The notes beneath the pieces are model-generated. The model had not been told where the DNA came from. It saw nothing but the letters and a program-made list of their open reading frames with translations, and made no database searches. 64,000 nt of DNA from Bradyrhizobium sp. SRL28 (GTDB taxonomy: Bacteria; Pseudomonadota; Alphaproteobacteria; Rhizobiales; Xanthobacteraceae): NCBI RefSeq assembly GCF_018596315.1, contig NZ_JAHEAG010000004.1, positions 124,001-188,000 on the forward strand, in the 5' to 3' direction. This document shows positions 1 through 64,000 of the stretch, piece after piece (position 1 is the first letter of the stretch; each line of letters starts with the position of its first letter). The position numbers and the translations under genes are program-made.

Positions 1-133
1 CGAAATGGCGCACCAGGAGATCGGCACCAAGCTTCTCGACAAGGTCAAGGCCGACGTCGCCGAGTTCGCCAAGGTCGAGCAGGACGCGCGTTTCGAAGGC
101 CGTCAGGTCGTGATGGTGCTGGCGCCGCGCTGA
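1..133 (+). CDS. infC: Translation initiation factor IF-3, C-terminal end (partial)
   Basis: Only the last 43 codons are present, read from base 2 to the TGA at 131-133. The peptide starts [16 protein letters not shown] and ends [12 protein letters not shown]. This is the typical end of the IF-3 C-terminal domain, which binds the 30S subunit and checks the start codon. The gene is cut by the window edge. The following rpmI and rplT are its usual neighbours and support the call. A strong hairpin terminator lies just after the stop codon. Confidence 0.9.
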
Positions 134-155
134 TTTGAGTTACTGGAATTGAGAG

Positions 156-187
156 CGGCCCGTCGGATGATCTGACGGGCCGTTTTC
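156..187 (+). terminator. Intrinsic terminator after infC
   Basis: A perfect 9-bp stem (CGGCCCGTC at 156-164 pairing with GACGGGCCG at 174-182) with a 9-base loop is followed by TTTTCGTTT. It lies 23 bases after the infC stop and should end infC transcripts before the downstream genes. Confidence 0.85.
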
Positions 188-194
188 GTTTCCC

Positions 195-281
195 GTAGCC
201 CGGATGGAGCGAAGCGCAATCCGGGACAGGTCGATCCGCGTATACACCGCCCCGGATTTCGCTTCGCTACATCCGGGCTAC
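195..281. repeat. Dispersed palindromic repeat, family A copy 1
   Basis: Left arm begins GTAGCCCGGATGGAGCGAAG and the right arm ends TTCGCTACATCCGGGCTAC, forming a long stem with an internal loop. Related copies occur at 9198-9276, 12123-12243 and 35309-35396. It lies between convergent genes (infC and the minus-strand gene ending at 300). Confidence 0.85.
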
Positions 282-299
282 GGCTCTACGGCTACGCGC

Positions 300-722
300 T
301 TAGCCCCGCGTGGCCTGCCAGGTGCCGCTGCAACGGTCGCCGGTGATGATACCATGCCACGCGCCCGCGCCATAGGTGCCGGCCAGCCGGCCACCGCCAC
401 TGGCCCTGGATGCACCAACGGAAACATTGACCGCAACCGCGCCCGCGCGATTGACCGAGCCTGAAACCCTGCCACCGCCGGCCGATAAAACGCGGCTGCC
501 GACGACCGTGAAGGGAACGCTGTACCCGGAACTGCAATTGCCCCGCGTGGTGGCAAAGACCACGTTCCAGGTGCCGTCATAGGCTCGCAGCGACTTGCCG
601 CCCCTCGGCGCGGCCTCGGCGGTTCCCGGCGCGGCCATGACGGCCAGCGCGGCGAACACGGGAAGCCAGCGCAGGCTGCGCAGGCGGGGAAACGCAGCAA
701 TCGATCGGTGAAAATGGGTCAT
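300..722 (-). CDS. Small secreted protein of unknown function
   Basis: This 140-residue protein has an N-terminal signal peptide: basic residues, a hydrophobic stretch at about 19-31 and a probable cleavage after AEA near residue 37. The mature part is Gly/Ser/Val-rich, with YDGTWNVVFATTRGNC near its start and C131 near its end. C63 and C131 could form a disulfide in the periplasm. The chain looks like a small beta-rich domain, but I cannot name a family with certainty. It sits on the minus strand between infC and rpmI, so it splits what is a single operon in many bacteria. It is preferred over overlapping frames because of its signal peptide and coherent composition. Confidence 0.65.
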   Translation of the reverse strand: MTHFHRSIAAFPRLRSLRWLPVFAALAVMAAPGTAEAAPRGGKSLRAYDGTWNVVFATTRGNCSSGYSVPFTVVGSRVLSAGGGRVSGSVNRAGAVAVNVSVGASRASGGGRLAGTYGAGAWHGIITGDRCSGTWQATRG

Positions 723-942
723 TTCTTCCTGCTCCGGACCGGGATGTTAATGACATCACCGGGTAGTAGCAGCACCGCCTTCCGCGGTTCATCGTTGCCA
801 ATTGGCGCTTCATCTGCCATAAGCCCGACCTTCATCGCCCGGCTGATCAAGGGCTGCCGTGTCGATGTCCGTGCGGGTTATCTCGAATTCTGAGAAAACC
901 TGAGCACTTTCAACGCTCTAACGAGCATTTTAAGCCGCAAAA

Positions 943-964
943 GCGCCCCTCGGGCGCATTTTTC
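943..964 (+). terminator. Candidate attenuator hairpin in the rpmI leader
   Basis: A perfect 6-bp stem (GCGCCC at 943-948 with GGGCGC at 952-957) and a 3-base loop are followed by ATTTTTC. It ends only about 21 bases before the rpmI start codon and overlaps the region just upstream of its Shine-Dalgarno sequence. A terminator here makes sense either as the end of a leader transcript (attenuation of rpmI-rplT) or as a block on read-through from upstream. Confidence 0.6.
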
Positions 965-985
965 TGTGGCCGATAGGAGAGCCAA

Positions 986-1186
986 ATGCCCAAGCTGAAG
1001 ACCAAGTCAGGCGCTAAAAAGCGCTTCAAGGTGACTGCCACCGGCAAAGTGATGCACGCCCAGCGCGGCAAGCGCCACGGCATGATCAAGCGGACCAAGA
1101 AGCAGATTCGTCAGCTCCGCGGCACCCGCGTGCTGTTCAAGACCGACGGCGACAACGTCAAGAAGTACTTCTTGCCGAACGCCTGA
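986..1186 (+). CDS. rpmI: 50S ribosomal protein L35
   Basis: This 66-residue, very basic protein begins [20 protein letters not shown], the L35 signature, and has the full family length. It is a component of the large ribosomal subunit. A Shine-Dalgarno AGGAGA lies at 975-980, directly before ATG 986. rplT follows 76 bases later, which is the standard L35-L20 pair. A terminator-like hairpin immediately upstream suggests the pair is expressed separately from infC and may be attenuated. Confidence 0.97.
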
Positions 1187-1262
1187 TCGCGCTCGCATTC
1201 CGCTCAAGCCGGCCGCGTCCGCGCGGCGATCCATCACCGATTAAAAATCAAGGATAGCAGTC

Positions 1263-1622
1263 ATGTCTCGCGTCAAACGCGGTGTGACCTCTCACGCCAG
1301 GCACAAGAAAGTCTACAAGGCCGCCAAGGGTTTCCGCGGCCGCCGCAAGAACACCATCCGCGCGGCGAAAGCTGCGGTCGAGAAGGCCGGCCAATATGCC
1401 TTCCGTGACCGCAAGCGCAAGAAGCGCACCTTCCGCGCGCTCTGGATCCAGCGCATCAATGCCGCGGTGCGTCCGTTCGGCATGACCTACAGCGTCTTTA
1501 TCAACGGCCTGTCGAAGTCGGGCATCACGGTGGACCGCAAGGTGCTGTCGGATCTCGCCATCACCGAGCCGGCGGCGTTCCAGGCGATCGCCGAGAAGGC
1601 CAAGGCCGCGCTCGCGGCGTAA
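1263..1622 (+). CDS. rplT: 50S ribosomal protein L20
   Basis: This 119-residue protein begins [20 protein letters not shown], the strongly basic N-terminal extension of L20, followed by the globular C-terminal domain ([20 protein letters not shown]). L20 binds 23S rRNA early in 50S assembly, and in several bacteria it represses its own rpmI-rplT mRNA. An AAGGA sequence lies upstream of the start. The spacing after rpmI fits one transcript. The next gene, pheS, starts about 200 bases downstream after a palindromic repeat. Confidence 0.97.
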
Positions 1623-1663
1623 GCTGTCGCCGCTCTTCGCTCTTCTGCGATGCTTTCGGAGGT

Positions 1664-1782
1664 CGTCATGGCCGGGCTTGTCCCGGCCATCCATGCCCTC
1701 CCTTCTCGCAAACGCTGTATGACGTGGATGCCCGGGACGTCTGGCGCGAAGACGCGCTTCGCGCTATTGCCCGGGCATGACG
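1664..1782. repeat. Palindromic intergenic repeat between rplT and pheS
   Basis: It opens with CGTCATGGCCGGGCTTGTCC, containing the perfect hairpin TGGCCGGG-CTTGT-CCCGGCCA (1670-1690). It closes with GCCCGGGCATGACG, which pairs back to the opening. This looks like a REP-type element and may separate rplT from pheS transcription. Confidence 0.7.
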
Positions 1783-1825
1783 GGCTAGGAGCATCGGCTT
1801 TAGCATCCTAGTCAAAAGGATCGCC

Positions 1826-2908
1826 ATGACCGACCTAGCTCAACTCGAATCCCAAATTCTCGACCAGATCGCAGCCGCCGGCGACGAAGCAGCCCTCGAA
1901 GGCGTGCGCGTCGCAGCGCTCGGCAAGAAAGGCTCGATCTCCGCGCTGCTCGCTACCCTCGGTAAGATGTCGCCCGAGGAACGCAAGACGCAGGGCGCCG
2001 CGATCAATCTCGCCAAGGACAAGGTCACGCAGGCGCTCTCCGCACGCCGCGACATCCTGAAATCGGCGGCGCTCGATGCCCGTCTCGCCTCCGAGACCAT
2101 CGACGTCACGCTGCCGCTGCGCGAGGCGCCCGCGGAAGCCGGCCGCATCCATCCGCTGAGCCAGGTCTTCGAAGAGGTCAACACGATCTTCGCCGACATG
2201 GGATTTGCGATCGCCGAAGGTCCCGATATCGAGACCGACGATTACAACTTCACAAAACTGAATTTCCCCGAGGGACATCCGGCGCGGGAGATGCACGACA
2301 CCTTCTTCTTCAACCCTGGGGAAGACGGTTCGCGCATGCTGTTGCGCACGCATACGTCGCCAGTGCAGGTACGGACGATGCTCACGCAGAAGCCGCCGAT
2401 CCGCGTGGTCTGCCCGGGCCGCACCTATCGCATCGATTCCGACGCGACGCATACGCCGCAGTTCCATCAGGTCGAAGGCCTCGTCATCGACAAGGGCTCG
2501 CATCTCGGCCACCTCAAATGGATCCTGCACGAGTTCTGCAAGGCGTTCTTCGAGGTCGACCACATCAACATGCGGTTCCGCCCGTCGTTCTTCCCGTTCA
2601 CCGAGCCTTCGCTCGAGGTCGACATCCAGTGCCGGCGCGACAAGGGCGAGATCCGCTTCGGCGAGGGCGAGGACTGGCTGGAGATTCTGGGCTGCGGCAT
2701 GGTGCATCCGAACGTGCTGCGCGCCTGCGGCATCGATCCCGACGTCTACCAGGGCTTTGCCTGGGGCATGGGCATCGACCGCATCGCGATGCTGAAATAC
2801 GGCATCGCTGATTTGCGTCAGTTGTTCGAGAACGACGTGCGCTGGCTCAATCATTACGGCTTCAAGCCGCTCGACGTCCCGACGCTCGCCGGGGGATTGA
2901 GCACGTGA
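1826..2908 (+). CDS. pheS: Phenylalanine--tRNA ligase, alpha subunit
   Basis: This 360-residue class II synthetase subunit forms the (alpha-beta)2 enzyme with PheT and charges tRNA-Phe with phenylalanine in the cytoplasm. Residues 1-90 are the helical coiled-coil arm. The catalytic core follows, with motif 2 around [10 protein letters not shown] and motif 3 around [14 protein letters not shown] near the C-terminus. Length and motifs are standard. The stop codon overlaps the GTG start of the next gene by four bases (GTGA), so translation of the two is probably coupled. The pheT gene follows after that inserted gene. Confidence 0.97.
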
Positions 2909-3294
2909 CCCTGAGCGGCATCCCGCGAGAGTATCTCGGCTTGCAGTCGTTCGCGTTCGGCGACGGGCCTGATCTTGCCGACGAATTGCTCGATCTCGTG
3001 ATCCGGGGCGTCAAGACCGCGACCTGCAGCACCGAAGATCAGGCCTCGACACCGGGCGCGCGCTGGATCGTGCGCGATGGGCGCGGCCAACCGCGCTGTG
3101 TCATCGAAACGACCGAGGTGACCTATCGTCGCTTCGGCGACGTTGATGCGGCCTTTGCCTACGATGAAGGCGAAGGCAATCGCAGTCTCGACTACTGGCG
3201 GCAGGCGCACCGCACTTATTTCGGCCGGCAAGGTAAGTTTCGCGAAGACATGATGCTGATGTGCGAACGCTTTCGTCTGGTCGAGGTTTTCTAG
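2905..3294 (+). CDS. ASCH-domain protein inserted between pheS and pheT
   Basis: This 129-residue cytoplasmic protein has the ASCH fold signature: [35 protein letters not shown], then a C-terminal [16 protein letters not shown] and a final beta strand. ASCH domains are PUA-like and thought to bind RNA; the E. coli member YqfB hydrolyses N4-acetylcytidine. It starts with GTG overlapping the pheS stop and ends 10 bases before pheT, so it is part of the pheS-pheT transcript. The substrate here is unknown. The location suggests, but does not prove, a role tied to translation or modified nucleosides. Confidence 0.85.
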
Positions 3295-3304
3295 GAATGT
3301 ACCC

Positions 3305-5713
3305 ATGAAATTCACGCTCTCCTGGCTGAAGGAACATCTCGACACCGACGAACCGCTGGAAAAGCTGGCCGACAAGCTCACCATGATCGGGCTCGAGGTC
3401 GAGAGCATCGAGGACAAGGCGAAGGCGCTTTCGCCGTTCTCGATCGCGCGGGTGATTTCGGCCGAGCAGCATCCGAATGCAGACCGCCTGCGGGTGTGCA
3501 TGGTCGACACCGGCAACGGAGCCGCACCGGTGCAGGTGGTCTGCGGGGCGCCGAATGCGCGTACCGGCCTCGTCAGCGTGTTCTCTCCGCCCGGCACGTT
3601 CATCCCCGGCAAGAACATCACGCTCGGCGTCGGCACCATCAGGGGCGTCGAGAGCCGCGGCATGCTGTGCTCGGCAGCCGAGCTCGAGATTTCCGAGGAC
3701 CATGACGGCATCATGGAGCTGCCGGCCGATGCACCCATCGGCAAGGGTTATGCCGAATGGGCAGGCCTCGGCGATCCCGTGCTCGAAATCAATTTGACGC
3801 CGAACCGCCAGGACTGCACCGGCGTGCACGGCATCGCGCGCGACCTCTCCGCCGCCGACATGGGCAAGCTCATCGATCCCGGTATCAAGCCGGTCAAGGG
3901 TGAATTCCCCTGCCCGGTGAAGGTGACGGTGGAAGACGCCGCACTGTGCCCGGGCTTCGCGCTGCGGCTGGTGCGCGGCGTCAAGAACGGTCCGTCGCCG
4001 GAGTGGTTGCAGAAACGTCTGACCTCGATCGGGCTGCGGCCGATCAATGCGCTGGTCGACATCACCAACTTCATGACCTACGACCGCGCCCGGCCGCTCC
4101 ACGTGTTCGACGCCAAGAAGGTGAACGGCAATCTCACCGTGCGCCGCGCCAAAGACGGCGAGAGCCTGCTGGCGCTCGATGGACGCACCTATACGCTCGA
4201 TCCCAACATCTGCGTGATCTCGGACGAGCACGGCGTCGAATCGCTGGCCGGCATCATGGGCGGCGAGACTTCCGGCTGCGACGAGAACACCACTGACGTG
4301 CTGGTCGAATCGGCGCTGTGGAACGAGATCAACATCGCGCAGACCGGCCGCAAGCTCGGCATCAATTCGGACGCGCGCTATCGGTTCGAGCGCGGCGTCG
4401 ATCCGGCTTTCATGGTGCCGGGGCTGGAGCTCGCGACGAAACTCGTGATGGAGCTCTGCGGCGGTACGCCGTCGGAGACCGTGGTCGTCGGCAAGGCCTT
4501 CGGCGACGACCGCATCATCGATTTCCCGCTGAGCGAGGTCAAACGTCTGGCGGGAATCGAAGTGCCGCTGGTCGAAATGCGGCGCATCCTCGGCCATCTC
4601 GGCTTCATGGTCGCCGGCAGCGGCCCGGTGGTGAAGGTCGCGGTGCCTTCATGGCGCACCGATGTGCACGGCAAGGCGGACATCGTCGAGGAAATCGTTC
4701 GCATCGTTGGCGTCGACAAGGTGCCGATGACGCCGTTCGAGCGCGGCGACGACGCGCGCAAGCCTGTGCTGACCACGATCCAGCTCCGCAACCGCCGCGC
4801 CAAGCGCGCGCTGGCTGCGCGAGGTATGGTGGAAGCCGTAACCTGGTCGTTCATTTCCAAGCCGCATGCCGAATTGTTCGGCGGCGGCCAGGCCGAGCTG
4901 GCGCTCGCCAACCCGATCGCCTCCGACCTCTCGGACATGCGGCCGAGCCTGCTGCCGGGCCTCGTCGCCGCGGCGCAAGCCAACGCCAACCGCGGCTACT
5001 CTGACGTCGCGCTGTTCGAGGTTGGCCAGATCTTTAGGGGCGACAAGCCCGAGGACCAGTTCGTTGCGGCCGCAGGCGTGCGCCACGGCTTTGCGTCCTC
5101 GAAGGGCATGGGCCGGCACTGGTCGGGCTCGGCCATGACCGACGCGCTCGACGCCAAGGCCGATGCGTTCGCCGTGCTTGCGGCGGCCGGCGCGCCGATG
5201 CAGGCGCTGCAGATCGTTCCAGGTGGACCTGCGTGGCTGCATCCGGGGCGCTCCGGCACCATCCAGATCGGACCGCAGAACGTGCTGGGTCACTTCGGCG
5301 AACTGCACCCGCGTACACTGGAGGCGCTCGGCGCCGACGGCCCGCTGATTGCGTTTGAGGTGATCCTCGACCGTATTCCAGACGCCAAGAAGAAGGCCAC
5401 CCGCGCCAAGCCGCTGCTCGACCTCTCCGCATTCCAGCCGGTGTCGCGCGACTTCGCTTTCATCGTCGATCGCACCGTCAAGGCCGGCGACATCGTGCGA
5501 TCGGCGCAGAGCGTCGACAAGAAGCTGATCACGGATGTGACCGTATTCGACGTCTATGAAGGCAAGGGCATCGATCCGGACAAGAAATCGGTCGCGATCG
5601 CCGTGACGATTCAGCCGCGCGAGAAGACGCTGACCGATCAGGAGATCGACGCGGTAGCGGCGAAGATCGTGGCCGAAGTGACGAAGAAAACCGGCGGCAC
5701 GCTGCGAGCATGA
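3305..5713 (+). CDS. pheT: Phenylalanine--tRNA ligase, beta subunit
   Basis: This 802-residue subunit has the full bacterial architecture. The N-terminal tRNA-binding OB fold (about 39-150) contains [20 protein letters not shown]. The B3/4 editing region and B5 domain follow, then a catalytic-like core. A C-terminal ferredoxin-fold anticodon-binding domain begins near [18 protein letters not shown]. It pairs with PheS and hydrolyses mischarged Tyr-tRNA-Phe. It is the last synthetase gene of the unit; a permease gene starts 6 bases after its stop. Confidence 0.97.
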
Positions 5714-5719
5714 TGCCGC

Positions 5720-6490
5720 ATGAACCCCGCGGCGCTCATTCCGGCTGACGTCGGCATCAACGCGGCGATCGCGATCTGCGCGGTCGCCTTCGTCTCGGGG
5801 ACGGCGAGGGGGTTTTCCGGGTTCGGCTCGGCGCTGATCTTCATGCCGCTCGCCAGCTCCATCGCCGACCCGCGGCTGGTCGCGGCGCTGCTCCTGATCA
5901 TCGATTTCGTCGCCGCCGCGCCGCTGCTGCCGAACGCCTGGCAAAAGGCCGACCGCAAGGCGACCGCGATCATCGTGCTCGGCGCGGTGATCGGTGTGCC
6001 CATCGGAACATACTTCCTTAGCCGGCTAGAGCCAGTAACAACCCGCTGGATCATTTCCGTCTTCGTGTTCTCCCTGCTGCTGCTTCTGCTCTCCGGTTGG
6101 CGCTATCGCGGCAAGGACCACGCAGCCGTCGCGATCGGCATCGGCGGGCTCTCCGGCTTCTGCAGTGGACTGGCCCAGACCGGCGGCCCGCCGATCGTCG
6201 GCTACTGGCTCGGCAGGCCCATCGCCCCCGTCATCGCCCGCGCCAATATCGTGCTGTTCTTCGGCGCGTCGGATTTATTTTCCGCCGTCAGCTACGCCGC
6301 GGCCGGACTGATCACGTTGGACGCGATCAAGTTCGCGTTCGTGGTCGGCCCGGTCTATGGCATCGGCGTCTGGTTCGGCGCCTCGCTGTTCGGCAAAGCC
6401 AGCGAAACCGTGTTCCGCGCAATCTGCTACGCGCTGATCGCAGCCGCAGTGATCTTTGGTTTGCCCGCGCTGGACGGCGTGCTGCGGTAA
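5720..6490 (+). CDS. TauE/SafE family permease
   Basis: This 256-residue integral membrane protein has about eight hydrophobic segments and the family features GTARGFSGFGSALIFMPLAS near the N-terminus and GGLSGFCSGLAQTGGPPIVG in the middle, which mark the two repeated halves. TauE/SafE proteins are thought to move sulfite, sulfoacetate or related anions across the inner membrane. The substrate here cannot be told from sequence or neighbours. It starts 6 bases after pheT and so may be cotranscribed, although its function looks unrelated. Confidence 0.85.
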   Translation: MNPAALIPADVGINAAIAICAVAFVSGTARGFSGFGSALIFMPLASSIADPRLVAALLLIIDFVAAAPLLPNAWQKADRKATAIIVLGAVIGVPIGTYFLSRLEPVTTRWIISVFVFSLLLLLLSGWRYRGKDHAAVAIGIGGLSGFCSGLAQTGGPPIVGYWLGRPIAPVIARANIVLFFGASDLFSAVSYAAAGLITLDAIKFAFVVGPVYGIGVWFGASLFGKASETVFRAICYALIAAAVIFGLPALDGVLR

Positions 6491-6502
6491 CACACGAGAT
6501 CC

Positions 6503-6583
6503 GTAGGGCGGGCAAAGCGCAGCGTGCCCACCATTCCACGGGTGGTGCGTGTTGTGGTGGGCACGCTTCGCTTTGCCCACCCT
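6503..6583. repeat. Dispersed palindromic repeat, family B copy 1
   Basis: Left arm is GTAGGGCGGGCAAAGCGCAG followed by CGTGCCCACCAT; the right arm is GGTGGGCACGCTTCGCTTTG followed by CCCACCCT. It lies between convergent genes. Other copies are at 19559-19650, 49247-49332 and 52693-52813. Confidence 0.85.
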
Positions 6584-6588
6584 TGCCA

Positions 6589-7989
6589 TCAGTTAGTCGG
6601 GGATGCCGACGTACGCCGCCGCTGCTTCGCCGGCCGCGCCTCCGGTTCCGGATCCTTCAATGCGCCGATCCGCCGCAACGCCGCTTCGGCGGCGCGCTCG
6701 CCGCTCTCCCAGGCGCCGTCGATCGTTCCCCACAACGTTTCATGGGTGGCCTCGCCGGCGAGATACATGCAGCCGATCGGCTCGGTCAGAACCTTTCGCG
6801 AAGACTGCCCGCCGGGCCCGGCCGCCGACATCGCGCCGAGCGCAAACGGCGCGGCGTTCCAGCGCGTCGCGCTCGATTTCTTCACCGCGGCTGCTGCCTC
6901 GCTGCCGTACAGCTTTGTCAGCCATTCTACCGCGAACGCCACCATGGCCTTCTCGCCCTGCGCGGAGAGATCGCGGCCGAACGAGCCGGCAACGTCGATC
7001 GTGCAGAGCGACGAGCCGCCGATATTGGCGACCATCAGCGCCGTCTTGGTCGAATTGCTCTGCTCGATGACGACGTCGTCACGGGCGAGGCCCAGCGGAT
7101 TACCCGCGATCTGCAGTGCGATCCGGTCGTAGCTGCCGAGGCTCAGTTTCGCAGCCGCGTCGAGTATGCGTTTCGGGATATCGGGCGCGAATTTGATATT
7201 GCCCGCGGCCAGCACATTGCTCGACACGGTGATGACGGCGGCGCGCGCGGCGATCCTGCCCGCCGGCGTTTCCACGCTGACATCGCGGTTGCTCCAGACA
7301 ATGCGATTGGCCGGCGTCGACAGCGACAGCGGCACCTGCTCGCCGAGCTTTGCGATCAGCGTTCCCAATCCCTGCCGGCAGCCGATCGCGGTGTTGCGAT
7401 CCTGCGCGCGGGACTTGTCGCCGACGGAGACATCTTTCAGATCCTTGCCGGAAAAACCGGCTCCCAACACGAACTCCGCCGTGCCGGCCCAGTCGCCGAG
7501 GTCCTTTGGCAGCACCGAAGCGCAGGAGACGTCAAACCGCCGCGCGGCTTCGTCGATGGCACGGTTGGTGCGCACGAGCGCGGCGAGAAATTCCTCGGTC
7601 TCGCCGGCGCGGGCGTTGCGGCGCCCGATGCGGATCTTCTGGCCCGAGGGCGCGGTCGTGATCTCGAGGCCCGCCGCGCGCGCCAGCTTGATCATCGGAT
7701 TGGTCTCGGGATTGTGCATCCAGCGCGCGCCGCGATCGAACGGCACGTCGAAGGTCGAGCTGTCGGTCTGGCAGCGGCCGCCGATCTGATTTGCCGCCTC
7801 CACCACGATCACCTTGCGGTTCGCCGCCATGATCCGCCGCGCCGCAGCAATGCCGGCCGCACCCGCGCCGATCACGACGATGTCCGCTTCCCGCGGCAAC
7901 GGCGCTGCTCCCGCGTGCCCCCCGGAAAAAACCGGAACCGCTGCCAGACCTGCGGACGCCGACAGGAAGGTGCGGCGGGTCATTGTCAT
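6589..7989 (-). CDS. Flavin-dependent amine oxidase family protein, Tat-exported
   Basis: This 466-residue FAD enzyme begins MTMTRRTFLSASAGLAAVPV, a twin-arginine signal that would send it folded to the periplasm. The Rossmann motif VIGAGAAGIAAARR is followed by the conserved GGRC. The C-terminal FAD segment YLAGEATHETLWGTIDGAWE is typical of monoamine oxidase/polyamine oxidase-like proteins. The family oxidises amines or amino acids with release of H2O2; the substrate is not evident. A second in-frame ATG at 7983 (MTRRTF) is also possible. It is divergent from the cysteine hydrolase gene, with a perfect palindrome between them. Confidence 0.85.
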   Translation of the reverse strand: MTMTRRTFLSASAGLAAVPVFSGGHAGAAPLPREADIVVIGAGAAGIAAARRIMAANRKVIVVEAANQIGGRCQTDSSTFDVPFDRGARWMHNPETNPMIKLARAAGLEITTAPSGQKIRIGRRNARAGETEEFLAALVRTNRAIDEAARRFDVSCASVLPKDLGDWAGTAEFVLGAGFSGKDLKDVSVGDKSRAQDRNTAIGCRQGLGTLIAKLGEQVPLSLSTPANRIVWSNRDVSVETPAGRIAARAAVITVSSNVLAAGNIKFAPDIPKRILDAAAKLSLGSYDRIALQIAGNPLGLARDDVVIEQSNSTKTALMVANIGGSSLCTIDVAGSFGRDLSAQGEKAMVAFAVEWLTKLYGSEAAAAVKKSSATRWNAAPFALGAMSAAGPGGQSSRKVLTEPIGCMYLAGEATHETLWGTIDGAWESGERAAEAALRRIGALKDPEPEARPAKQRRRTSASPTN

Positions 7990-8073
7990 GTCATGGTTTC
8001 CGGGGCCTGAAGGAAGCGAGAACAGCTAGCGAACTGTGCCGTATCTCACGTGACGCAGCAACACTCATGGTAA

Positions 8074-8089
8074 ATCAATCATGATTGAT
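8074..8089. promoter_or_regulatory. Perfect 16-bp palindrome in a divergent promoter region
   Basis: ATCAATCATGATTGAT is a perfect dyad in a locally AT-rich stretch between the divergent amine oxidase (start 7989) and hydrolase genes. It has the size and position of a dimeric repressor operator. No regulator gene lies beside it, so the binding protein is unknown. Confidence 0.4.
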
Positions 8090-8178
8090 CCGTCTTGGGC
8101 ATGAACTAAATTGAAACGGCTTGCGACCATGATATGGAGACAAAAAAAGCGGGAGAAAAGCCGCTCTGGGGGAGTTTC

Positions 8179-9186
8179 ATGGGCGTAATGCTCGATACGA
8201 TCGGCCAGGTGATTGCGGGCTACCTTCAGAAGGAAGTCCCGGGCTACGAGCCGTTTACCCCCAGCGATCCCGAGCATCTGCGCGGCGTCATCGAACCCGG
8301 CGACGTGCTGCTGGTCGAAGGCAACAACCGGATTTCCGGCATCATCAAATACCTGACGCAATCCACCTGGTCGCATGGCGCGCTTTACGTCGGCCCGGTT
8401 GACGGCGCGTTTGAGCCCGACGGCGAGCCGCATGTGCTGATCGAGGCCAATATCGGCGAAGGCGTGACCTCGGCGCCGCTGTCAAAATATTATCCCTATC
8501 ACACCCGCCTCTGCCGCCCGATCGGCCTGTCCTACGAGGACCGCACCACGGTGTGCCGCTACGCCATCAACCGCATCGGCTTCGGCTACGACACCAAGAA
8601 CATCGTCGACCTGATGCGCTACCTGATCCCGCTGCCGGTGCCTCAGCGCTGGCGCCGCCGCATGATCGCGTTCGGCTCCGGCGATCCCACAAAAATCATC
8701 TGCTCGGCATTGATCGCGCAGGCGTTCGACGCCGTGCGCTACCCGATCCTGCCCAAGATCACCCGCGCTGCTTCGCGAAAAGCCCGGCGCGAAATTCTGC
8801 ACATCCGCGATTCCTCCCTCTACATGCCGCGCGATTTCGACATCTCGCCCTATTTCGAAATCGTCAAACCCACCATCGTGCACGGCTTCGACTACACGGC
8901 CCTGCACTGGGCCGACAAGCAGAAGCCGCTCCCGGAGGTAGCGGGCGAATTCGGTGTGTTTCCAGAAGTCAAATCGCCGCCGCTTGCTCCTGAAGAGATT
9001 GACCAAGAGACGCCGCTTCCGGCTGCGGCTGAAGAAATGACGGTTGAGGAAGTGGTAATTGAAGAAGTGATTTGCGAAACGACGATCATCGAACGCGTCA
9101 CCGTGTCGGAACATTATCTCGCCGTCGAATACGTCCCGGTCCGCACGCCGGAGCGCCGCATGAAGCCGCGCGAGATGGTGACGTAG
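8179..9186 (+). CDS. YiiX/YebB-like permuted NlpC/P60 cysteine hydrolase
   Basis: The domain shows the permuted papain-like order, with His before Cys: EPGDVLLVEGNNRISGIIKY, then TWSHGALYVG (catalytic His) and later KIICSALIAQAFD (catalytic Cys). IEANIGEGV after the His is typical of the family. Such enzymes act as amidases or lipid-linked hydrolases. The C-terminal 80 residues form a Glu/Val-rich, low-complexity tail of unknown role. I chose ATG 8179 because GGGGGAG lies 5 bases upstream. An in-frame ATG at 8134 would add 15 residues but lacks a good ribosome site. Confidence 0.8.
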   Translation: MGVMLDTIGQVIAGYLQKEVPGYEPFTPSDPEHLRGVIEPGDVLLVEGNNRISGIIKYLTQSTWSHGALYVGPVDGAFEPDGEPHVLIEANIGEGVTSAPLSKYYPYHTRLCRPIGLSYEDRTTVCRYAINRIGFGYDTKNIVDLMRYLIPLPVPQRWRRRMIAFGSGDPTKIICSALIAQAFDAVRYPILPKITRAASRKARREILHIRDSSLYMPRDFDISPYFEIVKPTIVHGFDYTALHWADKQKPLPEVAGEFGVFPEVKSPPLAPEEIDQETPLPAAAEEMTVEEVVIEEVICETTIIERVTVSEHYLAVEYVPVRTPERRMKPREMVT

Positions 9187-9197
9187 GGACCAGAACC

Positions 9198-9276
9198 GTA
9201 GCCCGGATGAAGCGAAGCGCTAACTCGTTCCGCCGGATAGACTGTCCCGGATTTCGCTTCGCTCCATCCGGGCTAC
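9198..9276. repeat. Dispersed palindromic repeat, family A copy 2
   Basis: It starts GTAGCCCGGATGAAGCGAAG and ends TTCGCTCCATCCGGGCTAC. It fills the gap between the convergent hydrolase and TonB-receptor genes and may act as a bidirectional terminator. Confidence 0.85.
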
Positions 9277-9284
9277 AAGATCCC

Positions 9285-11495
9285 CTAGAACCGCCCCGCC
9301 AGCGTCACGCGCACCGCGAGCGGCTCGGCGGGATGCACATGGCGGTCGGCGACGCCGCCGATCGCCTCGCCCGGCAATCGCGACAGATAATAATACTCGA
9401 TCTGGTTGGTTTTCGCGTTGAAGAGATTGAGCACGTCGAGCTGCAGCCGCAGGCCGTTGTCGAATCTGTAACCCGCGCGCGCATTGAAAATAAGCGATGC
9501 CTGCGAACGGACGCTGTCGTCCTCGATCAGCGGACGCGGCCCGAAATAGCGTCCCTTCAGCGCGCCGAACCAACCGGTCTCGTTGCCGAAGGTGACCGCA
9601 CCACTCGCAATCCAGGCCGGCGCACCGGGGATACGATCGCCCGCGAGATCGAAATCGGTAAAGCGGGCGCGGGTATACGCAACATCCAGATCGAACGTCA
9701 GCCACGGCACCGGCTTGTATTTGTTGGTCCACTCCACGCCGACCCGGCGGCTCGGCCGGCTGGCCTCAGTGGTGCCGGCGTCGCCCACGAACAGCAGTTC
9801 GGAGTCGAAATCGAGCACAAAGACCGCGACCGAGCTTGTCAGTCCCTCGATCGCCTTCGTGCGGACGCCGAGCTCGGCGCCCTTCGACCGAACCAGCAGC
9901 GGCACGCGATCCTGCGGCGTCACCTTGTCGATCGGATCGACCGTGATCGTCGTGCCGCGGATGTCGTTAGAGTGCAGGCCGTAGCCGGCATTGCCGTAGA
10001 ACTCGGTCTTGTACCAAGGGCCAAGCACGATGCCGCCCTTCGGGCTCGTTATCGACGCTTGTGCATTGCCTGAGTTTTCCGGCGTGTCGCTGAGGACGCG
10101 GCCGGCGAAAACGTCCTCACGGATGCCAACTGTGGAGCGCAGCCAATCGGTCCAGCGCGTCGTCGTGTCAGTCCAGATGCCGACATTGCCTTCCTGCACG
10201 CGATCCTCGCGCACGGTCGAAAGCAGCGCACGCTGCTCCGTCTTGAACAGGCCGACATGGATGTCGTCGTAGCGGCTCCGCACGCCGACGCGGGTTTGAG
10301 TCTCCAAACCGCCAAGGCGCCAGTCGAAGGCATGCCGCGCGTCAAAACCGCCAAGGGTGCGGCGATCGAGCTGGTTGAACTGGTCGCCATTGACGGGATT
10401 GTCGAGGAAGTAGGTGAAATTGTTATAGAGCTGCAGTTCGGAACGCACGAAATAGGCGCTGAGATTGGTCTGGCCGTATTCGCTCGAATGCGCAAAATTG
10501 CCGGACAGGCTGAAGCGGCTGGAGACGCCGCCGTCGGTCGGATCGAGCGTGCCGAAACGGCCGATGATGCCCTGGTCGATGGCGCGTTGCGCAACCTGAT
10601 CGGTTGAGTTCCAGGCGTTGGAGTAAGCCATCCCCGTCAGCGTGAACCCGTCGGTCGCTGTGCCTTGGCTGTAACGCATCACGCCGTTGACCTTGCGAAC
10701 ATTGTCCGGCACGTCCCATGGGCCGTTATATCTGACGCTCTCGATGGCAGTGAGCAGCGTGCCGGCCCCAACCGCAGTCGAGCCAGCGGCCAGCCCGCGT
10801 TGATAGCCGAAACTGCCAAATGTCATCTCGACGATGTTTTTGGGGAGCTTGTTGAGGTAATCGATCTCGACGGAGCCGGCCGAGCTGAAGTCGCCCACAT
10901 CGGCGTAGTACGGACCCTTGCGGACATACACAGACTGAATCAGCTCAGGGATCAGAAAGTTGATATCGGCGTAGCCCTGCCCGTGGCCATGAGTTGGCAT
11001 GTTGACGGGCATGCCATCGATTCTGATCGCAAGATCGGTGCCGTGGTCAAGATTGAAGCCGCGCAGGAAATACTGGTTGGCCTTACCCTCTCCGGAATGC
11101 TGGGTGACGATCAGGCCGGGTACGACCTCAAGCGCCTCGCCGGGCCGTAAGAAGGGTACGGCATTCACCTCCGCGCCGCTGATGCGCACCGCGCTGGCGG
11201 CGGCGGGTTGCAGGGCAGCGGCGCCATCGGATGAAGTGCCGGGCGTGATGCCGCTGGCGCCCGCGGTGACGGGCTGGTTCGCGCGAACGGCGGTTCTGCT
11301 CCGCGCACCACGATTTTGCGACGGTTTTGGCCGAGCCACCCGCGTGGGCGGCGTTGCGTTGGGCGCGGTGATGGTCACCGGCGGAAGCGGGTCAGGCTGA
11401 GATGCCGTCCGCTCCTGCGCCTCGGCGGGGAGCATCAGAACGGCAGAGGAAGCCGTGGCGGAAAATATCCGCAACAAGACCCTAAGCACCGCCAT
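9285..11495 (-). CDS. TonB-dependent outer-membrane receptor, probably for nickel
   Basis: This 736-residue protein has a signal peptide (cleavage near AEAQ), a Pro-rich linker, and a plug domain with AVPFLRPGEALEVVPGLIV and YFLRGFNLDHGTDLAIRIDG. A beta-barrel follows and ends in a terminal Phe (VRVTLAGRF), as expected for outer-membrane insertion. The plug contains MPTHGHGQGYADIN with two His residues. It is divergent from nikR, and a NikR-type operator lies in the shared promoter region 78 bases upstream of its start. This makes a nickel chelate the likely substrate, imported with energy from TonB-ExbBD. The substrate is inferred from context, not from the protein itself. Confidence 0.85.
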   Translation of the reverse strand: MAVLRVLLRIFSATASSAVLMLPAEAQERTASQPDPLPPVTITAPNATPPTRVARPKPSQNRGARSRTAVRANQPVTAGASGITPGTSSDGAAALQPAAASAVRISGAEVNAVPFLRPGEALEVVPGLIVTQHSGEGKANQYFLRGFNLDHGTDLAIRIDGMPVNMPTHGHGQGYADINFLIPELIQSVYVRKGPYYADVGDFSSAGSVEIDYLNKLPKNIVEMTFGSFGYQRGLAAGSTAVGAGTLLTAIESVRYNGPWDVPDNVRKVNGVMRYSQGTATDGFTLTGMAYSNAWNSTDQVAQRAIDQGIIGRFGTLDPTDGGVSSRFSLSGNFAHSSEYGQTNLSAYFVRSELQLYNNFTYFLDNPVNGDQFNQLDRRTLGGFDARHAFDWRLGGLETQTRVGVRSRYDDIHVGLFKTEQRALLSTVREDRVQEGNVGIWTDTTTRWTDWLRSTVGIREDVFAGRVLSDTPENSGNAQASITSPKGGIVLGPWYKTEFYGNAGYGLHSNDIRGTTITVDPIDKVTPQDRVPLLVRSKGAELGVRTKAIEGLTSSVAVFVLDFDSELLFVGDAGTTEASRPSRRVGVEWTNKYKPVPWLTFDLDVAYTRARFTDFDLAGDRIPGAPAWIASGAVTFGNETGWFGALKGRYFGPRPLIEDDSVRSQASLIFNARAGYRFDNGLRLQLDVLNLFNAKTNQIEYYYLSRLPGEAIGGVADRHVHPAEPLAVRVTLAGRF

Positions 11496-11573
11496 GCCCC
11501 CGCATGTTTACTGCTACAGTTTCGAGAGCGACTGCACCACACCCAACCCGGCATTCTCACGCTAGCAGCGCCA

Positions 11574-11601
11574 GTGTGACGATACAATAGAGATGTCATA
11601 C
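11574..11601. promoter_or_regulatory. NikR operator
   Basis: GTGTGA (11574-11579), 16 bases, then TCATAC (11596-11601). This matches the E. coli NikR consensus GTATGA-N16-TCATAC at 11 of 12 positions with exact spacing. It lies 23 bases before the nikR ATG and 78 bases before the TonB-receptor start, so NikR could repress both genes when nickel is ample. Confidence 0.85.
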
Positions 11602-11624
11602 CGGGAACCCAACACGGACACAGG

Positions 11625-12071
11625 ATGCAACGGATCACGATCACCATCGAAGACGAGCTGCTCGCCGAGATCGACGCGGCTGCGGAAACCCGCGGCTATC
11701 AGAACCGCTCCGAGATCATTCGTGATCTCGCCCGCGCCGGGCTGCAACAGAGCGCCGAGGACGCTGCCCCTTCAGGCCAGTGCGTCGCCGCGCTGGTCTA
11801 TGTCTACGATCACGCCGCGCGGGATCTGTCGAAACGGCTGATCCAGAATTTCCACGGCCACCACGATCTTTCGCTGGCGACGCTGCACGTCCATCTCGAT
11901 GACGACTCTTGCATGGAGGTCACGGCGCTGAAGGGAGGGAGCGGCGAAGTCCGGCATTTTGCCGATCACATCATCGCCGAGCGCGGCGTGCGCTATGGCC
12001 GCGTGGTGATGATCCCGACGGCATCAGACAAGAAGCCGAAGGCGCGCAAGCACGGCCATCGCTACGACTAG
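11625..12071 (+). CDS. nikR: Nickel-responsive transcriptional regulator NikR
   Basis: This 148-residue protein has the two expected domains. The ribbon-helix-helix DNA-binding part is MQRITITIEDELLAEIDAAA with GYQNRSEIIRDLAR. The ACT-like nickel-sensing domain carries the metal ligands: a His cluster at 77-80 (FHGHHD), then H88, H90 and C96 in LHVHLDDDSCMEV. These line up with E. coli NikR H76, H87, H89 and C95. The tetramer binds Ni(II) and represses nickel uptake. The gene is divergent from a TonB receptor and has a matching operator upstream. The C-terminus has an extra Lys/His-rich tail (KARKHGHRYD). Confidence 0.95.
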   Translation: MQRITITIEDELLAEIDAAAETRGYQNRSEIIRDLARAGLQQSAEDAAPSGQCVAALVYVYDHAARDLSKRLIQNFHGHHDLSLATLHVHLDDDSCMEVTALKGGSGEVRHFADHIIAERGVRYGRVVMIPTASDKKPKARKHGHRYD

Positions 12072-12122
12072 GCCGATCCGCGCCTCGAGACGCCAGAAAT
12101 GATGGCGTAGAGGCAAGAACGC

Positions 12123-12243
12123 GTAGCCCGGATGGAGCGAAGCGAAATCCGGGAACACTCTCCGAGGATCCACAGATCCCGGATTGCGCGGAGCCTGTCA
12201 TCGGGCGCGCATTCGCGCGACCCGTTGGCTTCATCCGGGCTAC
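12123..12243. repeat. Dispersed palindromic repeat, family A copy 3 (degenerate)
   Basis: It starts GTAGCCCGGATGGAGCGAAG and ends CTTCATCCGGGCTAC, but the right arm is disrupted by extra sequence containing TCGGGCGCGCATTCGCGCGA. It lies between convergent nikR and csoR. Confidence 0.7.
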
Positions 12244-12252
12244 GAAACCGCA

Positions 12253-12528
12253 CTACCTGTCGGAGCGGCCGATCACGGCCATCAGCTCGGCAATCTTTTC
12301 GCGCTGGTCGGCCTTGTTGCCGCTGGTGATGGCGTGTTCGACGCAATGCGACACGTGATCCCGCAGCACCTCCTCCTCGACGCGGCGAAGTGCGGCTCGC
12401 ACCGCCGATATCTGCGTGACGATATCGATGCAATAGCGGTCCTCGTCGACCATTTTTGAGAGGCCGCGGACCTGGCCTTCGATCCGGCTGAGGCGCTTTT
12501 GACAGGAAGCCTTGATGTCTTTTCGCAT
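12253..12528 (-). CDS. csoR: CsoR-family copper-sensing repressor
   Basis: This 91-residue helical regulator begins MRKDIKASCQKRLSRIEGQV. It has the Cys-His-Cys copper site with correct spacing: the Cys in RYCIDIV, the His 25 residues later in RDHVSHC, and the Cys 29 residues later. This equals C36/H61/C65 of M. tuberculosis CsoR, so Cu(I) is favoured over Ni/Co. Cu(I) binding would release the repressor from DNA. It is divergent from the copper ATPase, and a perfect operator-like palindrome lies between the two starts. An open frame extends 26 codons further upstream, but that would cover the operator and lacks family similarity. Confidence 0.9.
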   Translation of the reverse strand: MRKDIKASCQKRLSRIEGQVRGLSKMVDEDRYCIDIVTQISAVRAALRRVEEEVLRDHVSHCVEHAITSGNKADQREKIAELMAVIGRSDR

Positions 12529-12536
12529 GCGGCCTA

Positions 12537-12555
12537 TATACCCCCGTAGGGTATA
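12537..12555. promoter_or_regulatory. CsoR operator in the csoR/copA divergent promoter
   Basis: TATACCC (12537-12543), CCGTA, GGGTATA (12549-12555): a perfect 7-bp inverted repeat around a 5-base centre with G/C tracts, the usual form of CsoR/RcnR-family sites. It sits 8 bases before the csoR start and about 20 before copA, so one repressor tetramer could shut both promoters. Confidence 0.8.
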
Positions 12556-12574
12556 GGTTACAAGCGCCGGAGAC

Positions 12575-14971
<2,397 letters not shown>

Positions 14972-14980
14972 TGCCGAGGG

Positions 14981-15125
14981 CGTTCCCCGGATGCAGTGCA
15001 GCGCGCCGCTCTTGCGGCGTGGTGCGCTGCTGAGCCGGGGTCCACGTCGCAGTGGGTCCCGGCTCTGCGGAGCAGCGTTTCCGGACGATGCTACGCATCG
15101 CCTAGGCTGCACCGCGTCCGGGACA
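14981..15125. repeat. Palindromic intergenic repeat after copA
   Basis: It contains CCCCGGATGCAGTGCAGCGC facing GCGCTGCTGAGCCGGGG, then GTCCCGGCTCTGCGGAGCAG and a closing GCTGCACCGCGTCCGGGACA. It lies between convergent copA and the HMG-CoA lyase gene and resembles the other REP-like elements here, though it is a different family. Confidence 0.65.
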
Positions 15126-15164
15126 CAAGGGGGCATCAACGCCGGCTGACTCAGTAAACTCTCA

Positions 15165-16109
15165 TCACGCCGCCCTCGCCGCCCCGCCCGGCAATCCGGC
15201 GCGCGCAAGCCCACCATACAGCGCCTCGTCAGGCATTTCCGATTTCAGGATTCCGCGCACCGCGATCAGCTTCTCGATATCGATCCCAGTCTTGAATCCC
15301 TTGCTCTCGCACAGGAACACCAGATCCTCGAACACGACGTTCCCGGTCGCGCCCGGCGCGAACGGGCAGCCGCCGAGACCACCGAGCGATCCGTCGAGCA
15401 CGCGCGCGCCGGCATCGAGCGCGGCGGAGGCGTTCGCAATCCCCATCCCTCTGGTGTCGTGCAGGTGAATGCAGATCGGCTTGGTGCCTGCGATCTTCAC
15501 CGCGGCCGCGGTCAATTCCCCGACCTGCTTCGGTCCGGCATAACCAACCGTGTCGGCGATCGCGACCATGTCGACGCCGGCCTCGAACAGCTTTTCCGTC
15601 AGCCGCAGCACTTCGTTCGGATCGACTTGCCCTACGATCGAGCAGCCCAGCGCCATCGAGATCGCGGAATTCACCACCGGCTTGTGTGCGCTGGCGTCGC
15701 GCAGCTCACAAAGCCGCCGGACGTTGGCAATGGCTGACTCGCGCGAGCGGTTGGCATTGGCCTGGCTGTGCTCTTCCGTGGCCGAGACCACACTCGCCAC
15801 TTCGGCGACGCCGGAGGCCAGCGCCTCGTTGACGCCGCGCTCGTTCAGCGTCAGCGCGATGCCGTAGGCACCGGGCAGCGAGGCCACGGTCCCGATGATG
15901 TCGCGCACGTCGGCGAATTGCGGAAACGTCTTTGCGGGCAGGAACGAGCCGACCTCGAAATGCCGTACCCCGGCAGCATATTCGTCGCGGATCCAGCGCT
16001 GCTTCGCTTCCGTAGACGGAAATGTCTTCACGAGCTGCAGGCCATCGCGTAGCCCCACCTCGCGCAGAATGATTTTGCTGTCGGGATAGAGTTCCTGGAC
16101 GCGGGTCAT
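15165..16109 (-). CDS. mvaB: Hydroxymethylglutaryl-CoA lyase
   Basis: This 314-residue TIM-barrel enzyme cleaves HMG-CoA to acetyl-CoA and acetoacetate, the last step of leucine breakdown. LREVGLRDGLQ at the start of the barrel supplies the metal-binding Asp and catalytic Arg. CIHLHDTRGMGIAN gives the metal His pair, and GGLGGCPFAPGATGN is the family signature with the active-site Cys. No other leucine-degradation genes are beside it in this window. A divergent membrane-protein gene starts about 130 bases away. Confidence 0.9.
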   Translation of the reverse strand: MTRVQELYPDSKIILREVGLRDGLQLVKTFPSTEAKQRWIRDEYAAGVRHFEVGSFLPAKTFPQFADVRDIIGTVASLPGAYGIALTLNERGVNEALASGVAEVASVVSATEEHSQANANRSRESAIANVRRLCELRDASAHKPVVNSAISMALGCSIVGQVDPNEVLRLTEKLFEAGVDMVAIADTVGYAGPKQVGELTAAAVKIAGTKPICIHLHDTRGMGIANASAALDAGARVLDGSLGGLGGCPFAPGATGNVVFEDLVFLCESKGFKTGIDIEKLIAVRGILKSEMPDEALYGGLARAGLPGGAARAA

Positions 16110-16237
16110 GGCAACCTCTTGTTTTTGTCGGCAGTCTTGTTTCCCCGGGGGCCAGCAGGCTCTTGTGGAAACCCTTGTCGAAACCCTCGGGGGTATCTAC
16201 CTCTCGCAAGGGCTTTTTCACAAGAGGCAAGACCGCC

Positions 16238-16990
16238 ATGTTGGACGCCGCCGTCAAGGCGATTTCGCAGATCCTGTCGCCGCCGATGCGCACCATCCTG
16301 TGGCGCTCGATCGGGCTGGCGCTGGTGCTGGTTGCGGTGCTGGCCATCGGCCTGCAGCGCGCGTTGAGCTGGTTCGCCGAATACGGCGAAGTCTGGGCGG
16401 AGGCGATGCTCGGGCCGGGCTTCCACACGACGCTCAACATCCTTTCCTGGATCATCTCGATCGCGGCCGGGCTCGGTGTCGTCCTCGGCGGCATTTTCCT
16501 GATGCCGGCGGTCACCTCGCTGATCGCGAGCGTATTCGTCGACGACGTCGCCGAGCATGTCGAGCGCGAACATTATCCGGCGGAGCGCCCCGGCGACGCG
16601 CTGCCGCTCGGCGTTTCGATTCCCGAGGGCATCAAGACGGCGCTGCTGACGATCCTGGTCTATCTGATCGCGCTGCCCTTCGTGCTGTTCGCGGGTGCAG
16701 GCTTCATCATTTTCTTTGTCGCCACCGCCTGGCTGCTCGGCCGTGAATATTTCGAACTCGCGGCGATGCGCTTCCGCTCACCCGCGGAAGCCAAGGCGAT
16801 GCGCAAGGACAATGCCGCCACCGTGTTCACCGCGGGCCTGTTCATCGCGGCCTTCGTATCGATCCCGATCGTCAATCTGGCGACGCCGTTGTTCGGCATG
16901 GCCTTCATGGTCCACATGCACAAACGCCTCTCCGGCCCGAGGCCTGAGCTGATCGAGCCGGCGCGGAAAACGGGAATGCCGGTGGCGTAA
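16238..16990 (+). CDS. CysZ/EI24-family integral membrane protein
   Basis: This 250-residue protein has four to five long hydrophobic segments and a family-type central motif PGDALPLGVSIPEGIKTALL, followed by GREYFELAAMRFRSPAEAKA. It belongs to the EI24/CysZ group, some members of which conduct sulfate. Transport of sulfate is possible here but not shown. I chose ATG 16238 (MLDAAVKAISQIL) with AAGAGG upstream. An in-frame ATG at 16163 would add 25 residues that look like leader sequence rather than protein. Confidence 0.8.
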   Translation: MLDAAVKAISQILSPPMRTILWRSIGLALVLVAVLAIGLQRALSWFAEYGEVWAEAMLGPGFHTTLNILSWIISIAAGLGVVLGGIFLMPAVTSLIASVFVDDVAEHVEREHYPAERPGDALPLGVSIPEGIKTALLTILVYLIALPFVLFAGAGFIIFFVATAWLLGREYFELAAMRFRSPAEAKAMRKDNAATVFTAGLFIAAFVSIPIVNLATPLFGMAFMVHMHKRLSGPRPELIEPARKTGMPVA

Positions 16991-17009
16991 AGCCAAAGCT
17001 GCCAATCCC

Positions 17010-17119
17010 GTCATTGCCTGCGACAAACGCGAAGTGTTTGCGCAAGGGAGCGAAGCGACGAAGCAATCCATCTATCCCCGTGCGGAAAGGTGGATTGCTT
17101 CGCTGCGCTCGCAATGACG
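17010..17119. repeat. Dispersed palindromic repeat, family C copy 1
   Basis: It starts GTCATTGCCTGCGACAAACG and contains GAAGCAATCCAT. It closes with the complementary GGATTGCTTCGCTGCGCTCG followed by CAATGAC. A more perfect copy is at 49546-49628. It lies between convergent genes. Confidence 0.75.
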
Positions 17120-17136
17120 GCGTTAGGTTCTCGCCC

Positions 17137-17928
17137 CTACACCGTCTTTTCCGGCCAGCGGCAGAGATCGTTGATCAAACACACTTCGCAGCGCGGCTTG
17201 CGCGCCAGGCAGGTGTAGCGCCCGTGCAGGATCAGCCAGTGATGGGCGTGCAGCATGAACTCGGACGGGATCACCCTTTCCAGCCCCAGCTCGACCTCGA
17301 GCACGTTATTGCCCGGCGCGAGCCCCGTGCGGTTGCCAACCCGAAACACATGAGTATCCACCGCCATGGTGTGTTCGCCATAGGCCATGTTGAGCACGAC
17401 GTTCGCGGTCTTGCGCCCGGCGCCGGGCAGCGTCTCGATCTCGGCCCGGGTGCGCGGCACCTCGCCGCCGAACTCGGCGATCAGTTTTTCCGACAGCGCG
17501 ATGACGTTCCTGGCCTTGTTGCGATAGAGCCCGATGGTCTTGATGTACTCGCGTACTTTCTCTTCGCCGAGCTCAAGCATCTTCTCCGGCGTATCGGCCA
17601 CCGCAAACAGCGCGCGCGTCGCCTTGTTGACGCCGGCATCCGTAGCCTGCGCCGACAGCACCACGGCGACCAGCAGCGTATAGGGGTTGAGATGCTCGAG
17701 CTCGCCCTTCGGCTCCGGATTGGCTTTACGAAACCGGCTGAACGCCTCGTGGACCTCGGCCGGTGTCCAGGGCTTTGGCTTTAGAGGCTTTGGCTTTAGA
17801 GGCTTTGTCTTCGGTGACCTCTTCGCCGCCGGCTTGGGCGACGACTTGACGGCCTTCTTTGCCACCTTCTTCGGCATGGACGGAGCGCCCGATTTTCTGG
17901 CGCTGACAGAGCGGATGATTTTGGCCAT
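17137..17928 (-). CDS. nth: Endonuclease III with a Lys/Pro-rich N-terminal extension
   Basis: This 263-residue base-excision-repair enzyme removes oxidised pyrimidines and nicks the abasic site. The helix-hairpin-helix motif LPGAGRKTANVVL contains the catalytic Lys. AVDTHVFRVGNRTGL contains the catalytic Asp. The [4Fe-4S] cluster ligands follow C-x6-C-x2-C-x5-C (CLARKPRCEVCLINDLC). The first 50 residues are a disordered Lys-rich tail with KPLKPKPLKPKPW, encoded by a 15-bp tandem repeat, and may bind DNA non-specifically. ATG 17928 is chosen; a longer open frame upstream would overlap the divergent DUF2244 gene. Confidence 0.92.
   Translation of the reverse strand: MAKIIRSVSARKSGAPSMPKKVAKKAVKSSPKPAAKRSPKTKPLKPKPLKPKPWTPAEVHEAFSRFRKANPEPKGELEHLNPYTLLVAVVLSAQATDAGVNKATRALFAVADTPEKMLELGEEKVREYIKTIGLYRNKARNVIALSEKLIAEFGGEVPRTRAEIETLPGAGRKTANVVLNMAYGEHTMAVDTHVFRVGNRTGLAPGNNVLEVELGLERVIPSEFMLHAHHWLILHGRYTCLARKPRCEVCLINDLCRWPEKTV
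17771..17807. repeat. 15-bp tandem repeat inside nth
   Basis: GGCTTTGGCTTTAGA occurs twice in tandem (17771-17785 and 17786-17800), followed by a partial third copy (GGCTTTG). On the minus strand it encodes the repeated KPLKP units of the Nth tail. Slippage here would change the tail length without a frameshift. Confidence 0.85.
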
Positions 17929-17950
17929 GATCCGGATATACTGATACGCG

Positions 17951-18472
17951 ATGACCGCAGGCAACGACTTTGATCCGGCACTTGACCAGCCGACGCTGTT
18001 TTCGGCGCGGGTGACGCCGCATCGCTCGCTCAACCCCACCGGCTTTTTGGTGCTGATGATTTTCATCAGCGCAGTCAGCTTTGTCGCCGGCATCGCATTC
18101 TTGCTGATGGGCGCCTGGCCGGTTTTGGGGTTTTTCGGCCTCGATGTGCTGGTGATCTACTGGGCGTTCCGGATCAATTTTCGCAGCGCTGATGCCATAG
18201 AAGACATCGTGATGACGCCGTCGGAATTGCGCGTGCGGCGCGTCAGCCACCGCGGCCATCTGATCGAATGGTCGTTCAATCCGCTCTGGGTGCAGCTCGA
18301 ACAGACCGGCGATCCCGAATTCGGCATCGAGCGGCTTTATCTGGTCTCCCGCGGCCGCCGGGTCTCAATCGCCCACTTTCTTGGGCCAGATGAAAAGGCC
18401 AGCTTTGCCAAAGCCTTACTGGCCGCATTGCAGACCGCCAAGCGCGGTATCACCTACAATCCGGTCACTTAA
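17951..18472 (+). CDS. DUF2244 domain membrane protein
   Basis: This 173-residue protein has two adjacent transmembrane segments at about 30-75 (FLVLMIFISAVSFVAGIAFL and a second helix through GFFGLDVLVIYW). A soluble C-terminal domain follows with RVRRVSHRGHLIEWSFNPLW and GRRVSIAHFLGPDEK. This arrangement is DUF2244, an uncharacterised alphaproteobacterial inner-membrane family. It is divergent from nth with only 22 bases between starts, so the two promoters must overlap the neighbouring coding regions. Confidence 0.85.
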   Translation: MTAGNDFDPALDQPTLFSARVTPHRSLNPTGFLVLMIFISAVSFVAGIAFLLMGAWPVLGFFGLDVLVIYWAFRINFRSADAIEDIVMTPSELRVRRVSHRGHLIEWSFNPLWVQLEQTGDPEFGIERLYLVSRGRRVSIAHFLGPDEKASFAKALLAALQTAKRGITYNPVT

Positions 18473-18485
18473 GGCTTTCTTTTTT

Positions 18486-18600
18486 GACGCGTTTTCTACC
18501 GCAGATAAGTCTACGCAATCTGCGTAAACTTGATTGCTATGCGAACCGGTTCCCACCCCCGGATCAAGTCCGAGGGCATGCTTCGCTCGAAAACGCTACG
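18486..18600. repeat. Dispersed palindromic repeat, family G copy 1
   Basis: It starts TGACGCGTTTTCT, contains GCGAACCGGTTCCCAC, and ends CTTCGCTCGAAAACGCTACG. The ends (GCGTTTTC and GAAAACGC) are complementary. A shorter copy is at 57676-57727. This copy carries an extra CCCCCGGATCAAGTCCGAGG block in the middle. Confidence 0.7.
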
Positions 18601-18635
18601 TTGGCTTATCGGAAATCGGGTGGTTTGGACCGCGC

Positions 18636-19553
18636 ATGAGCCCTAAATCAGACCCCATGATGATATCAGCCATACAGGACCAGCGCCTGGCCAAGCCGGG
18701 CCACCAGGCCGCCGCGCTGCGCGACTACGATTCGGTGCGCCGCGCCATCGCCTTCATCTCCGAGCACTGGCGCACGCAGCCGACCATCGAGGCGATGGCG
18801 GACGCCGCCGCCGTGACGCCGGATGAACTGCACCATCTGTTCCGACGCTGGGCTTCGCTCACGCCAAAGGCCTTCATGCAGGCGCTGACGCTGGATCACG
18901 CCAAGGGCCTCTTGCGCGATTCCGCCAGCGTGCTCGATGCCGCGCTCGACTCAGGGCTATCGGGCCCGGGCCGGCTGCATGATCTGTTCGTCACCCATGA
19001 AGCGATGTCGCCCGGCGAATGGAAGAACGGCGGCGCCGGCATGACGCTGCGCTACGGTTTCCACGCTTGCCCCTTCGGCACCGCGATCGTGATCGCGAGC
19101 GACCGAGGGCTGGCGGGGCTGGCCTTCGCCGATCCCGACGAGGAGTCGACGGCGTTTGCCGACATGAAGCGGCGCTGGCCGAATGCCACCTATGTCGAGG
19201 ACCACGACGGCACGACAGCTCTCGCGCAGCGCATCTTCGATACACGGCTGTGGCGGCCGGACCAGCCGCTGCGCGTGGTGCTGATCGGCACCGATTTCGA
19301 GGTGCGGGTGTGGGAGACGCTGTTGAAAATCCCGATGGGCCGCGCGGTCTGCTATTCCGACATCGCCAACAAGATCCAAAGCCCGAAGGCCTCGCGCGCC
19401 GTCGGCGCCGCCGTCGGCCGGAATCCCGTGTCGTTCGTGGTGCCCTGCCACCGTGCGCTCGGCAAGGGTGGCGCACTGACCGGCTATCACTGGGGCATCA
19501 CGCGCAAGCAGGCGATGCTCGGCTGGGAAGCGGGTCAGGTGGGATTGCATTAG
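18636..19553 (+). CDS. Ada-like fusion: AraC-type HTH plus methylated-DNA-protein-cysteine methyltransferase
   Basis: This 305-residue protein joins an N-terminal AraC-type helix-turn-helix region (about 30-125; IEAMADAAAVTPDELHHLFR, LTPKAFMQALTLDHAK) to a C-terminal O6-alkylguanine-DNA alkyltransferase domain. The acceptor site is VVPCHRALGKGGALTGYHWG, with Cys271 taking the alkyl group. E. coli Ada has an extra N-terminal zinc domain that repairs phosphotriesters; it is missing here. The protein can therefore be expected to repair O6-alkylguanine and perhaps regulate, but not to sense phosphotriesters. ATG 18636 is used; 18657 and 18660 are alternative starts. Confidence 0.88.
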   Translation: MSPKSDPMMISAIQDQRLAKPGHQAAALRDYDSVRRAIAFISEHWRTQPTIEAMADAAAVTPDELHHLFRRWASLTPKAFMQALTLDHAKGLLRDSASVLDAALDSGLSGPGRLHDLFVTHEAMSPGEWKNGGAGMTLRYGFHACPFGTAIVIASDRGLAGLAFADPDEESTAFADMKRRWPNATYVEDHDGTTALAQRIFDTRLWRPDQPLRVVLIGTDFEVRVWETLLKIPMGRAVCYSDIANKIQSPKASRAVGAAVGRNPVSFVVPCHRALGKGGALTGYHWGITRKQAMLGWEAGQVGLH

Positions 19554-19558
19554 AAATG

Positions 19559-19650
19559 TAGGGTGGGCAAAGGAGCGTTAGCGACGTACCCACCATCTAT
19601 CCGCAGCAATCGTCGTGAATGGTGGGCACGCTTCGCTTTGCCCACCCTAC
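19559..19650. repeat. Dispersed palindromic repeat, family B copy 2
   Basis: Left arm GTAGGGTGGGCAAAGGAGCG, right arm GGTGGGCACGCTTCGCTTTG followed by CCCACCCTAC. It lies between the convergent methyltransferase and gpmA genes. Confidence 0.85.
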
Positions 19651-19659
19651 GAATTCAAC

Positions 19660-20283
19660 TCACGCCGCCAGATCGACCTTCGTCGCGACAGTCGAATCCG
19701 CATTCAGCCGATAGATCACCGGTACGCCGGTTGCGAGCTCGCGCTTCAATATCTGCTCGGGCGTCAGCTTCTCCAGCACCATGATCAGCGCGCGCAGCGA
19801 GTTGCCATGGGCGGCGACCAGCGTGCGCTGTCCGCGCAGCACGCCGGGCAAAATCTCCTGCACGTAATAGGGCAGCGCGCGCGCCAGCGTATCCTTCAGG
19901 CTTTCGCCGCCGGGCGGCGGCACATCGTAGGAGCGGCGCCAGACCAGCACCTGGTCCTCGCCCCATTTCTTGCGGGCGTCATCCTTGTTGAGTCCGGAGA
20001 GATCGCCGTAATCGCGTTCGTTGAGCGCGAGATCCTTCGTCGTCGGCAGCCCGGTCTGCCCGATCTCGGCGAGCATCAGTTTCAGCGTATGCTGGGCCCG
20101 CGTCAGGTCCGAGGTAAAGGCAACGTCGAACGTCAGGCCCTGCGCCTTCAATTTGCGGCCGGCCTCCTTGGCCTCAGTGATGCCCTGCTCGGTGAGATCA
20201 GGATCTTTCCAGCCCGTGAACAGGTTCTTCAGATTCCATTCGCTCTGCCCGTGACGCACGAGCACAAGAAGACGTTCGCTCAT
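19660..20283 (-). CDS. gpmA: 2,3-bisphosphoglycerate-dependent phosphoglycerate mutase
   Basis: This 207-residue histidine phosphatase-fold enzyme interconverts 3- and 2-phosphoglycerate in glycolysis. [20 protein letters not shown] carries the phosphorylated His. [20 protein letters not shown] and the second catalytic His in [17 protein letters not shown] follow. It is shorter than the E. coli form (about 250) but has the full alphaproteobacterial length. It lies 25 bases downstream of dapB on the same strand and is probably cotranscribed with it. Confidence 0.93.
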
Positions 20284-20308
20284 TGAGAGGATTTTCCGTT
20301 GTTCGATT

Positions 20309-21124
20309 CTAGAAGTCGGCGAGCCCCAGCACGTCGGTCATCGTATAGAAGCCGGGCGTCTTGCCCCGCGCCCACAGTGCCGCCTTGACGGCTCCCTGGG
20401 CAAACATCGTCCGGTCCTCGGCACGGTGGGTCAGTTCGATGCGCTCCATGGCACCGGCGAAGATCACGCTGTGATCGCCAACAACGGTGCCGCCGCGTAG
20501 CGCGGCAAAGCCGATGTCGCCGGGACGGCGCGCTCCGGTCTCGCCGTCGCGGCCACGCGCCGAATGGGTATAGAGATCGACGCCGCGACCGGCCGCGGCA
20601 GCCTCGCCCAGCATCAAGGCCGTGCCCGACGGTGCGTCGATCTTGGCCTTGTGATGCATTTCGAGAATCTCGATATCGAAACTCTGGTCGAGCGATTGCG
20701 CGACCCGCTTCACCAGCGCCGCCAGCAGGTTGACGCCGAGGCTCATATTGCCTGATTGCACGACTACGGCGCGCGAAGTAACGCTCTTGATCACGGCCAT
20801 GTCGGACACCGACAGCCCGGTGGTTCCGACAATGTGCACGAGGCCGCGTTCGGCGGCGATCGCGACATTGGCGATGGTGGCAGCCGGTACGGTGAAATCG
20901 AGAATGCCGTCGGCATTGGCCGACAGCGTCCACAAGTCGGCCGAAAGTTTGACGCCATTCTCCGGCAGGCCGGCAAGCACGCCGGCATCCTTGCCCAGCA
21001 GTTCCGATCCCGGCGCTTCCAGCGCGCCGGCCAGCACCGCGCCCGGCGTTTCCGAAATGACGCGCACCAGCGCGCGGCCCATCCGGCCGCCGGCCCCCGC
21101 AACGATCAATCGCATATCGGCCAT
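20309..21124 (-). CDS. dapB: 4-hydroxy-tetrahydrodipicolinate reductase
   Basis: This 271-residue enzyme reduces hydroxy-tetrahydrodipicolinate with NAD(P)H in the lysine/diaminopimelate pathway. The nucleotide-binding motif [13 protein letters not shown] lies at the N-terminus, and the catalytic segment [16 protein letters not shown] is in the C-terminal domain. The length is normal. An internal ATG three codons in (MRLIVAG) is an alternative start. It is upstream of gpmA in the same direction and downstream of a DUF1330 gene. Confidence 0.95.
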
Positions 21125-21210
21125 GGCTTTACCTCTGAACGGGGTATAGCCGGGGCAGGCGATTACGGCAACTTCCCGTCAGGTAACGGGTCGGCGCCTC
21201 CGGACAGCCC

Positions 21211-21513
21211 TCAGGGCTGCGGCCCATCATAGCCTTCGATGATGATGAGATCGGCGACCGAATGCGGCTGCCGCACCTTGATGTTTTCCTGGTATTCCGG
21301 CGAGTGGTAGCAAGCCAGCGCTGTCTCATAGTCGGGAAATTCGATCACCACATTGCGTGAGCGGCTTTGGCCTTCGATGGCGGTGAATTTGCCGGCGCGC
21401 ACGACGAAGCGCCCGCCGAATTTCTTGAAGATGGCCGGGTTGGCCGCCGCATAGGGCTTGTAGCCTTCGTCATTGTGCACGTCGACGCGCGCGATCCAGT
21501 ATCCCTTGGCCAT
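21211..21513 (-). CDS. DUF1330 domain protein
   Basis: This 100-residue cytoplasmic protein fits the DUF1330 dimeric alpha/beta-barrel family: MAKGYWIARVDVHNDEGYKP, FGGRFVVRAGKFTAIEG, VVIEFPDYETALACYHSPEY. The family shares the ferredoxin-like ABM fold, and no enzyme activity is established. It sits between dapB and pyrF on the same strand with short gaps, so it may be part of one transcript. No function can be assigned. Confidence 0.88.
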   Translation of the reverse strand: MAKGYWIARVDVHNDEGYKPYAAANPAIFKKFGGRFVVRAGKFTAIEGQSRSRNVVIEFPDYETALACYHSPEYQENIKVRQPHSVADLIIIEGYDGPQP

Positions 21514-21546
21514 CTCACTCTCCCGTTTCTTGTCTCGCTGGTTTCA

Positions 21547-22257
21547 CTACGTCAGAGCCTGCTTGATTTCCGCCTGAATGGCATCCGCCGCCGCCCTGGG
21601 ATCGGCGGCTTCCGTCACGGGACGTCCGACCACCAGATAGTCGGCGCCGGCAGCGATGGCACGCGCCGGCGTCATGATGCGCTTCTGGTCGCCGGTCGCG
21701 GCCCCCGCAGGCCGGATGCCGGGCGTCACCAGATTCATCTGGTGGCCGACGATCTTGCGCAGCGCCGCGGCCTCTTCCGGCGAGCTGACGAGGCCGTCGA
21801 CGCCGAGCACCTGCGCCTGCTGCGCGCGTGCTTCCACCAGGTCGGAGACGTTGAGCCGATAGCCGGCGGCATGGAGATCGCCGTCATCATAAGACGTCAG
21901 CACCGTGACGGCGAGAATCTTCAGGCCCGATCCGGCGCGCGCCTCGACCGCGGCCTTCATGGTTTGCGGATAGGCATGCACGGTGAGGAAGGTCGCGCCG
22001 AGTTTTGCTACGCTCTCGACGCCGCGCGCCACCGTGTTGCCGATGTCGTGCAGCTTGAGATCGACGAAAACCTTCTTGCCTGATTTCGCCAATTGCTGCG
22101 CCAGCGGCAATCCGCCGGCATAGGCGAGTTGGTAGCCGATCTTGTAGAAGCTCACGCTGTCGCCGAGCCGCGCAATCATCGCTTCCGCCTCGGCCACCCC
22201 GGGCAAATCGAGCGCGACGATCAGGCGGTCCTTCGGCGCGATTACGGCTGGCTGCAT
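21547..22257 (-). CDS. pyrF: Orotidine 5'-phosphate decarboxylase
   Basis: This 236-residue TIM-barrel enzyme catalyses the last step of UMP synthesis. [17 protein letters not shown] opens the barrel. [20 protein letters not shown] contains the Lys/Asp catalytic array (D-x-K-x-x-D). [17 protein letters not shown] is the phosphate-binding loop. The length is normal. The upstream flavin reductase gene ends 6 bases before its start, which implies cotranscription. Confidence 0.95.
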
Positions 22258-22263
22258 GTCACC

Positions 22264-22842
22264 TCACATCATGCGTTGGGAAACGTCGATCAACTGCCGC
22301 ACCAGCGCTTTCAGCGCCTCGGCATCAGCAGAATTCTTCAATCGGTCCATCTCGTCATAGGCATCGTCGGCAAATGACAGTGCGAACTGGTTCGGGATCA
22401 CCTGGGCATGGCAGGCCGACAGGATCAGCCGCAGCGCCGCCAGCGCGCGAGAGCCGCCGAGTCGCCCGCCGGAAGCGGAGGCGATCGCAAACACCCGCTC
22501 GCGAAACACCTGCCCGCGGGTCTCGTGCACATCCTGCACCCGGCTCACCCAGTCGATGGTGTTTTTCACCAGCGCCGGCACCGAGGAATTGTATTCCGGC
22601 GTCACGATCAGCACGCCATGATGGGCCGCCATCATGCGCTTCAGATTGACCGCATGCTTCGGCACGCCGGACTTCGCCTGCAGGTCGCCGTCATAGATCG
22701 GCAGCGGAAAATCGCCGAGCGATATCCGGGTGATTTCGGCGCCTTCCCGCGCCAGCGCATGCGCGGCAACCGCCGCCAGCTTCGCATTGAGCGAACCTGA
22801 TCGTAGCGATCCCGGGATCACGAGGATTTTCAGTGCGGACAT
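22264..22842 (-). CDS. NADPH-dependent FMN reductase family protein
   Basis: This 192-residue flavodoxin-like oxidoreductase has the FMN phosphate loop PGSLRSGSLNAKLA, the substrate/flavin segment TPEYNSSVPALVKNTIDWVS, and SASGGRLGGSRAL. Family members (azoreductase/chromate reductase-like) reduce flavins or quinones with NAD(P)H. The physiological substrate is unknown. It directly precedes pyrF, 6 bases away. Confidence 0.88.
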   Translation of the reverse strand: MSALKILVIPGSLRSGSLNAKLAAVAAHALAREGAEITRISLGDFPLPIYDGDLQAKSGVPKHAVNLKRMMAAHHGVLIVTPEYNSSVPALVKNTIDWVSRVQDVHETRGQVFRERVFAIASASGGRLGGSRALAALRLILSACHAQVIPNQFALSFADDAYDEMDRLKNSADAEALKALVRQLIDVSQRMM

Positions 22843-22891
22843 ATGTCAGAAATCGCGTTCAGGACGAACCCGCGCGACAGCGCAGGGGAGC

Positions 22892-23491
22892 TCAGCCCTT
22901 GCGATACACCCAGACCCGCGCGGGCGGAAGGTTCATCCAGATCCGCTCGGAGGCTTCTGTGGACACGCCCGGCAGCGATTTCGGGATCGGCGGCGCGACC
23001 GAATAGGTGAATTGCACGAAGGGGGCGCCGGGCGCGAGCGCTGTGAAGGCGTCGCGGATCAGTTTCAGGCGCGTCAGCATCGGTTTGGTCACCAGCGGCA
23101 GGCCGGAGACCACGGCGGAAGCCGGCACGTCCAGCACGTCCTTGAGCGAGGAGCGTAGCGCGTAGGCGTCGCCCTGCACCACCTTGGCCAGCGGATAGCG
23201 GTCGCGCAGCAGTGCGCAGAAGCCCGGATTATACTCGACCAGCACGAGCCGCCTTTGATCGACGCCATGTTCGATCAGTGCGTTGGTGATCGCACCGGTC
23301 CCGGGCCCAAGTTCGACGACCGGCCCTTTCGCGTCGACGTCGACATATTCCGCCATGGTCCGGGCAAGCAATTTGCTCGACGGCATCACCGCGCCCATGT
23401 GCAGCGGCTTTTCGATCCATGAACGAAGGAAGCGAACCTCATCATCGAGACGAGGCTTCTTCAACGCACGCACGGACGATTGCAAAGGCAT
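22892..23491 (-). CDS. pmtA: Phospholipid N-methyltransferase (PmtA type)
   Basis: This 199-residue class I methyltransferase has SAM motif I VVELGPGTGAITNALIEHG and downstream LVEYNPGFCALLRDRYP, VVSGLPLVTKPML and FVQFTYSVAPPIPKSL, as in the rhizobial PmtA/rRNA-dimethylase-like family. These enzymes methylate phosphatidylethanolamine to make phosphatidylcholine, a lipid important for rhizobium-plant symbiosis. An amphipathic basic N-terminus (VRALKKPRLDDEVRFLRSWI) may attach it to the membrane. It lies downstream of dnaJ on the same strand. Confidence 0.88.
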   Translation of the reverse strand: MPLQSSVRALKKPRLDDEVRFLRSWIEKPLHMGAVMPSSKLLARTMAEYVDVDAKGPVVELGPGTGAITNALIEHGVDQRRLVLVEYNPGFCALLRDRYPLAKVVQGDAYALRSSLKDVLDVPASAVVSGLPLVTKPMLTRLKLIRDAFTALAPGAPFVQFTYSVAPPIPKSLPGVSTEASERIWMNLPPARVWVYRKG

Positions 23492-23704
23492 GTCGCTACC
23501 AGGCGGGGGCCCCGCAAGAAGGCAGGGGATGTCAGAAAACGGTCATAAACACGTATAGGTCGACGGGGACATGGTCAAGCCAAACGGTAATGCGTCGGCC
23601 GCGCCAAAGTGCCCGGGACGCAGCAATAAGACACTGTGCAAGCTGAATGAATCATGACTGCGAGGGCAAGAAACTGCGCTTCGCTCAACTCGCGTTCGCG
23701 CGGG

Positions 23705-24835
23705 TCAGGAGCCCGCGCGGTTGCCGAAGAAGTCCTTGACCTTGGTGAAGAAGCCCGCCGCTTCCGGCTGGGTGGCGCCGGACGACAGTTTTTCGAACTC
23801 GGATAGCAATTCCTGCTGCTTCTTGGTCAGATTCTGCGGCGTTTCGACCATGACCTGGACATACATGTCGCCGGTCTGGCGCGAGCGGAGCACCGGCATG
23901 CCTTTTGATGCAATGCGGAAACGGCGGCCGGACTGCGTCCCGGCCGGCACTTTCACCTTGGTCTTGCCCTTGTCGATGGTCGGAACCTCGAATTCGCCGC
24001 CAAGCGCGGCTGCGACCATCGAGATCGGAACCCGGCAATGCAAATCGGCGCCGTCGCGCTGGAAGAATTCGTGCGTCGCAAGCGACAGGAAAATATAGAG
24101 GTCGCCGGGCGGCCCGCCGCGGACGCCGGCCTCGCCCTCGCCGGCCAGACGAATGCGGGTGCCGTCCTCGACGCCCTGCGGAATGTTGACCGACAGCGTG
24201 CGGTCGCGCGTCACCCGTCCCGACCCTGCGCAGTTCGGACAGGCGTCCTCGATCATCTGGCCGCGGCCCTGACAGCCGGGGCAGGTCCGCTCCAGCGTGA
24301 AGAAGCCCTGGGCCTGCCGCACCCGGCCCGCGCCACCGCACATCGAGCAGGTCTTCGGCTTGGTGCCGGCCTTGGCGCCGGTGCCCGAACAGGGCTCACA
24401 GGTGACCGAGACGGGAATCTCGATCTGCGCGGTCTTGCCCTGAAAAGCCTCTTCCAGCGTGATTTCCATGTTGTAGCGCAGGTCGGCGCCGCGCTCGCGT
24501 CCACCGCTGCGCCGCTGGCCGGCCATGCCGAACAGGTCTTCGAAAATATCGGAGAATGACGAGGCGAAGCCGGCGCCGAACCCGGGACCGCCGCCGCCCA
24601 TGCCCTGCTCGAACGCGGCATGGCCATAGCGGTCATAGGCGGCGCGCTTCTCGCCGTCTTTCAGGACCTCGTAGGCTTCGTTGATTTCCTTGAAGCGGAC
24701 TTCGCTGGAGGCATCGCCCGGATTCTTGTCCGGATGCCATTTCATCGCGAGCTTGCGGAACGCCGCCTTGAGCTTGCCGTCGTCCGCGTTCCGTTCGACT
24801 TCCAGGGTTTCGTAATAGCAGCGCTTGGTGGACAT
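23705..24835 (-). CDS. dnaJ: Chaperone DnaJ (Hsp40)
   Basis: This 376-residue co-chaperone has all class I parts. The J domain carries the HPD motif ([14 protein letters not shown]), followed by a Gly/Phe-rich segment ([15 protein letters not shown]). Four zinc repeats follow: [24 protein letters not shown] and CPNCAGSG. The C-terminal substrate domains complete it. It delivers unfolded proteins to DnaK and stimulates its ATPase. dnaK lies upstream on the same strand with a 161-base gap containing a short direct repeat. Confidence 0.97.
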
Positions 24836-24868
24836 CAGTCAAACCCGCCCGAAGTTCGTCTTCACGCC

Positions 24869-24901
24869 GAAGGGTGCTTCTCGCAAGAAGGGTGCTTCTC
24901 G
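24869..24901. repeat. Short direct repeat between dnaK and dnaJ
   Basis: GAAGGGTGCTTCTCG occurs at 24869-24883 and 24887-24901, separated by three bases. Each unit also contains the inverted pair GAAG/CTTC. The function is unknown; it may affect mRNA processing between the two chaperone genes. Confidence 0.6.
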
Positions 24902-24996
24902 AAAGATGCAGCCATCGGCTTAACGAAAAATGACCCCCACCCCTGGGAACGCAAGCCGCGCGCTCTTTAGGATGAGGGTCATGATCGAAAGCCCGC

Positions 24997-26898
<1,902 letters not shown>

Positions 26899-27003
26899 GG
26901 TCCTCATATCCTTCTTGTTGCGGCAGGTTGGCTGGGCCCTGGACGGCGCACCTAACCGAACCCCCAACGATCAAATACTCGCGATATTGCGACGGTGAGC
27001 CTC

Positions 27004-27031
27004 ATATAGGAGGGGGGGTCGGGCCTGCAAG
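27004..27031 (-). promoter_or_regulatory. Sigma-32 (RpoH)-type heat-shock promoter of dnaKJ
   Basis: On the minus strand: CTTG (27031-27028), 17 bases, then CCTATAT (27010-27004). This fits the alphaproteobacterial RpoH pattern of CTTG and a C-rich, AT-ending -10. Transcription would start near 26997 and give a leader of about 100 bases. The Bradyrhizobium japonicum dnaKJ operon is known to be sigma-32 dependent, which supports the call. Confidence 0.7.
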
Positions 27032-27034
27032 GAC

Positions 27035-27474
27035 CGAACGCAAGCTTAGGGTCTGAAAAGGCTGACGTTTGAAAGATTGTGTCAGCCCGGGGCGGGGGCG
27101 CATCAGTGCCTGGAGTGGTGTTAAGAAATCGGCAAGGCCGCTCCTCGCCCGCACTGCGCAGCAATGCGGGCATCCTCCGATCGAGGGCCCGGCCGCCGCG
27201 GATGGGGGAGCGGTATTTGGCCGCTGGAAGCGCCCCAAAAAGAGCCCGGATGCTGGGCAAAATCCCGCAAAATGGCCGACATATCGGAACGTAACGGTGG
27301 AACGGACGCCTACCCTGCCCTGTTGCTGGGACATCAAAACCGCTAAAAGCGGGCCGAGTGGAACGACCCCTGTCGTGCCCCAAGGCTCCAAGATTGGCTC
27401 CAAGATTCCACTAGAAATTCCTAGCTGCATCGTCGGACCACTGAACGGCCCCATGCAAACCCGGTAGATCCTCC
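27035..27474. other. Gene-free stretch upstream of dnaK
   Basis: About 440 bases between the dnaK promoter and the next gene. Frames here are Pro/Arg/Ser-rich, lack ribosome sites and overlap each other on both strands, so I call no gene. The only structure noticed is a near-direct repeat (CCAAGATTGGCTCCAAGATT at about 27387-27406). The 3' part must hold the promoter for the secreted-protein gene at 27475. Confidence 0.5.
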
Positions 27475-28425
27475 ATGAAGCTCCTTCGATATTTCGCTGC
27501 GGTTGCCCTGATCGTCGCCACCAATTCTACCGTATTCTCTTCCGCATTCGCCGCCGACCCGGTCTTCCCGCCGGGCGCCAGGGTCGGCATGACGCCGCTC
27601 GTCGGCCTCAACAAGGCCAGAACGTTCATCGGATTCGAGACCGAAGACCAGGGCGTCAAGGTGCTGGTTACCGACCTGCCCGCCGAGGCCTATGGCGAGG
27701 TCGCCAATGCCTTCAAGGCCAACCCGGGCGGCACCGGCGGCATCAAGCCGGAGAGCATCGAGACCACGGCGGGACTCGCCTACTACACCGTCGAGAACGC
27801 CAAGGACGGCGCCACCAATGTGCGCCGTTATTCGATGATCCTGCCCGGCCCCACCTTCTCCGGCTATGTTGCCGTACAGGTGCCGGAGAACGCCGCCAGG
27901 ATCTATACCGACGACGCCGTGCGCCAGATGTTCGCTTCCGCCGCGATCCGCGCCGAGGTTCCGGTCGAGGAGCAGCTCGGGCTGCTGCCGTTCAAGATGA
28001 GCGAGCTCTCCAGCTTCAAGAACGTCCGCACGCTGGCGCCGGGCGCGGCACTCATTCTCTCCGACAGCGACGAAAAGAAGGGTTTCGAGATCGCGCCCTT
28101 CATGATCATCGGCCTGATCGGCTCGACGGCGGCTTCGCCCGACGATCGCGGCCGCTTCGCCCAGCAGATCGCGACCACGATTCCCGGCGTGCGCGACGGC
28201 AGGATCACGATGTCGGAGCCGGTCCGCATCGATGGCCAGCCCGGCTACGAGACGCGGATCGACGCCACCAGCGGCAAGGACAATACGCCGGTTACGATCG
28301 TGCAATGGCTGCGGTTCGGCTCCCAGACCTCGATGCGCATCATCGGCTCTTCGCCGCGCGACGACTGGAGCAAGGCCTTTCCGCGCTTCCGCGCTGTCCG
28401 TGACGGGATCCACCCCCGAACCTGA
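27475..28425 (+). CDS. Exported protein of unknown function
   Basis: This 316-residue protein has a clear signal peptide (MKLLRYFAAVALIVATNSTV, cleavage after AFA near residue 26). The mature part contains PPGARVGMTPLVGLNKARTF, RYSMILPGPTFSGYVAVQVP and, near the end, GQPGYETRIDATSGKDN and RFGSQTSMRIIGSSPRDDW. I recognise no catalytic motif or named domain. It is predicted to be soluble in the periplasm. The downstream AraC regulator starts 38 bases after its stop on the same strand. Confidence 0.75.
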   Translation: MKLLRYFAAVALIVATNSTVFSSAFAADPVFPPGARVGMTPLVGLNKARTFIGFETEDQGVKVLVTDLPAEAYGEVANAFKANPGGTGGIKPESIETTAGLAYYTVENAKDGATNVRRYSMILPGPTFSGYVAVQVPENAARIYTDDAVRQMFASAAIRAEVPVEEQLGLLPFKMSELSSFKNVRTLAPGAALILSDSDEKKGFEIAPFMIIGLIGSTAASPDDRGRFAQQIATTIPGVRDGRITMSEPVRIDGQPGYETRIDATSGKDNTPVTIVQWLRFGSQTSMRIIGSSPRDDWSKAFPRFRAVRDGIHPRT

Positions 28426-28462
28426 TTGCCGAAGAACCTGTAACCTCCTCGCGGAGTCCGGG

Positions 28463-29314
28463 ATGTCCGATCTGGCGGCACCCTTCGCGTTCGAATTAGC
28501 CCGGCGTGCACCGTCACAACGCACGGCGGGCCTGATCTCGGGAATGACCGGTTACCGTGAAACGGCGCGGGGCCGGTTTTTCCAGCGCGAAACCGCAGGC
28601 CTGATAGTGCCGCTGATCATAAGCTTCGGCACGCCGTTTCTGATCGCGCTTGGACGCGAGCCCAATGCCGCGGACCAGCAGCCGAGTTTCGCCGCCGGGC
28701 TTCATGCCGGCCCGGTCTTTATCGAGTCTGACGGCGACGCCGAATGCGTGCAGCTCGATTTCACGCCGCTTGGCGCCTATCGCTTCTTTGGCGGCACTGT
28801 GGTCGATCTCGCCGCGCGCATGGTCGACATCGGCGACGTGCTGGGCCGCGAAGGCCGGCAGCTCCGCGAGCGGCTTGGCGCAACATGCGGCTGGCAAAAC
28901 CGCTTCGATCTGATCGAGGATTTCGTGGCTGACCGCGCCAGCCATTTGCCCTCGCCCGAGATCGAATTCGCCTATCACCGCCTGGCGCGCACGTCGGGCG
29001 GTGCACGGATCACCGCACTCGCCAAGGAGATCGGCTGGAGCCGCAAGCACCTCGTCGATCGTTTCCGATCCGAAATCGGTCTCGCACCGAAGCCGATTGC
29101 CCGCATGATGCGCTTCCATCAGGCCTGCCGGCTTGCACGCAGTGGAACCGTGAGCGGCTGGGCCAGGATTGCGGCCGAAAGCGGCTACGCCGACCAGGCG
29201 CATCTCGCCCGCGAATTTTCAGCCCTTGCCGGCGAAACACCAACGGCCTGGGCCCGGCGGCTCGCATTGACCGACAGCCGTCTGGTGCGCCCGCTCGACG
29301 CGCTGGATGCTTAG
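28463..29314 (+). CDS. AraC-family transcriptional regulator
   Basis: This 283-residue protein has a C-terminal double helix-turn-helix DNA-binding domain (about 185-270). The first helix pair is GGARITALAKEIGWSRKHLV and the second is SGWARIAAESGYADQAHLAR with EFSALAGETPTAWARR. The N-terminal half is a ligand/dimer domain of unknown specificity (DFTPLGAYRFFGGTVVDLAA). ATG 28463 follows GGAG. A longer open frame into the preceding gene is not credible. No target can be named. Confidence 0.85.
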   Translation: MSDLAAPFAFELARRAPSQRTAGLISGMTGYRETARGRFFQRETAGLIVPLIISFGTPFLIALGREPNAADQQPSFAAGLHAGPVFIESDGDAECVQLDFTPLGAYRFFGGTVVDLAARMVDIGDVLGREGRQLRERLGATCGWQNRFDLIEDFVADRASHLPSPEIEFAYHRLARTSGGARITALAKEIGWSRKHLVDRFRSEIGLAPKPIARMMRFHQACRLARSGTVSGWARIAAESGYADQAHLAREFSALAGETPTAWARRLALTDSRLVRPLDALDA

Positions 29315-29358
29315 AGCATGCGCCGGAAACGTGGATACCGGCTTAGGCCCAAGTCAGC

Positions 29359-30162
29359 CTAGGCCCAGGTCAGCGGATCAAGCTTGAGATAGAAGGCGAG
29401 CCGCGCCCTGTCCGGTGCCCGGATCCCAAGAGTATCGAACAGGATCGCGAAGGCCTGCGCTTCTTCCTCTCGCGACACCCAGCTTTCGCGTGCGTTGGCC
29501 ACCATCAGTGTGAGATCGACGTAGCGATCCGCCGTTCCGAGGCGACCCAAATCGATCACGCCGGTGCATTGGAAGGTCTCCGGATCGATCATGATGTTCG
29601 GCATGCAGGCGTCGCCGTGACAGACCACGCGACCCGTCACCTCCTGCTCGAGCCGGATTGGCAATTCATCGGCGACCTTCGCCAGAAGCTCGGCCGCCGG
29701 AACGTTCCTGTCGTCCTCCGGCAGAAACGCGGGATTGACGGCATTGCGGGCGACGACATCCGCAGCACGACCGAACATGACCGCCAAGCCACGATCGAAC
29801 GGACACCGGTCGGCCGCAAGCTCGTGGAGAGCTCCGATCTGTCGCGTGATCGACGGCCAGGCCTTGAGCAGATCGGCTCCCGAGAGCTCGCTCGCCGGAA
29901 TGCCCGGGACAGTGGTCATTTCAAGGCATGAACCGTCCTCGGCTTCGCGCCAGTCAACAACCTCGGGGCTGGCGAAGCCCTGCCCCTTGAGCCAAGCGAG
30001 CCGATCGCGCTCGCCGACGAGGTCCGCTGAACGCTCAACCGGCGCAATCTTGGCGTAGACGAGGCCATCCTCCCGCCGGTAGACGCGATCGCCCGATTCT
30101 CCGGTCCTGACGGGTACCCAGTCAAAGCGCCGGTGATCCAGCAACGCGTAAGTCCAATCCAA
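29359..30162 (-). CDS. APH(3'')-like aminoglycoside (streptomycin) phosphotransferase
   Basis: This 267-residue kinase resembles APH(3'')-Ib (StrA) throughout, by comparison with the remembered StrA sequence. Shared blocks include PVRTGESGD, GERDRL.WLKG, LSGADLLKAWPS, FGRA.DVV.RNAVNP, VVCHGD.CMPN and IDLGRLGTADRY. The catalytic Asp is D184 in HGD, and the magnesium Asp is D204 in IDLG. StrA is also 267 residues and ends DPLTWG; this ends DPLTWA. It starts with TTG 30162 after GGGAGAG; an in-frame stop lies immediately upstream. Chromosomal location without mobile elements suggests an intrinsic homologue. Activity on streptomycin is likely but unproven. Confidence 0.85.
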   Translation of the reverse strand: MDWTYALLDHRRFDWVPVRTGESGDRVYRREDGLVYAKIAPVERSADLVGERDRLAWLKGQGFASPEVVDWREAEDGSCLEMTTVPGIPASELSGADLLKAWPSITRQIGALHELAADRCPFDRGLAVMFGRAADVVARNAVNPAFLPEDDRNVPAAELLAKVADELPIRLEQEVTGRVVCHGDACMPNIMIDPETFQCTGVIDLGRLGTADRYVDLTLMVANARESWVSREEEAQAFAILFDTLGIRAPDRARLAFYLKLDPLTWA

Positions 30163-30338
30163 CTAAGACTCTCCCTCGACAGGTCGCTACTCCAGATGGA
30201 TGCTTGGTGCATCTCCGACTCGCCTGCTGCGCCGTCGCTTCATCTCCAGCGCCCCTCGGTCCGGTAACAAATATTCAAGCCGACGCATCGCGCCTCGCGC
30301 ATATTGGCCTCGGCAAGACAGTCAGCAAGGAGTTTCCC

Positions 30339-30764
30339 GTGACGAGTCAAACCGAAATCGAAGCGCAGCGCCTCTATCCGACGATGCGCTGTCGCGATGC
30401 CGAGGCGATGATCCGCTGGCTGAAAGACGTGATCGGCTTCACCGAGCGCATCGTCTACCGCAAGGGCGGCACGGTGCAACACGCCGAGCTTGCCTATGGG
30501 TCCTCGATCCTGATGCTCGGCCAGAGCCGCGACGGCGAATACGGCAAGCTGGTGGGTGACATCGGTGGCCGCCGCACGGACGCGCTCTACGTCGCCGTCG
30601 ACGATCCGGACGCGCTGCACGCCAAGGTCAAGGCATCTGGCGCCAGGATCGAGATGGAGCTGCACGACACGGATTATGGCAGCCGCGACTTCGCCTGCCG
30701 GGACCCGGAAGGCAATCTCTGGAGCTTTGGCACGTACCGGCCGAAAGCAGACGATAAGCCGTAA
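30339..30764 (+). CDS. VOC (glyoxalase/bleomycin-resistance) family protein
   Basis: This 141-residue protein has paired beta-alpha-beta-beta-beta units typical of the vicinal oxygen chelate fold: LYPTMRCRDAEAMIRWLKDV, ALYVAVDDPDALHAKVKASG and DYGSRDFACRDPEGNLWSFG. Members bind a metal and act on diverse small molecules or sequester drugs. This one resembles the PhnB/antibiotic-binding branch, with no clear substrate. The start is GTG 30339, with AAGGAG six bases upstream; a longer frame to 30204 has no ribosome site. Confidence 0.85.
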   Translation: MTSQTEIEAQRLYPTMRCRDAEAMIRWLKDVIGFTERIVYRKGGTVQHAELAYGSSILMLGQSRDGEYGKLVGDIGGRRTDALYVAVDDPDALHAKVKASGARIEMELHDTDYGSRDFACRDPEGNLWSFGTYRPKADDKP

Positions 30765-30774
30765 TAAATCCGGC

Positions 30775-31380
30775 TCAGTTCGTGACGTCGGCGGCGGGCG
30801 CGGCCTTCGCGCCACCCTTGGACACCGCGACCAGCGCGGGGCGCAGCACGCGCTCGCCGATCATGAAGCCGGCCTGCACGACCTGAACCACCGTCCCGGA
30901 CGGAACGGACGGGTCGGGCACTTCGTACATCGCCTGCTGGAAGTTGGGATCGAACTTCTCGCCCGACGGATCGAACTTCTTGACGCCGTTCTTCTCCAGC
31001 GTGTTGAGCAGCGAACGCTCGGTCAGCTCCACGCCTTCGATGAAGGCCTTGATGCCGGGATCGGCGGTCTCCCTGGCCTCGGCCGGAATGGCGTCGAGCG
31101 CGCGCTGCAGATTGTCGGCGATATCGAGAATGTCGCGCGCGAAACCGGTGATGCCGTACATCTTGGAATCGGCAACCTCGCGCCTGGTGCGCTGGCGCAG
31201 GTTTTCCATTTCCGCCAGCGTGCGCAGCATCTTGTCGCGCGCCTCGGCCAGTTCCTTGGTCAGGGCTTCATTCGATCCTTCCTCGGGATCGTCCGGCATG
31301 ATGTAGGGTTTTGAGACCACGGGCTCGCCGGTCTGGGCCGGTTTCACCGCATCATCACTCGGCCGGTTCGGATCGGTCAT
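30775..31380 (-). CDS. grpE: Nucleotide exchange factor GrpE
   Basis: This 201-residue DnaK co-factor has an acidic N-terminus and a long coiled coil ([20 protein letters not shown]). Next come the head residues [20 protein letters not shown] and the C-terminal beta domain ([20 protein letters not shown]). It exchanges ADP for ATP on DnaK. It lies downstream of hrcA on the same strand, with 118 bases between that include a possible heat-shock promoter. Confidence 0.96.
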
Positions 31381-31433
31381 AAGACTGCCTTCTCAAAAAA
31401 CGTATTGGGTTCGATGGGGATTTGCTGGGCGGG

Positions 31434-31462
31434 ATATCGTGCTTTAGGGGCCGAAAATCAAG
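31434..31462 (-). promoter_or_regulatory. Possible sigma-32 promoter of grpE
   Basis: Minus strand CTTGATT (from 31462), then CACGATAT (31441-31434), with 17 bases between CTTG and the second box. This is a weaker match than the dnaK site, but position and spacing are right. It lies in the hrcA-grpE gap, 54 bases before the grpE start. Confidence 0.4.
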
Positions 31463-31498
31463 CACAACCAGCCCAGATTGGGGCCCTATTCGGGCGGA

Positions 31499-32587
31499 TT
31501 AGCCGCCCAGCATCCGGCTGACGATCCGGGCGGCGTAATCCACCGTCGGAATCACCCTTGCATAGTTCAGCCGCGTCGGCCCGATCACGCCGAGAACGCC
31601 GACGATACGGCCCGCGGCGTCGCTATAGGGGGCGATGATGGTGGAGGAACCGGACAGCGAGAACAGCTTGTTCTCCGATCCGATGAAAATCCGCACGCCT
31701 TCGGCGCGCTCGGCCCGGCCCAACAGATCGATCACGCCGCGCTTGGTCTCGAGATCGTCGAACAGCGACTTGACGCGCTCGAGATCCTCCAGCGCGTGCA
31801 GGTCTTCCAGCAGATTGGCGTGCCCGCGCACGATCAGTTGCCGGTCGTCATTGTCGCCGCCGGACCAGCTTGCGATGCCGGCCGCGATCACCTTCTGCGT
31901 CAGCTGATCGAGTTCGACGCGGCTCTGCGTCAGCGCGGTTTCGAGCTCAAGCCGCGCTTCCGCAAGCGTCCGGCCGCGAATCCGCGAATTGAGGAAGTTT
32001 GTCGCTTCGGTCAGCGCGGACGAGGGAACGCCGGGCGGCAGTGCCAGCACGCGGTTTTCAACCTGGCCGTCTTCGCCGACCAGCACCACCAGCGCACGCT
32101 CCGGCTCGAGCCGGACGAATTCGATGTGTTTCAGCCGCGAATTGGATTTGGCTGTCAGCACCACGGCGGCGGCGCGGGTCAGGCCGGAGAGCCGCGTCAA
32201 CGCTTCGCCGAGCGCCGCCTCGACCGATTGCGCGCGCCCGACGGAGGCGAGCTGGCTCTGGATCGATTCCCGTTCCGGTTCGGTAAGGTCTCCGATCTGC
32301 ATCAGAGCGTCGACGAAGAACCGCAAGCCGAGTTCGGTAGGCAGCCGCCCGGCAGAGGTATGTGGCGCATAGATCAGCCCGAGGTGCTCGAGGTCCGACA
32401 TCACGTTGCGGACGGAAGCCGGCGACAGCGGCACCGCGATCAGCCGCGAAATATTGCGCGAGCCGACGGGTTCGCCGGTCGCGAGATAACTCTCGACGAT
32501 TTGACGAAAAATGTCGCGTGACCGCTCGTTGAGCTGGGCGAGCCCGGCATGCGGCGCGATCAGGCCAATCGGATCGTGGTGGGCCAC
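31499..32587 (-). CDS. hrcA: Heat-inducible transcription repressor HrcA
   Basis: This 362-residue repressor controls CIRCE-bearing promoters such as groESL. The N-terminal winged helix ([40 protein letters not shown]) is followed by the GAF-like dimer region and a conserved C-terminus ([20 protein letters not shown]). I take GTG 32587 as the start, since GGGAG lies just upstream; a longer frame to 32638 is possible. I found no CIRCE element in the window, so its targets lie elsewhere. It is divergent from rph. Confidence 0.95.
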
Positions 32588-32779
32588 TGTCAGCTCCCTG
32601 ATAGCCCCTAATTTGTCGTTCCGGCGGGGCAATGACAAGCGTCCCTTTCTTCATGGCGTTCGAGCGGAGAAACTGGGTCAAAACATCATGAAACCGGGGC
32701 CAAAGGCCCTTGCCGCTGCGCACGCCCCCACCTACAAGCACCGCAAACGGTTTTTCGCTCGATTTCGAAAGGACTTCCC

Positions 32780-33493
32780 ATGCGGCCAAGCCGCCGTGCG
32801 CCCGATCAGTTGCGCCCCGTGTCGCTGGAACGCGGCGTGGTTAAATATGCCGAAGGTTCCTGCATGGTGAAATTCGGCGACACCCACGTGCTGGTCACGG
32901 CTACGCTGGAAGAGCGGCTGCCACCCTGGCTGAAGGGCCAGGGCCGTGGCTGGGTCACCGCCGAATACGGCATGCTGCCGCGCGCCACCCTGGAGCGCAC
33001 CCGCCGCGAGGCCGCCGCCGGCAAGCAGGGCGGGCGCACGGTCGAGATTCAGCGGCTGATCGGCCGTTCGCTGCGCGCAGCCGTCGATCTCGAAGCGCTC
33101 GGCGAGCGCCAGATCACGGTCGATTGCGACGTGATCCAGGCCGATGGCGGCACGCGCACCGCCTCGATCACCGGCGCCTGGGTGGCGCTGGCGGACTGCA
33201 TCTCCTGGATGAAGAGCCGCAACATGATCAAGGCCAACGTGCTGCGCGACAATGTCGCCGCGATCTCCTGCGGCATCTATCAGGGCACGCCGGTGCTCGA
33301 CCTCGATTATGCCGAGGATTCCGAGGCCGAGACCGACGCCAATTTCGTCATGACCGGCGACGGCCGCATCATCGAGGTGCAGGGCACTGCCGAGAAGACG
33401 CCATTTTCGCAGGACGAGTTCCTGGCGCTGATGGAACTGGCGCGCAAGGGTGTCGCGCGTCTGGTGGACTTGCAGAAAATGGCCGTCGCGTAG
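32780..33493 (+). CDS. rph: Ribonuclease PH
   Basis: This 237-residue phosphorolytic 3'-exonuclease trims tRNA precursors. It has the PH-fold blocks [40 protein letters not shown] with the conserved Arg-rich phosphate site, [20 protein letters not shown], and [20 protein letters not shown] containing the catalytic Asp region. The length is normal. AAAGGA precedes the ATG. It is the first gene of rph-rdgB-hemW, and the next gene starts 12 bases after its stop. Confidence 0.96.
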
Positions 33494-33504
33494 TCTGATC
33501 GCAC

Positions 33505-34134
33505 ATGCACCGTCGAATCACCGGCTCCCTCGTGATCGCGACCCACAATCCCGGCAAGCTCGCCGAGATGCGGGAATTGCTGGCGCCGCATGGCGTCGAG
33601 GCCGTTTCCGCGGGCGAATTGGGCCTCGGCGAGCCCGAGGAAACCGGCCAGACGTTTCGCGCCAATGCGGCGATCAAGGCGATCGCGGCCGCCCAGGCGA
33701 CCCAACTGCCGGCCTTTGCCGACGATTCCGGCCTCGTGGTCGATGCGCTGGACGGCGCACCCGGCATCTACTCGGCGCGCTGGGCCGGCGAGGGCAAGGA
33801 TTTCATGGCGGCGATGACGCGGATCGAGCGCCTGCTGCAGGAGCGCGGCGCGACCACGCCGGACAAGCGAAAGGCGCATTTCGTGTCCGCGCTATGCGTG
33901 GCCTGGCCGGACGGCCACCTCGAAGAGGTCGAGGCCCGCGCCGATGGAACTTTGGTATGGCCCCCGCGCGGCACCGCCGGATTCGGCTATGATCCGGCGT
34001 TCCAGCCCGACGGGCACGTCAGGACCTTTGGCGAGATGACCTCGATCGAGAAACACGGCCTGCCGCCGATCGGCCTCGGCCTGTCGCACCGCGCCCGCGC
34101 CTTCGTCAAACTGGCGGAGATCTGTCTTGGCTAG
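33505..34134 (+). CDS. rdgB: XTP/dITP (non-canonical purine NTP) pyrophosphatase
   Basis: This 209-residue HAM1/RdgB-family enzyme removes ITP, dITP and XTP from the nucleotide pool. The signatures are [20 protein letters not shown] at the N-terminus, [20 protein letters not shown] (metal-binding acidic pair), and GFGYDPAF near the C-terminus, followed by SHRARAF. It lies between rph and hemW; its end overlaps the TTG start of hemW by eight bases. Confidence 0.95.
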
Positions 34135-35299
34135 CGCCGAACGCCACTACCCGAAGCGAGAAGCTTTCGGCGTCTATGTGCACTGGCCGTTCTGCCTGTC
34201 GAAATGCCCGTATTGCGATTTCAACAGCCACGTCCGGCACGCGCCGATCGACGAAGAAAGATTTGCCCGTGCGTTTGCGCGCGAGATCGAGACCACGGCA
34301 GCGCGCGCGCCGGGACGCACCGTCACGTCGATCTTTCTCGGCGGCGGCACGCCCTCGCTGATGCAGCCGCAAACCGTGGGCGCCATCCTGGATTCGATCG
34401 GCAAACATTGGCGCGTCGCTGACAATGTCGAGGTGACGCTGGAGGCCAATCCGACCAGCGTCGAGGCGACACGGTTTCGCGGCTATCGCGCCGCCGGCGT
34501 TAACCGCGTCTCGCTCGGCGTGCAGGCGCTCGATGATGCCTCGCTGAAGGCGCTCGGACGATTGCACAGCGCGCGCGAAGCGCTGGACGCGGTCGCGATC
34601 GCGCGCACCGCGTTCGACCGCTACTCGTTCGATCTGATCTACGCCCGCCCCGACCAGACCCCGCAGATGTGGGCGGATGAACTGAAGCTCGCGATTTCGG
34701 AAGCCGCCGAACATCTCTCGCTCTACCAGCTCACGATCGAAGAAGGCACGCCGTTCTTCGGCCTGCATGCGGCGGGCAAATTGAAGACACCGGACGAGGC
34801 GGTTGCCCGCGCGCTCTACGATGTGACGCAGGAAGTCTGCGCGCATCAAGGCTTGCCGGCCTACGAGATTTCCAACCACGCGCGCGCAGGCGCCGAATGC
34901 CAGCACAATCTGGTCTACTGGCGCGGCGACGAATATGCCGGCATCGGCCCGGGCGCACATGGCCGCCTCGACATCGACGGTATCAGGCACGCGATCGCGA
35001 CCGAAAAACGCCCTGAGGCCTGGCTGATGCGCGTCGAGGCCAACGGCCATGGCGTCGTGACCGACGATTTTCTCAACAGCGAAGAGCGTGCCGACGAATT
35101 CCTGCTGATGGGATTGCGGCTCGCCGAGGGCATCGATCCCAAACGCTATGCGGCCTTGTCCGGCCGCGCACTCGACCCGAGCCGGATCGCCGTGCTCCGC
35201 GAGGAAGGTGCCATCATCGTCGACGCCGACGGCAGGCTGCGCGTGACGAAGGATGGTTTTCCGGTGCTGGACGCGGTGGTTGCGGATCTCGCCGCGTAA
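34127..35299 (+). CDS. hemW: Radical SAM heme chaperone HemW
   Basis: This 390-residue protein has the radical-SAM cluster CLSKCPYC (C-x3-C-x2-C) near residue 22 and the HemN-like core: [57 protein letters not shown]. HemW lacks the extra N-terminal Cys of true coproporphyrinogen oxidase HemN and inserts heme into target proteins. The length and missing HemN segment favour HemW. The start is TTG 34127, overlapping rdgB, with GGAG upstream, so expression is probably coupled. Confidence 0.92.
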
Positions 35300-35308
35300 C
35301 GGGAATCC

Positions 35309-35396
35309 GTAACCCGGATGGAGCGAAGCGCAATCCGGGATCGGTTTATCCGCTTGCGCGACCATCCCGGGTTACGCTTCGCTCCACCCGGGCTAC
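35309..35396. repeat. Dispersed palindromic repeat, family A copy 4
   Basis: It starts GTAACCCGGATGGAGCGAAG and ends TTCGCTCCACCCGGGCTAC. It lies just after hemW and may terminate the rph-rdgB-hemW transcript. Confidence 0.85.
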
Positions 35397-35495
35397 GCAA
35401 CTGGCGGCGTAACGCTTTGATAATCCAACGCACAGGGATTTCGGGCGCTGTCTGACAGAGTGTGGTAGATCGGTTCCGATTGCCCCGCCGCTTGA

Positions 35496-36614
35496 ATGAC
35501 GATCGTGAACGAACGGACCATAACTCCCCCGATCCATGATCCCGAACTCGACCGCCGCGTCAAAGACGCCGGCGCGAGCAAGACGGTTTACGCCCTCGTC
35601 ATGCCCGAAACCGAGGCCGCAAAGAACTTCATCCTCGGCAATGCCGTGGCCGGACCGGATGCGGCGCGCCGCCATCATCTCGAACAATTCCGCGACGCCT
35701 GGACCGGCAAGCAGTACGCCTCCCATGAAGCCTTTATCGAGCGCTGGATGGCGTGGGCGGCGCCGGTCGTTACGATCGATGCGGCTGGTTTCCCCTGGCG
35801 TTACCCGACCGCCGGCGGCAGCGAAGCGCTGTTTCATGTGATCACAGCCTACGGCAACCGCGCGCGCGGCGAGCGCTTCAATCCGGAAGTGCACGTCTTT
35901 GCCGGCGAGTATGAAGGCTACAAGGCCTATGCCGAAGCCTGCGGCATCGCCGTGGTCGAACATCCCCGCGCCGACTGGCAGGCCGTCGGCCGGACGCTGC
36001 CCGCAACCGCGCTGTTCTGCCTGAGCCAGCCGTCCGCAATCGACGGCAATGTGTGGCCCGAGGCCAACGAGTTTCTTTCTTTGCTTGCCGCTTCGAGCGA
36101 GCATCCCCGCGCATTGCTCGACGTCACCTATGTCGGCTCCATCGCCGAACCGCCGTCGATGCGGATCGCCGCCGACAGCCCATCCGTGCAGGCGCTGGCG
36201 TTCAGCCTGTCAAAACCGTTCGGGGTTTATTACGACCGTATCGGCGGCGTCTTGTGCCGCCAAGCGATGCCGACCCTGTTCGGCAATCAATGGTTCAAGA
36301 ACCTGACATCGCTGCAGCTAGGCCAGGCGCTGCTCGAACGTCACGACGTGTTCGATCTGCCGCGCCGTTACAGGCCCATTCAGCGCGAAGCCGTCGCGCG
36401 CGTCGGCCGCAATCTTGGTCTCATGCTGTCGCCGTGCGATGTGAACGTGCTGGCGCAGGCGGACGCTCACGCGACCACCGATCGCGCACTCGCCGCATTC
36501 CTGTGCCGGCCGGCCGGCGATCTCAATGCACCGCTCAGGCTCTGCCTGACGCCGACCATGGCCGAAATGATCGGCACGGCCGGGCCGATCGCTATTCCCG
36601 GAGTCACGCCGTGA
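35496..36614 (+). CDS. PLP-dependent fold-type I enzyme, uncharacterised
   Basis: This 372-residue protein has the aminotransferase-fold landmarks. PTAGGSEALFHVI (about 104-116) is the phosphate-binding turn. LSQPSAIDGN (177-185) is the Asn/Asp substrate loop. LLDVTYVG places D209 to contact the pyridine nitrogen. FSLSKPFGVYYDRIGG gives K240 as the Schiff-base lysine. It matches no named aminotransferase I can recall. The stop overlaps the GTG of the next gene (GTGA), so the pair is translationally coupled. The substrate is unknown; a decarboxylase or lyase role is as possible as transamination. Confidence 0.8.
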   Translation: MTIVNERTITPPIHDPELDRRVKDAGASKTVYALVMPETEAAKNFILGNAVAGPDAARRHHLEQFRDAWTGKQYASHEAFIERWMAWAAPVVTIDAAGFPWRYPTAGGSEALFHVITAYGNRARGERFNPEVHVFAGEYEGYKAYAEACGIAVVEHPRADWQAVGRTLPATALFCLSQPSAIDGNVWPEANEFLSLLAASSEHPRALLDVTYVGSIAEPPSMRIAADSPSVQALAFSLSKPFGVYYDRIGGVLCRQAMPTLFGNQWFKNLTSLQLGQALLERHDVFDLPRRYRPIQREAVARVGRNLGLMLSPCDVNVLAQADAHATTDRALAAFLCRPAGDLNAPLRLCLTPTMAEMIGTAGPIAIPGVTP

Positions 36615-37456
36615 AGAACCCGATCATCCTGACCAGCCGTGATGAGATTCACCGGCACGTGCACGGGCTGTGGCGCAGCGCGCCGATCAGCGCCTCGCAT
36701 GCCGAAGGCGGTTTCATTCACGACATCGTCGAACAGTTCGCGAGCCTGCCACGGCTGTTCTGCGACTCGACCGAGGACCGGCTGGAGCGTGCGCACTTCT
36801 GCTCGTGGTGGGGCGTCACCATGAATCGAACCTACGACAATCCGGCGATCGAGGACCTCTATCGCCTGCACGAGATGTTCCACGCGGCCTTCATGCCCTA
36901 TTTCCCCGGCATCGGCTTCGACGCCTTCCACCGCAAGATGGAAGACAACGAGCTGAAGGCCAGCGTCTGTTCGGAGATCAGGGTCTACTTCGAGCTGCCG
37001 CATTTGCGCGAGATCGCCTTTCCGTATCCGATCTACGCCGACCGTTTCCTGTCCGATGCGTCGATGCAGACGCTCTGGCACAAGAACAAGCCGGTCGCGA
37101 TCGAGACGCTGCAGGAAGCGCGGCGCGACGTGATGTTTTCCAAGCCCGAGCACGAGATGGATCTGACGGAACGCTGGATCCGCCGCTTCGCGCTGCAGAA
37201 CCGTCAATGGTCGACCTGCTGGTACGACCGCTACGGCGAGATCGAGCAGCACATGTTCGAATTTCAGATCCGCGCGTTGCAGGGCGACCGCTCAGGCGCC
37301 ATCCAATACCACGCCGCATGGATCGAGGCGCAGGCCGGTCAGGACGGGGAGGATCACATCCCCTACCGTCAGGAAGCTGCGCTGTTCGCCAACATCTACT
37401 GGAGCAACCGCCGGCGTTACGAAGCCGAATTCGCGACCGCGACAAAGGCCGGATAA
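36611..37456 (+). CDS. Uncharacterised helical protein with HExxH/ExxH motif, coupled to a PLP enzyme
   Basis: This 281-residue soluble protein has no signal peptide. It has RLHEMFHAAFMPYFPG (H87-E88-x-x-H91), followed by ASVCSEIRVYFELPHLREIA and, further on, YGEIEQHMFEFQIRALQ. The chain is rich in Glu, His, Trp and Arg and looks mainly helical. HExxH would suggest a zinc site; the embedded ExxH, repeated acidic/His pairs and helical character would equally fit a ferritin-like or heme-oxygenase-like metal protein. GTG 36611 overlaps the stop of the PLP-enzyme gene. I recognise no family. Confidence 0.75.
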   Translation: MKNPIILTSRDEIHRHVHGLWRSAPISASHAEGGFIHDIVEQFASLPRLFCDSTEDRLERAHFCSWWGVTMNRTYDNPAIEDLYRLHEMFHAAFMPYFPGIGFDAFHRKMEDNELKASVCSEIRVYFELPHLREIAFPYPIYADRFLSDASMQTLWHKNKPVAIETLQEARRDVMFSKPEHEMDLTERWIRRFALQNRQWSTCWYDRYGEIEQHMFEFQIRALQGDRSGAIQYHAAWIEAQAGQDGEDHIPYRQEAALFANIYWSNRRRYEAEFATATKAG

Positions 37457-37457
37457 C

Positions 37458-38666
37458 CTACGCCCCAAAGCTCTTCGGCGATCCCGCGACCGGCGTGCTG
37501 CCGCCGCTGGCGACCTTCATCACCGCAAGCCCCCGCTCATTGCTGCCGTCGGAGCGGAAGCGGAACAGGCCGTCGATGCCGGCAAAGCCCGACGGGTTGG
37601 TCAGCGTTTCCGGCGCAAAGCGCTGGGCGCCCTGCTTCGATAGCGCGGCGACGAGCGCGACCGCGTCATAGGCCAGCGTCGCGGTACGCACGGGGTCGGC
37701 GCCGTATTTGGCGCGGTAGCGACCCGAGAAGCCGCGAAAGCCCGACGGATCCGGCGCGGCATAGAGCCCGCCCTGCAGCACCGGGCTCGCATAGACGCGC
37801 GGATTGTCCCAAAGCCCGGTTCCGAGCAACTGAATGTTGCGCAAATTCGCGCCCGCCGCCGTCAAGGCATCCGCCGTCGCCACGACCGATTCGCCGTCGT
37901 CGGCGATGAACAGCGCATCCGCCGAGCCGAGCGACTGCGCTACCGTCCGCGCCGCAGCCGAGCGATCGACGCTATATTTTTCGAAGGCGACGAGACGCCC
38001 CTTGCGGCCGACCGCCTGCTTGAAGGCTGCTTCCACCACATTGCCATAGGCGTTGTCCGGCAAGAGCGCCGCGAAGGATTTCTTTCCGATGCTGGCGGAA
38101 TAATCGACGATCCGGTTGACGTCGGATTCGGGCAGGAAGCTGAGCAGATAGACGCCGCGTCCGGCCACACTTGAGTCGGTCGAGAACGCGATCACCGAAA
38201 CGCCACGCGCGCGCGTCAGTTGCGCAGTGGCCGGCACCGAGGCCGCGAACAGCGGGCCCAAAATGATTTCCGCGCCCTCGCCGAGCGCCTGCTGGGTGAC
38301 CTGCTGGGCGCCTTGCGGGCTGCCGCCGTCATCCTTGATCAGAAGCTGGATATTCGGATCCTGGAATTCCGCCAGCGCCATCTCGGCCGCGTTCTTCATC
38401 GATTGCGCGGCAACGCCGGCATTGCCGGCGGCCGAGAGCGGCAGGATCAGGCCGACCTTGACCTGCCCGGTGCCGACTGCAAGCGGCTGTTGCTGCGGCC
38501 CTGCGGGTCCTTCGGGTGCGGACGGGCCGAACGGATTGGAAACCTGGCCGCCGGAACAGGCGCCAAGCAGCGGCGCGCCGAGAATAAGGCCGAGCGCCGT
38601 CCGCCGGGTTGGTCCTGACAGCCGCGGATCCGGAGATCCAGGCTTGCGATTGAGCGGGCCTACCAT
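37458..38666 (-). CDS. LpoA-like penicillin-binding protein activator (periplasmic-binding-fold lipoprotein)
   Basis: This 402-residue lipoprotein starts MVGPLNRKPGSPDPRLSGPT and has the lipobox LLGACSGG, so it is anchored to a membrane by its Cys. The mature part is a type I periplasmic-binding fold (VKVGLILPLSAAGNAGVAAQ, IILGPLFAASVPATAQLTRA, ALLPDNAYGNVVEAAFKQAV). In E. coli, LpoA activates PBP1A, and lpoA is next to rsmI and yraN; the same neighbours occur here, divergently arranged. An amino-acid-binding role is the alternative. ATG 38666 is chosen over a longer frame to 38765 because it places the lipobox near the N-terminus. Confidence 0.85.
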   Translation of the reverse strand: MVGPLNRKPGSPDPRLSGPTRRTALGLILGAPLLGACSGGQVSNPFGPSAPEGPAGPQQQPLAVGTGQVKVGLILPLSAAGNAGVAAQSMKNAAEMALAEFQDPNIQLLIKDDGGSPQGAQQVTQQALGEGAEIILGPLFAASVPATAQLTRARGVSVIAFSTDSSVAGRGVYLLSFLPESDVNRIVDYSASIGKKSFAALLPDNAYGNVVEAAFKQAVGRKGRLVAFEKYSVDRSAAARTVAQSLGSADALFIADDGESVVATADALTAAGANLRNIQLLGTGLWDNPRVYASPVLQGGLYAAPDPSGFRGFSGRYRAKYGADPVRTATLAYDAVALVAALSKQGAQRFAPETLTNPSGFAGIDGLFRFRSDGSNERGLAVMKVASGGSTPVAGSPKSFGA

Positions 38667-38890
38667 CTTGTCTCTATCTCTTGACCGACCGCCGTCGGCC
38701 AGGATTCCGGCTTTTTGGGCCGAGGCACCTGAACCGCTACTGAACCCGAATGCGGGATTCTGCAATATTGTCGAGAATTAGTTAACCAAAACAAAAGGAT
38801 TACAGCCCCGCCGCACGTCGGGGAACTCCAGCCTTGCTTCCCCTCCCACCAGATATAGCGCTTGCACCAAGACCCCTTTAGATTGCCATT

Positions 38891-39856
38891 ATGCGCGCAA
38901 AACCCAGTTCCAACTACGGGCCTGACACCGAACCGGGTTCGGCCAACAGAACATTTTCCATTGGCGCCCACGTCCTGAATGCCCCGAAGCCGGTTCCCGG
39001 CCTCTATCTGGTGGCAACCCCGATCGGCAATCTCGGCGACATTACCTTGCGTGCGCTGGAGACATTGGCCGGCGTCGACATCATCGCCTGCGAGGACACC
39101 CGCATCACCCGCCGCCTGACCGAGCGCTATGCGATCTCGGCGGAGCTCAAGCCCTATCACGAGCATAACGCGGCGATGGCGCGGCCGAAAATCCTGGAAA
39201 AGCTGGCGCAGGGCGCCTCGATCGCGCTGGTGTCGGACGCCGGCACACCCTTGATATCCGACCCCGGCTTCAAGCTGGTGCGCGAGGTCTGTGCCGCCGG
39301 CCACGCCGTGATCGCGGTGCCCGGCGCGTCCTCGGTGCTGACGGCGCTCTCGGTCGCAGCACTGCCCACCGACCGGTTTTTCTTCGAGGGATTCTTGCCG
39401 GCCAAGGAAGGCGCGCGGCGGACGCGGCTCACGGAGCTTGCCCGGATCGACGCCACGCTTGTCATGTTCGAATCCGGCAACCGCGTGCAGGACACGCTGG
39501 CCGATCTTTCTGACATCATGGGCGGGCGCGACGCCGCGATCTGCCGCGAACTCACAAAACTGCACGAGGACATCACGCGCGCGACAGTCGCGGAGCTGGC
39601 GAAGGCCGCCGGCACGCTGGAAACCCGCGGCGAGTTCGTGCTCGTGGTCGCCCCGCCGCGCGCCGATGAAGGGGTCATGACGCAGCACGACCTCGACGAC
39701 CTCTTGCGCGCCTCGCTTGCGCGCGACAGCGTCAAGGACAGCGTGGCGCACGCAGTCGAGCTTTCCGGGCGGCCGCGCCGCGAGGTCTATGCCCGCGCGC
39801 TGGAGCTCGCCAAGGAAACTAACAAGGAGGCCAGAGGCAACGATGGCGAAGGCTGA
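38891..39856 (+). CDS. rsmI: 16S rRNA (cytidine(1402)-2'-O)-methyltransferase
   Basis: This 321-residue tetrapyrrole-methylase-fold enzyme methylates the ribose of C1402 in the 30S decoding centre. The diagnostic stretch [20 protein letters not shown] is followed by [40 protein letters not shown] and [14 protein letters not shown]. It has a longer N-terminal extension than E. coli RsmI (about 35 residues). The yraN-like gene overlaps its 3' end by 14 bases. Confidence 0.95.
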
Positions 39857-40256
39857 AGGCCCGTTCCCACCGGAGACCGTGACAAAACTCGCCGCGCCCG
39901 AGCGGGTCGCGGCCTTCCGCACCGGACTTTCGGCCGAAAGCCGCGCCGCCGCCTTTCTGATGGCCAAAGGCTACCGCATCCTCGCCAAACGCTTCCGCAC
40001 CCCCTATGGCGAGATCGACCTGGTGGCGAGGAAGCGCAGTCTGATTGCCTTCATCGAGGTCAAGGCGCGAGCCAGCCTCGATGACGCCGCCTATGCCGTG
40101 ACGCCGCGCCAGCAGGCCCGCATCATCGATGCCGCGCAAGGGTGGCTGATGGCGCATCCCGAGCATGCCGAATTTGAGCTCCGTTTTGATGCCATCCTGA
40201 TTGCGCCGCGGCGTCTGCCACGCCATCTGTTAGCGGCATTCGACGCCAGCACTTAA
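39843..40256 (+). CDS. YraN/UPF0102-family endonuclease-like protein
   Basis: This 137-residue protein has the Holliday-junction-resolvase-like core: [20 protein letters not shown] followed by [20 protein letters not shown], giving the E...D...E-x-K nuclease pattern. The family is widespread and its biochemical role is unsettled. ATG 39843 lies inside the rsmI 3' end behind AAGGAGG, so the two genes are coupled. gshB follows 34 bases later, the order also found in other proteobacteria. Confidence 0.9.
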
Positions 40257-40290
40257 TAAGTATCCCCTCCAGAGACCCGGACCCTCCCCT

Positions 40291-41238
40291 ATGAAACTGA
40301 ATGTCGCCGTCCAGATGGACCCCATCGCGCGTATCAACATCCGCGGCGATTCGACCTTCGCGCTGCTCCTGGAGGCGCAAAAGCGCGGCTACAGCATTTC
40401 CTATTTCACCCCGGACCAGCTTTCGCTGCGCGGCGAGGAGCTGGTGGCGCCGGTGCAAAAGCTCACCGTGCGCGACGAAATCGGCGACCATTTTACCCTC
40501 GGCGAACCCAAACGCGAGCCGCTGACCAATTTCGACGTCATCCTGTTGCGACAGGAGCCGCCGTTCGATATCGCCTACATCACCTCGACGCATTTGCTGG
40601 AACGAATCCATCCCAAGACGCTGGTCGTCAACGATCCCGCCAGCGTGCGCAACGCGCCAGAAAAGATGTTCGTGCTGAACTTTCCGCAGCTGATGCCACC
40701 GACGCTGATCTCGCGCGACCTCGACGAAATCAATTCGTTCCGCGCCGAGCACGGCGCCGTTGTCATGAAGCCGCTGCACGGCCATGGCGGCGCGGCGGTC
40801 TTCCGCGTCATGCCGCAGGACATGAATTTCGGCTCGCTGTTCGACATGTTCTCGGTCACCTTCCGCGAGCCCTGGGTGATCCAGCGCTTCCTGCCCGAGG
40901 TCAAGCACGGCGACAAGCGCATCATCCTGGTCGACGGCGAATTCGCCGGCGCCGTCAACCGTGTGCCGGCCCCCGATGATCTGCGTTCCAACATGGTCCG
41001 CGGCGGCGCCGCGCAGGCCACCGAACTCTCAGAGCGAGAACGCGAGATTTGCGACACGCTCGCGCCCGCGCTGCGCGAGCGCGGATTGCTGTTCGTCGGC
41101 ATCGACGTGATCGACGGCAATCTTACCGAGATCAACGTCACCTGCCCCACCGGCATCCGCGCGATTGCCAAGCTCGGCGGGCCGGATGTGGCGGCAAAAA
41201 TCTGGGATACCATCGAAAAGAAGCGCGGCGCAAAATAG
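40291..41238 (+). CDS. gshB: Glutathione synthetase
   Basis: This 315-residue ATP-grasp ligase joins gamma-glutamylcysteine and glycine to make glutathione. [20 protein letters not shown] begins the N-terminal domain. The ATP-grasp part includes [53 protein letters not shown] and the metal-binding [10 protein letters not shown]. The length matches E. coli GshB. It is the last gene of the rsmI-yraN-gshB unit. Confidence 0.96.
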
Positions 41239-41383
41239 CGCGCCGCCTGTCATCGCATTTTCGCATCTCACCTCTGTCGCCTCCTCCTACTTGCCAATTT
41301 CGGGAAGCGGGAGCAGCGTGTAGCTACGGATGAATCTGTCCGGGCAGCATGCTGCAATTCATAAGAACAGTGGAGGAAGACGT

Positions 41384-42355
41384 ATGACGATGAACGTTTC
41401 ACGACGGTCTTTGCTTGCGCTTGGCGCCGGTTTGGGCGCTTCGACCCTTCTCGGCGGCAGCGCGCTGGCCAAGGCGCCAAAACTTGGCACGCAGACACCC
41501 TACTGGCACCGCTTCGTTCTCGGCGACGCCGAAGTGACCGTGGTCTCCGACGGCACGCTGCCGCTCGGCCCTCCCAAGGGCACCTTCGTTGGCGTGCCCG
41601 ATGAAGAAGTGAGGAAGATGCTCTCCGACAACTTCCTTAATCCCGACAATGTCGTGCTCGAGCAGAACTCACCGATCGTGAACAACGGCGACAAGCTGAT
41701 CCTGTTCGACACCGGCATGGGCACGTCGAAAGCATTCGGGCCGACCACGGGCCGACAGCAGAAGAGCATGGCGGAAGCCGGGATCAAGCCGGGCGACATC
41801 GACGCCGTGGTGTGCTCACACGCCCACATCGATCATATCGGCGGCCTCGTCGGCGCCGACGACAAGCCGTTATTCCCCAACGCGCAGGTCTACATCACCC
41901 AGAGCGACTTCGAGTTCTGGACCGATGAAGGCAAGCTTGGCAGTCCCTTGAAGGATTTCGTGATTCACGCCCGCAAGAATTTGATGCCGGTGCGCGATCG
42001 CATCGTGTTCATCAAGGACGGCCAGGAATTCCTGCCCGGCGTGCAGGCGATCGCGGCGCCCGGCCACACCGTGGGCCACACCATCTTCATGGTGACGTCG
42101 GCTGGCAAATCCTTCGCCTTCCTCGGCGATCTCACGCATCACGCCGTGCTGTTGCTCGAAAAGCCGCGGATGGAGTTTTCCTACGACACCGACCCGAAAC
42201 AGGCGGCAGGGACCCGGGTAAAGTTGCTCGACACAATCGCGGCCAACAAGACCCCGGTCATGTCCTATCACTTCGCCTGGCCAGGCTATGGCCACATCGC
42301 CAAGACCGGCGATGGTTTCCATTATTATCCCGAGCCAATGAAGATGGAACTCTGA
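41384..42355 (+). CDS. Tat-exported metallo-beta-lactamase-fold hydrolase
   Basis: This 323-residue protein starts MTMNVSRRSLLALGAGLGAS, a twin-arginine signal with cleavage near ALAKA. The zinc motif is VVCSHAHIDHIGGLVG (H-x-H-x-D-H), followed by the His in AAPGHTVGHTIFMV, the Asp in FAFLGDLTHHAVL and a late His in YHFAWPGYGHI. Family members include lactonases, thiol hydrolases and alkylsulfatase-like enzymes. The substrate cannot be told. The start has GGAGG upstream. A GC-rich hairpin follows the gene. Confidence 0.85.
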   Translation: MTMNVSRRSLLALGAGLGASTLLGGSALAKAPKLGTQTPYWHRFVLGDAEVTVVSDGTLPLGPPKGTFVGVPDEEVRKMLSDNFLNPDNVVLEQNSPIVNNGDKLILFDTGMGTSKAFGPTTGRQQKSMAEAGIKPGDIDAVVCSHAHIDHIGGLVGADDKPLFPNAQVYITQSDFEFWTDEGKLGSPLKDFVIHARKNLMPVRDRIVFIKDGQEFLPGVQAIAAPGHTVGHTIFMVTSAGKSFAFLGDLTHHAVLLLEKPRMEFSYDTDPKQAAGTRVKLLDTIAANKTPVMSYHFAWPGYGHIAKTGDGFHYYPEPMKMEL

Positions 42356-42369
42356 GGGGAATCGACGTC

Positions 42370-42396
42370 CGGGGCCGGTCGACACGGCCGGCCCCG
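42370..42396 (+). terminator. Hairpin after the metallo-hydrolase gene
   Basis: GGGGCCGG (42371-42378) pairs perfectly with CCGGCCCC (42388-42395), extended by an outer C-G pair, 15 bases after the stop codon. There is no T-run, so it is a weak or Rho-assisted terminator, or an mRNA 3' end stabiliser. Confidence 0.55.
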
Positions 42397-42484
42397 AATC
42401 TCCCGTCTCGCGTTAGGGATCGGTTACCTGATCGCGTAAGTCTTGATCAGCGAATCATGACCTGTGCGATCCGGGAGAAGCCCC

Positions 42485-42796
42485 TTGACCGACCAACCGC
42501 CCGCCAAGCCGTCCGACCTGATTTACGAGGACACCGGGGCCGCGGCCCCGCTGGTCTATTTCGACATCGTCGGCGCCTACGGCACCATGAACGGTGCGGT
42601 CGAGGTCGAGCTGGCGACCCGCATTCTGGTGCCGAAGCCGGACGGATCGACGGAGGTCAAATTCATCTCCTCCGGCCGCCTGCGCTGCAGCGCCAACGCC
42701 GCCGCCAATCTGCGCAACAGCCTCGATGCGGCATTGAAGATGCTGGAGCAGCCGCAAGGCAGCGCGGCGACGATTGCGGTGGGGAAGCTGAATTGA
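42485..42796 (+). CDS. Small conserved-looking protein of unknown function
   Basis: This roughly 103-residue soluble protein begins LTDQPPAKPSDLIYEDTGAA and continues APLVYFDIVGAYGTMNGAVE, FISSGRLRCSANAAANLRNS and a C-terminal helix. It has no signal peptide and no motif I can name. TTG 42485 is preferred because GGGAG lies seven bases upstream; GTG 42464 would add seven residues. The codon pattern looks like a real gene, but the function is unknown. Confidence 0.65.
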   Translation: MTDQPPAKPSDLIYEDTGAAAPLVYFDIVGAYGTMNGAVEVELATRILVPKPDGSTEVKFISSGRLRCSANAAANLRNSLDAALKMLEQPQGSAATIAVGKLN

Positions 42797-42984
42797 GGGG
42801 GCGCCCCCCAGTTTCCGTAAGCCCTTATTTGGAAACGGCGGGGGAGTGCATTCGTTGACGGCTAGCGGTTGTGGCGCCGCGCTATTCGTACACGCGGAAT
42901 TAAAACCTACCCACTATGTTCCCTTAATGTTCTTGACTTGCCCTCCGGTTCCCCGCTACCTTCGATTGCATCACGAGGGGCAGC

Positions 42985-44523
42985 ATGGTTGCGCGGGTTT
43001 CTACTGTAGCCTTTGAGGGGATCGAGGCCCGGGCGGTCGACGTGCAGGTGCAGGTCGCACCTGGCTTGCCGGCGTTTGCCATCGTCGGCCTGCCCGACAA
43101 GGCGGTGTCGGAGGCGCGCGAGCGGGTGCGTTCGGCGCTGATCGCCTCGGGGCTGGCGCTGCCGGCGCGGCGGATCATCGTCAACCTCGCCCCGGCCGAT
43201 CTGCCGAAGGAAGGCAGCCATTATGATCTGCCGATCGCGCTCGGCCTGATGGCGGCGATCGGCGCCATCCCGCCGGACGCGCTCAACGGCTTTACCGTGC
43301 TCGGCGAGCTTGGGCTCGATGGTTCGATCGCCGCCGTGGCGGGCGTGCTGCCGGCCGCGATCGGCGCGAATGCGCGCGAGGAAGGCCTGATCTGTCCTGC
43401 GGCGTGCGGAACGGAAGCCGCCTGGGCAAGCCCCGATATCCAGATCATCGCGGCAAAATCGCTGATCCAGATCGCCAACCATTTCAAAGGCACGCAGGTG
43501 CTGTCGCGCCCGCAGCCGAAAGTGCACGAGCCGGAGGCGACGCATCTCGATCTGCGCGACATCAAGGGCCAGGAAAGTGCCAAGCGCGCGCTGGAGCTCG
43601 CTGCGGCCGGCGGCCATCATCTGCTGATGATCGGCTCACCCGGCGCGGGCAAATCGATGCTGGCGGCGCGGCTGCCTTCGATCCTGCCGCCGCTGTCGCC
43701 ATCGGAGCTTCTGGAAGTCTCGATGATCGCCTCCGTCGCCGGCGAAATCCGCGACGGCGCCTTGACGGCACGGCGGCCGTTCCGCGCGCCCCATCATTCC
43801 GCCAGCATGGCCGCGCTGACCGGCGGCGGCATGCGCGCAAAACCCGGCGAAATCTCGCTCGCACACCAGGGCGTATTATTCCTCGACGAGTTGCCGGAGT
43901 TCGATGCGCGTGTGCTCGATTCGCTGCGCCAGCCGCTGGAGAACGGCGAGGTCTCGGTGTCGCGCGCCAACCACCGCGTCACCTACCCTGCACGCTTCAT
44001 GCTGGTCGCGGCGATGAACCCGTGTCGTTGCGGCCATGCCTATGAGCCCGGCTATTCCTGCAGGCGCGCACCGGTCGACCGCTGCACGTCGGATTACCAG
44101 ATGCGCATCTCCGGCCCATTGATGGACCGCATCGACCTGCGCATCGAGGTGCCGGCCGTGACTGCCGCCGACCTGATCCTGCCGCCGCCTTCCGAAGGTT
44201 CCGCGGAAGTCGCAGCCCGCGTTGCCGCCGCCCGCGACCTCCAGCTCGCGCGCTATGCCGCCGCCGGCATGCCGCATATCCGCACCAACGCCGAAGCGCC
44301 GGCTTCGCTGCTGGAAACGATCGCGCAACCGGACGCGCAGGGGCAAAAACTTTTGCGCGACGCGGCGGAGACCATGAAGCTGACCGCGCGCGGCTATCAC
44401 CGCGTGCTGCGCGTCGCCCGCACGCTCGCCGACCTCGACAGCGCGGAAAAAATCGGCCGGCTTCATCTGGCGGAGGCGTTGTCCTATCGCGCACTGGCCG
44501 AGGATCTGCGTCGCGCGGCATAG
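42985..44523 (+). CDS. comM: YifB/ComM-family Mg-chelatase-like AAA ATPase
   Basis: This 512-residue protein has the N-terminal ChlI-like domain (MVARVSTVAFEGIEARAVDV, APADLPKEGSHYDLPIALGL). A AAA core follows with Walker A GSPGAGKSML, Walker B GVLFLDELPEF, and a Cys-containing segment AAMNPCRCGHAYEPGYSCRR. The C-terminal helical domain contains ARGYHRVLRVARTLADLD. ComM is a hexameric helicase that promotes branch migration during natural transformation; in non-competent species its role is less clear. Confidence 0.92.
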   Translation: MVARVSTVAFEGIEARAVDVQVQVAPGLPAFAIVGLPDKAVSEARERVRSALIASGLALPARRIIVNLAPADLPKEGSHYDLPIALGLMAAIGAIPPDALNGFTVLGELGLDGSIAAVAGVLPAAIGANAREEGLICPAACGTEAAWASPDIQIIAAKSLIQIANHFKGTQVLSRPQPKVHEPEATHLDLRDIKGQESAKRALELAAAGGHHLLMIGSPGAGKSMLAARLPSILPPLSPSELLEVSMIASVAGEIRDGALTARRPFRAPHHSASMAALTGGGMRAKPGEISLAHQGVLFLDELPEFDARVLDSLRQPLENGEVSVSRANHRVTYPARFMLVAAMNPCRCGHAYEPGYSCRRAPVDRCTSDYQMRISGPLMDRIDLRIEVPAVTAADLILPPPSEGSAEVAARVAAARDLQLARYAAAGMPHIRTNAEAPASLLETIAQPDAQGQKLLRDAAETMKLTARGYHRVLRVARTLADLDSAEKIGRLHLAEALSYRALAEDLRRAA

Positions 44524-44600
44524 TGCGTCGCACGATCCCTGTCCCGCACACACGGATCCTGAAAGATCATCAAATAATCCAATCCTTTGTCCTTCATTAT

Positions 44601-44614
44601 TTGATCCAGATCAA
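44601..44614. promoter_or_regulatory. FixK/FNR-type box upstream of nap
   Basis: TTGATCCAGATCAA is a perfect TTGATC-NN-GATCAA dyad. It matches the FixK2/FNR consensus that activates denitrification genes under low oxygen. Its centre is 180 bases before the napE start; activation from about -41.5 would put the transcript start near 44649. Confidence 0.9.
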
Positions 44615-44787
44615 TGAAGGCTTTGCCGAGAGGCCGATAAGCTCCCGCACGTGCGGTCGAGCATCCTGCAGCGGAGCAGGCCCGTCGCCGCCCAATCCGT
44701 CCGATTGCAAGTGACAGGTTGACTGGCACCCACGGGAGCGTGCGGCCGGTCAGTACTGTTCGATCTCCGAAGGTGGCAGGTCGTTAT

Positions 44788-44979
44788 ATGAGCGACACGT
44801 CAGGTAAACATGATGCACAACCGGCGCTTGGAACTGGTCGGCGCGCGGAACTGATTGTGTTCGCCATCATCGCCGCCTTTATCTGGCCGGTAGTCGCCGT
44901 TGGCGTGGTCGGCGGATACGGTTTTCTGGTCTGGATGTCTCAATTGATCCTCGGGCCACCCGGCCCTCCGGGAGCATGA
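44788..44979 (+). CDS. napE: Periplasmic nitrate reductase component NapE
   Basis: This 63-residue inner-membrane protein has one transmembrane helix (ELIVFAIIAAFIWPVVAVGV), followed by GGYGFLVWMSQLILGPPGPP, the NapE signature. Its role in nitrate reduction is unknown, but it is the first gene of many nap operons. ATG 44788 fits the family length. napF follows 7 bases downstream. A FixK/FNR box lies upstream. Confidence 0.92.
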   Translation: MSDTSGKHDAQPALGTGRRAELIVFAIIAAFIWPVVAVGVVGGYGFLVWMSQLILGPPGPPGA

Positions 44980-44986
44980 GGTCGCC

Positions 44987-45268
44987 ATGGAAACCCAGGG
45001 ACCTTCGCGCCGGGCTTTCTTCCGCGGTCAATTTCTTTCCAAACCCGTGGCGGTGATCGGCGGCGACTGCCTCGCCGAAGCCGGCATCTTCTGCCGCTCC
45101 TGCGGTGATGTCTGCTCTGCTTCAGCCATTCGCTTTCGTCCCCGCATCGGATTGCCACCGCAGGCCATCGTCAATGAAGCCGCCTGCACCGGATGCGGCG
45201 AATGCGTCGGCGCATGCCCGGGGGAGGCCATCACGCTGGGCGCCGCGCGTCATGGAGACGCTTCATGA
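44987..45268 (+). CDS. napF: Short NapF-like ferredoxin
   Basis: This 93-residue iron-sulfur protein has a complete [4Fe-4S] motif, CTGCGECVGACPG (C67, C70, C73, C77). It also has an incomplete one, CRSCGDVC (C36, C39, C43), whose expected first Cys is replaced by Gly33; C28 may substitute. E. coli NapF is about 164 residues with four clusters, so this is a reduced form. NapF is a cytoplasmic protein thought to help load or energise NapA. Its stop overlaps the napD start (ATGA), so it is translationally coupled. Confidence 0.8.
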   Translation: METQGPSRRAFFRGQFLSKPVAVIGGDCLAEAGIFCRSCGDVCSASAIRFRPRIGLPPQAIVNEAACTGCGECVGACPGEAITLGAARHGDAS

Positions 45269-45528
45269 CCGCGGAAGCCACCATTCACATATCGAGCGCG
45301 GTCGTATCCGTGTTGCCGGAACGTCGTGACGAAGTGCTGCGCGCGCTCGCGGCGCTGCCCGGCGTTGAGATCCATCAACGCGATGCGTCGAAAATCGTGA
45401 TCGTGATGGAGGCGACTGAGAGCGGAATTCTCGGCGGCCGTCTCGCCGAAATCGCATCCTGGCAAGGCGTCCTGTCGGCCAACATGGTGTTCGAGCAGGT
45501 CGAGAGCCTAGCCGATATCGGAGACTAG
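45265..45528 (+). CDS. napD: NapA Tat-signal chaperone NapD
   Basis: This 87-residue ferredoxin-fold chaperone binds the twin-arginine signal of NapA and holds it until the molybdenum cofactor is inserted. It matches the family in HISSAVVSVLPERRDEVLRA, LPGVEIHQRDASKIVIVMEA and LSANMVFEQVESL. ATG 45265 overlaps the napF stop, and napA starts 3 bases after its own stop. Confidence 0.93.
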   Translation: MTAEATIHISSAVVSVLPERRDEVLRALAALPGVEIHQRDASKIVIVMEATESGILGGRLAEIASWQGVLSANMVFEQVESLADIGD

Positions 45529-45531
45529 ATC

Positions 45532-48027
45532 ATGTCACTCTCGCGACGCGAATTATTGAAGGCCCAGGCCGCTGCGGTCGCCGCCGCAGCCGCCGGCATG
45601 ACGATTCCAGCAAACGCGCAGCCGGTGCCGGGCGGCGTCGGATCGCTGGAGATCAAATGGTCGAAGGCGCCGTGCCGCTTCTGCGGCACCGGCTGCGGGG
45701 TGATGGTCGGCGTCAAGGAAGGCAAGGTCGTTGCGACCCACGGCGACACGCTCGCCGAGGTCAATCGCGGGCTCAACTGCATCAAGGGATATTTCCTCTC
45801 CAAGATCATGTACGGCGGCGACCGCCTGACCACGCCGCTGTTGCGCAAGAAGGGCGGCGCGTTCGACAAGAACGGCGAGTTGACGCCGGTGTCGTGGGAC
45901 GAGGCCTTCGACGTGATGGCCGCCCGCGCCAAGACGGTGCTGAAGGACAAGGGCCCGACGGCGCTCGGCATGTTCGGCTCGGGGCAATGGACGGTGTTCG
46001 AAGGCTATGCCGCCACCAAGCTAATGCGCGCCGGTTTCCGTTCCAACAATCTTGATCCCAATGCCCGCCACTGCATGGCGTCAGCGGCCGTCGCCTTCAT
46101 GCGCACCTTCGGCATGGACGAGCCGATGGGCTGCTATGACGATTTCGAGGCGGCGGACGCTTTCGTGCTGTGGGGCTCGAACATGGCCGAGATGCATCCG
46201 ATCCTGTGGACGCGTCTCACCGACCGGCGCCTCAGCCATCCGCATGTGAAAGTCGCGGTGCTCTCGACCTTCACCCACCGCAGCTCCGATCTCGCCGATA
46301 TCCCGATCGTGTTCAAGCCGGGGACGGATCTGGCGATCCTGAACTACATCGCCAACCACATCATCACGACCGGACGGGTCAACCAGGACTTCGTCAAGAA
46401 CCACACCACCTTCGTGAAGGGCACGGTCGACATCGGCTACGGATTGCGCGCCGACCATCCGCTCGAGGTCAAAGCCAAGGGCGCGGCGACCGCAGGCGCC
46501 ACCCAGCCGATCGACTTCGACGCCTATGCCGCCTTTGTGAAGGACTACACGCTCGAGAAGGTCTCCGAGCTGTCAGGCGTCGAACGCGGCTTCCTGCAGG
46601 AACTCGCCGAGCTCTATGCCGATCCGAAGCGCAAGGTGATGTCGCTCTGGACCATGGGCTTCAACCAGCATGTGCGCGGCGTATGGGCCAACCAGCTCCT
46701 CTACAATCTGCACCTGCTGACCGGAAAAATCTCCGAACCCGGCAATTCCCCGTTCTCACTGACCGGGCAGCCATCCGCCTGCGGCACCGCGCGTGAAGTC
46801 GGCACCTTCGCGCATCGTCTGCCCGCCGACATGGTCGTGACCAATCCGGAGCACCGCAAGCACGCCGAAGAAATCTGGCGCGTCCCGCACGGCATCATTC
46901 CGGAGAAGCCGGGATACCACGCCGTCGAACAGGACCGGATGCTCCACGACGGCAAGCTGAACTTCTACTGGATTCAGGTGAACAACAATCTGCAGGCCGC
47001 GCCGAACAATTCGCGCGAGACCTATCCCGGGTACCGCAATCCCGACAACTTCATCGTCGTTTCCGACGCCTATCCGACCGTCACCGCGATGGCCGCCGAT
47101 CTGGTTCTACCGGCGGCGATGTGGGTCGAAAAGGAAGGCGCCTATGGCAACGCCGAGCGCCGCACGCATGTGTGGCGACAGCTCGTCAACGCGCCCGGCG
47201 AGGCGCGCTCCGACCTCTGGCAGATGATGGAATTTTCCAAGCGCTTCACCACCGACGAGGTGTGGCCGGAGCAGATCCTGACTGCGAATCCCAACTACCG
47301 CGGCAAGACGCTGTTCGATGTGCTGTTCCGCAACGGCAATGTGGACAAATTCCCGGCTACCGAAATTCCCGCCGAGTACGAAAACCGCGAAGCAAAAGCC
47401 TTCGGCTTCTACGTGCAGAAGGGCCTGTTCGAGGAGTACGCCCAGTTCGGCCGCGGCCATGGCCACGACGTAGCTGATTTCGACACCCTTCACGAAGTGC
47501 GGGGGCTGCGATGGCCTGTCGTCAACGGCAAGGAGACGAAGTGGCGCTATCGCGAAGGCCTCGATCCCTATGTCAAAGCCGGCAAGGGCGTCGACTTCTA
47601 CGGCAACAAGGACGGCAAGGCGCGCATTATCGCGGTGCCCTACGAACCTCCAGCCGAATCCCCCGACAAGGAATACGATATCTGGCTGGTCACGGGTCGC
47701 GTGCTCGAGCATTGGCACTCGGGATCGATGACCATGCGCGTGCCCGAGCTCTACAAGGCGTACCCCGGCGCCCGGGTCTACATGCATGCGGAGGACGCGC
47801 GCGCCCGGGGCATCAATGAGGGCGCGGAGGTGCGCGTGATTTCCCGGCGCGGCGAAATCAGGAGCCGCGTGGACACCAAGGGGCGCAACCGGATGCCGCA
47901 CGGCGTGGTCTTCGTTCCCTGGTTCGACGCCAGCCAGCTCATCAACAAGGTGACGCTGGACGCAACCGATCCCATTTCCAAGCAGACGGACTTCAAGAAA
48001 TGCGCGGTCAAGATCATTCCGGCCTGA
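45532..48027 (+). CDS. napA: Periplasmic nitrate reductase catalytic subunit NapA
   Basis: This 831-residue molybdoenzyme reduces nitrate to nitrite in the periplasm. It starts [20 protein letters not shown], a Tat signal ending near ANA. The [4Fe-4S] ligands are in [13 protein letters not shown] with the fourth Cys in [11 protein letters not shown]. The molybdenum ligand is the Cys near residue 181 in [11 protein letters not shown]. It carries two bis-MGD cofactors and the usual C-terminal domain ([20 protein letters not shown]). The stop overlaps the napB start (TGATG). Confidence 0.97.
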
Positions 48028-48497
48028 TGCGGTTTCGCTCGTCCATTGCAGGCGCCCTGCTCGGCGGCATGCTGGTGTTCGTCTGCGGCGCGATCTACGC
48101 CCAGAACGCGCCGCAGGTCGTGCCGCGCGTCACCGGCGCCGCCTCGCCGATGGGCGATGTACCGGCGCCCGCTTTGGCGCGGCCGGTCATCGACGACAAG
48201 CGGCTGATGCGCAACTATCCTGAGCAGCCACCGATCATTCCGCATTCCATCGACAATTATCAGCTCACGCTCAAGACCAATCGCTGCCTCGACTGTCACC
48301 GGCGCCAGTATACCGAAGGCTCCGGGGCGCCGATGATCAGCGTTACCCACTTCATGGACCGCAACGGTCAGGTTCTCGCCGACGTGACACCCCGGCGCTA
48401 CTTCTGCACCGCCTGCCACGTCCAGCAGACGGACGCGCAGCCGCTCGTTCCCAGCACGTTCAAGGATATGCTTCTTATCGGTCCCGAGAAGAAGTGA
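48027..48497 (+). CDS. napB: Periplasmic nitrate reductase diheme cytochrome NapB
   Basis: This 156-residue electron-transfer subunit has a signal peptide ([20 protein letters not shown]) and two c-heme sites, CLDCH and CTACH, as required for NapB. YPEQPPIIPHSIDNYQLTLK is a conserved segment before the first heme. It passes electrons from NapC to NapA. ATG 48027 shares a base with the napA stop. Confidence 0.95.
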   Translation: MRFRSSIAGALLGGMLVFVCGAIYAQNAPQVVPRVTGAASPMGDVPAPALARPVIDDKRLMRNYPEQPPIIPHSIDNYQLTLKTNRCLDCHRRQYTEGSGAPMISVTHFMDRNGQVLADVTPRRYFCTACHVQQTDAQPLVPSTFKDMLLIGPEKK

Positions 48498-48506
48498 GAA
48501 CCTGCA

Positions 48507-49199
48507 ATGCAGCGGCTCAAGTCACTCCTGATCTGGTTCTGGAACATCGCCAGCCGTCCGAGCGCGCATCTGAGCCTCGGTTTCCTCGCACTCGGCGGCT
48601 TCGTCTGCGGCGTCCTGTTCTGGGGTGCCTTCAACACCGCGCTGGAGATCACCAACACCGAAAAGTTCTGCACCTCGTGCCACGAAATGCGCAGCAACGT
48701 GTTCGAGGAGCTGCAGCACACGCCGCATTTCACGAACCGCTCGGGAGTCCGGGCCACCTGTCCCGACTGCCACGTTCCGCACGAATGGACCGACAAGATC
48801 GCCCGTAAGATGCAGGCGTCGAAGGAAGTCTGGGGCAAGATTTTCGGCGTCATCGACACGCGGCAGAAGTTCCTGGATCATCGGCTCGAACTCGCCAAGC
48901 ACGAATGGGCGCGACTGAAGGCCAATGATTCCCTGGAGTGTCGCAACTGTCATTCCGCCGTCGCCATGGATTTCACCAGGCAAACCCGACGCGCCGCGGA
49001 AATCCACGGCAAGTTCCTCGTCACCGGGGAAAAGACCTGCATCGACTGCCACAAGGGCATCGCACATGAACTGCCCGACATGACCGGCATCGAACCGGGC
49101 TGGCGGGCTCCGCCCGAACAACGGGATCGCCAGAGCTTTCGCGAGGATCCGCGCGATGAGCTGATGAGATATCTCGCAGCGACCGAATCGGAGCGGTAA
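48507..49199 (+). CDS. napC: Tetraheme c-type cytochrome NapC
   Basis: This 230-residue NapC/NirT quinol dehydrogenase has one N-terminal membrane anchor ([20 protein letters not shown]) and four heme motifs: CTSCH, CPDCH, CRNCH and CIDCH. It oxidises membrane quinol and feeds NapB-NapA. There are no napG or napH genes, so NapC is the sole quinol link here. It is the last nap gene and is followed by a repeat-rich gap. Confidence 0.96.
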
Positions 49200-49246
49200 T
49201 GCGTGCTCAGGCATTGCTCGCATTGCGCAACGCCGAGCAAAGAAAC

Positions 49247-49332
49247 GTGGGGTGGGCAAAGCGTAGCGTGCCCACCATTGTCGACGCGACGATCCAGATA
49301 GATGGTGGGCACGCTCCGCTTTGCCCACCCTA
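49247..49332. repeat. Dispersed palindromic repeat, family B copy 3
   Basis: Left arm GTGGGGTGGGCAAAGCGTAG then CGTGCCCACCAT; right arm ATGGTGGGCACGCTCCGCTT then TGCCCACCC. It follows napC and may end the nap transcript. Confidence 0.85.
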
Positions 49333-49401
49333 AGAGGGCGGGAAGCTTTTAAGCAAACCTCGGGCGAATTGCGCCGCGAGAATGCGAAGTCATATTCAGT
49401 C

Positions 49402-49667
49402 GTCATCACCCGCCTTGTGCGCACTTGCGCACTGGGGCGGGTGACCCAGTATTCCAGAGACGCCAGTGATTGAACCGATAGGCCGCAGCGTACTGGATTC
49501 CCCGCATGCGCGGGGGACGACGACCCTGTGCTGCGTCGCTATCACCACGTCATTGCGAGCGCAGCGAAGCAATCCATGTCGCGGCATAAAGAAAGAATGG
49601 ATTGCTTCGCTGCGCTCGCAATGACGTGGATGGGCCGCAGCGTATTGGATGCCCCGCATGCGCCGGG
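49402..49667. repeat. Composite repeat region with a nested inverted repeat
   Basis: GGCCGCAGCGTACTGGATTC (49481-49500, continuing CCCGCATGCG) is repeated as GGCCGCAGCGTATTGGATGC (49633-49652, continuing CCCGCATGCG). Between the two copies lies the family C element at 49546-49628. The stretch also holds the palindrome-like GTGCGCACTTGCGCAC near 49416. I see no gene anywhere from 49200 to 49828. Confidence 0.7.
49546..49628. repeat. Dispersed palindromic repeat, family C copy 2 (32-bp perfect inverted repeat)
   Basis: The arms at 49546-49577 and 49597-49628 are perfectly complementary over 32 bases (left arm begins CACGTCATTGCGAGCGCAGC) around a 19-base loop. It is the most intact repeat in the window, and its lack of decay suggests recent arrival or selection. 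Confidence 0.9.
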
Positions 49668-49828
49668 TCTGAGGCCTTACGCGGCAATCGCCCCGGCTCG
49701 CTTCGCACCACTCGCTATGAGGATGCCGAGCCGCACAAAAACAACCGGCGTCAACACCGCGGTAACTAGTTTCCTTTACCCTCTGCCAACCATAAGTCCC
49801 CTGTCGCGGACTTGGCGAGTAGCGTGTC

Positions 49829-50296
49829 ATGTTGCGTTTGAAGATCCTGGCCTCGGTTGTTCCGCTGGCGATTGCCGCTTTGTTCGCGCGCGGCGAGTTT
49901 TTGACGGGGCCTCAGGCCTGCATCGAAATAGCAGGCATGTCGGTCAAGATCGCCGCCCTCTCCTGGCAGGCGCACCTGCATGTCGGTTTCACCGACGATC
50001 CCTCCCGCGCGACGGTGCGGGTCCAGATTTCCGACAACGCGGAAGCGGCCGACTTCACCGTGATCGACGACATCGATACGGCCGAAGCCGGCGCCTGCGG
50101 GAGCAGCGCGCCGCCGCGACTGATCGCGATCTCCCGCAATCCCGCGCCCTCCGATCCCGTGATCTATCTTTCCAGGGATGGACCTGCCGACTACCGGATA
50201 TTCGTGTCCTCGAAGAGCTTTTCGCTGCTCGATGCCGCAGCCCTGATCGTCGGCGCGCGCGGCGAGCGCCACCGCGTCGAAGCGGCGTCGCTTTAA
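49829..50296 (+). CDS. Small exported protein of unknown function
   Basis: This 155-residue protein has a hydrophobic N-terminus (MLRLKILASVVPLAIAALFA) that could be a signal peptide or anchor. The body contains IAALSWQAHLHVGFTDDPSR, FTVIDDIDTAEAGACGSSAP and YRIFVSSKSFSLLDAAALIV. I recognise no domain. It lies upstream of the hybrid histidine kinase on the same strand, 143 bases away, so a shared pathway is possible but unsupported. Confidence 0.65.
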   Translation: MLRLKILASVVPLAIAALFARGEFLTGPQACIEIAGMSVKIAALSWQAHLHVGFTDDPSRATVRVQISDNAEAADFTVIDDIDTAEAGACGSSAPPRLIAISRNPAPSDPVIYLSRDGPADYRIFVSSKSFSLLDAAALIVGARGERHRVEAASL

Positions 50297-50439
50297 CACT
50301 TCGTTCACCATGTTCTCATCGCGGCCGACAACCGCGGTTAGCCTCAAGCACTTTGCAATGTCGGCGACGCATCGTCTGCTTCAAGCACACGGCTGGTCGG
50401 GCCAACTCAATTCAAGCAGTAATCTCGGGGTCATTGGCG

Positions 50440-52674
50440 ATGGGACGGACTTTCCGGATCAAACTTCGCTTTCGCCGTTTCGGCCGCCGGCATCCCTGGC
50501 TGACCTTCGCGCTTCGCTCCTTCATGATCTTCTCGATCGTGTTCGGCGCCGCCTATGGATTCATTGCCGGAAGCAAGACGGAAAATTCCGGCTATGACCC
50601 GCACTCCTTTGCGATCGGCGTCGCTTTCCTGTTTGCGATCGCCTGTGTCGCGCTCGCCACGTTTAGCGTCCGGCTCCGCCTGATGCGCAAGAAGATGCGC
50701 AAGGTCGCTCTGCATAATGAAGCGCTGGCCGACCGGAACTGGGAATTGCAGGAAGCCGAGCAGCGCGCCCGCCGCCTGTTCGAAGCGCAGGGCGATCTGA
50801 TCGTACTGCGCGACGCCGAGGGCCGCATCACCTATGCCAACGATGCCTATTGCGAACTCGCGCAAATGCCGCGCGACGCGCTGTTCGGCACGCGCTTTGC
50901 GCTTGAAGTTCTCGAACAGGGCGACACCGCGCTCGAACCGAACGGCACCCGCGTTCACGACCAGCAGGTCGCCGGTCCGCTCGGCCCGCGCTGGATCGCG
51001 TGGCGCGAGGGCCTCGTCCGCAACGACGCCGGGGGCCCGGCGGAAATGCAAAGCGTCGGCCGCGACGTCACCGATCGCACCGAAAGCGAGCGCGCGCTGG
51101 CCGAGGCCCGCGACCAGGCCGATGCGGCAAGCCGCGCCAAGTCGCGTTTCCTCGCGATGGCGAGCCATGAAATCCGCACGCCGCTCAACGGCATCATCGG
51201 CATGAGCGGGCTGTTGATGGATACACCGCTGACGCCGGAACAGACGACCTATGTCAAGGCGGTGAAGACCTCCGGCGACGCGCTGCTCTCGCTGATCGAG
51301 GAGCTGCTGGATTATTCCAAGGTCGAGGCGGGCAAGCTCGATCTCGAATATCGTCCATTTGCGCTATCCGGCCTGATCGAGGACATCACCGAATTGCTGG
51401 CACCGCGCGCGGAGGCCAAGACGATCGAGATCGCCGCCTATGTCGACGAGCGGCTGCCGATGCACGTGATCGGCGACGCGGCGCGGTTGCGGCAGGTGCT
51501 GCTCAATCTCGCCGGCAACGCGATCAAGTTCACCTCGGCCGGCGGCGTCGCGCTGATCGTCGAGCCCGGCATCTGGCCCAACGAAATCAGTTTCCTGGTC
51601 CGCGACACCGGCATCGGCATCGCGCCCGAGGCGCGCGAGCGGATTTTTCGCGAGTTCGAGCAGGCCGACGACAAGATCGCCCGCAGCTATGGCGGCACCG
51701 GGCTCGGCCTGAGCATCTCCGACCGCATCGTCAAGCGCATGGGCGGTCGCATCACGCTGGAGACCCAACCGGGCGCCGGCTCGACATTCGAAGTGTCGAT
51801 CCCGCTCACCGCCGCCGACGGCGAACAGACGTCCTTCGCAGCACCCGATCTCTCCGGCCAGTCGATCATGCTGGTCTCGCCACAGAGCATCGAGGCCTCG
51901 CTGACCGGGCGGCGGCTTCAGCGCTGGGGCGGGCAGACCTGCATGGTATCGGACGCCGATGTCGCTGAAGCGCTGCTACCCGAGCGGCCTTGGCACGCCG
52001 TGCTGATCGATCACGCGCTGGGGCTGGCCGACATCGAACGGCTCGGCGAAGCCGCGCGGCTTCATGCTACCCAGCGTATCGTGATGTTCACGCCGGCGAC
52101 GCGGCAGGAATTGCAGCCGTCCGGCAGCTCCGCCCTCACCGGCTACCTGGTCAAGCCGTTGCGCGCGGCTTCGCTCGCGGCCCGCCTGACGACCGCGCCG
52201 GAAGTGGCCGCGCCGAGCCTCGAGCCGGCCATCGACCCGATCGAGACATCAGCCGCGGCGTCGGCCAAGGGCCTGTCGATCCTGGTGGCCGAGGACAATC
52301 AGATCAATGCGCTGTTGATCCGCTCGCTGCTCGGCCGGCTCGGCCATGACACCGTCATCACCACCAACGGCGCCGAAGCGCTGGAGTCCTGGCTGTCGGC
52401 GAAATCCGCGGGCAGCCCCTATGATCTCGTCCTGATGGACATCCAGATGCCGCAGCTCAACGGCATCGAAACCACCAAGCGGATTCGTACCCTCGAGGCT
52501 GGCGAGCCGGGCGTCCGGACGCCGATCCTCGCCCTCACCGCCAACACGCTGGTGGAAGACCGCTACGCCTGCTTCGAGGCCGGCATGGACGGATTTTTGA
52601 TCAAGCCGCTCGACCGCGAAAAACTCGCCGACGCGCTCGCCGGTCTCGTCGCGTCACGACACATCGCGGCGTGA
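50440..52674 (+). CDS. Membrane-bound PAS hybrid sensor histidine kinase
   Basis: This 744-residue kinase begins [20 protein letters not shown]. Two transmembrane helices (about 20-45 and 57-78) with a short periplasmic loop are followed by a coiled coil and a PAS domain ([20 protein letters not shown]). The HisKA box is [15 protein letters not shown], with phospho-acceptor His243. The ATPase domain has GGTGLGLSI. Two receiver-like domains follow. The first (Asp524, LIDHALG) lacks the usual N-terminal acidic pair and is probably degenerate. The second is complete, with Asp667 in [12 protein letters not shown]. No response regulator lies beside it, so the target and signal are unknown. Confidence 0.9.
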
Positions 52675-52692
52675 GGTGAATTCGCAGGAATC

Positions 52693-52813
52693 GTAGGGTG
52701 GGCAAAGCGACTTGTCCGCCGTAGCTCGAAGAGCGAAGGCGGAAGCGTGCCCACCATTCAGCGATAGAGGGATAGATGGTGGGCACGGCGCGATACGCCT
52801 TTGCCCACCCTAC
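52693..52813. repeat. Dispersed palindromic repeat, family B copy 4
   Basis: It starts GTAGGGTGGGCAAAGCGACT and ends CTTTGCCCACCCTAC, with an internal second arm GGCGGAAGCGTGCCCACCAT. It lies between the convergent kinase and coaA genes. Confidence 0.8.
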
Positions 52814-52817
52814 GAGT

Positions 52818-53774
52818 CTACAGCCGCCGCAGCGCCACCGTCTCGACCAGGTGATCGGCGCGTTTTTTCAGGATCAGCGTCGCGCGCGGACGGGTCGGCA
52901 AAATATTGTCCTCGAGATTGGCGAGGTTGGTGCGTTCCCAGATCGCGATCGCGGTCGCCGTGGCTTCCTCATCCGACAGGACAGCGTAGCGATTAAAGTA
53001 CGATTTGGGATCGGTGAACGCGGTGTCCCTGAGCGCAAGGAAGCGCCGCACATACCATTCGCGCAGCACCGGCTCATCGGCATCGATATAGACGGAGAAG
53101 TCGAAGAAGTCGGACACCACGGGCACCGCCTTGCCGTCGCGCGGCAGGCGACCGGTCTGCAGCACGTTGACCCCCTCGACGATCAGGATGTCGGGACGGT
53201 CGACCTCGATCCACTGGTTCGGCACGATGTCGTAGACCAGATGCGAATAAACCGGCGCGCGCACCGGCCGGCGGCCGGCCTTGATGTCGGAGAGGAACGA
53301 CAGCAGCATCGGCAGATCGTAGCTCTCGGGAAAGCCTTTTTTCTGCATCAGGCCCTGCCGCTCGAGCACGGCATTGGGAAACAGAAAACCGTCTGTCGTC
53401 ACCAGGTCGACCTTGGGCCGCGGCGACCAGCGCGCCAGCAATGCCTGCAGCACGCGCGCGGTGGTCGATTTGCCGACCGCGACCGAGCCGGCGACGCCGA
53501 TGATGTAGGGCACCTTGCGGTCCCGGATGTCGAGGAACTGGCGCTGCGCCTGGTAGAGCCTGTGGGTGGCGTCGACATAGATCGACAACAGGCGCGACAG
53601 CGGCAGGTAGATGTCCTCGACCTCCAGCATGTCGAGGCGATCGTGCATCGAACGCAGCCGCTCGAATTCGCCCGGCTCCAGCGTCATCGGCGTATCGTCG
53701 CGCAACCGCGCCCACTGCTCGCGCGTGAAGATACGGTAGGGATTGTATTGCTGTTCGGTGGTCCGGATATCCAT
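52818..53774 (-). CDS. coaA: Pantothenate kinase (type I)
   Basis: This 318-residue kinase phosphorylates pantothenate, the first step of CoA synthesis. Walker A is [60 protein letters not shown] and [14 protein letters not shown] match E. coli CoaA. It is the last gene of the his cluster on the minus strand, 15 bases after hisE, and is likely cotranscribed. Confidence 0.96.
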
Positions 53775-53789
53775 GAACTGCCCCTTCGG

Positions 53790-54113
53790 TCAGTCGCGCT
53801 TGCGCGACGCCTTTTCCTCGAGCCCGGACATCGACGTCCGCTGCGCCAGCGCGGCCTCGACCTCGTCGAGCTTGACGCCGCGCGCCTTCAACAGCACCAG
53901 CAGGTGAAACAGCAGGTCGGCGCTTTCGGCGATCAGGTGGTCCCGATCGTTCTCGACGGCCGCGATCACGGTCTCGACCGCCTCCTCGCCAAGTTTCTTG
54001 GCGCAGTGCTCCGCACCCTTGTCGAGCAGTTTACGGGTGTACGACGCCTCTCCTCCCGATGCGGCCCGTGCATCGATGGTGGCGGCCAGATCATGGATCG
54101 TGAAACGCGACAT
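53790..54113 (-). CDS. hisE: Phosphoribosyl-ATP diphosphatase
   Basis: This 107-residue all-helical MazG-like enzyme performs the second step of histidine synthesis, phosphoribosyl-ATP to phosphoribosyl-AMP. The signature is SYTRKLLDKGAEHCAKKLGE followed by EAVETVIAA and LIAESADLLFHLLVLL, which supplies the metal-binding acidic residues. HisI is separate and not in this window. ATG 54113 is used; a TTG one codon upstream is less likely. Confidence 0.94.
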   Translation of the reverse strand: MSRFTIHDLAATIDARAASGGEASYTRKLLDKGAEHCAKKLGEEAVETVIAAVENDRDHLIAESADLLFHLLVLLKARGVKLDEVEAALAQRTSMSGLEEKASRKRD

Positions 54114-54196
54114 CAACCGAACTCAACACTCGCGCCCGGCCAAAGGCCGCGGCGCCGTCCCGATCAAGGACTTAGCACTTTTGTGACGGGGAGTCG

Positions 54197-54973
54197 TCAG
54201 GGATCGAGCCGCATCGGCAGCCCGGCGCGCACCATGTGCTCCTTGGCTTGGCGTATGGTAAATTCGCCGAAGTGGAATATCGAGGCCGCCAGCACCGCGG
54301 TGGCGTGGCCCTGGCGGATGCCGTCGACCAGGTGGTCGAGATTGCCGACACCGCCGGAGGCGATGACCGGTACGGGGACACTGTCGGCAATGGCCTGCGT
54401 CAGCGGCAGGTCGAAGCCCTGTCGGGTGCCGTCGCGGTCCATCGAGGTCAGCAGGATTTCGCCGGCGCCGAGCGACACCACTTCCTGCGCGTATTCGATG
54501 GCGTCGATCCCGGTGGAGTTGCGGCCGCCATGGGTGAAGATCTCCCAGCGCTCGCCGCCGCCGGCGCGCTTGACCCGCTTGGCGTCAATCGCGACCACGA
54601 TGCACTGCTCGCCGAACTTTTCGGCGGCCTGCTTGACGAATTCGCGGTTAGAGACGGCGGCGGAATTGATCGAGACCTTGTCGGCGCCGTACCGCAGCAG
54701 CGTCTTGATGTCGTCGATGGTGCGGACCCCGCCGCCGACCGTCAGCGGCATGAAGCAGGCTTCCGCCGTGCGGCGGACGACATCCAGCATAGTGCCGCGA
54801 TTCTCGTGGGTGGCGGTGATATCGAGGAAGCACAATTCGTCGGCGCCGGCGGCGTCATACGCAATCGCCGCTTCGACGGGATCGCCGGCATCGCGCAGAT
54901 CGACGAAATTGACGCCCTTGACCACCCGGCCGTCTTTCACATCGAGACAGGGGATCACGCGGACTTTGAACAT
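54197..54973 (-). CDS. hisF: Imidazole glycerol phosphate synthase, cyclase subunit
   Basis: This 258-residue TIM barrel works with HisH, using ammonia to close the imidazole ring and release [25 protein letters not shown] contains the catalytic Asp. [40 protein letters not shown] and [20 protein letters not shown] contain the second catalytic Asp and phosphate loops. The length is normal, and it sits 10 bases downstream of hisA. Confidence 0.97.
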
Positions 54974-54983
54974 GTCGAAACTC

Positions 54984-55724
54984 CTAGGCCGCGGCGCGCG
55001 CGTTGCGGATCAGCGTCAGCGCGGCGGCGGGATCCAGCCGGCCGTCATAGAGCGCACGGCCGGCGATGGCGCCGGCGAGCTTTTTGGCGCGCGGCTGCAG
55101 CAGCGCCTTGACGTCCTCGATGGATGCGAAACCGCCGGAGGCGATGACGGGGATAGAGATGCGCTCGGCAAGCGCGATCGTCGCATCGAGGTTGAGGCCC
55201 TTCAGCAGGCCGTCGCGCGCGATGTCGGTGAAGATGATGGCGGCGACGCCGGCATCTTCGAAGCGTTTTGCGATTTCGAGCGCGGTCACCTGCGAGGTCT
55301 CGGCCCAGCCCTCGACGGCGACCTTGCCGTCGCGCGCGTCGAGACCGACCGCGACACGGCCGGGAAATTTCCTCGCGGCGCTCTTCACCAGCTCGGGATC
55401 GCGCACCGCGGCGGTGCCGATGATGACGCGGGCGATGCCCTTGTCGAGCCAGGCTTCCACGGTCTTGAGATCGCGGATGCCGCCGCCGAGCTGCACCGGC
55501 ATGGTGACGGCCTTGAGCATCGCCTCGACGGCATGCGCATTCATCGGCTTGCCGGCAAAGGCGCCGTCGAGATCGACGACATGCAGATACTCAAACCCCT
55601 GCTCGGCGAAGGACCGCGCCTGCGCGGCGGGATCGAGGTTGAACACGGTCGCGCGCGCCATGTCGCCCTGTTCGAGGCGCACGCACTGGCCGTTTTTCAG
55701 GTCGACGGCGGGAAAGAGAATCAC
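54984..55724 (-). CDS. hisA: Phosphoribosylformimino-5-aminoimidazole carboxamide ribotide isomerase
   Basis: This 246-residue TIM barrel isomerises ProFAR to PRFAR in histidine synthesis. [20 protein letters not shown] holds the catalytic Asp, and [20 protein letters not shown] and [20 protein letters not shown] hold the phosphate loops and second Asp. I chose GTG 55724, giving the usual MILFPAxDLK start and a four-base overlap with the hisH stop. GTG 55733 would add three residues. Confidence 0.95.
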
Positions 55725-56371
55725 GGCTTCCACTTCAGGAAATTCGAGATCAGGGCCAGGCCGAACCGCTGGCTCTTCTCGGGGTGAAACTGCGTGCCGA
55801 TCGCGGTGTCCTTGCCCACGATCGCCGTCACCGGCCCGCCGTAGTCGGCGCGCGCCAGCACATCGGCCTCATTGGTGGCATTGAGATGATAGGAGTGCAC
55901 GAAATAGGCATGGCGCCCCTTCGGCCCGAGCGACAGCCGCTCCAGCACCGGGTGCTCGCGGATCATGTCGAGCGTGTTCCAGCCCATGTGCGGAATTTTC
56001 AGATTCTCCTCGCGCGGCGCGATCTTCTCGACGTCGCCTTCGATCCAGTTGAAGCCCTCGGTTACGACATGCTCCTTGCCGCGCGTGGCCATCAGCTGCA
56101 TGCCGACGCAGATGCCGAAGAACGGCCGCGCCTTGACGCGCACCGCTTCCGTCATCGCTTCCAGCATGCCGTTCACCGCATCGAGCCCCCTGCGGCAATC
56201 GGCGAAGGCGCCGACGCCGGGCAGCACGATGCGGTCGGCGCGGTACACGGCTTCCGGATCGCGCGTCACGATCACCTTCTGCGGATCTTCCATACTCCGC
56301 GAGGCCAGCTCGAAGGCCTTCGCCGCCGAGTGAAGATTGCCGGAGCCGTAATCGACGATCGCAACGGTCAT
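55721..56371 (-). CDS. hisH: Imidazole glycerol phosphate synthase, glutamine amidotransferase subunit
   Basis: This 216-residue class I amidotransferase makes ammonia from glutamine for His[21 protein letters not shown] starts the domain. The nucleophile Cys is in [17 protein letters not shown], and the His and Glu of the triad are in [17 protein letters not shown]. It overlaps hisA at its 3' end and the DUF2628 gene at its 5' end (ATGA), so the group is one tightly coupled transcript. Confidence 0.96.
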
Positions 56372-56901
56372 CGCGGCCCTCCCGGTTCCGGAAACAGGCC
56401 GATGATCCCGCCCTGCGGCAATGGCGGCGGCGGTTTGGAGAACGGCTGGCCGGGAATGTTGCGGGTCGGCGGCGGTCCGCCGCGATCGGTCGCATATTGA
56501 TCGTTGGTAAGCCCGCGCTGCCGACCGGTCCAGCGCTCGAAGAATCGGCGTTCGGCAGATTCCTCGTCGTCGGCCACCACGACATCGAGCTGGCGCCATT
56601 TGCGCCGCGACAGGGTCCAGCGCCGCAGGCTGGCCGCTTCGAAGCCCATCAGGATGGCAATCAGGGCGTCAACGGTGAAAATCGTGCCGCGGCTGGCGCC
56701 CAGCACCGACATCCCGAACTGGATGGCGATCATCACAACGATCCAGCCGATCAGCGCCAGCCACAGCCGATGCCACAACAGCCAGATCACGCTCGCGACC
56801 GCGGCCCAGAAATGGAAGCCGTCACGGACAAAGACGAACTTGTCGGTCGCCGCGAGATCAGCGCCGTTGGCTACGGGAGCATGCACTGTGTAGACCGGCA
56901 T
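56368..56901 (-). CDS. DUF2628 membrane protein within the his operon
   Basis: This 177-residue protein starts [20 protein letters not shown]. It has a hydrophobic block of two or three helices ([38 protein letters not shown]) and [20 protein letters not shown], then a soluble Pro-rich C-terminus ending [20 protein letters not shown]. This fits DUF2628, a family with no known function. Its stop overlaps the hisH start, and hisB ends 40 bases upstream of its own start, so it is cotranscribed with histidine genes. Confidence 0.85.
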
Positions 56902-56941
56902 CGAACCTCTCCGCCGCGAACGAAAAACGCAAACAAGAAAA

Positions 56942-57535
56942 TCAGCCGCCGAGCTGACCCTTGGTGGAAGGTACTTCGCCTGCCGCACGCGGATCGATCG
57001 CGACCGCGGCGCGAAGCGCCCTCGCCAGACCCTTGAAACAGGATTCGGCGATATGATGGCTGTTCTCGCCATATAAGGTCTCGACGTGCAAAGTCACGCC
57101 GGCGTTGATGGTGAAGGCGTTGAACCATTCGCGCACCAGTTCGGTGTCGAACTGTCCGACCTTGTCGCGCGGAAAATCGACCTTGAACACCAGCACCGGC
57201 CGGCCCGAAATGTCGATCACGACGCGCGACAGCGTCTCGTCCATCGGCATGTGGATCGAGGCATAGCGGGTGATGCCGGCCATGGTGCCTAGCGCCTGCT
57301 TCACGGCCTGCCCCAGCGCGATGCCGACGTCCTCGGTGGTATGGTGATGGTCGACATGGAGGTCGCCATCGGCCTTGACCGTGATGTCGATGCGGGAATG
57401 CCGGGCCAGCAGGTCGAGCATATGGTCGAAAAAGCCGATACCGGTCGAAACCTTGGACACGCCCGTGCCATCGAGGTTTACCGCAACCTCGATGTCGGTT
57501 TCCTTGGTCTTGCGCTTGATGGACGCTGTGCGCAT
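56942..57535 (-). CDS. hisB: Imidazoleglycerol-phosphate dehydratase
   Basis: This 197-residue manganese enzyme dehydrates IGP to imidazole acetol phosphate. Metal-binding motifs are [40 protein letters not shown] and the late [20 protein letters not shown]. It lacks the phosphatase domain fused in E. coli HisB, as usual outside gammaproteobacteria. It is the first his gene here in transcription order; the next gene downstream is DUF2628. Confidence 0.97.
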
Positions 57536-57675
57536 GAAAACTACTTCCCTTTGGCCGCCTGGGGCCGAAAACGCGGCCCTTTTAACAGGCGGATGTCACC
57601 TTCGCTACTGCGGGATGACGCTTTTGGCGGCTGAACTTCGGCCTATGGTGACCGGAATCCCGGCTCGTTCTGTTC

Positions 57676-57727
57676 TGACGCGTTTTCTTTACGCGAACCG
57701 GTCCCCACTTCGCTCGAAAACGCTACG
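57676..57727. repeat. Dispersed palindromic repeat, family G copy 2
   Basis: It starts TGACGCGTTTTCTTTACGCG, runs through AACCGGTCCCCAC, and ends CTTCGCTCGAAAACGCTACG. The terminal GCGTTTTC/GAAAACGC are complementary. It lies in the divergent hisB-hslV region and is shorter than the copy at 18486-18600. Confidence 0.75.
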
Positions 57728-57736
57728 GATGCCGCG

Positions 57737-57765
57737 ATTGTAACCCTCCCCGCCAGCCCCTAAAT
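57737..57765 (+). promoter_or_regulatory. Possible sigma-32 promoter of hslV
   Basis: ATTG (57737-57740), 18 bases, then CCTAAAT (57759-57765), with hslV starting 22 bases later. The -10 resembles the RpoH type seen at dnaK; the -35 has A instead of C. HslVU is a heat-shock protease in E. coli, which makes this plausible but uncertain. Confidence 0.35.
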
Positions 57766-57787
57766 CTGATCGGAACGAGGGCAATTC

Positions 57788-58339
57788 ATGCAAGCATCTG
57801 AAAACAACCTGCCGATCTGGCACGGCACCACGATTTTGACGGTCCGCAAGGGCGGCAAGGTGGTGATCGGCGGCGACGGCCAGGTCTCGATCGGCCAGAC
57901 CGTCATCAAGGCCAACGCCAAAAAGGTCCGCAAAATCGGCAAGGGCGACGTGATCGGCGGCTTCGCCGGGGCCACGGCCGACGCCTTCACCCTGTTCGAG
58001 CGGCTGGAAAGCAAGCTGGAGCAGTATCCGGGGCAGTTGACCCGCGCGGCGGTCGAACTGGCCAAGGACTGGCGGACCGACCGCTATCTGCGCCGGCTGG
58101 AGGCGATGATGATCGTCGCCGACAAGGACGTCTCGCTGGTCCTGACCGGCACCGGCGACGTGCTGGAGCCGGAATCGGGCGTAATGGCGATCGGCTCCGG
58201 GGGCAATTACGCCCTGGCGGCCGCCCGGGCGCTGGTCGATACCGACAAGGATGCCGAGACCATCGTGCGCCGCGCGCTCGATATCGCCGCCGACATCTGC
58301 GTCTATACCAACCGCAACGTCACGATCGAAACGCTCTGA
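57788..58339 (+). CDS. hslV: ATP-dependent protease HslV, proteolytic subunit
   Basis: This 183-residue proteasome-like peptidase forms dodecamers with HslU. The catalytic Thr becomes the N-terminus after cleavage in [20 protein letters not shown]. The core includes [20 protein letters not shown] and [21 protein letters not shown] longer than usual propeptide (about 13 residues) precedes the Thr. hslU is not adjacent: two other genes lie between, all on the same strand with small gaps. Confidence 0.96.
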
Positions 58340-58353
58340 AGGAGCTGCCGGTC

Positions 58354-58839
58354 ATGGCGCCGGACTACGTCTTCCGCCCGATGACATCTACAGATCTGCC
58401 GCTGGTCCGGCGCTGGCTGGCGGAGGCGCATGTCGTGCAATGGTGGGGCGATCCGTCCGAGCAATATGATCTCGTCAGTGGCGATCTCGATGAGCCCGCG
58501 ATGGACCAGTTCATCGTCTCGGCAGGAGGCAGCGATTTTGCCTATCTGCAGTGCTACGACCTGACCGCGTGGAATTCGGGATTTGGCGAACATCCGCGCG
58601 GCACCCGCGGCATCGACCAGTTCATCGGCGAGCCCGACATGATCCAACGCGGCCTTGGTTCGGCGTTCATCCGCGCCTTCGTCGACGAGCGCCTGCGGAA
58701 TGGCGCGCCGCGCATTGTCACCGATCCCGACCCGGCCAATGCCCGGGCCGTTCGCGCCTACGAGAAGGCGGGTTTTGAAAAAGCTGGTATGGTCGACACG
58801 CCTGATGGGCCCGCTCTACTGATGGTGCGCAACGCATGA
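58354..58839 (+). CDS. AAC(6')-like GNAT acetyltransferase
   Basis: This 161-residue GNAT enzyme resembles aminoglycoside 6'-N-acetyltransferases of the AacA4 type. [20 protein letters not shown] then VVQWWGD forms the N-terminal part. [20 protein letters not shown] contains the acetyl-CoA loop. [20 protein letters not shown] and [12 protein letters not shown] complete it. AAC(6')-Ib, as remembered, has the same RGIDQ, TDP-x-P-x-N and TPDGPA blocks. It lies between hslV and DUF2585 and shares an ATGA overlap with the latter. The natural substrate may not be an antibiotic. Confidence 0.82.
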
Positions 58840-59447
58840 CCTCTACCAGCAACATCGAAAAAGCTCCGGTTACCCGCGCGCTTTCGACCTGGCATTGGTT
58901 CGCAATCGCCGCCGGCATCCTCGCACTTCAGGCCGCCATCCTGTACGCGATGGGCCGTCTGCCGATCTGCGCCTGCGGCTATGTCAAACTCTGGCATGGC
59001 GTGGTGCTGAGCTCGGAGAATTCGCAGCACATCGCCGACTGGTACACGCTGTCGCATATCCTGCACGGCTTCCTGTTCTACGGCGCCGCGTTCCTCGCCT
59101 TCCCCCGCCTCGCCTGGCAGGGCCGCCTGATCCTCGCCATGCTGGTCGAAGGCGGCTGGGAACTGGTCGAGAATTCCGACTGGATTATCGACCGCTACCG
59201 CGCCGGCACGATCTCGCTGGATTATTTCGGCGACACCATCGTCAACTCGATCGCCGATATGTTCGCCATGATCGGCGGCTTCCTGCTGGCGAAAAGGCTT
59301 CCGGTCGCCATCACTGTGGCGCTTGCACTTCTGTTCGAGCTCGTGCTGGCGCTTCACATTCGCGACAATCTGACGCTCAACATCATCATGCTGATTCATC
59401 CCTTCGAGGCGATCAAGGCTTGGCAAGGCGGGCCACCGATCATTTGA
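58836..59447 (+). CDS. DUF2585 (UPF0314) membrane protein
   Basis: This 203-residue inner-membrane protein has about five hydrophobic helices. The conserved block is [20 protein letters not shown], followed by [39 protein letters not shown] and [20 protein letters not shown]. The many conserved His, Glu and Asp residues in or near helices hint at metal binding. The function is unknown. Its start overlaps the acetyltransferase stop, and hslU begins 53 bases downstream. Confidence 0.9.
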
Positions 59448-59500
59448 GTTGCCCTCGTCTACGGCTTGCTCTCGCAACATTGGAGACCTACCTAGGAAAC

Positions 59501-60802
59501 ATGACCGACTTTTCTCCCCGTGAAATCGTCTCCGAACTCGACCGCTTCATCGTCGGCCAGGCCGATGCCAAGCGCGCCGTATCGATCGCGCTGCGCAACC
59601 GCTGGCGGCGGCTGCAGCTCACCGGCAACCTGCGCGAAGAGGTGCTGCCAAAGAACATCCTAATGATCGGGCCGACCGGCGTCGGCAAGACCGAGATCGC
59701 GCGGCGGCTGGCGAAGCTTGCCAACGCGCCCTTCATCAAGGTCGAAGCCACCAAGTTTACCGAGGTCGGCTATGTCGGCCGCGACGTCGAGCAGATCATC
59801 CGCGATCTCGTCGAGGTCGCGATCGTCCAGGTGCGCGAGCGCAAGCGCAAGGACGTGCAGGCTCGCGCGCAGCAGGCCGCCGAAGAACGCGTGCTGGATG
59901 CGCTGGTCGGACCGGCGTCGAGCCCCGCCACCCGCGATTCCTTCCGCAAGAAGTTGCGCGCCGGCGAGCTCAACGACAAGGAAATCGAGATCGAGACGCA
60001 ATCCTCCGGCGGCATGCCGATGTTCGAAATCCCGGGCATGCCCGGCGCACAGATGGGCGCGATTTCGATCGGCGATATCTTCGGAAAGATGGGCGGACGA
60101 ACCAAGACCCGCCGCCTGACGGTCGAAAGCTCGCACGAGATTCTGGTCAACGAGGAATCCGACAAGCTGCTGGACAGCGATCAGCTGGTACTGGAAGCGA
60201 TCAGCGCGGTCGAAAATAACGGCATCGTGTTCCTCGACGAGATCGACAAGATCTGCGTGCGCGACGGCCGTACTGGCGGCGACGTCTCGCGCGAAGGCGT
60301 GCAGCGCGATTTGCTGCCGCTGATCGAAGGCACTACGGTCTCGACCAAGCACGGCGCGGTCAAGACCGACCACGTCCTGTTCATCGCGTCCGGCGCGTTC
60401 CATATCGCAAAACCCTCGGATCTGTTGCCGGAATTGCAGGGGCGCCTGCCGATCCGCGTCGAGCTGGAAGCGCTGACGCGCGACGACATGCGCCGCATCC
60501 TGACCGAGCCGGAGGCGTCGCTGATCAAGCAATATGTCGCGCTGATGCAGACCGAAGGCGTGACGCTCGACATCACCGACGGCGCCATCGACGCGCTGGC
60601 CGACATCGCGGTCGCCGTCAATTCGACGGTGGAAAATATCGGCGCGCGGCGCCTGCAGACGGTGATGGAGCGCGTGCTCGACGAGATATCCTTTGCCGCG
60701 CCGGACCGTCATGGCGAGACCATCAAGGTCGATGCCGATTACGTGCAGAAGCACATCGGCGATCTCGCCAAGAACGCCGATTTGAGCCGGTTTATTCTGT
60801 AA
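59501..60802 (+). CDS. hslU: ATP-dependent protease ATPase subunit HslU
   Basis: This 433-residue AAA+ unfoldase feeds substrates to HslV. It starts [20 protein letters not shown]. Walker A is [20 protein letters not shown], and Walker B is [11 protein letters not shown]. The I domain lies between them, and the sensor and C-terminal residues end ...DLSRFIL, which insert into HslV. The length is normal. It is the fourth gene after hslV in the same direction. Confidence 0.97.
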
Positions 60803-60820
60803 CCGTCATCCTCCGCATCC

Positions 60821-60971
60821 GTCGTCCCTGCCTGGTGCGCAATTGCGCACGGGCGCAGGGACCCACAACCACAAATGTTCATTGTGTGCTCTCGCTGGGA
60901 CCGCTATCCCGTCTGTAACGCCGGCCTGTGGTTATGGGTTCCGGCTCGCGCTATCGCTTGGCCGGGACGAC
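60821..60971. repeat. Palindromic intergenic repeat running up to the next start codon
   Basis: It begins GTCGTCCCTGCCTGGTGCGC, contains the perfect palindrome TGCGCAATTGCGCA (60836-60849), and ends GCTTGGCCGGGACGAC, which pairs with its start. The right end sits one base before ATG 60973, so the repeat supplies the ribosome-binding region (GGGACGACG) of the next gene. Confidence 0.75.
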
Positions 60972-60972
60972 G

Positions 60973-62115
60973 ATGAATCTGAACTTACGGGTGTGGGAAA
61001 ACCCCTGGCGCTTGATGCTTGCTGTCAATGCCGCCGTCATGATCGGGGTTTTCTGGCACAAGCTCACGCTGTCACCCTACGTTCCCTACCTTCATCTGCT
61101 GGTCGACTATCATTTCGGCTTCACCAAACGCGCGCTGATTGGCGCGATCGTATCGCTGTTCACCGACAAGGTGCCGGTGTGGCTGGTGTTCGCGCTCGGC
61201 AGCGCAGTGTGGCTGGTCACCGCGGCCTTGTTCGTCCGGTTGTTCCGGCAGACGTTCGGATTCAACCGCGAACAGATGCCGCTATTCGTACTGATGGCGG
61301 GCTCGCCGTTCTTTCTGAAGAATTTCCTGCACACGCTGGGGCATTTCGACATCTACGGCTGCGCAGTTGCGATTTGCCTGTTGCTGGCGCCGGCGGGCTC
61401 GGTCGCCTTTGTCCTATGTGCAGCGCTTGCGTCGATGGTGCTGATCCTGATTCATCACATCCACTTCCTGATGTACGTGCCGACGATCGCGGTTATCGTG
61501 GTGCTGCGGTATTATCTCTTGCAGGGTGTGACGCTCCGAAATGCGATCGCAGGCACCGCCGCGGCGTTCGCCGTTGGTCTCCTGTTCTTGGTCACGCAGA
61601 TCAACGGAACACTCGTCGTGCCGGCGTCCGAGTTCGTGGCCCATGTTCAGAGCCGCATGGCCGACCCCTTGCAAGAAAGTCTGGTGCGCCACACCCATGC
61701 CTTTTCCTACATCTGGTATCAGCCGCTTTCCCAGGAAATCCGCGATACTTGGGATCGCATGCCGTCCAACCTCCTAGGGGTCCCCGTGTTTGCGCTGCTA
61801 ATCTGGCTGCATGCGCCGCTATGGCGGTATTTCGACAATTCGATCCAACTGCTCGCGTCAGATCGCCACCGACGCATCATTATCGCCTCACTCATCCTCG
61901 TGACCGCTGCGTATCTCGTGATGTTCGCAATGATATTCGATTATTCCAGGTGGATCTCGAATTGGGCGGTGTGCCTGTTTCTGATCCTGCACGCCGTGAA
62001 AACGCTGCCGGCTTTCAAGGACGCGCCACCGATATCAGCGGACGATCGGAAGAACGTTGCGTTCGGCTGGTTCGTGACGCTGATCCCGCGTGTCGGAATC
62101 GTACGGCCGTTTTAA
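60973..62115 (+). CDS. Polytopic membrane protein of unknown function
   Basis: This 380-residue protein has about eight to ten hydrophobic segments (RLMLAVNAAVMIGVFW, AVAICLLLAPAGSVAFVLCA, IIIASLILVTAAYLVMFAMI) and a conserved-looking loop SPYVPYLHLLVDYHFGFTKR. The layout resembles polyprenyl-linked glycosyltransferase or EpsG-like membrane proteins, but I see no catalytic signature that settles it. The coding sequence seems somewhat less GC-biased than its neighbours. The start is uncertain because an intergenic repeat reaches the ATG. Confidence 0.7.
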   Translation: MNLNLRVWENPWRLMLAVNAAVMIGVFWHKLTLSPYVPYLHLLVDYHFGFTKRALIGAIVSLFTDKVPVWLVFALGSAVWLVTAALFVRLFRQTFGFNREQMPLFVLMAGSPFFLKNFLHTLGHFDIYGCAVAICLLLAPAGSVAFVLCAALASMVLILIHHIHFLMYVPTIAVIVVLRYYLLQGVTLRNAIAGTAAAFAVGLLFLVTQINGTLVVPASEFVAHVQSRMADPLQESLVRHTHAFSYIWYQPLSQEIRDTWDRMPSNLLGVPVFALLIWLHAPLWRYFDNSIQLLASDRHRRIIIASLILVTAAYLVMFAMIFDYSRWISNWAVCLFLILHAVKTLPAFKDAPPISADDRKNVAFGWFVTLIPRVGIVRPF

Positions 62116-62705
62116 GCTCGCGCCCGCCGCACCCGCACGTACAAGGCGCCCTCGCCGCCATGGCCGATATGGGCTTCCTCGAAGCCGACCACCAGCGAGC
62201 GGAATTCCGGCAGGCCGAGCCATTGCGGCACCTGGCGGCGCAACACGCCGCGCTCGGACTCGGCGCCCACCTTGCCCTTGCCGGTGATGATAAGCACGAA
62301 GGTCAGCCCGTCATGATGGGCCCGCTGCAGGAAGCCGAACAGCGCGCGATGCGCCCTCGTCTGCGTCATGCCATGCAGGTCGAGCCGGGCGTCGATCTCC
62401 TTCCGGCCGCGCGACAGATGCGACCGCTCGCGGCGGCCGATCGGCGCCAGCGGCGGCGGCTCCGGTTTTGAGGGAGCAGCGATTCGTTGCGGCGCGGCAG
62501 GCCTCGGCGAAGCGGCGGGTTTCGGCGCGACTTTGTTATCGGCTTCCGCCGAGGCGACCGACGGTTTCGAGGCCCGCCGCTTGCGCAACGGCTTGACCTG
62601 TTTGGCGACGCTCTCCCACAACGCGCGCTCCTCCTCGCTCAGGCCGCGCTTGCGTCGCGGCGGCTCCGGCAATTCGGGAATCAAGCTCGACGGCCGGCGT
62701 TTCAT
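62112..62705 (-). CDS. Smr-domain protein
   Basis: This 197-residue protein has a disordered Pro/Lys/Ala-rich N-terminal half and a C-terminal Smr domain. That domain shows DARLDLHGMTQTRAHRALFG (LDLHG motif), FVLIITGKGKVGAESERGVL and RRQVPQWLGLPEFRSLVVGF. Smr domains nick or bind branched DNA or cleave RNA; the small stand-alone version has no settled role. Its start overlaps the mltA stop (ATGA), so the two are coupled, an order seen in related genomes. Confidence 0.92.
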   Translation of the reverse strand: MKRRPSSLIPELPEPPRRKRGLSEEERALWESVAKQVKPLRKRRASKPSVASAEADNKVAPKPAASPRPAAPQRIAAPSKPEPPPLAPIGRRERSHLSRGRKEIDARLDLHGMTQTRAHRALFGFLQRAHHDGLTFVLIITGKGKVGAESERGVLRRQVPQWLGLPEFRSLVVGFEEAHIGHGGEGALYVRVRRARA

Positions 62706-64000
62706 CGAAGATGGCGATAGCGGCGGAGGTGACGCTGATGCGGCTTTGCGGAAACAGCTTCAACCCTTGGCCGCGGCTCGGGAAGCGGCACCGGCTTCGC
62801 CACGGCAGCCTGGACCGCCGGGGCTTGCGAAGGCACCGCTGCTGGCGTCGGCGGTGCTGCCTGAGTCGCGGGCCTCGTGTTGGTCGCCGCGGTCACCTCG
62901 GGCGGCTTCGCAGCATTCGTCTGCTCCCTGGACGGATCTTTCGACGGCGCGGTTTGCGGGAACAGTTTTGCGATCGTCGCCGACGGTCGCTCATCGGGCA
63001 CCGGCATCTTGCGGCCGTGCGCCACCGGATCGAGGCTCTTCGGCACCAGGATAACGAAGCGCGCATTGTGGCGGAGGCGGCCGGCAACCTTGCCGGCTTC
63101 GGGACCGGCGCCGAAATAAAGATCGGCGCGCGCGGGTCCGACGATGGCGGAGCCGGTGTCCTGCCCAATCATCAGGCGGCGAAACGGCGTCTTCGACAGT
63201 TCCGATTCGATCGGCAACTCGCCTTCGATGAAGAACGGCGTGCCGTAGACATGCAGTGCTTTGTCGACCGCGATCGAGCGGCCCGGAGTCAACGGCACGC
63301 CCTGGGCACCAACCGCCTCGTCCTTGTCGGAAAGCTGCACCTCGCGGAAAAAGACGTAGGATTTGTTCTGCCGCCGAAGCTCGTCGGCCTCATTGGGATT
63401 CTGCTCCATCCACTCCCGGATCTTCTGCATCGACATCTGATCCTTGGGGATGATGTTGCGCTCGATCAGGATGCGGCCGACCGCTGTATAGGGATAGCCA
63501 TTATGGGCGTCGTAATTGATGCGAACGGTCGAGCCGTCGTCGAGACTGACCCGCGCCGAACCCTGGATCTGCGAGAACAGCAGGTCGGTCTGCTCCTTCA
63601 GCCAGCAGATTTCGAGTCCGCGGCCAGCAATCGCACCGTCCTCGATCTCGGCGCGATCGTAATAGGGCACCAGCTTGCGGCGGCCGATCTTGCGGAACAC
63701 CTGGCCCTTGTTGGGCAAACCGGCCGAGCTTTGGGTGGTGCCGCGGACGAACAGATTGGACGGCCGGCGATAGACCGGCACCTTGTAGACCTCGTTCTCC
63801 GTCTTTGAGCCGTCGACGATGGGCTCGTAATAGCCGGTGACAAAGCCCTCGCCTTCGCCAAGCCGGGAAATACGCAAGGGGAGAAAATGCTCCTCGAAGA
63901 AAGCTTTTGCCTTCAGGCCATCCGACAGTTCCAGGCCTTTCGCGATGTGGCAGGGCTCGCGCAGCGAGGTCCCGAGCGCCTTCGGATCGGCGGGCGGTGT
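62702..64000 (-). CDS. mltA: Membrane-bound lytic murein transglycosylase A (partial)
   Basis: The N-terminus is outside the window; about 432 codons are visible. The MltA core is clear: FFEEHFLPLRISRLGEGEGF, VTGYYEPIVDGS, then a 3D domain with GQDTGSAIVGPARADLYFG containing the catalytic Asp, and GRLRHNARFVILVPKSLDPV. The C-terminus is an unusual Pro/Ala-rich tail (PATQAAPPTPAAVPSQAPAV) ending in basic residues. The enzyme cleaves peptidoglycan glycan strands to 1,6-anhydro products in the periplasm. It is coupled to the downstream Smr gene. Confidence 0.94.
   Translation of the reverse strand, partial: TPPADPKALGTSLREPCHIAKGLELSDGLKAKAFFEEHFLPLRISRLGEGEGFVTGYYEPIVDGSKTENEVYKVPVYRRPSNLFVRGTTQSSAGLPNKGQVFRKIGRRKLVPYYDRAEIEDGAIAGRGLEICWLKEQTDLLFSQIQGSARVSLDDGSTVRINYDAHNGYPYTAVGRILIERNIIPKDQMSMQKIREWMEQNPNEADELRRQNKSYVFFREVQLSDKDEAVGAQGVPLTPGRSIAVDKALHVYGTPFFIEGELPIESELSKTPFRRLMIGQDTGSAIVGPARADLYFGAGPEAGKVAGRLRHNARFVILVPKSLDPVAHGRKMPVPDERPSATIAKLFPQTAPSKDPSREQTNAAKPPEVTAATNTRPATQAAPPTPAAVPSQAPAVQAAVAKPVPLPEPRPRVEAVSAKPHQRHLRRYRHLR

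Follow-up and report, generated by a model that had tools for sequence, protein, structure and literature searches.

Bradyrhizobium sp. SRL28 carries a predicted streptomycin kinase gene within an accessory block of ~0.9 kb that has probably moved among related strains by homologous recombination through its flanks. The block lies in the stretch of DNA analysed here (the window; 64 kb of contig NZ_JAHEAG010000004.1, numbered from its first letter). The gene seems to be accessory and horizontally spread within the genus. What is new is an orphan strA-type member of a known family, together with a core locus at which homologous recombination has carried a resistance gene.

In the mechanism we propose, the ~0.9-kb block would be an insertion into the gap that separates the araC-type from the glyoxalase gene in a conserved part of the chromosome, and would pass between related strains via homologous recombination in the common flanking genes, so that an IS, transposon or integron would not be its vehicle. 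Acting alone without StrB, the aph(3'') product would then give moderate streptomycin resistance in a cell with a sensitive S12. We infer that the window copy arrived by the same route as the copy found in a second genome of the genus (G159, below), and any account of the block's first entry into the genus is likewise indirect.

Gene features and family assignment

The aph(3'')-type gene (29359..30162, minus strand) is an intact open frame of 267 codons with no internal stops. It begins with TTG, the first possible start since an in-frame TAG lies immediately 5' of it; the StrA frames in the loci fetched for comparison likewise have a TTG start and 267 aa. A purine-rich stretch resembling a ribosome-binding site, GAGGGAGAG (30169..30177, minus strand), precedes the TTG at a distance of 6 nt, and its letters are identical in the G159 alignment. 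Scans for promoters and terminators gave nothing firm: the sole promoter-like site was inside the aph(3'') gene itself, and two stretches 3' of the gene folded with z-scores of -1.95 and -1.54. GC content was 0.638 (GC3 0.750), the adjoining araC gene having 0.657 (GC3 0.743).

The first-pass annotation had described a StrA-type kinase match along all 267 residues, with D184 and D204 in place, and both points were borne out. The protein scored 380.6 bits (E 3.5e-114) against the APH(3'') equivalog model NF032896, over its cut-off of 325, and aligned along its whole length with plasmid StrA at 62.2% identity (65.4% at the nucleotide level). Its score of 404.9 bits against the APH(3'')-Ib model NF032895 did not reach the cut-off of 600. 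By the NCBI rules it is thus an APH(3''), not StrA itself. The codons of the HGD motif (29611..29619, minus strand; residues 182-184, the Asp being D184) were identical in all seven APH(3'') alignment rows. In the DLG motif (29545..29553, minus strand; residues 204-206), D204 and G206 were identical in 7/7 rows, and L205 was V in the Pseudomonas aeruginosa plasmid protein. Both aspartates align with their counterparts in StrA and 6fuc; we take D184 to be the catalytic and D204 the metal-binding residue. A structure prediction from a three-row alignment (pLDDT 48.5) was too poor for use.

The Pfam APH model matched the window protein with 96.4 bits and had 11 matches across the SRL28 genome. 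In a protein tree of 17 rows, built from 14 of 18 matched loci (L041, L042, L047 and L012, which are StrA copies, a near-copy of L046 and one weak match, were left out), the seven APH(3'') rows clustered in a single clade (100/100), with the ten remaining rows, APH(3')-II included, outside it. Window and G159 rows were paired at 100/99. The phylogeny proposed earlier, with mobile aph(3'')-Ib genes, thus placed the protein in a joint clade with StrA, and the branching order inside APH(3'') was not settled, long branches being flagged. As far as the sequences go, it follows that the window protein and StrA had a common ancestor. Purifying selection was evident between the window and G159 genes (dN 0.058, dS 0.303, dN/dS ~0.19).

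That the window protein is a streptomycin kinase of the APH(3'') kind is well supported by its sequence, and the enzyme probably works and inactivates streptomycin. The S12 protein of the SRL28 genome has unmutated TTTPKKPNSALRK and GGRVKDLPGVRYH stretches, which is the sensitive type; these stretches presumably hold K43 and K88. Resistance via S12 mutation instead was ruled out on this ground. K43 and K88 are S12 positions named in PMC10521367. By analogy, an orphan strA-type gene without strB may confer moderate streptomycin resistance in SRL28, moderate resistance being expected because of the orphan strB of Agrobacterium fabrum (PMC10521367).

Neighbouring genes and searches for mobile elements

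On the left, the gene is adjoined by an AraC-type regulator gene (28463..29314, plus strand; PF12833 on a longer frame, 28232-29314, with the start placed at 28463). The AraC-type gene is convergent with aph(3'') and the next one after it; in relatives, the empty site begins on the left where the AraC-type gene ends. On the right lies a glyoxalase-family gene (30342..30764, plus strand; PF00903), and the region upstream of it is the right edge of that empty site. A Pfam scan covering 13 window proteins placed GrpE, RNase PH, Ham1-family and HemN-like proteins among the other neighbours, as well as an unnamed protein that matched no Pfam family. Also nearby are dnaK and hrcA, which are named from the genes beneath a plasmid match, and a gene that we take from its sequence to be dnaJ.

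The gene had been described as chromosomal and set among ordinary genes without mobile elements, and this was confirmed for the window. Tn3-type transposase, recombinase, IS26, IS5-like, integrase and StrB queries taken from other aph(3'') loci had no matches in the 64 kb at E 1e-3, each query finding its own source locus as a control. No recombinase was found near aph(3'') among the five query proteins and the 13 Pfam-scanned window proteins, and no tRNA genes were found in the 64-kb window. With 24 kb of the window as query, 27 plasmid records matched and none covered 80% of it; all eight matches listed mapped to dnaK and adjacent genes or close by. No viral carriers were found in viral_contigs by a search sensitive to close relatives only, and the three phage-collection matches above 60% identity were all strA. 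The left edge of the insert bears a dispersed intergenic repeat, AGAGCATGnnCCGGAAAnnTGnnnACCGG (29313..29341, plus strand), whose pattern had seven exact matches genome-wide (reversed control 0) and one copy in the window (shuffles 0).

No strB lies directly downstream of aph(3''), in agreement with the controlled window search. A protein search of the SRL28 genome, run without a positive control, found no StrB either. Orphan APH(6)/StrB-like proteins (loci L141-L146) occurred in 14/136 genus genomes at E 1e-10, and the SRL28 genome had no match to the APH(6) model (named control genomes 0/14). One of the 14 matches was a fragment and one exceeded the 325-bit cut-off.

Occurrence of the gene and empty sites

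We investigated the occurrence of the gene across the genus, the class and the phylum. NF032896 matched 45 of 265 genus genomes at E 1e-3, and only SRL28 and G159 were over the cut-off (2/265); the next-best genome, G126, scored 138 bits with a protein 34% identical. In the class sample, SRL28 alone matched at E 1e-30 (1/385). Eleven of the 398 genomes in the phylum sample matched at this level and three were over the cut-off, namely SRL28 and two others (G957, G905) with ordinary strA-strB. A short-peptide-pattern scan of the genome collection, which picks up close relatives only, returned two relatives, a protein of Arenibaculum (76%) and one at 35%.

The G159 copy occupies the same araC/glyoxalase gap beside grpE as the window copy. 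Among 26 loci fetched from the 264 other genus genomes, aph was present in this one, 20 had araC next to glyoxalase without aph, and five lacked the araC gene, so that the locus is variable beyond aph. The site was empty in the best relatives of the window (G232, G182, G235, G191, G160, G004 and G095; 89-92% over a 1,051-nt probe) and in those of G159 (G157, G161 and G158; 96-98% across the grpE part of the probe, its first 601 nt). In the 14 of 20 empty sites whose gap sequence was inspected, the gap was mostly short and ended in a TCCGGTAACAAATCTTCAAGCC-like stretch, with which the window sequence continues on the right-hand side of the insert. The block common to window and G159 spans 29351..30211 (no strand assigned; limits approximate, set by eye on the alignment). 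It consists of the aph gene with ~8 nt behind and ~50 nt before it, and similarity to G159 falls off beyond.

This distribution contradicts part of the earlier interpretation, which had suggested an ancestral or intrinsic determinant. With two carriers in 265 genomes and empty sites in close relatives of both, aph(3'') is not intrinsic to the genus. Nor can it be ancestral in the sense of a recent source of mobile strA, given 62% protein and 65% nucleotide identity; the criteria for recent origin in PMC7782503 are at least 90% (genus) or at least 95% (species) nucleotide identity together with shared synteny. In a four-gene tree of 27 genomes (the 26 fetched plus the window), the aph label needed two changes, and 0/200 bootstrap trees had one. 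All 500 label shuffles were as low, since any two random rows give two changes, so this tree shows only that the carriers are not sisters.

Divergence and a recombination tract in G159

Synonymous divergence between window and G159 was 0.303 for aph (bootstrap 0.21-0.42). It was 0.745 for both direct flanks, araC (0.59-0.96) and glyoxalase (0.50-1.14), 0.592 for grpE (0.44-0.79), 0.528 for the unnamed gene (0.41-0.67), 0.455 for hrcA (0.36-0.57), 0.440 for dnaJ (0.34-0.58), 0.402 for rph (0.30-0.53) and 0.254 for dnaK (0.20-0.31). The common descent of aph thus seems younger than that of its direct flanks. Four of these intervals (hrcA, rph, dnaJ and dnaK) share values with that of aph, and the interval of the unnamed gene barely meets it, so dS alone does not settle its age and leaves room for an old single gain followed by many losses.

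The sequence around the G159 copy was more telling. Compared with its sisters G157, G158 and G161, G159 was 0.89-0.97 identical in the initial 300 bases of araC, fell to 0.68-0.79 from about base 450 to 750, and was at 0.89-0.97 again from the start of glyoxalase; among themselves, the sisters were 0.92-0.99 identical over araC bases 450-750. This drop and recovery indicate that ~1.4-1.5 kb carrying aph, beginning within araC and reaching as far as the glyoxalase start, was replaced in G159. Homologous recombination, which leaves behind no scar of a mobile element, typically produces such a foreign, sharply bounded tract. Consistent with this, the ratio of araC to core dS was 3.41 in G159 (median, 3 pairs) versus 1.65 in close non-carrier pairs (median, 28 pairs; maximum 2.99), and the glyoxalase/core ratio (2.11 versus 1.63; maximum 2.82) was not out of line; ratios were taken from the 22 of 27 rows with all five genes. 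No donor of the tract was found in the 265 genomes, where its araC end matched nothing outside G159 at more than 83%. Because the G159 gene came by replacement of chromosomal DNA, the lack of IS or integron remains does not mark a gene as resident.

Around the window copy, no sharp import tract was found against six relatives, and its flanks displayed mildly raised divergence only (araC/core ratio 1.95, 8 pairs). The flanks of the two copies are less alike (araC dS 0.745) than the aph genes (0.303), so the two carriers did not recently receive one and the same long tract.

Alternative explanations

Two distant carriers with the gene at the same site could also descend from an old resident gene, gained here once in the ancestor of the genus and then lost in nearly all lineages, which would save a weak form of the 'intrinsic' or 'ancestral' claim. 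The GC and GC3 values of aph are near those of araC, its dS interval overlaps several core genes and the window copy is without a sharp tract, all as this history would have it. Many losses would be needed, however, because the 263 other genus genomes, near sisters of both carriers included, are below the cut-off; the aph dS also lies well below that of the direct flanks, and the G159 copy sits inside a recombined tract. We regard such a history as unlikely. We hold a similarly low opinion of a scenario in which a small mobile block, made up of the gene and short flanks, was inserted twice independently at one hot spot, for instance by an unknown element or by dispersed-repeat recombination. 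Such insertions would fit a common block of only ~0.9 kb with similarity dropping right outside it, the dispersed repeat at its left edge, and the proximity of a DDE transposase gene to the Arenibaculum relative. The block is also bracketed by a weak direct repeat of 16 nt (88%; 29304-29319 and 30197-30212), but one copy includes the araC end and the repeat may be due to chance; the searches described above found no recombinase nearby, there is no convincing target duplication, and site-specific insertion leaves unexplained why the G159 tract extends 0.4-0.5 kb into araC.

Many APH-fold proteins are not resistance enzymes, and with 11 Pfam APH matches in SRL28 the protein might have been a kinase with some other, housekeeping substrate. 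We consider this very improbable, as the protein scores over the APH(3'') equivalog cut-off and clusters with StrA and the Streptomyces rimosus APH(3'')-Id (100/100), and a gene with a housekeeping role would scarcely be absent from 263 of the 265 genomes. Homologous recombination of an accessory block through its flanks is thus the explanation we favour.

Comparison with known systems

The closest well-known system is APH(3'')-Ib (StrA) of Tn5393, RSF1010 and many plasmids, with which the window protein shares its length of 267 aa, TTG start, end-to-end similarity and active-site residues. Unlike strA, the window gene has no StrB partner and no mobile flank was found beside it in the window; its nucleotide identity to strA is 65%, its score lies below the APH(3'')-Ib cut-off and its GC content is higher (0.638 versus 0.563). 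The closest relative found outside the genus was the APH(3'') of Arenibaculum pallidiluteum (NZ_JAFIQU010000031.1; 76%, 395.8 bits, over the cut-off). That gene differs in lying on a 35-kb contig, ~400 nt from a DDE transposase gene, with a second short APH-like frame after it. This APH(2'')-like frame (L039, 1910-2494) overlaps the end of the APH(3'') gene and, at 194 aa versus ~300 in the models, scored weakly.

Among the matches listed, the best plasmid match was WP_029771308.1 from the P. aeruginosa plasmid pWTJH6 (65.3%; 372.9 bits, over the cut-off), whose gene, in contrast to that of the window, adjoins aminoglycoside adenylyltransferase, chloramphenicol exporter and tyrosine recombinase genes. 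At the same plasmid locus (L101, 3254-8119), a GNAT gene also lies beside the divergent APH(3'') gene. The best solved relative was APH(3'')-Id of S. rimosus (PDB 6fuc, 6fux), with the same motifs and 50% identity over aligned residues, although it is of actinobacterial source and has a long branch in the tree; 6FUX is this enzyme with streptomycin bound (PMC9731571).

In A. fabrum, an orphan chromosomal strB has been shown to give resistance (PMC10521367). Like the window gene, it is a lone streptomycin phosphotransferase gene in a conserved alphaproteobacterial chromosomal stretch, variable among species and without mobile-element features, but it encodes an APH(6) instead of an APH(3'') and lies at another chromosomal place (PMC10521367). 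By this analogy, the window gene, an orphan of the strA type without strB, is its mirror image.

Significance

Mobile strA is very common on plasmids: at least 5000 plasmid records matched the window gene, at least 4096 of them at 60-80% identity, and among the matches listed nearly all in this band were strA. The table of proposed origins in PMC7782503 (2021) has no row for strA. Although the window gene does not reveal the origin of strA, it contributes an environmental branch that is not mobile. No report of an APH(3'') gene of Bradyrhizobium was found among the titles and abstract openings listed for open-licence papers. We suggest, with considerable doubt, a wider reading in which the araC-glyoxalase gap might be a site where members of this soil genus exchange a lone strA-type gene by homologous recombination, spreading resistance without a mobile element, and in which the genes of the genus and of Arenibaculum could make up a high-GC branch of APH(3'') found in alphaproteobacteria and belonging to the wild reservoir that once yielded mobile strA.

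The G159 locus also carries a warning, namely that 'chromosomal, no IS' should not be read as 'intrinsic', a core locus having taken up a resistance gene there by flank recombination. Carriers of strA alone and genomes with strB-like genes alone, within one genus, make it possible to compare in nature how either kinase performs by itself, a question raised in PMC10521367.

The locus showed further variation. Genomes lacking aph, too, had higher dS for araC and glyoxalase than for hrcA and the unnamed gene (median ratios 1.58 and 1.60, 190 pairs). In G159, an isochorismatase-family gene, presumably nicotinamidase-like, lies between the unnamed gene and araC. It is missing from the corresponding position in the window (28426-28462) and, judged by gap length, from G182 too; elsewhere in its genome, SRL28 encodes a protein 58% identical to the G159 isochorismatase-family protein.
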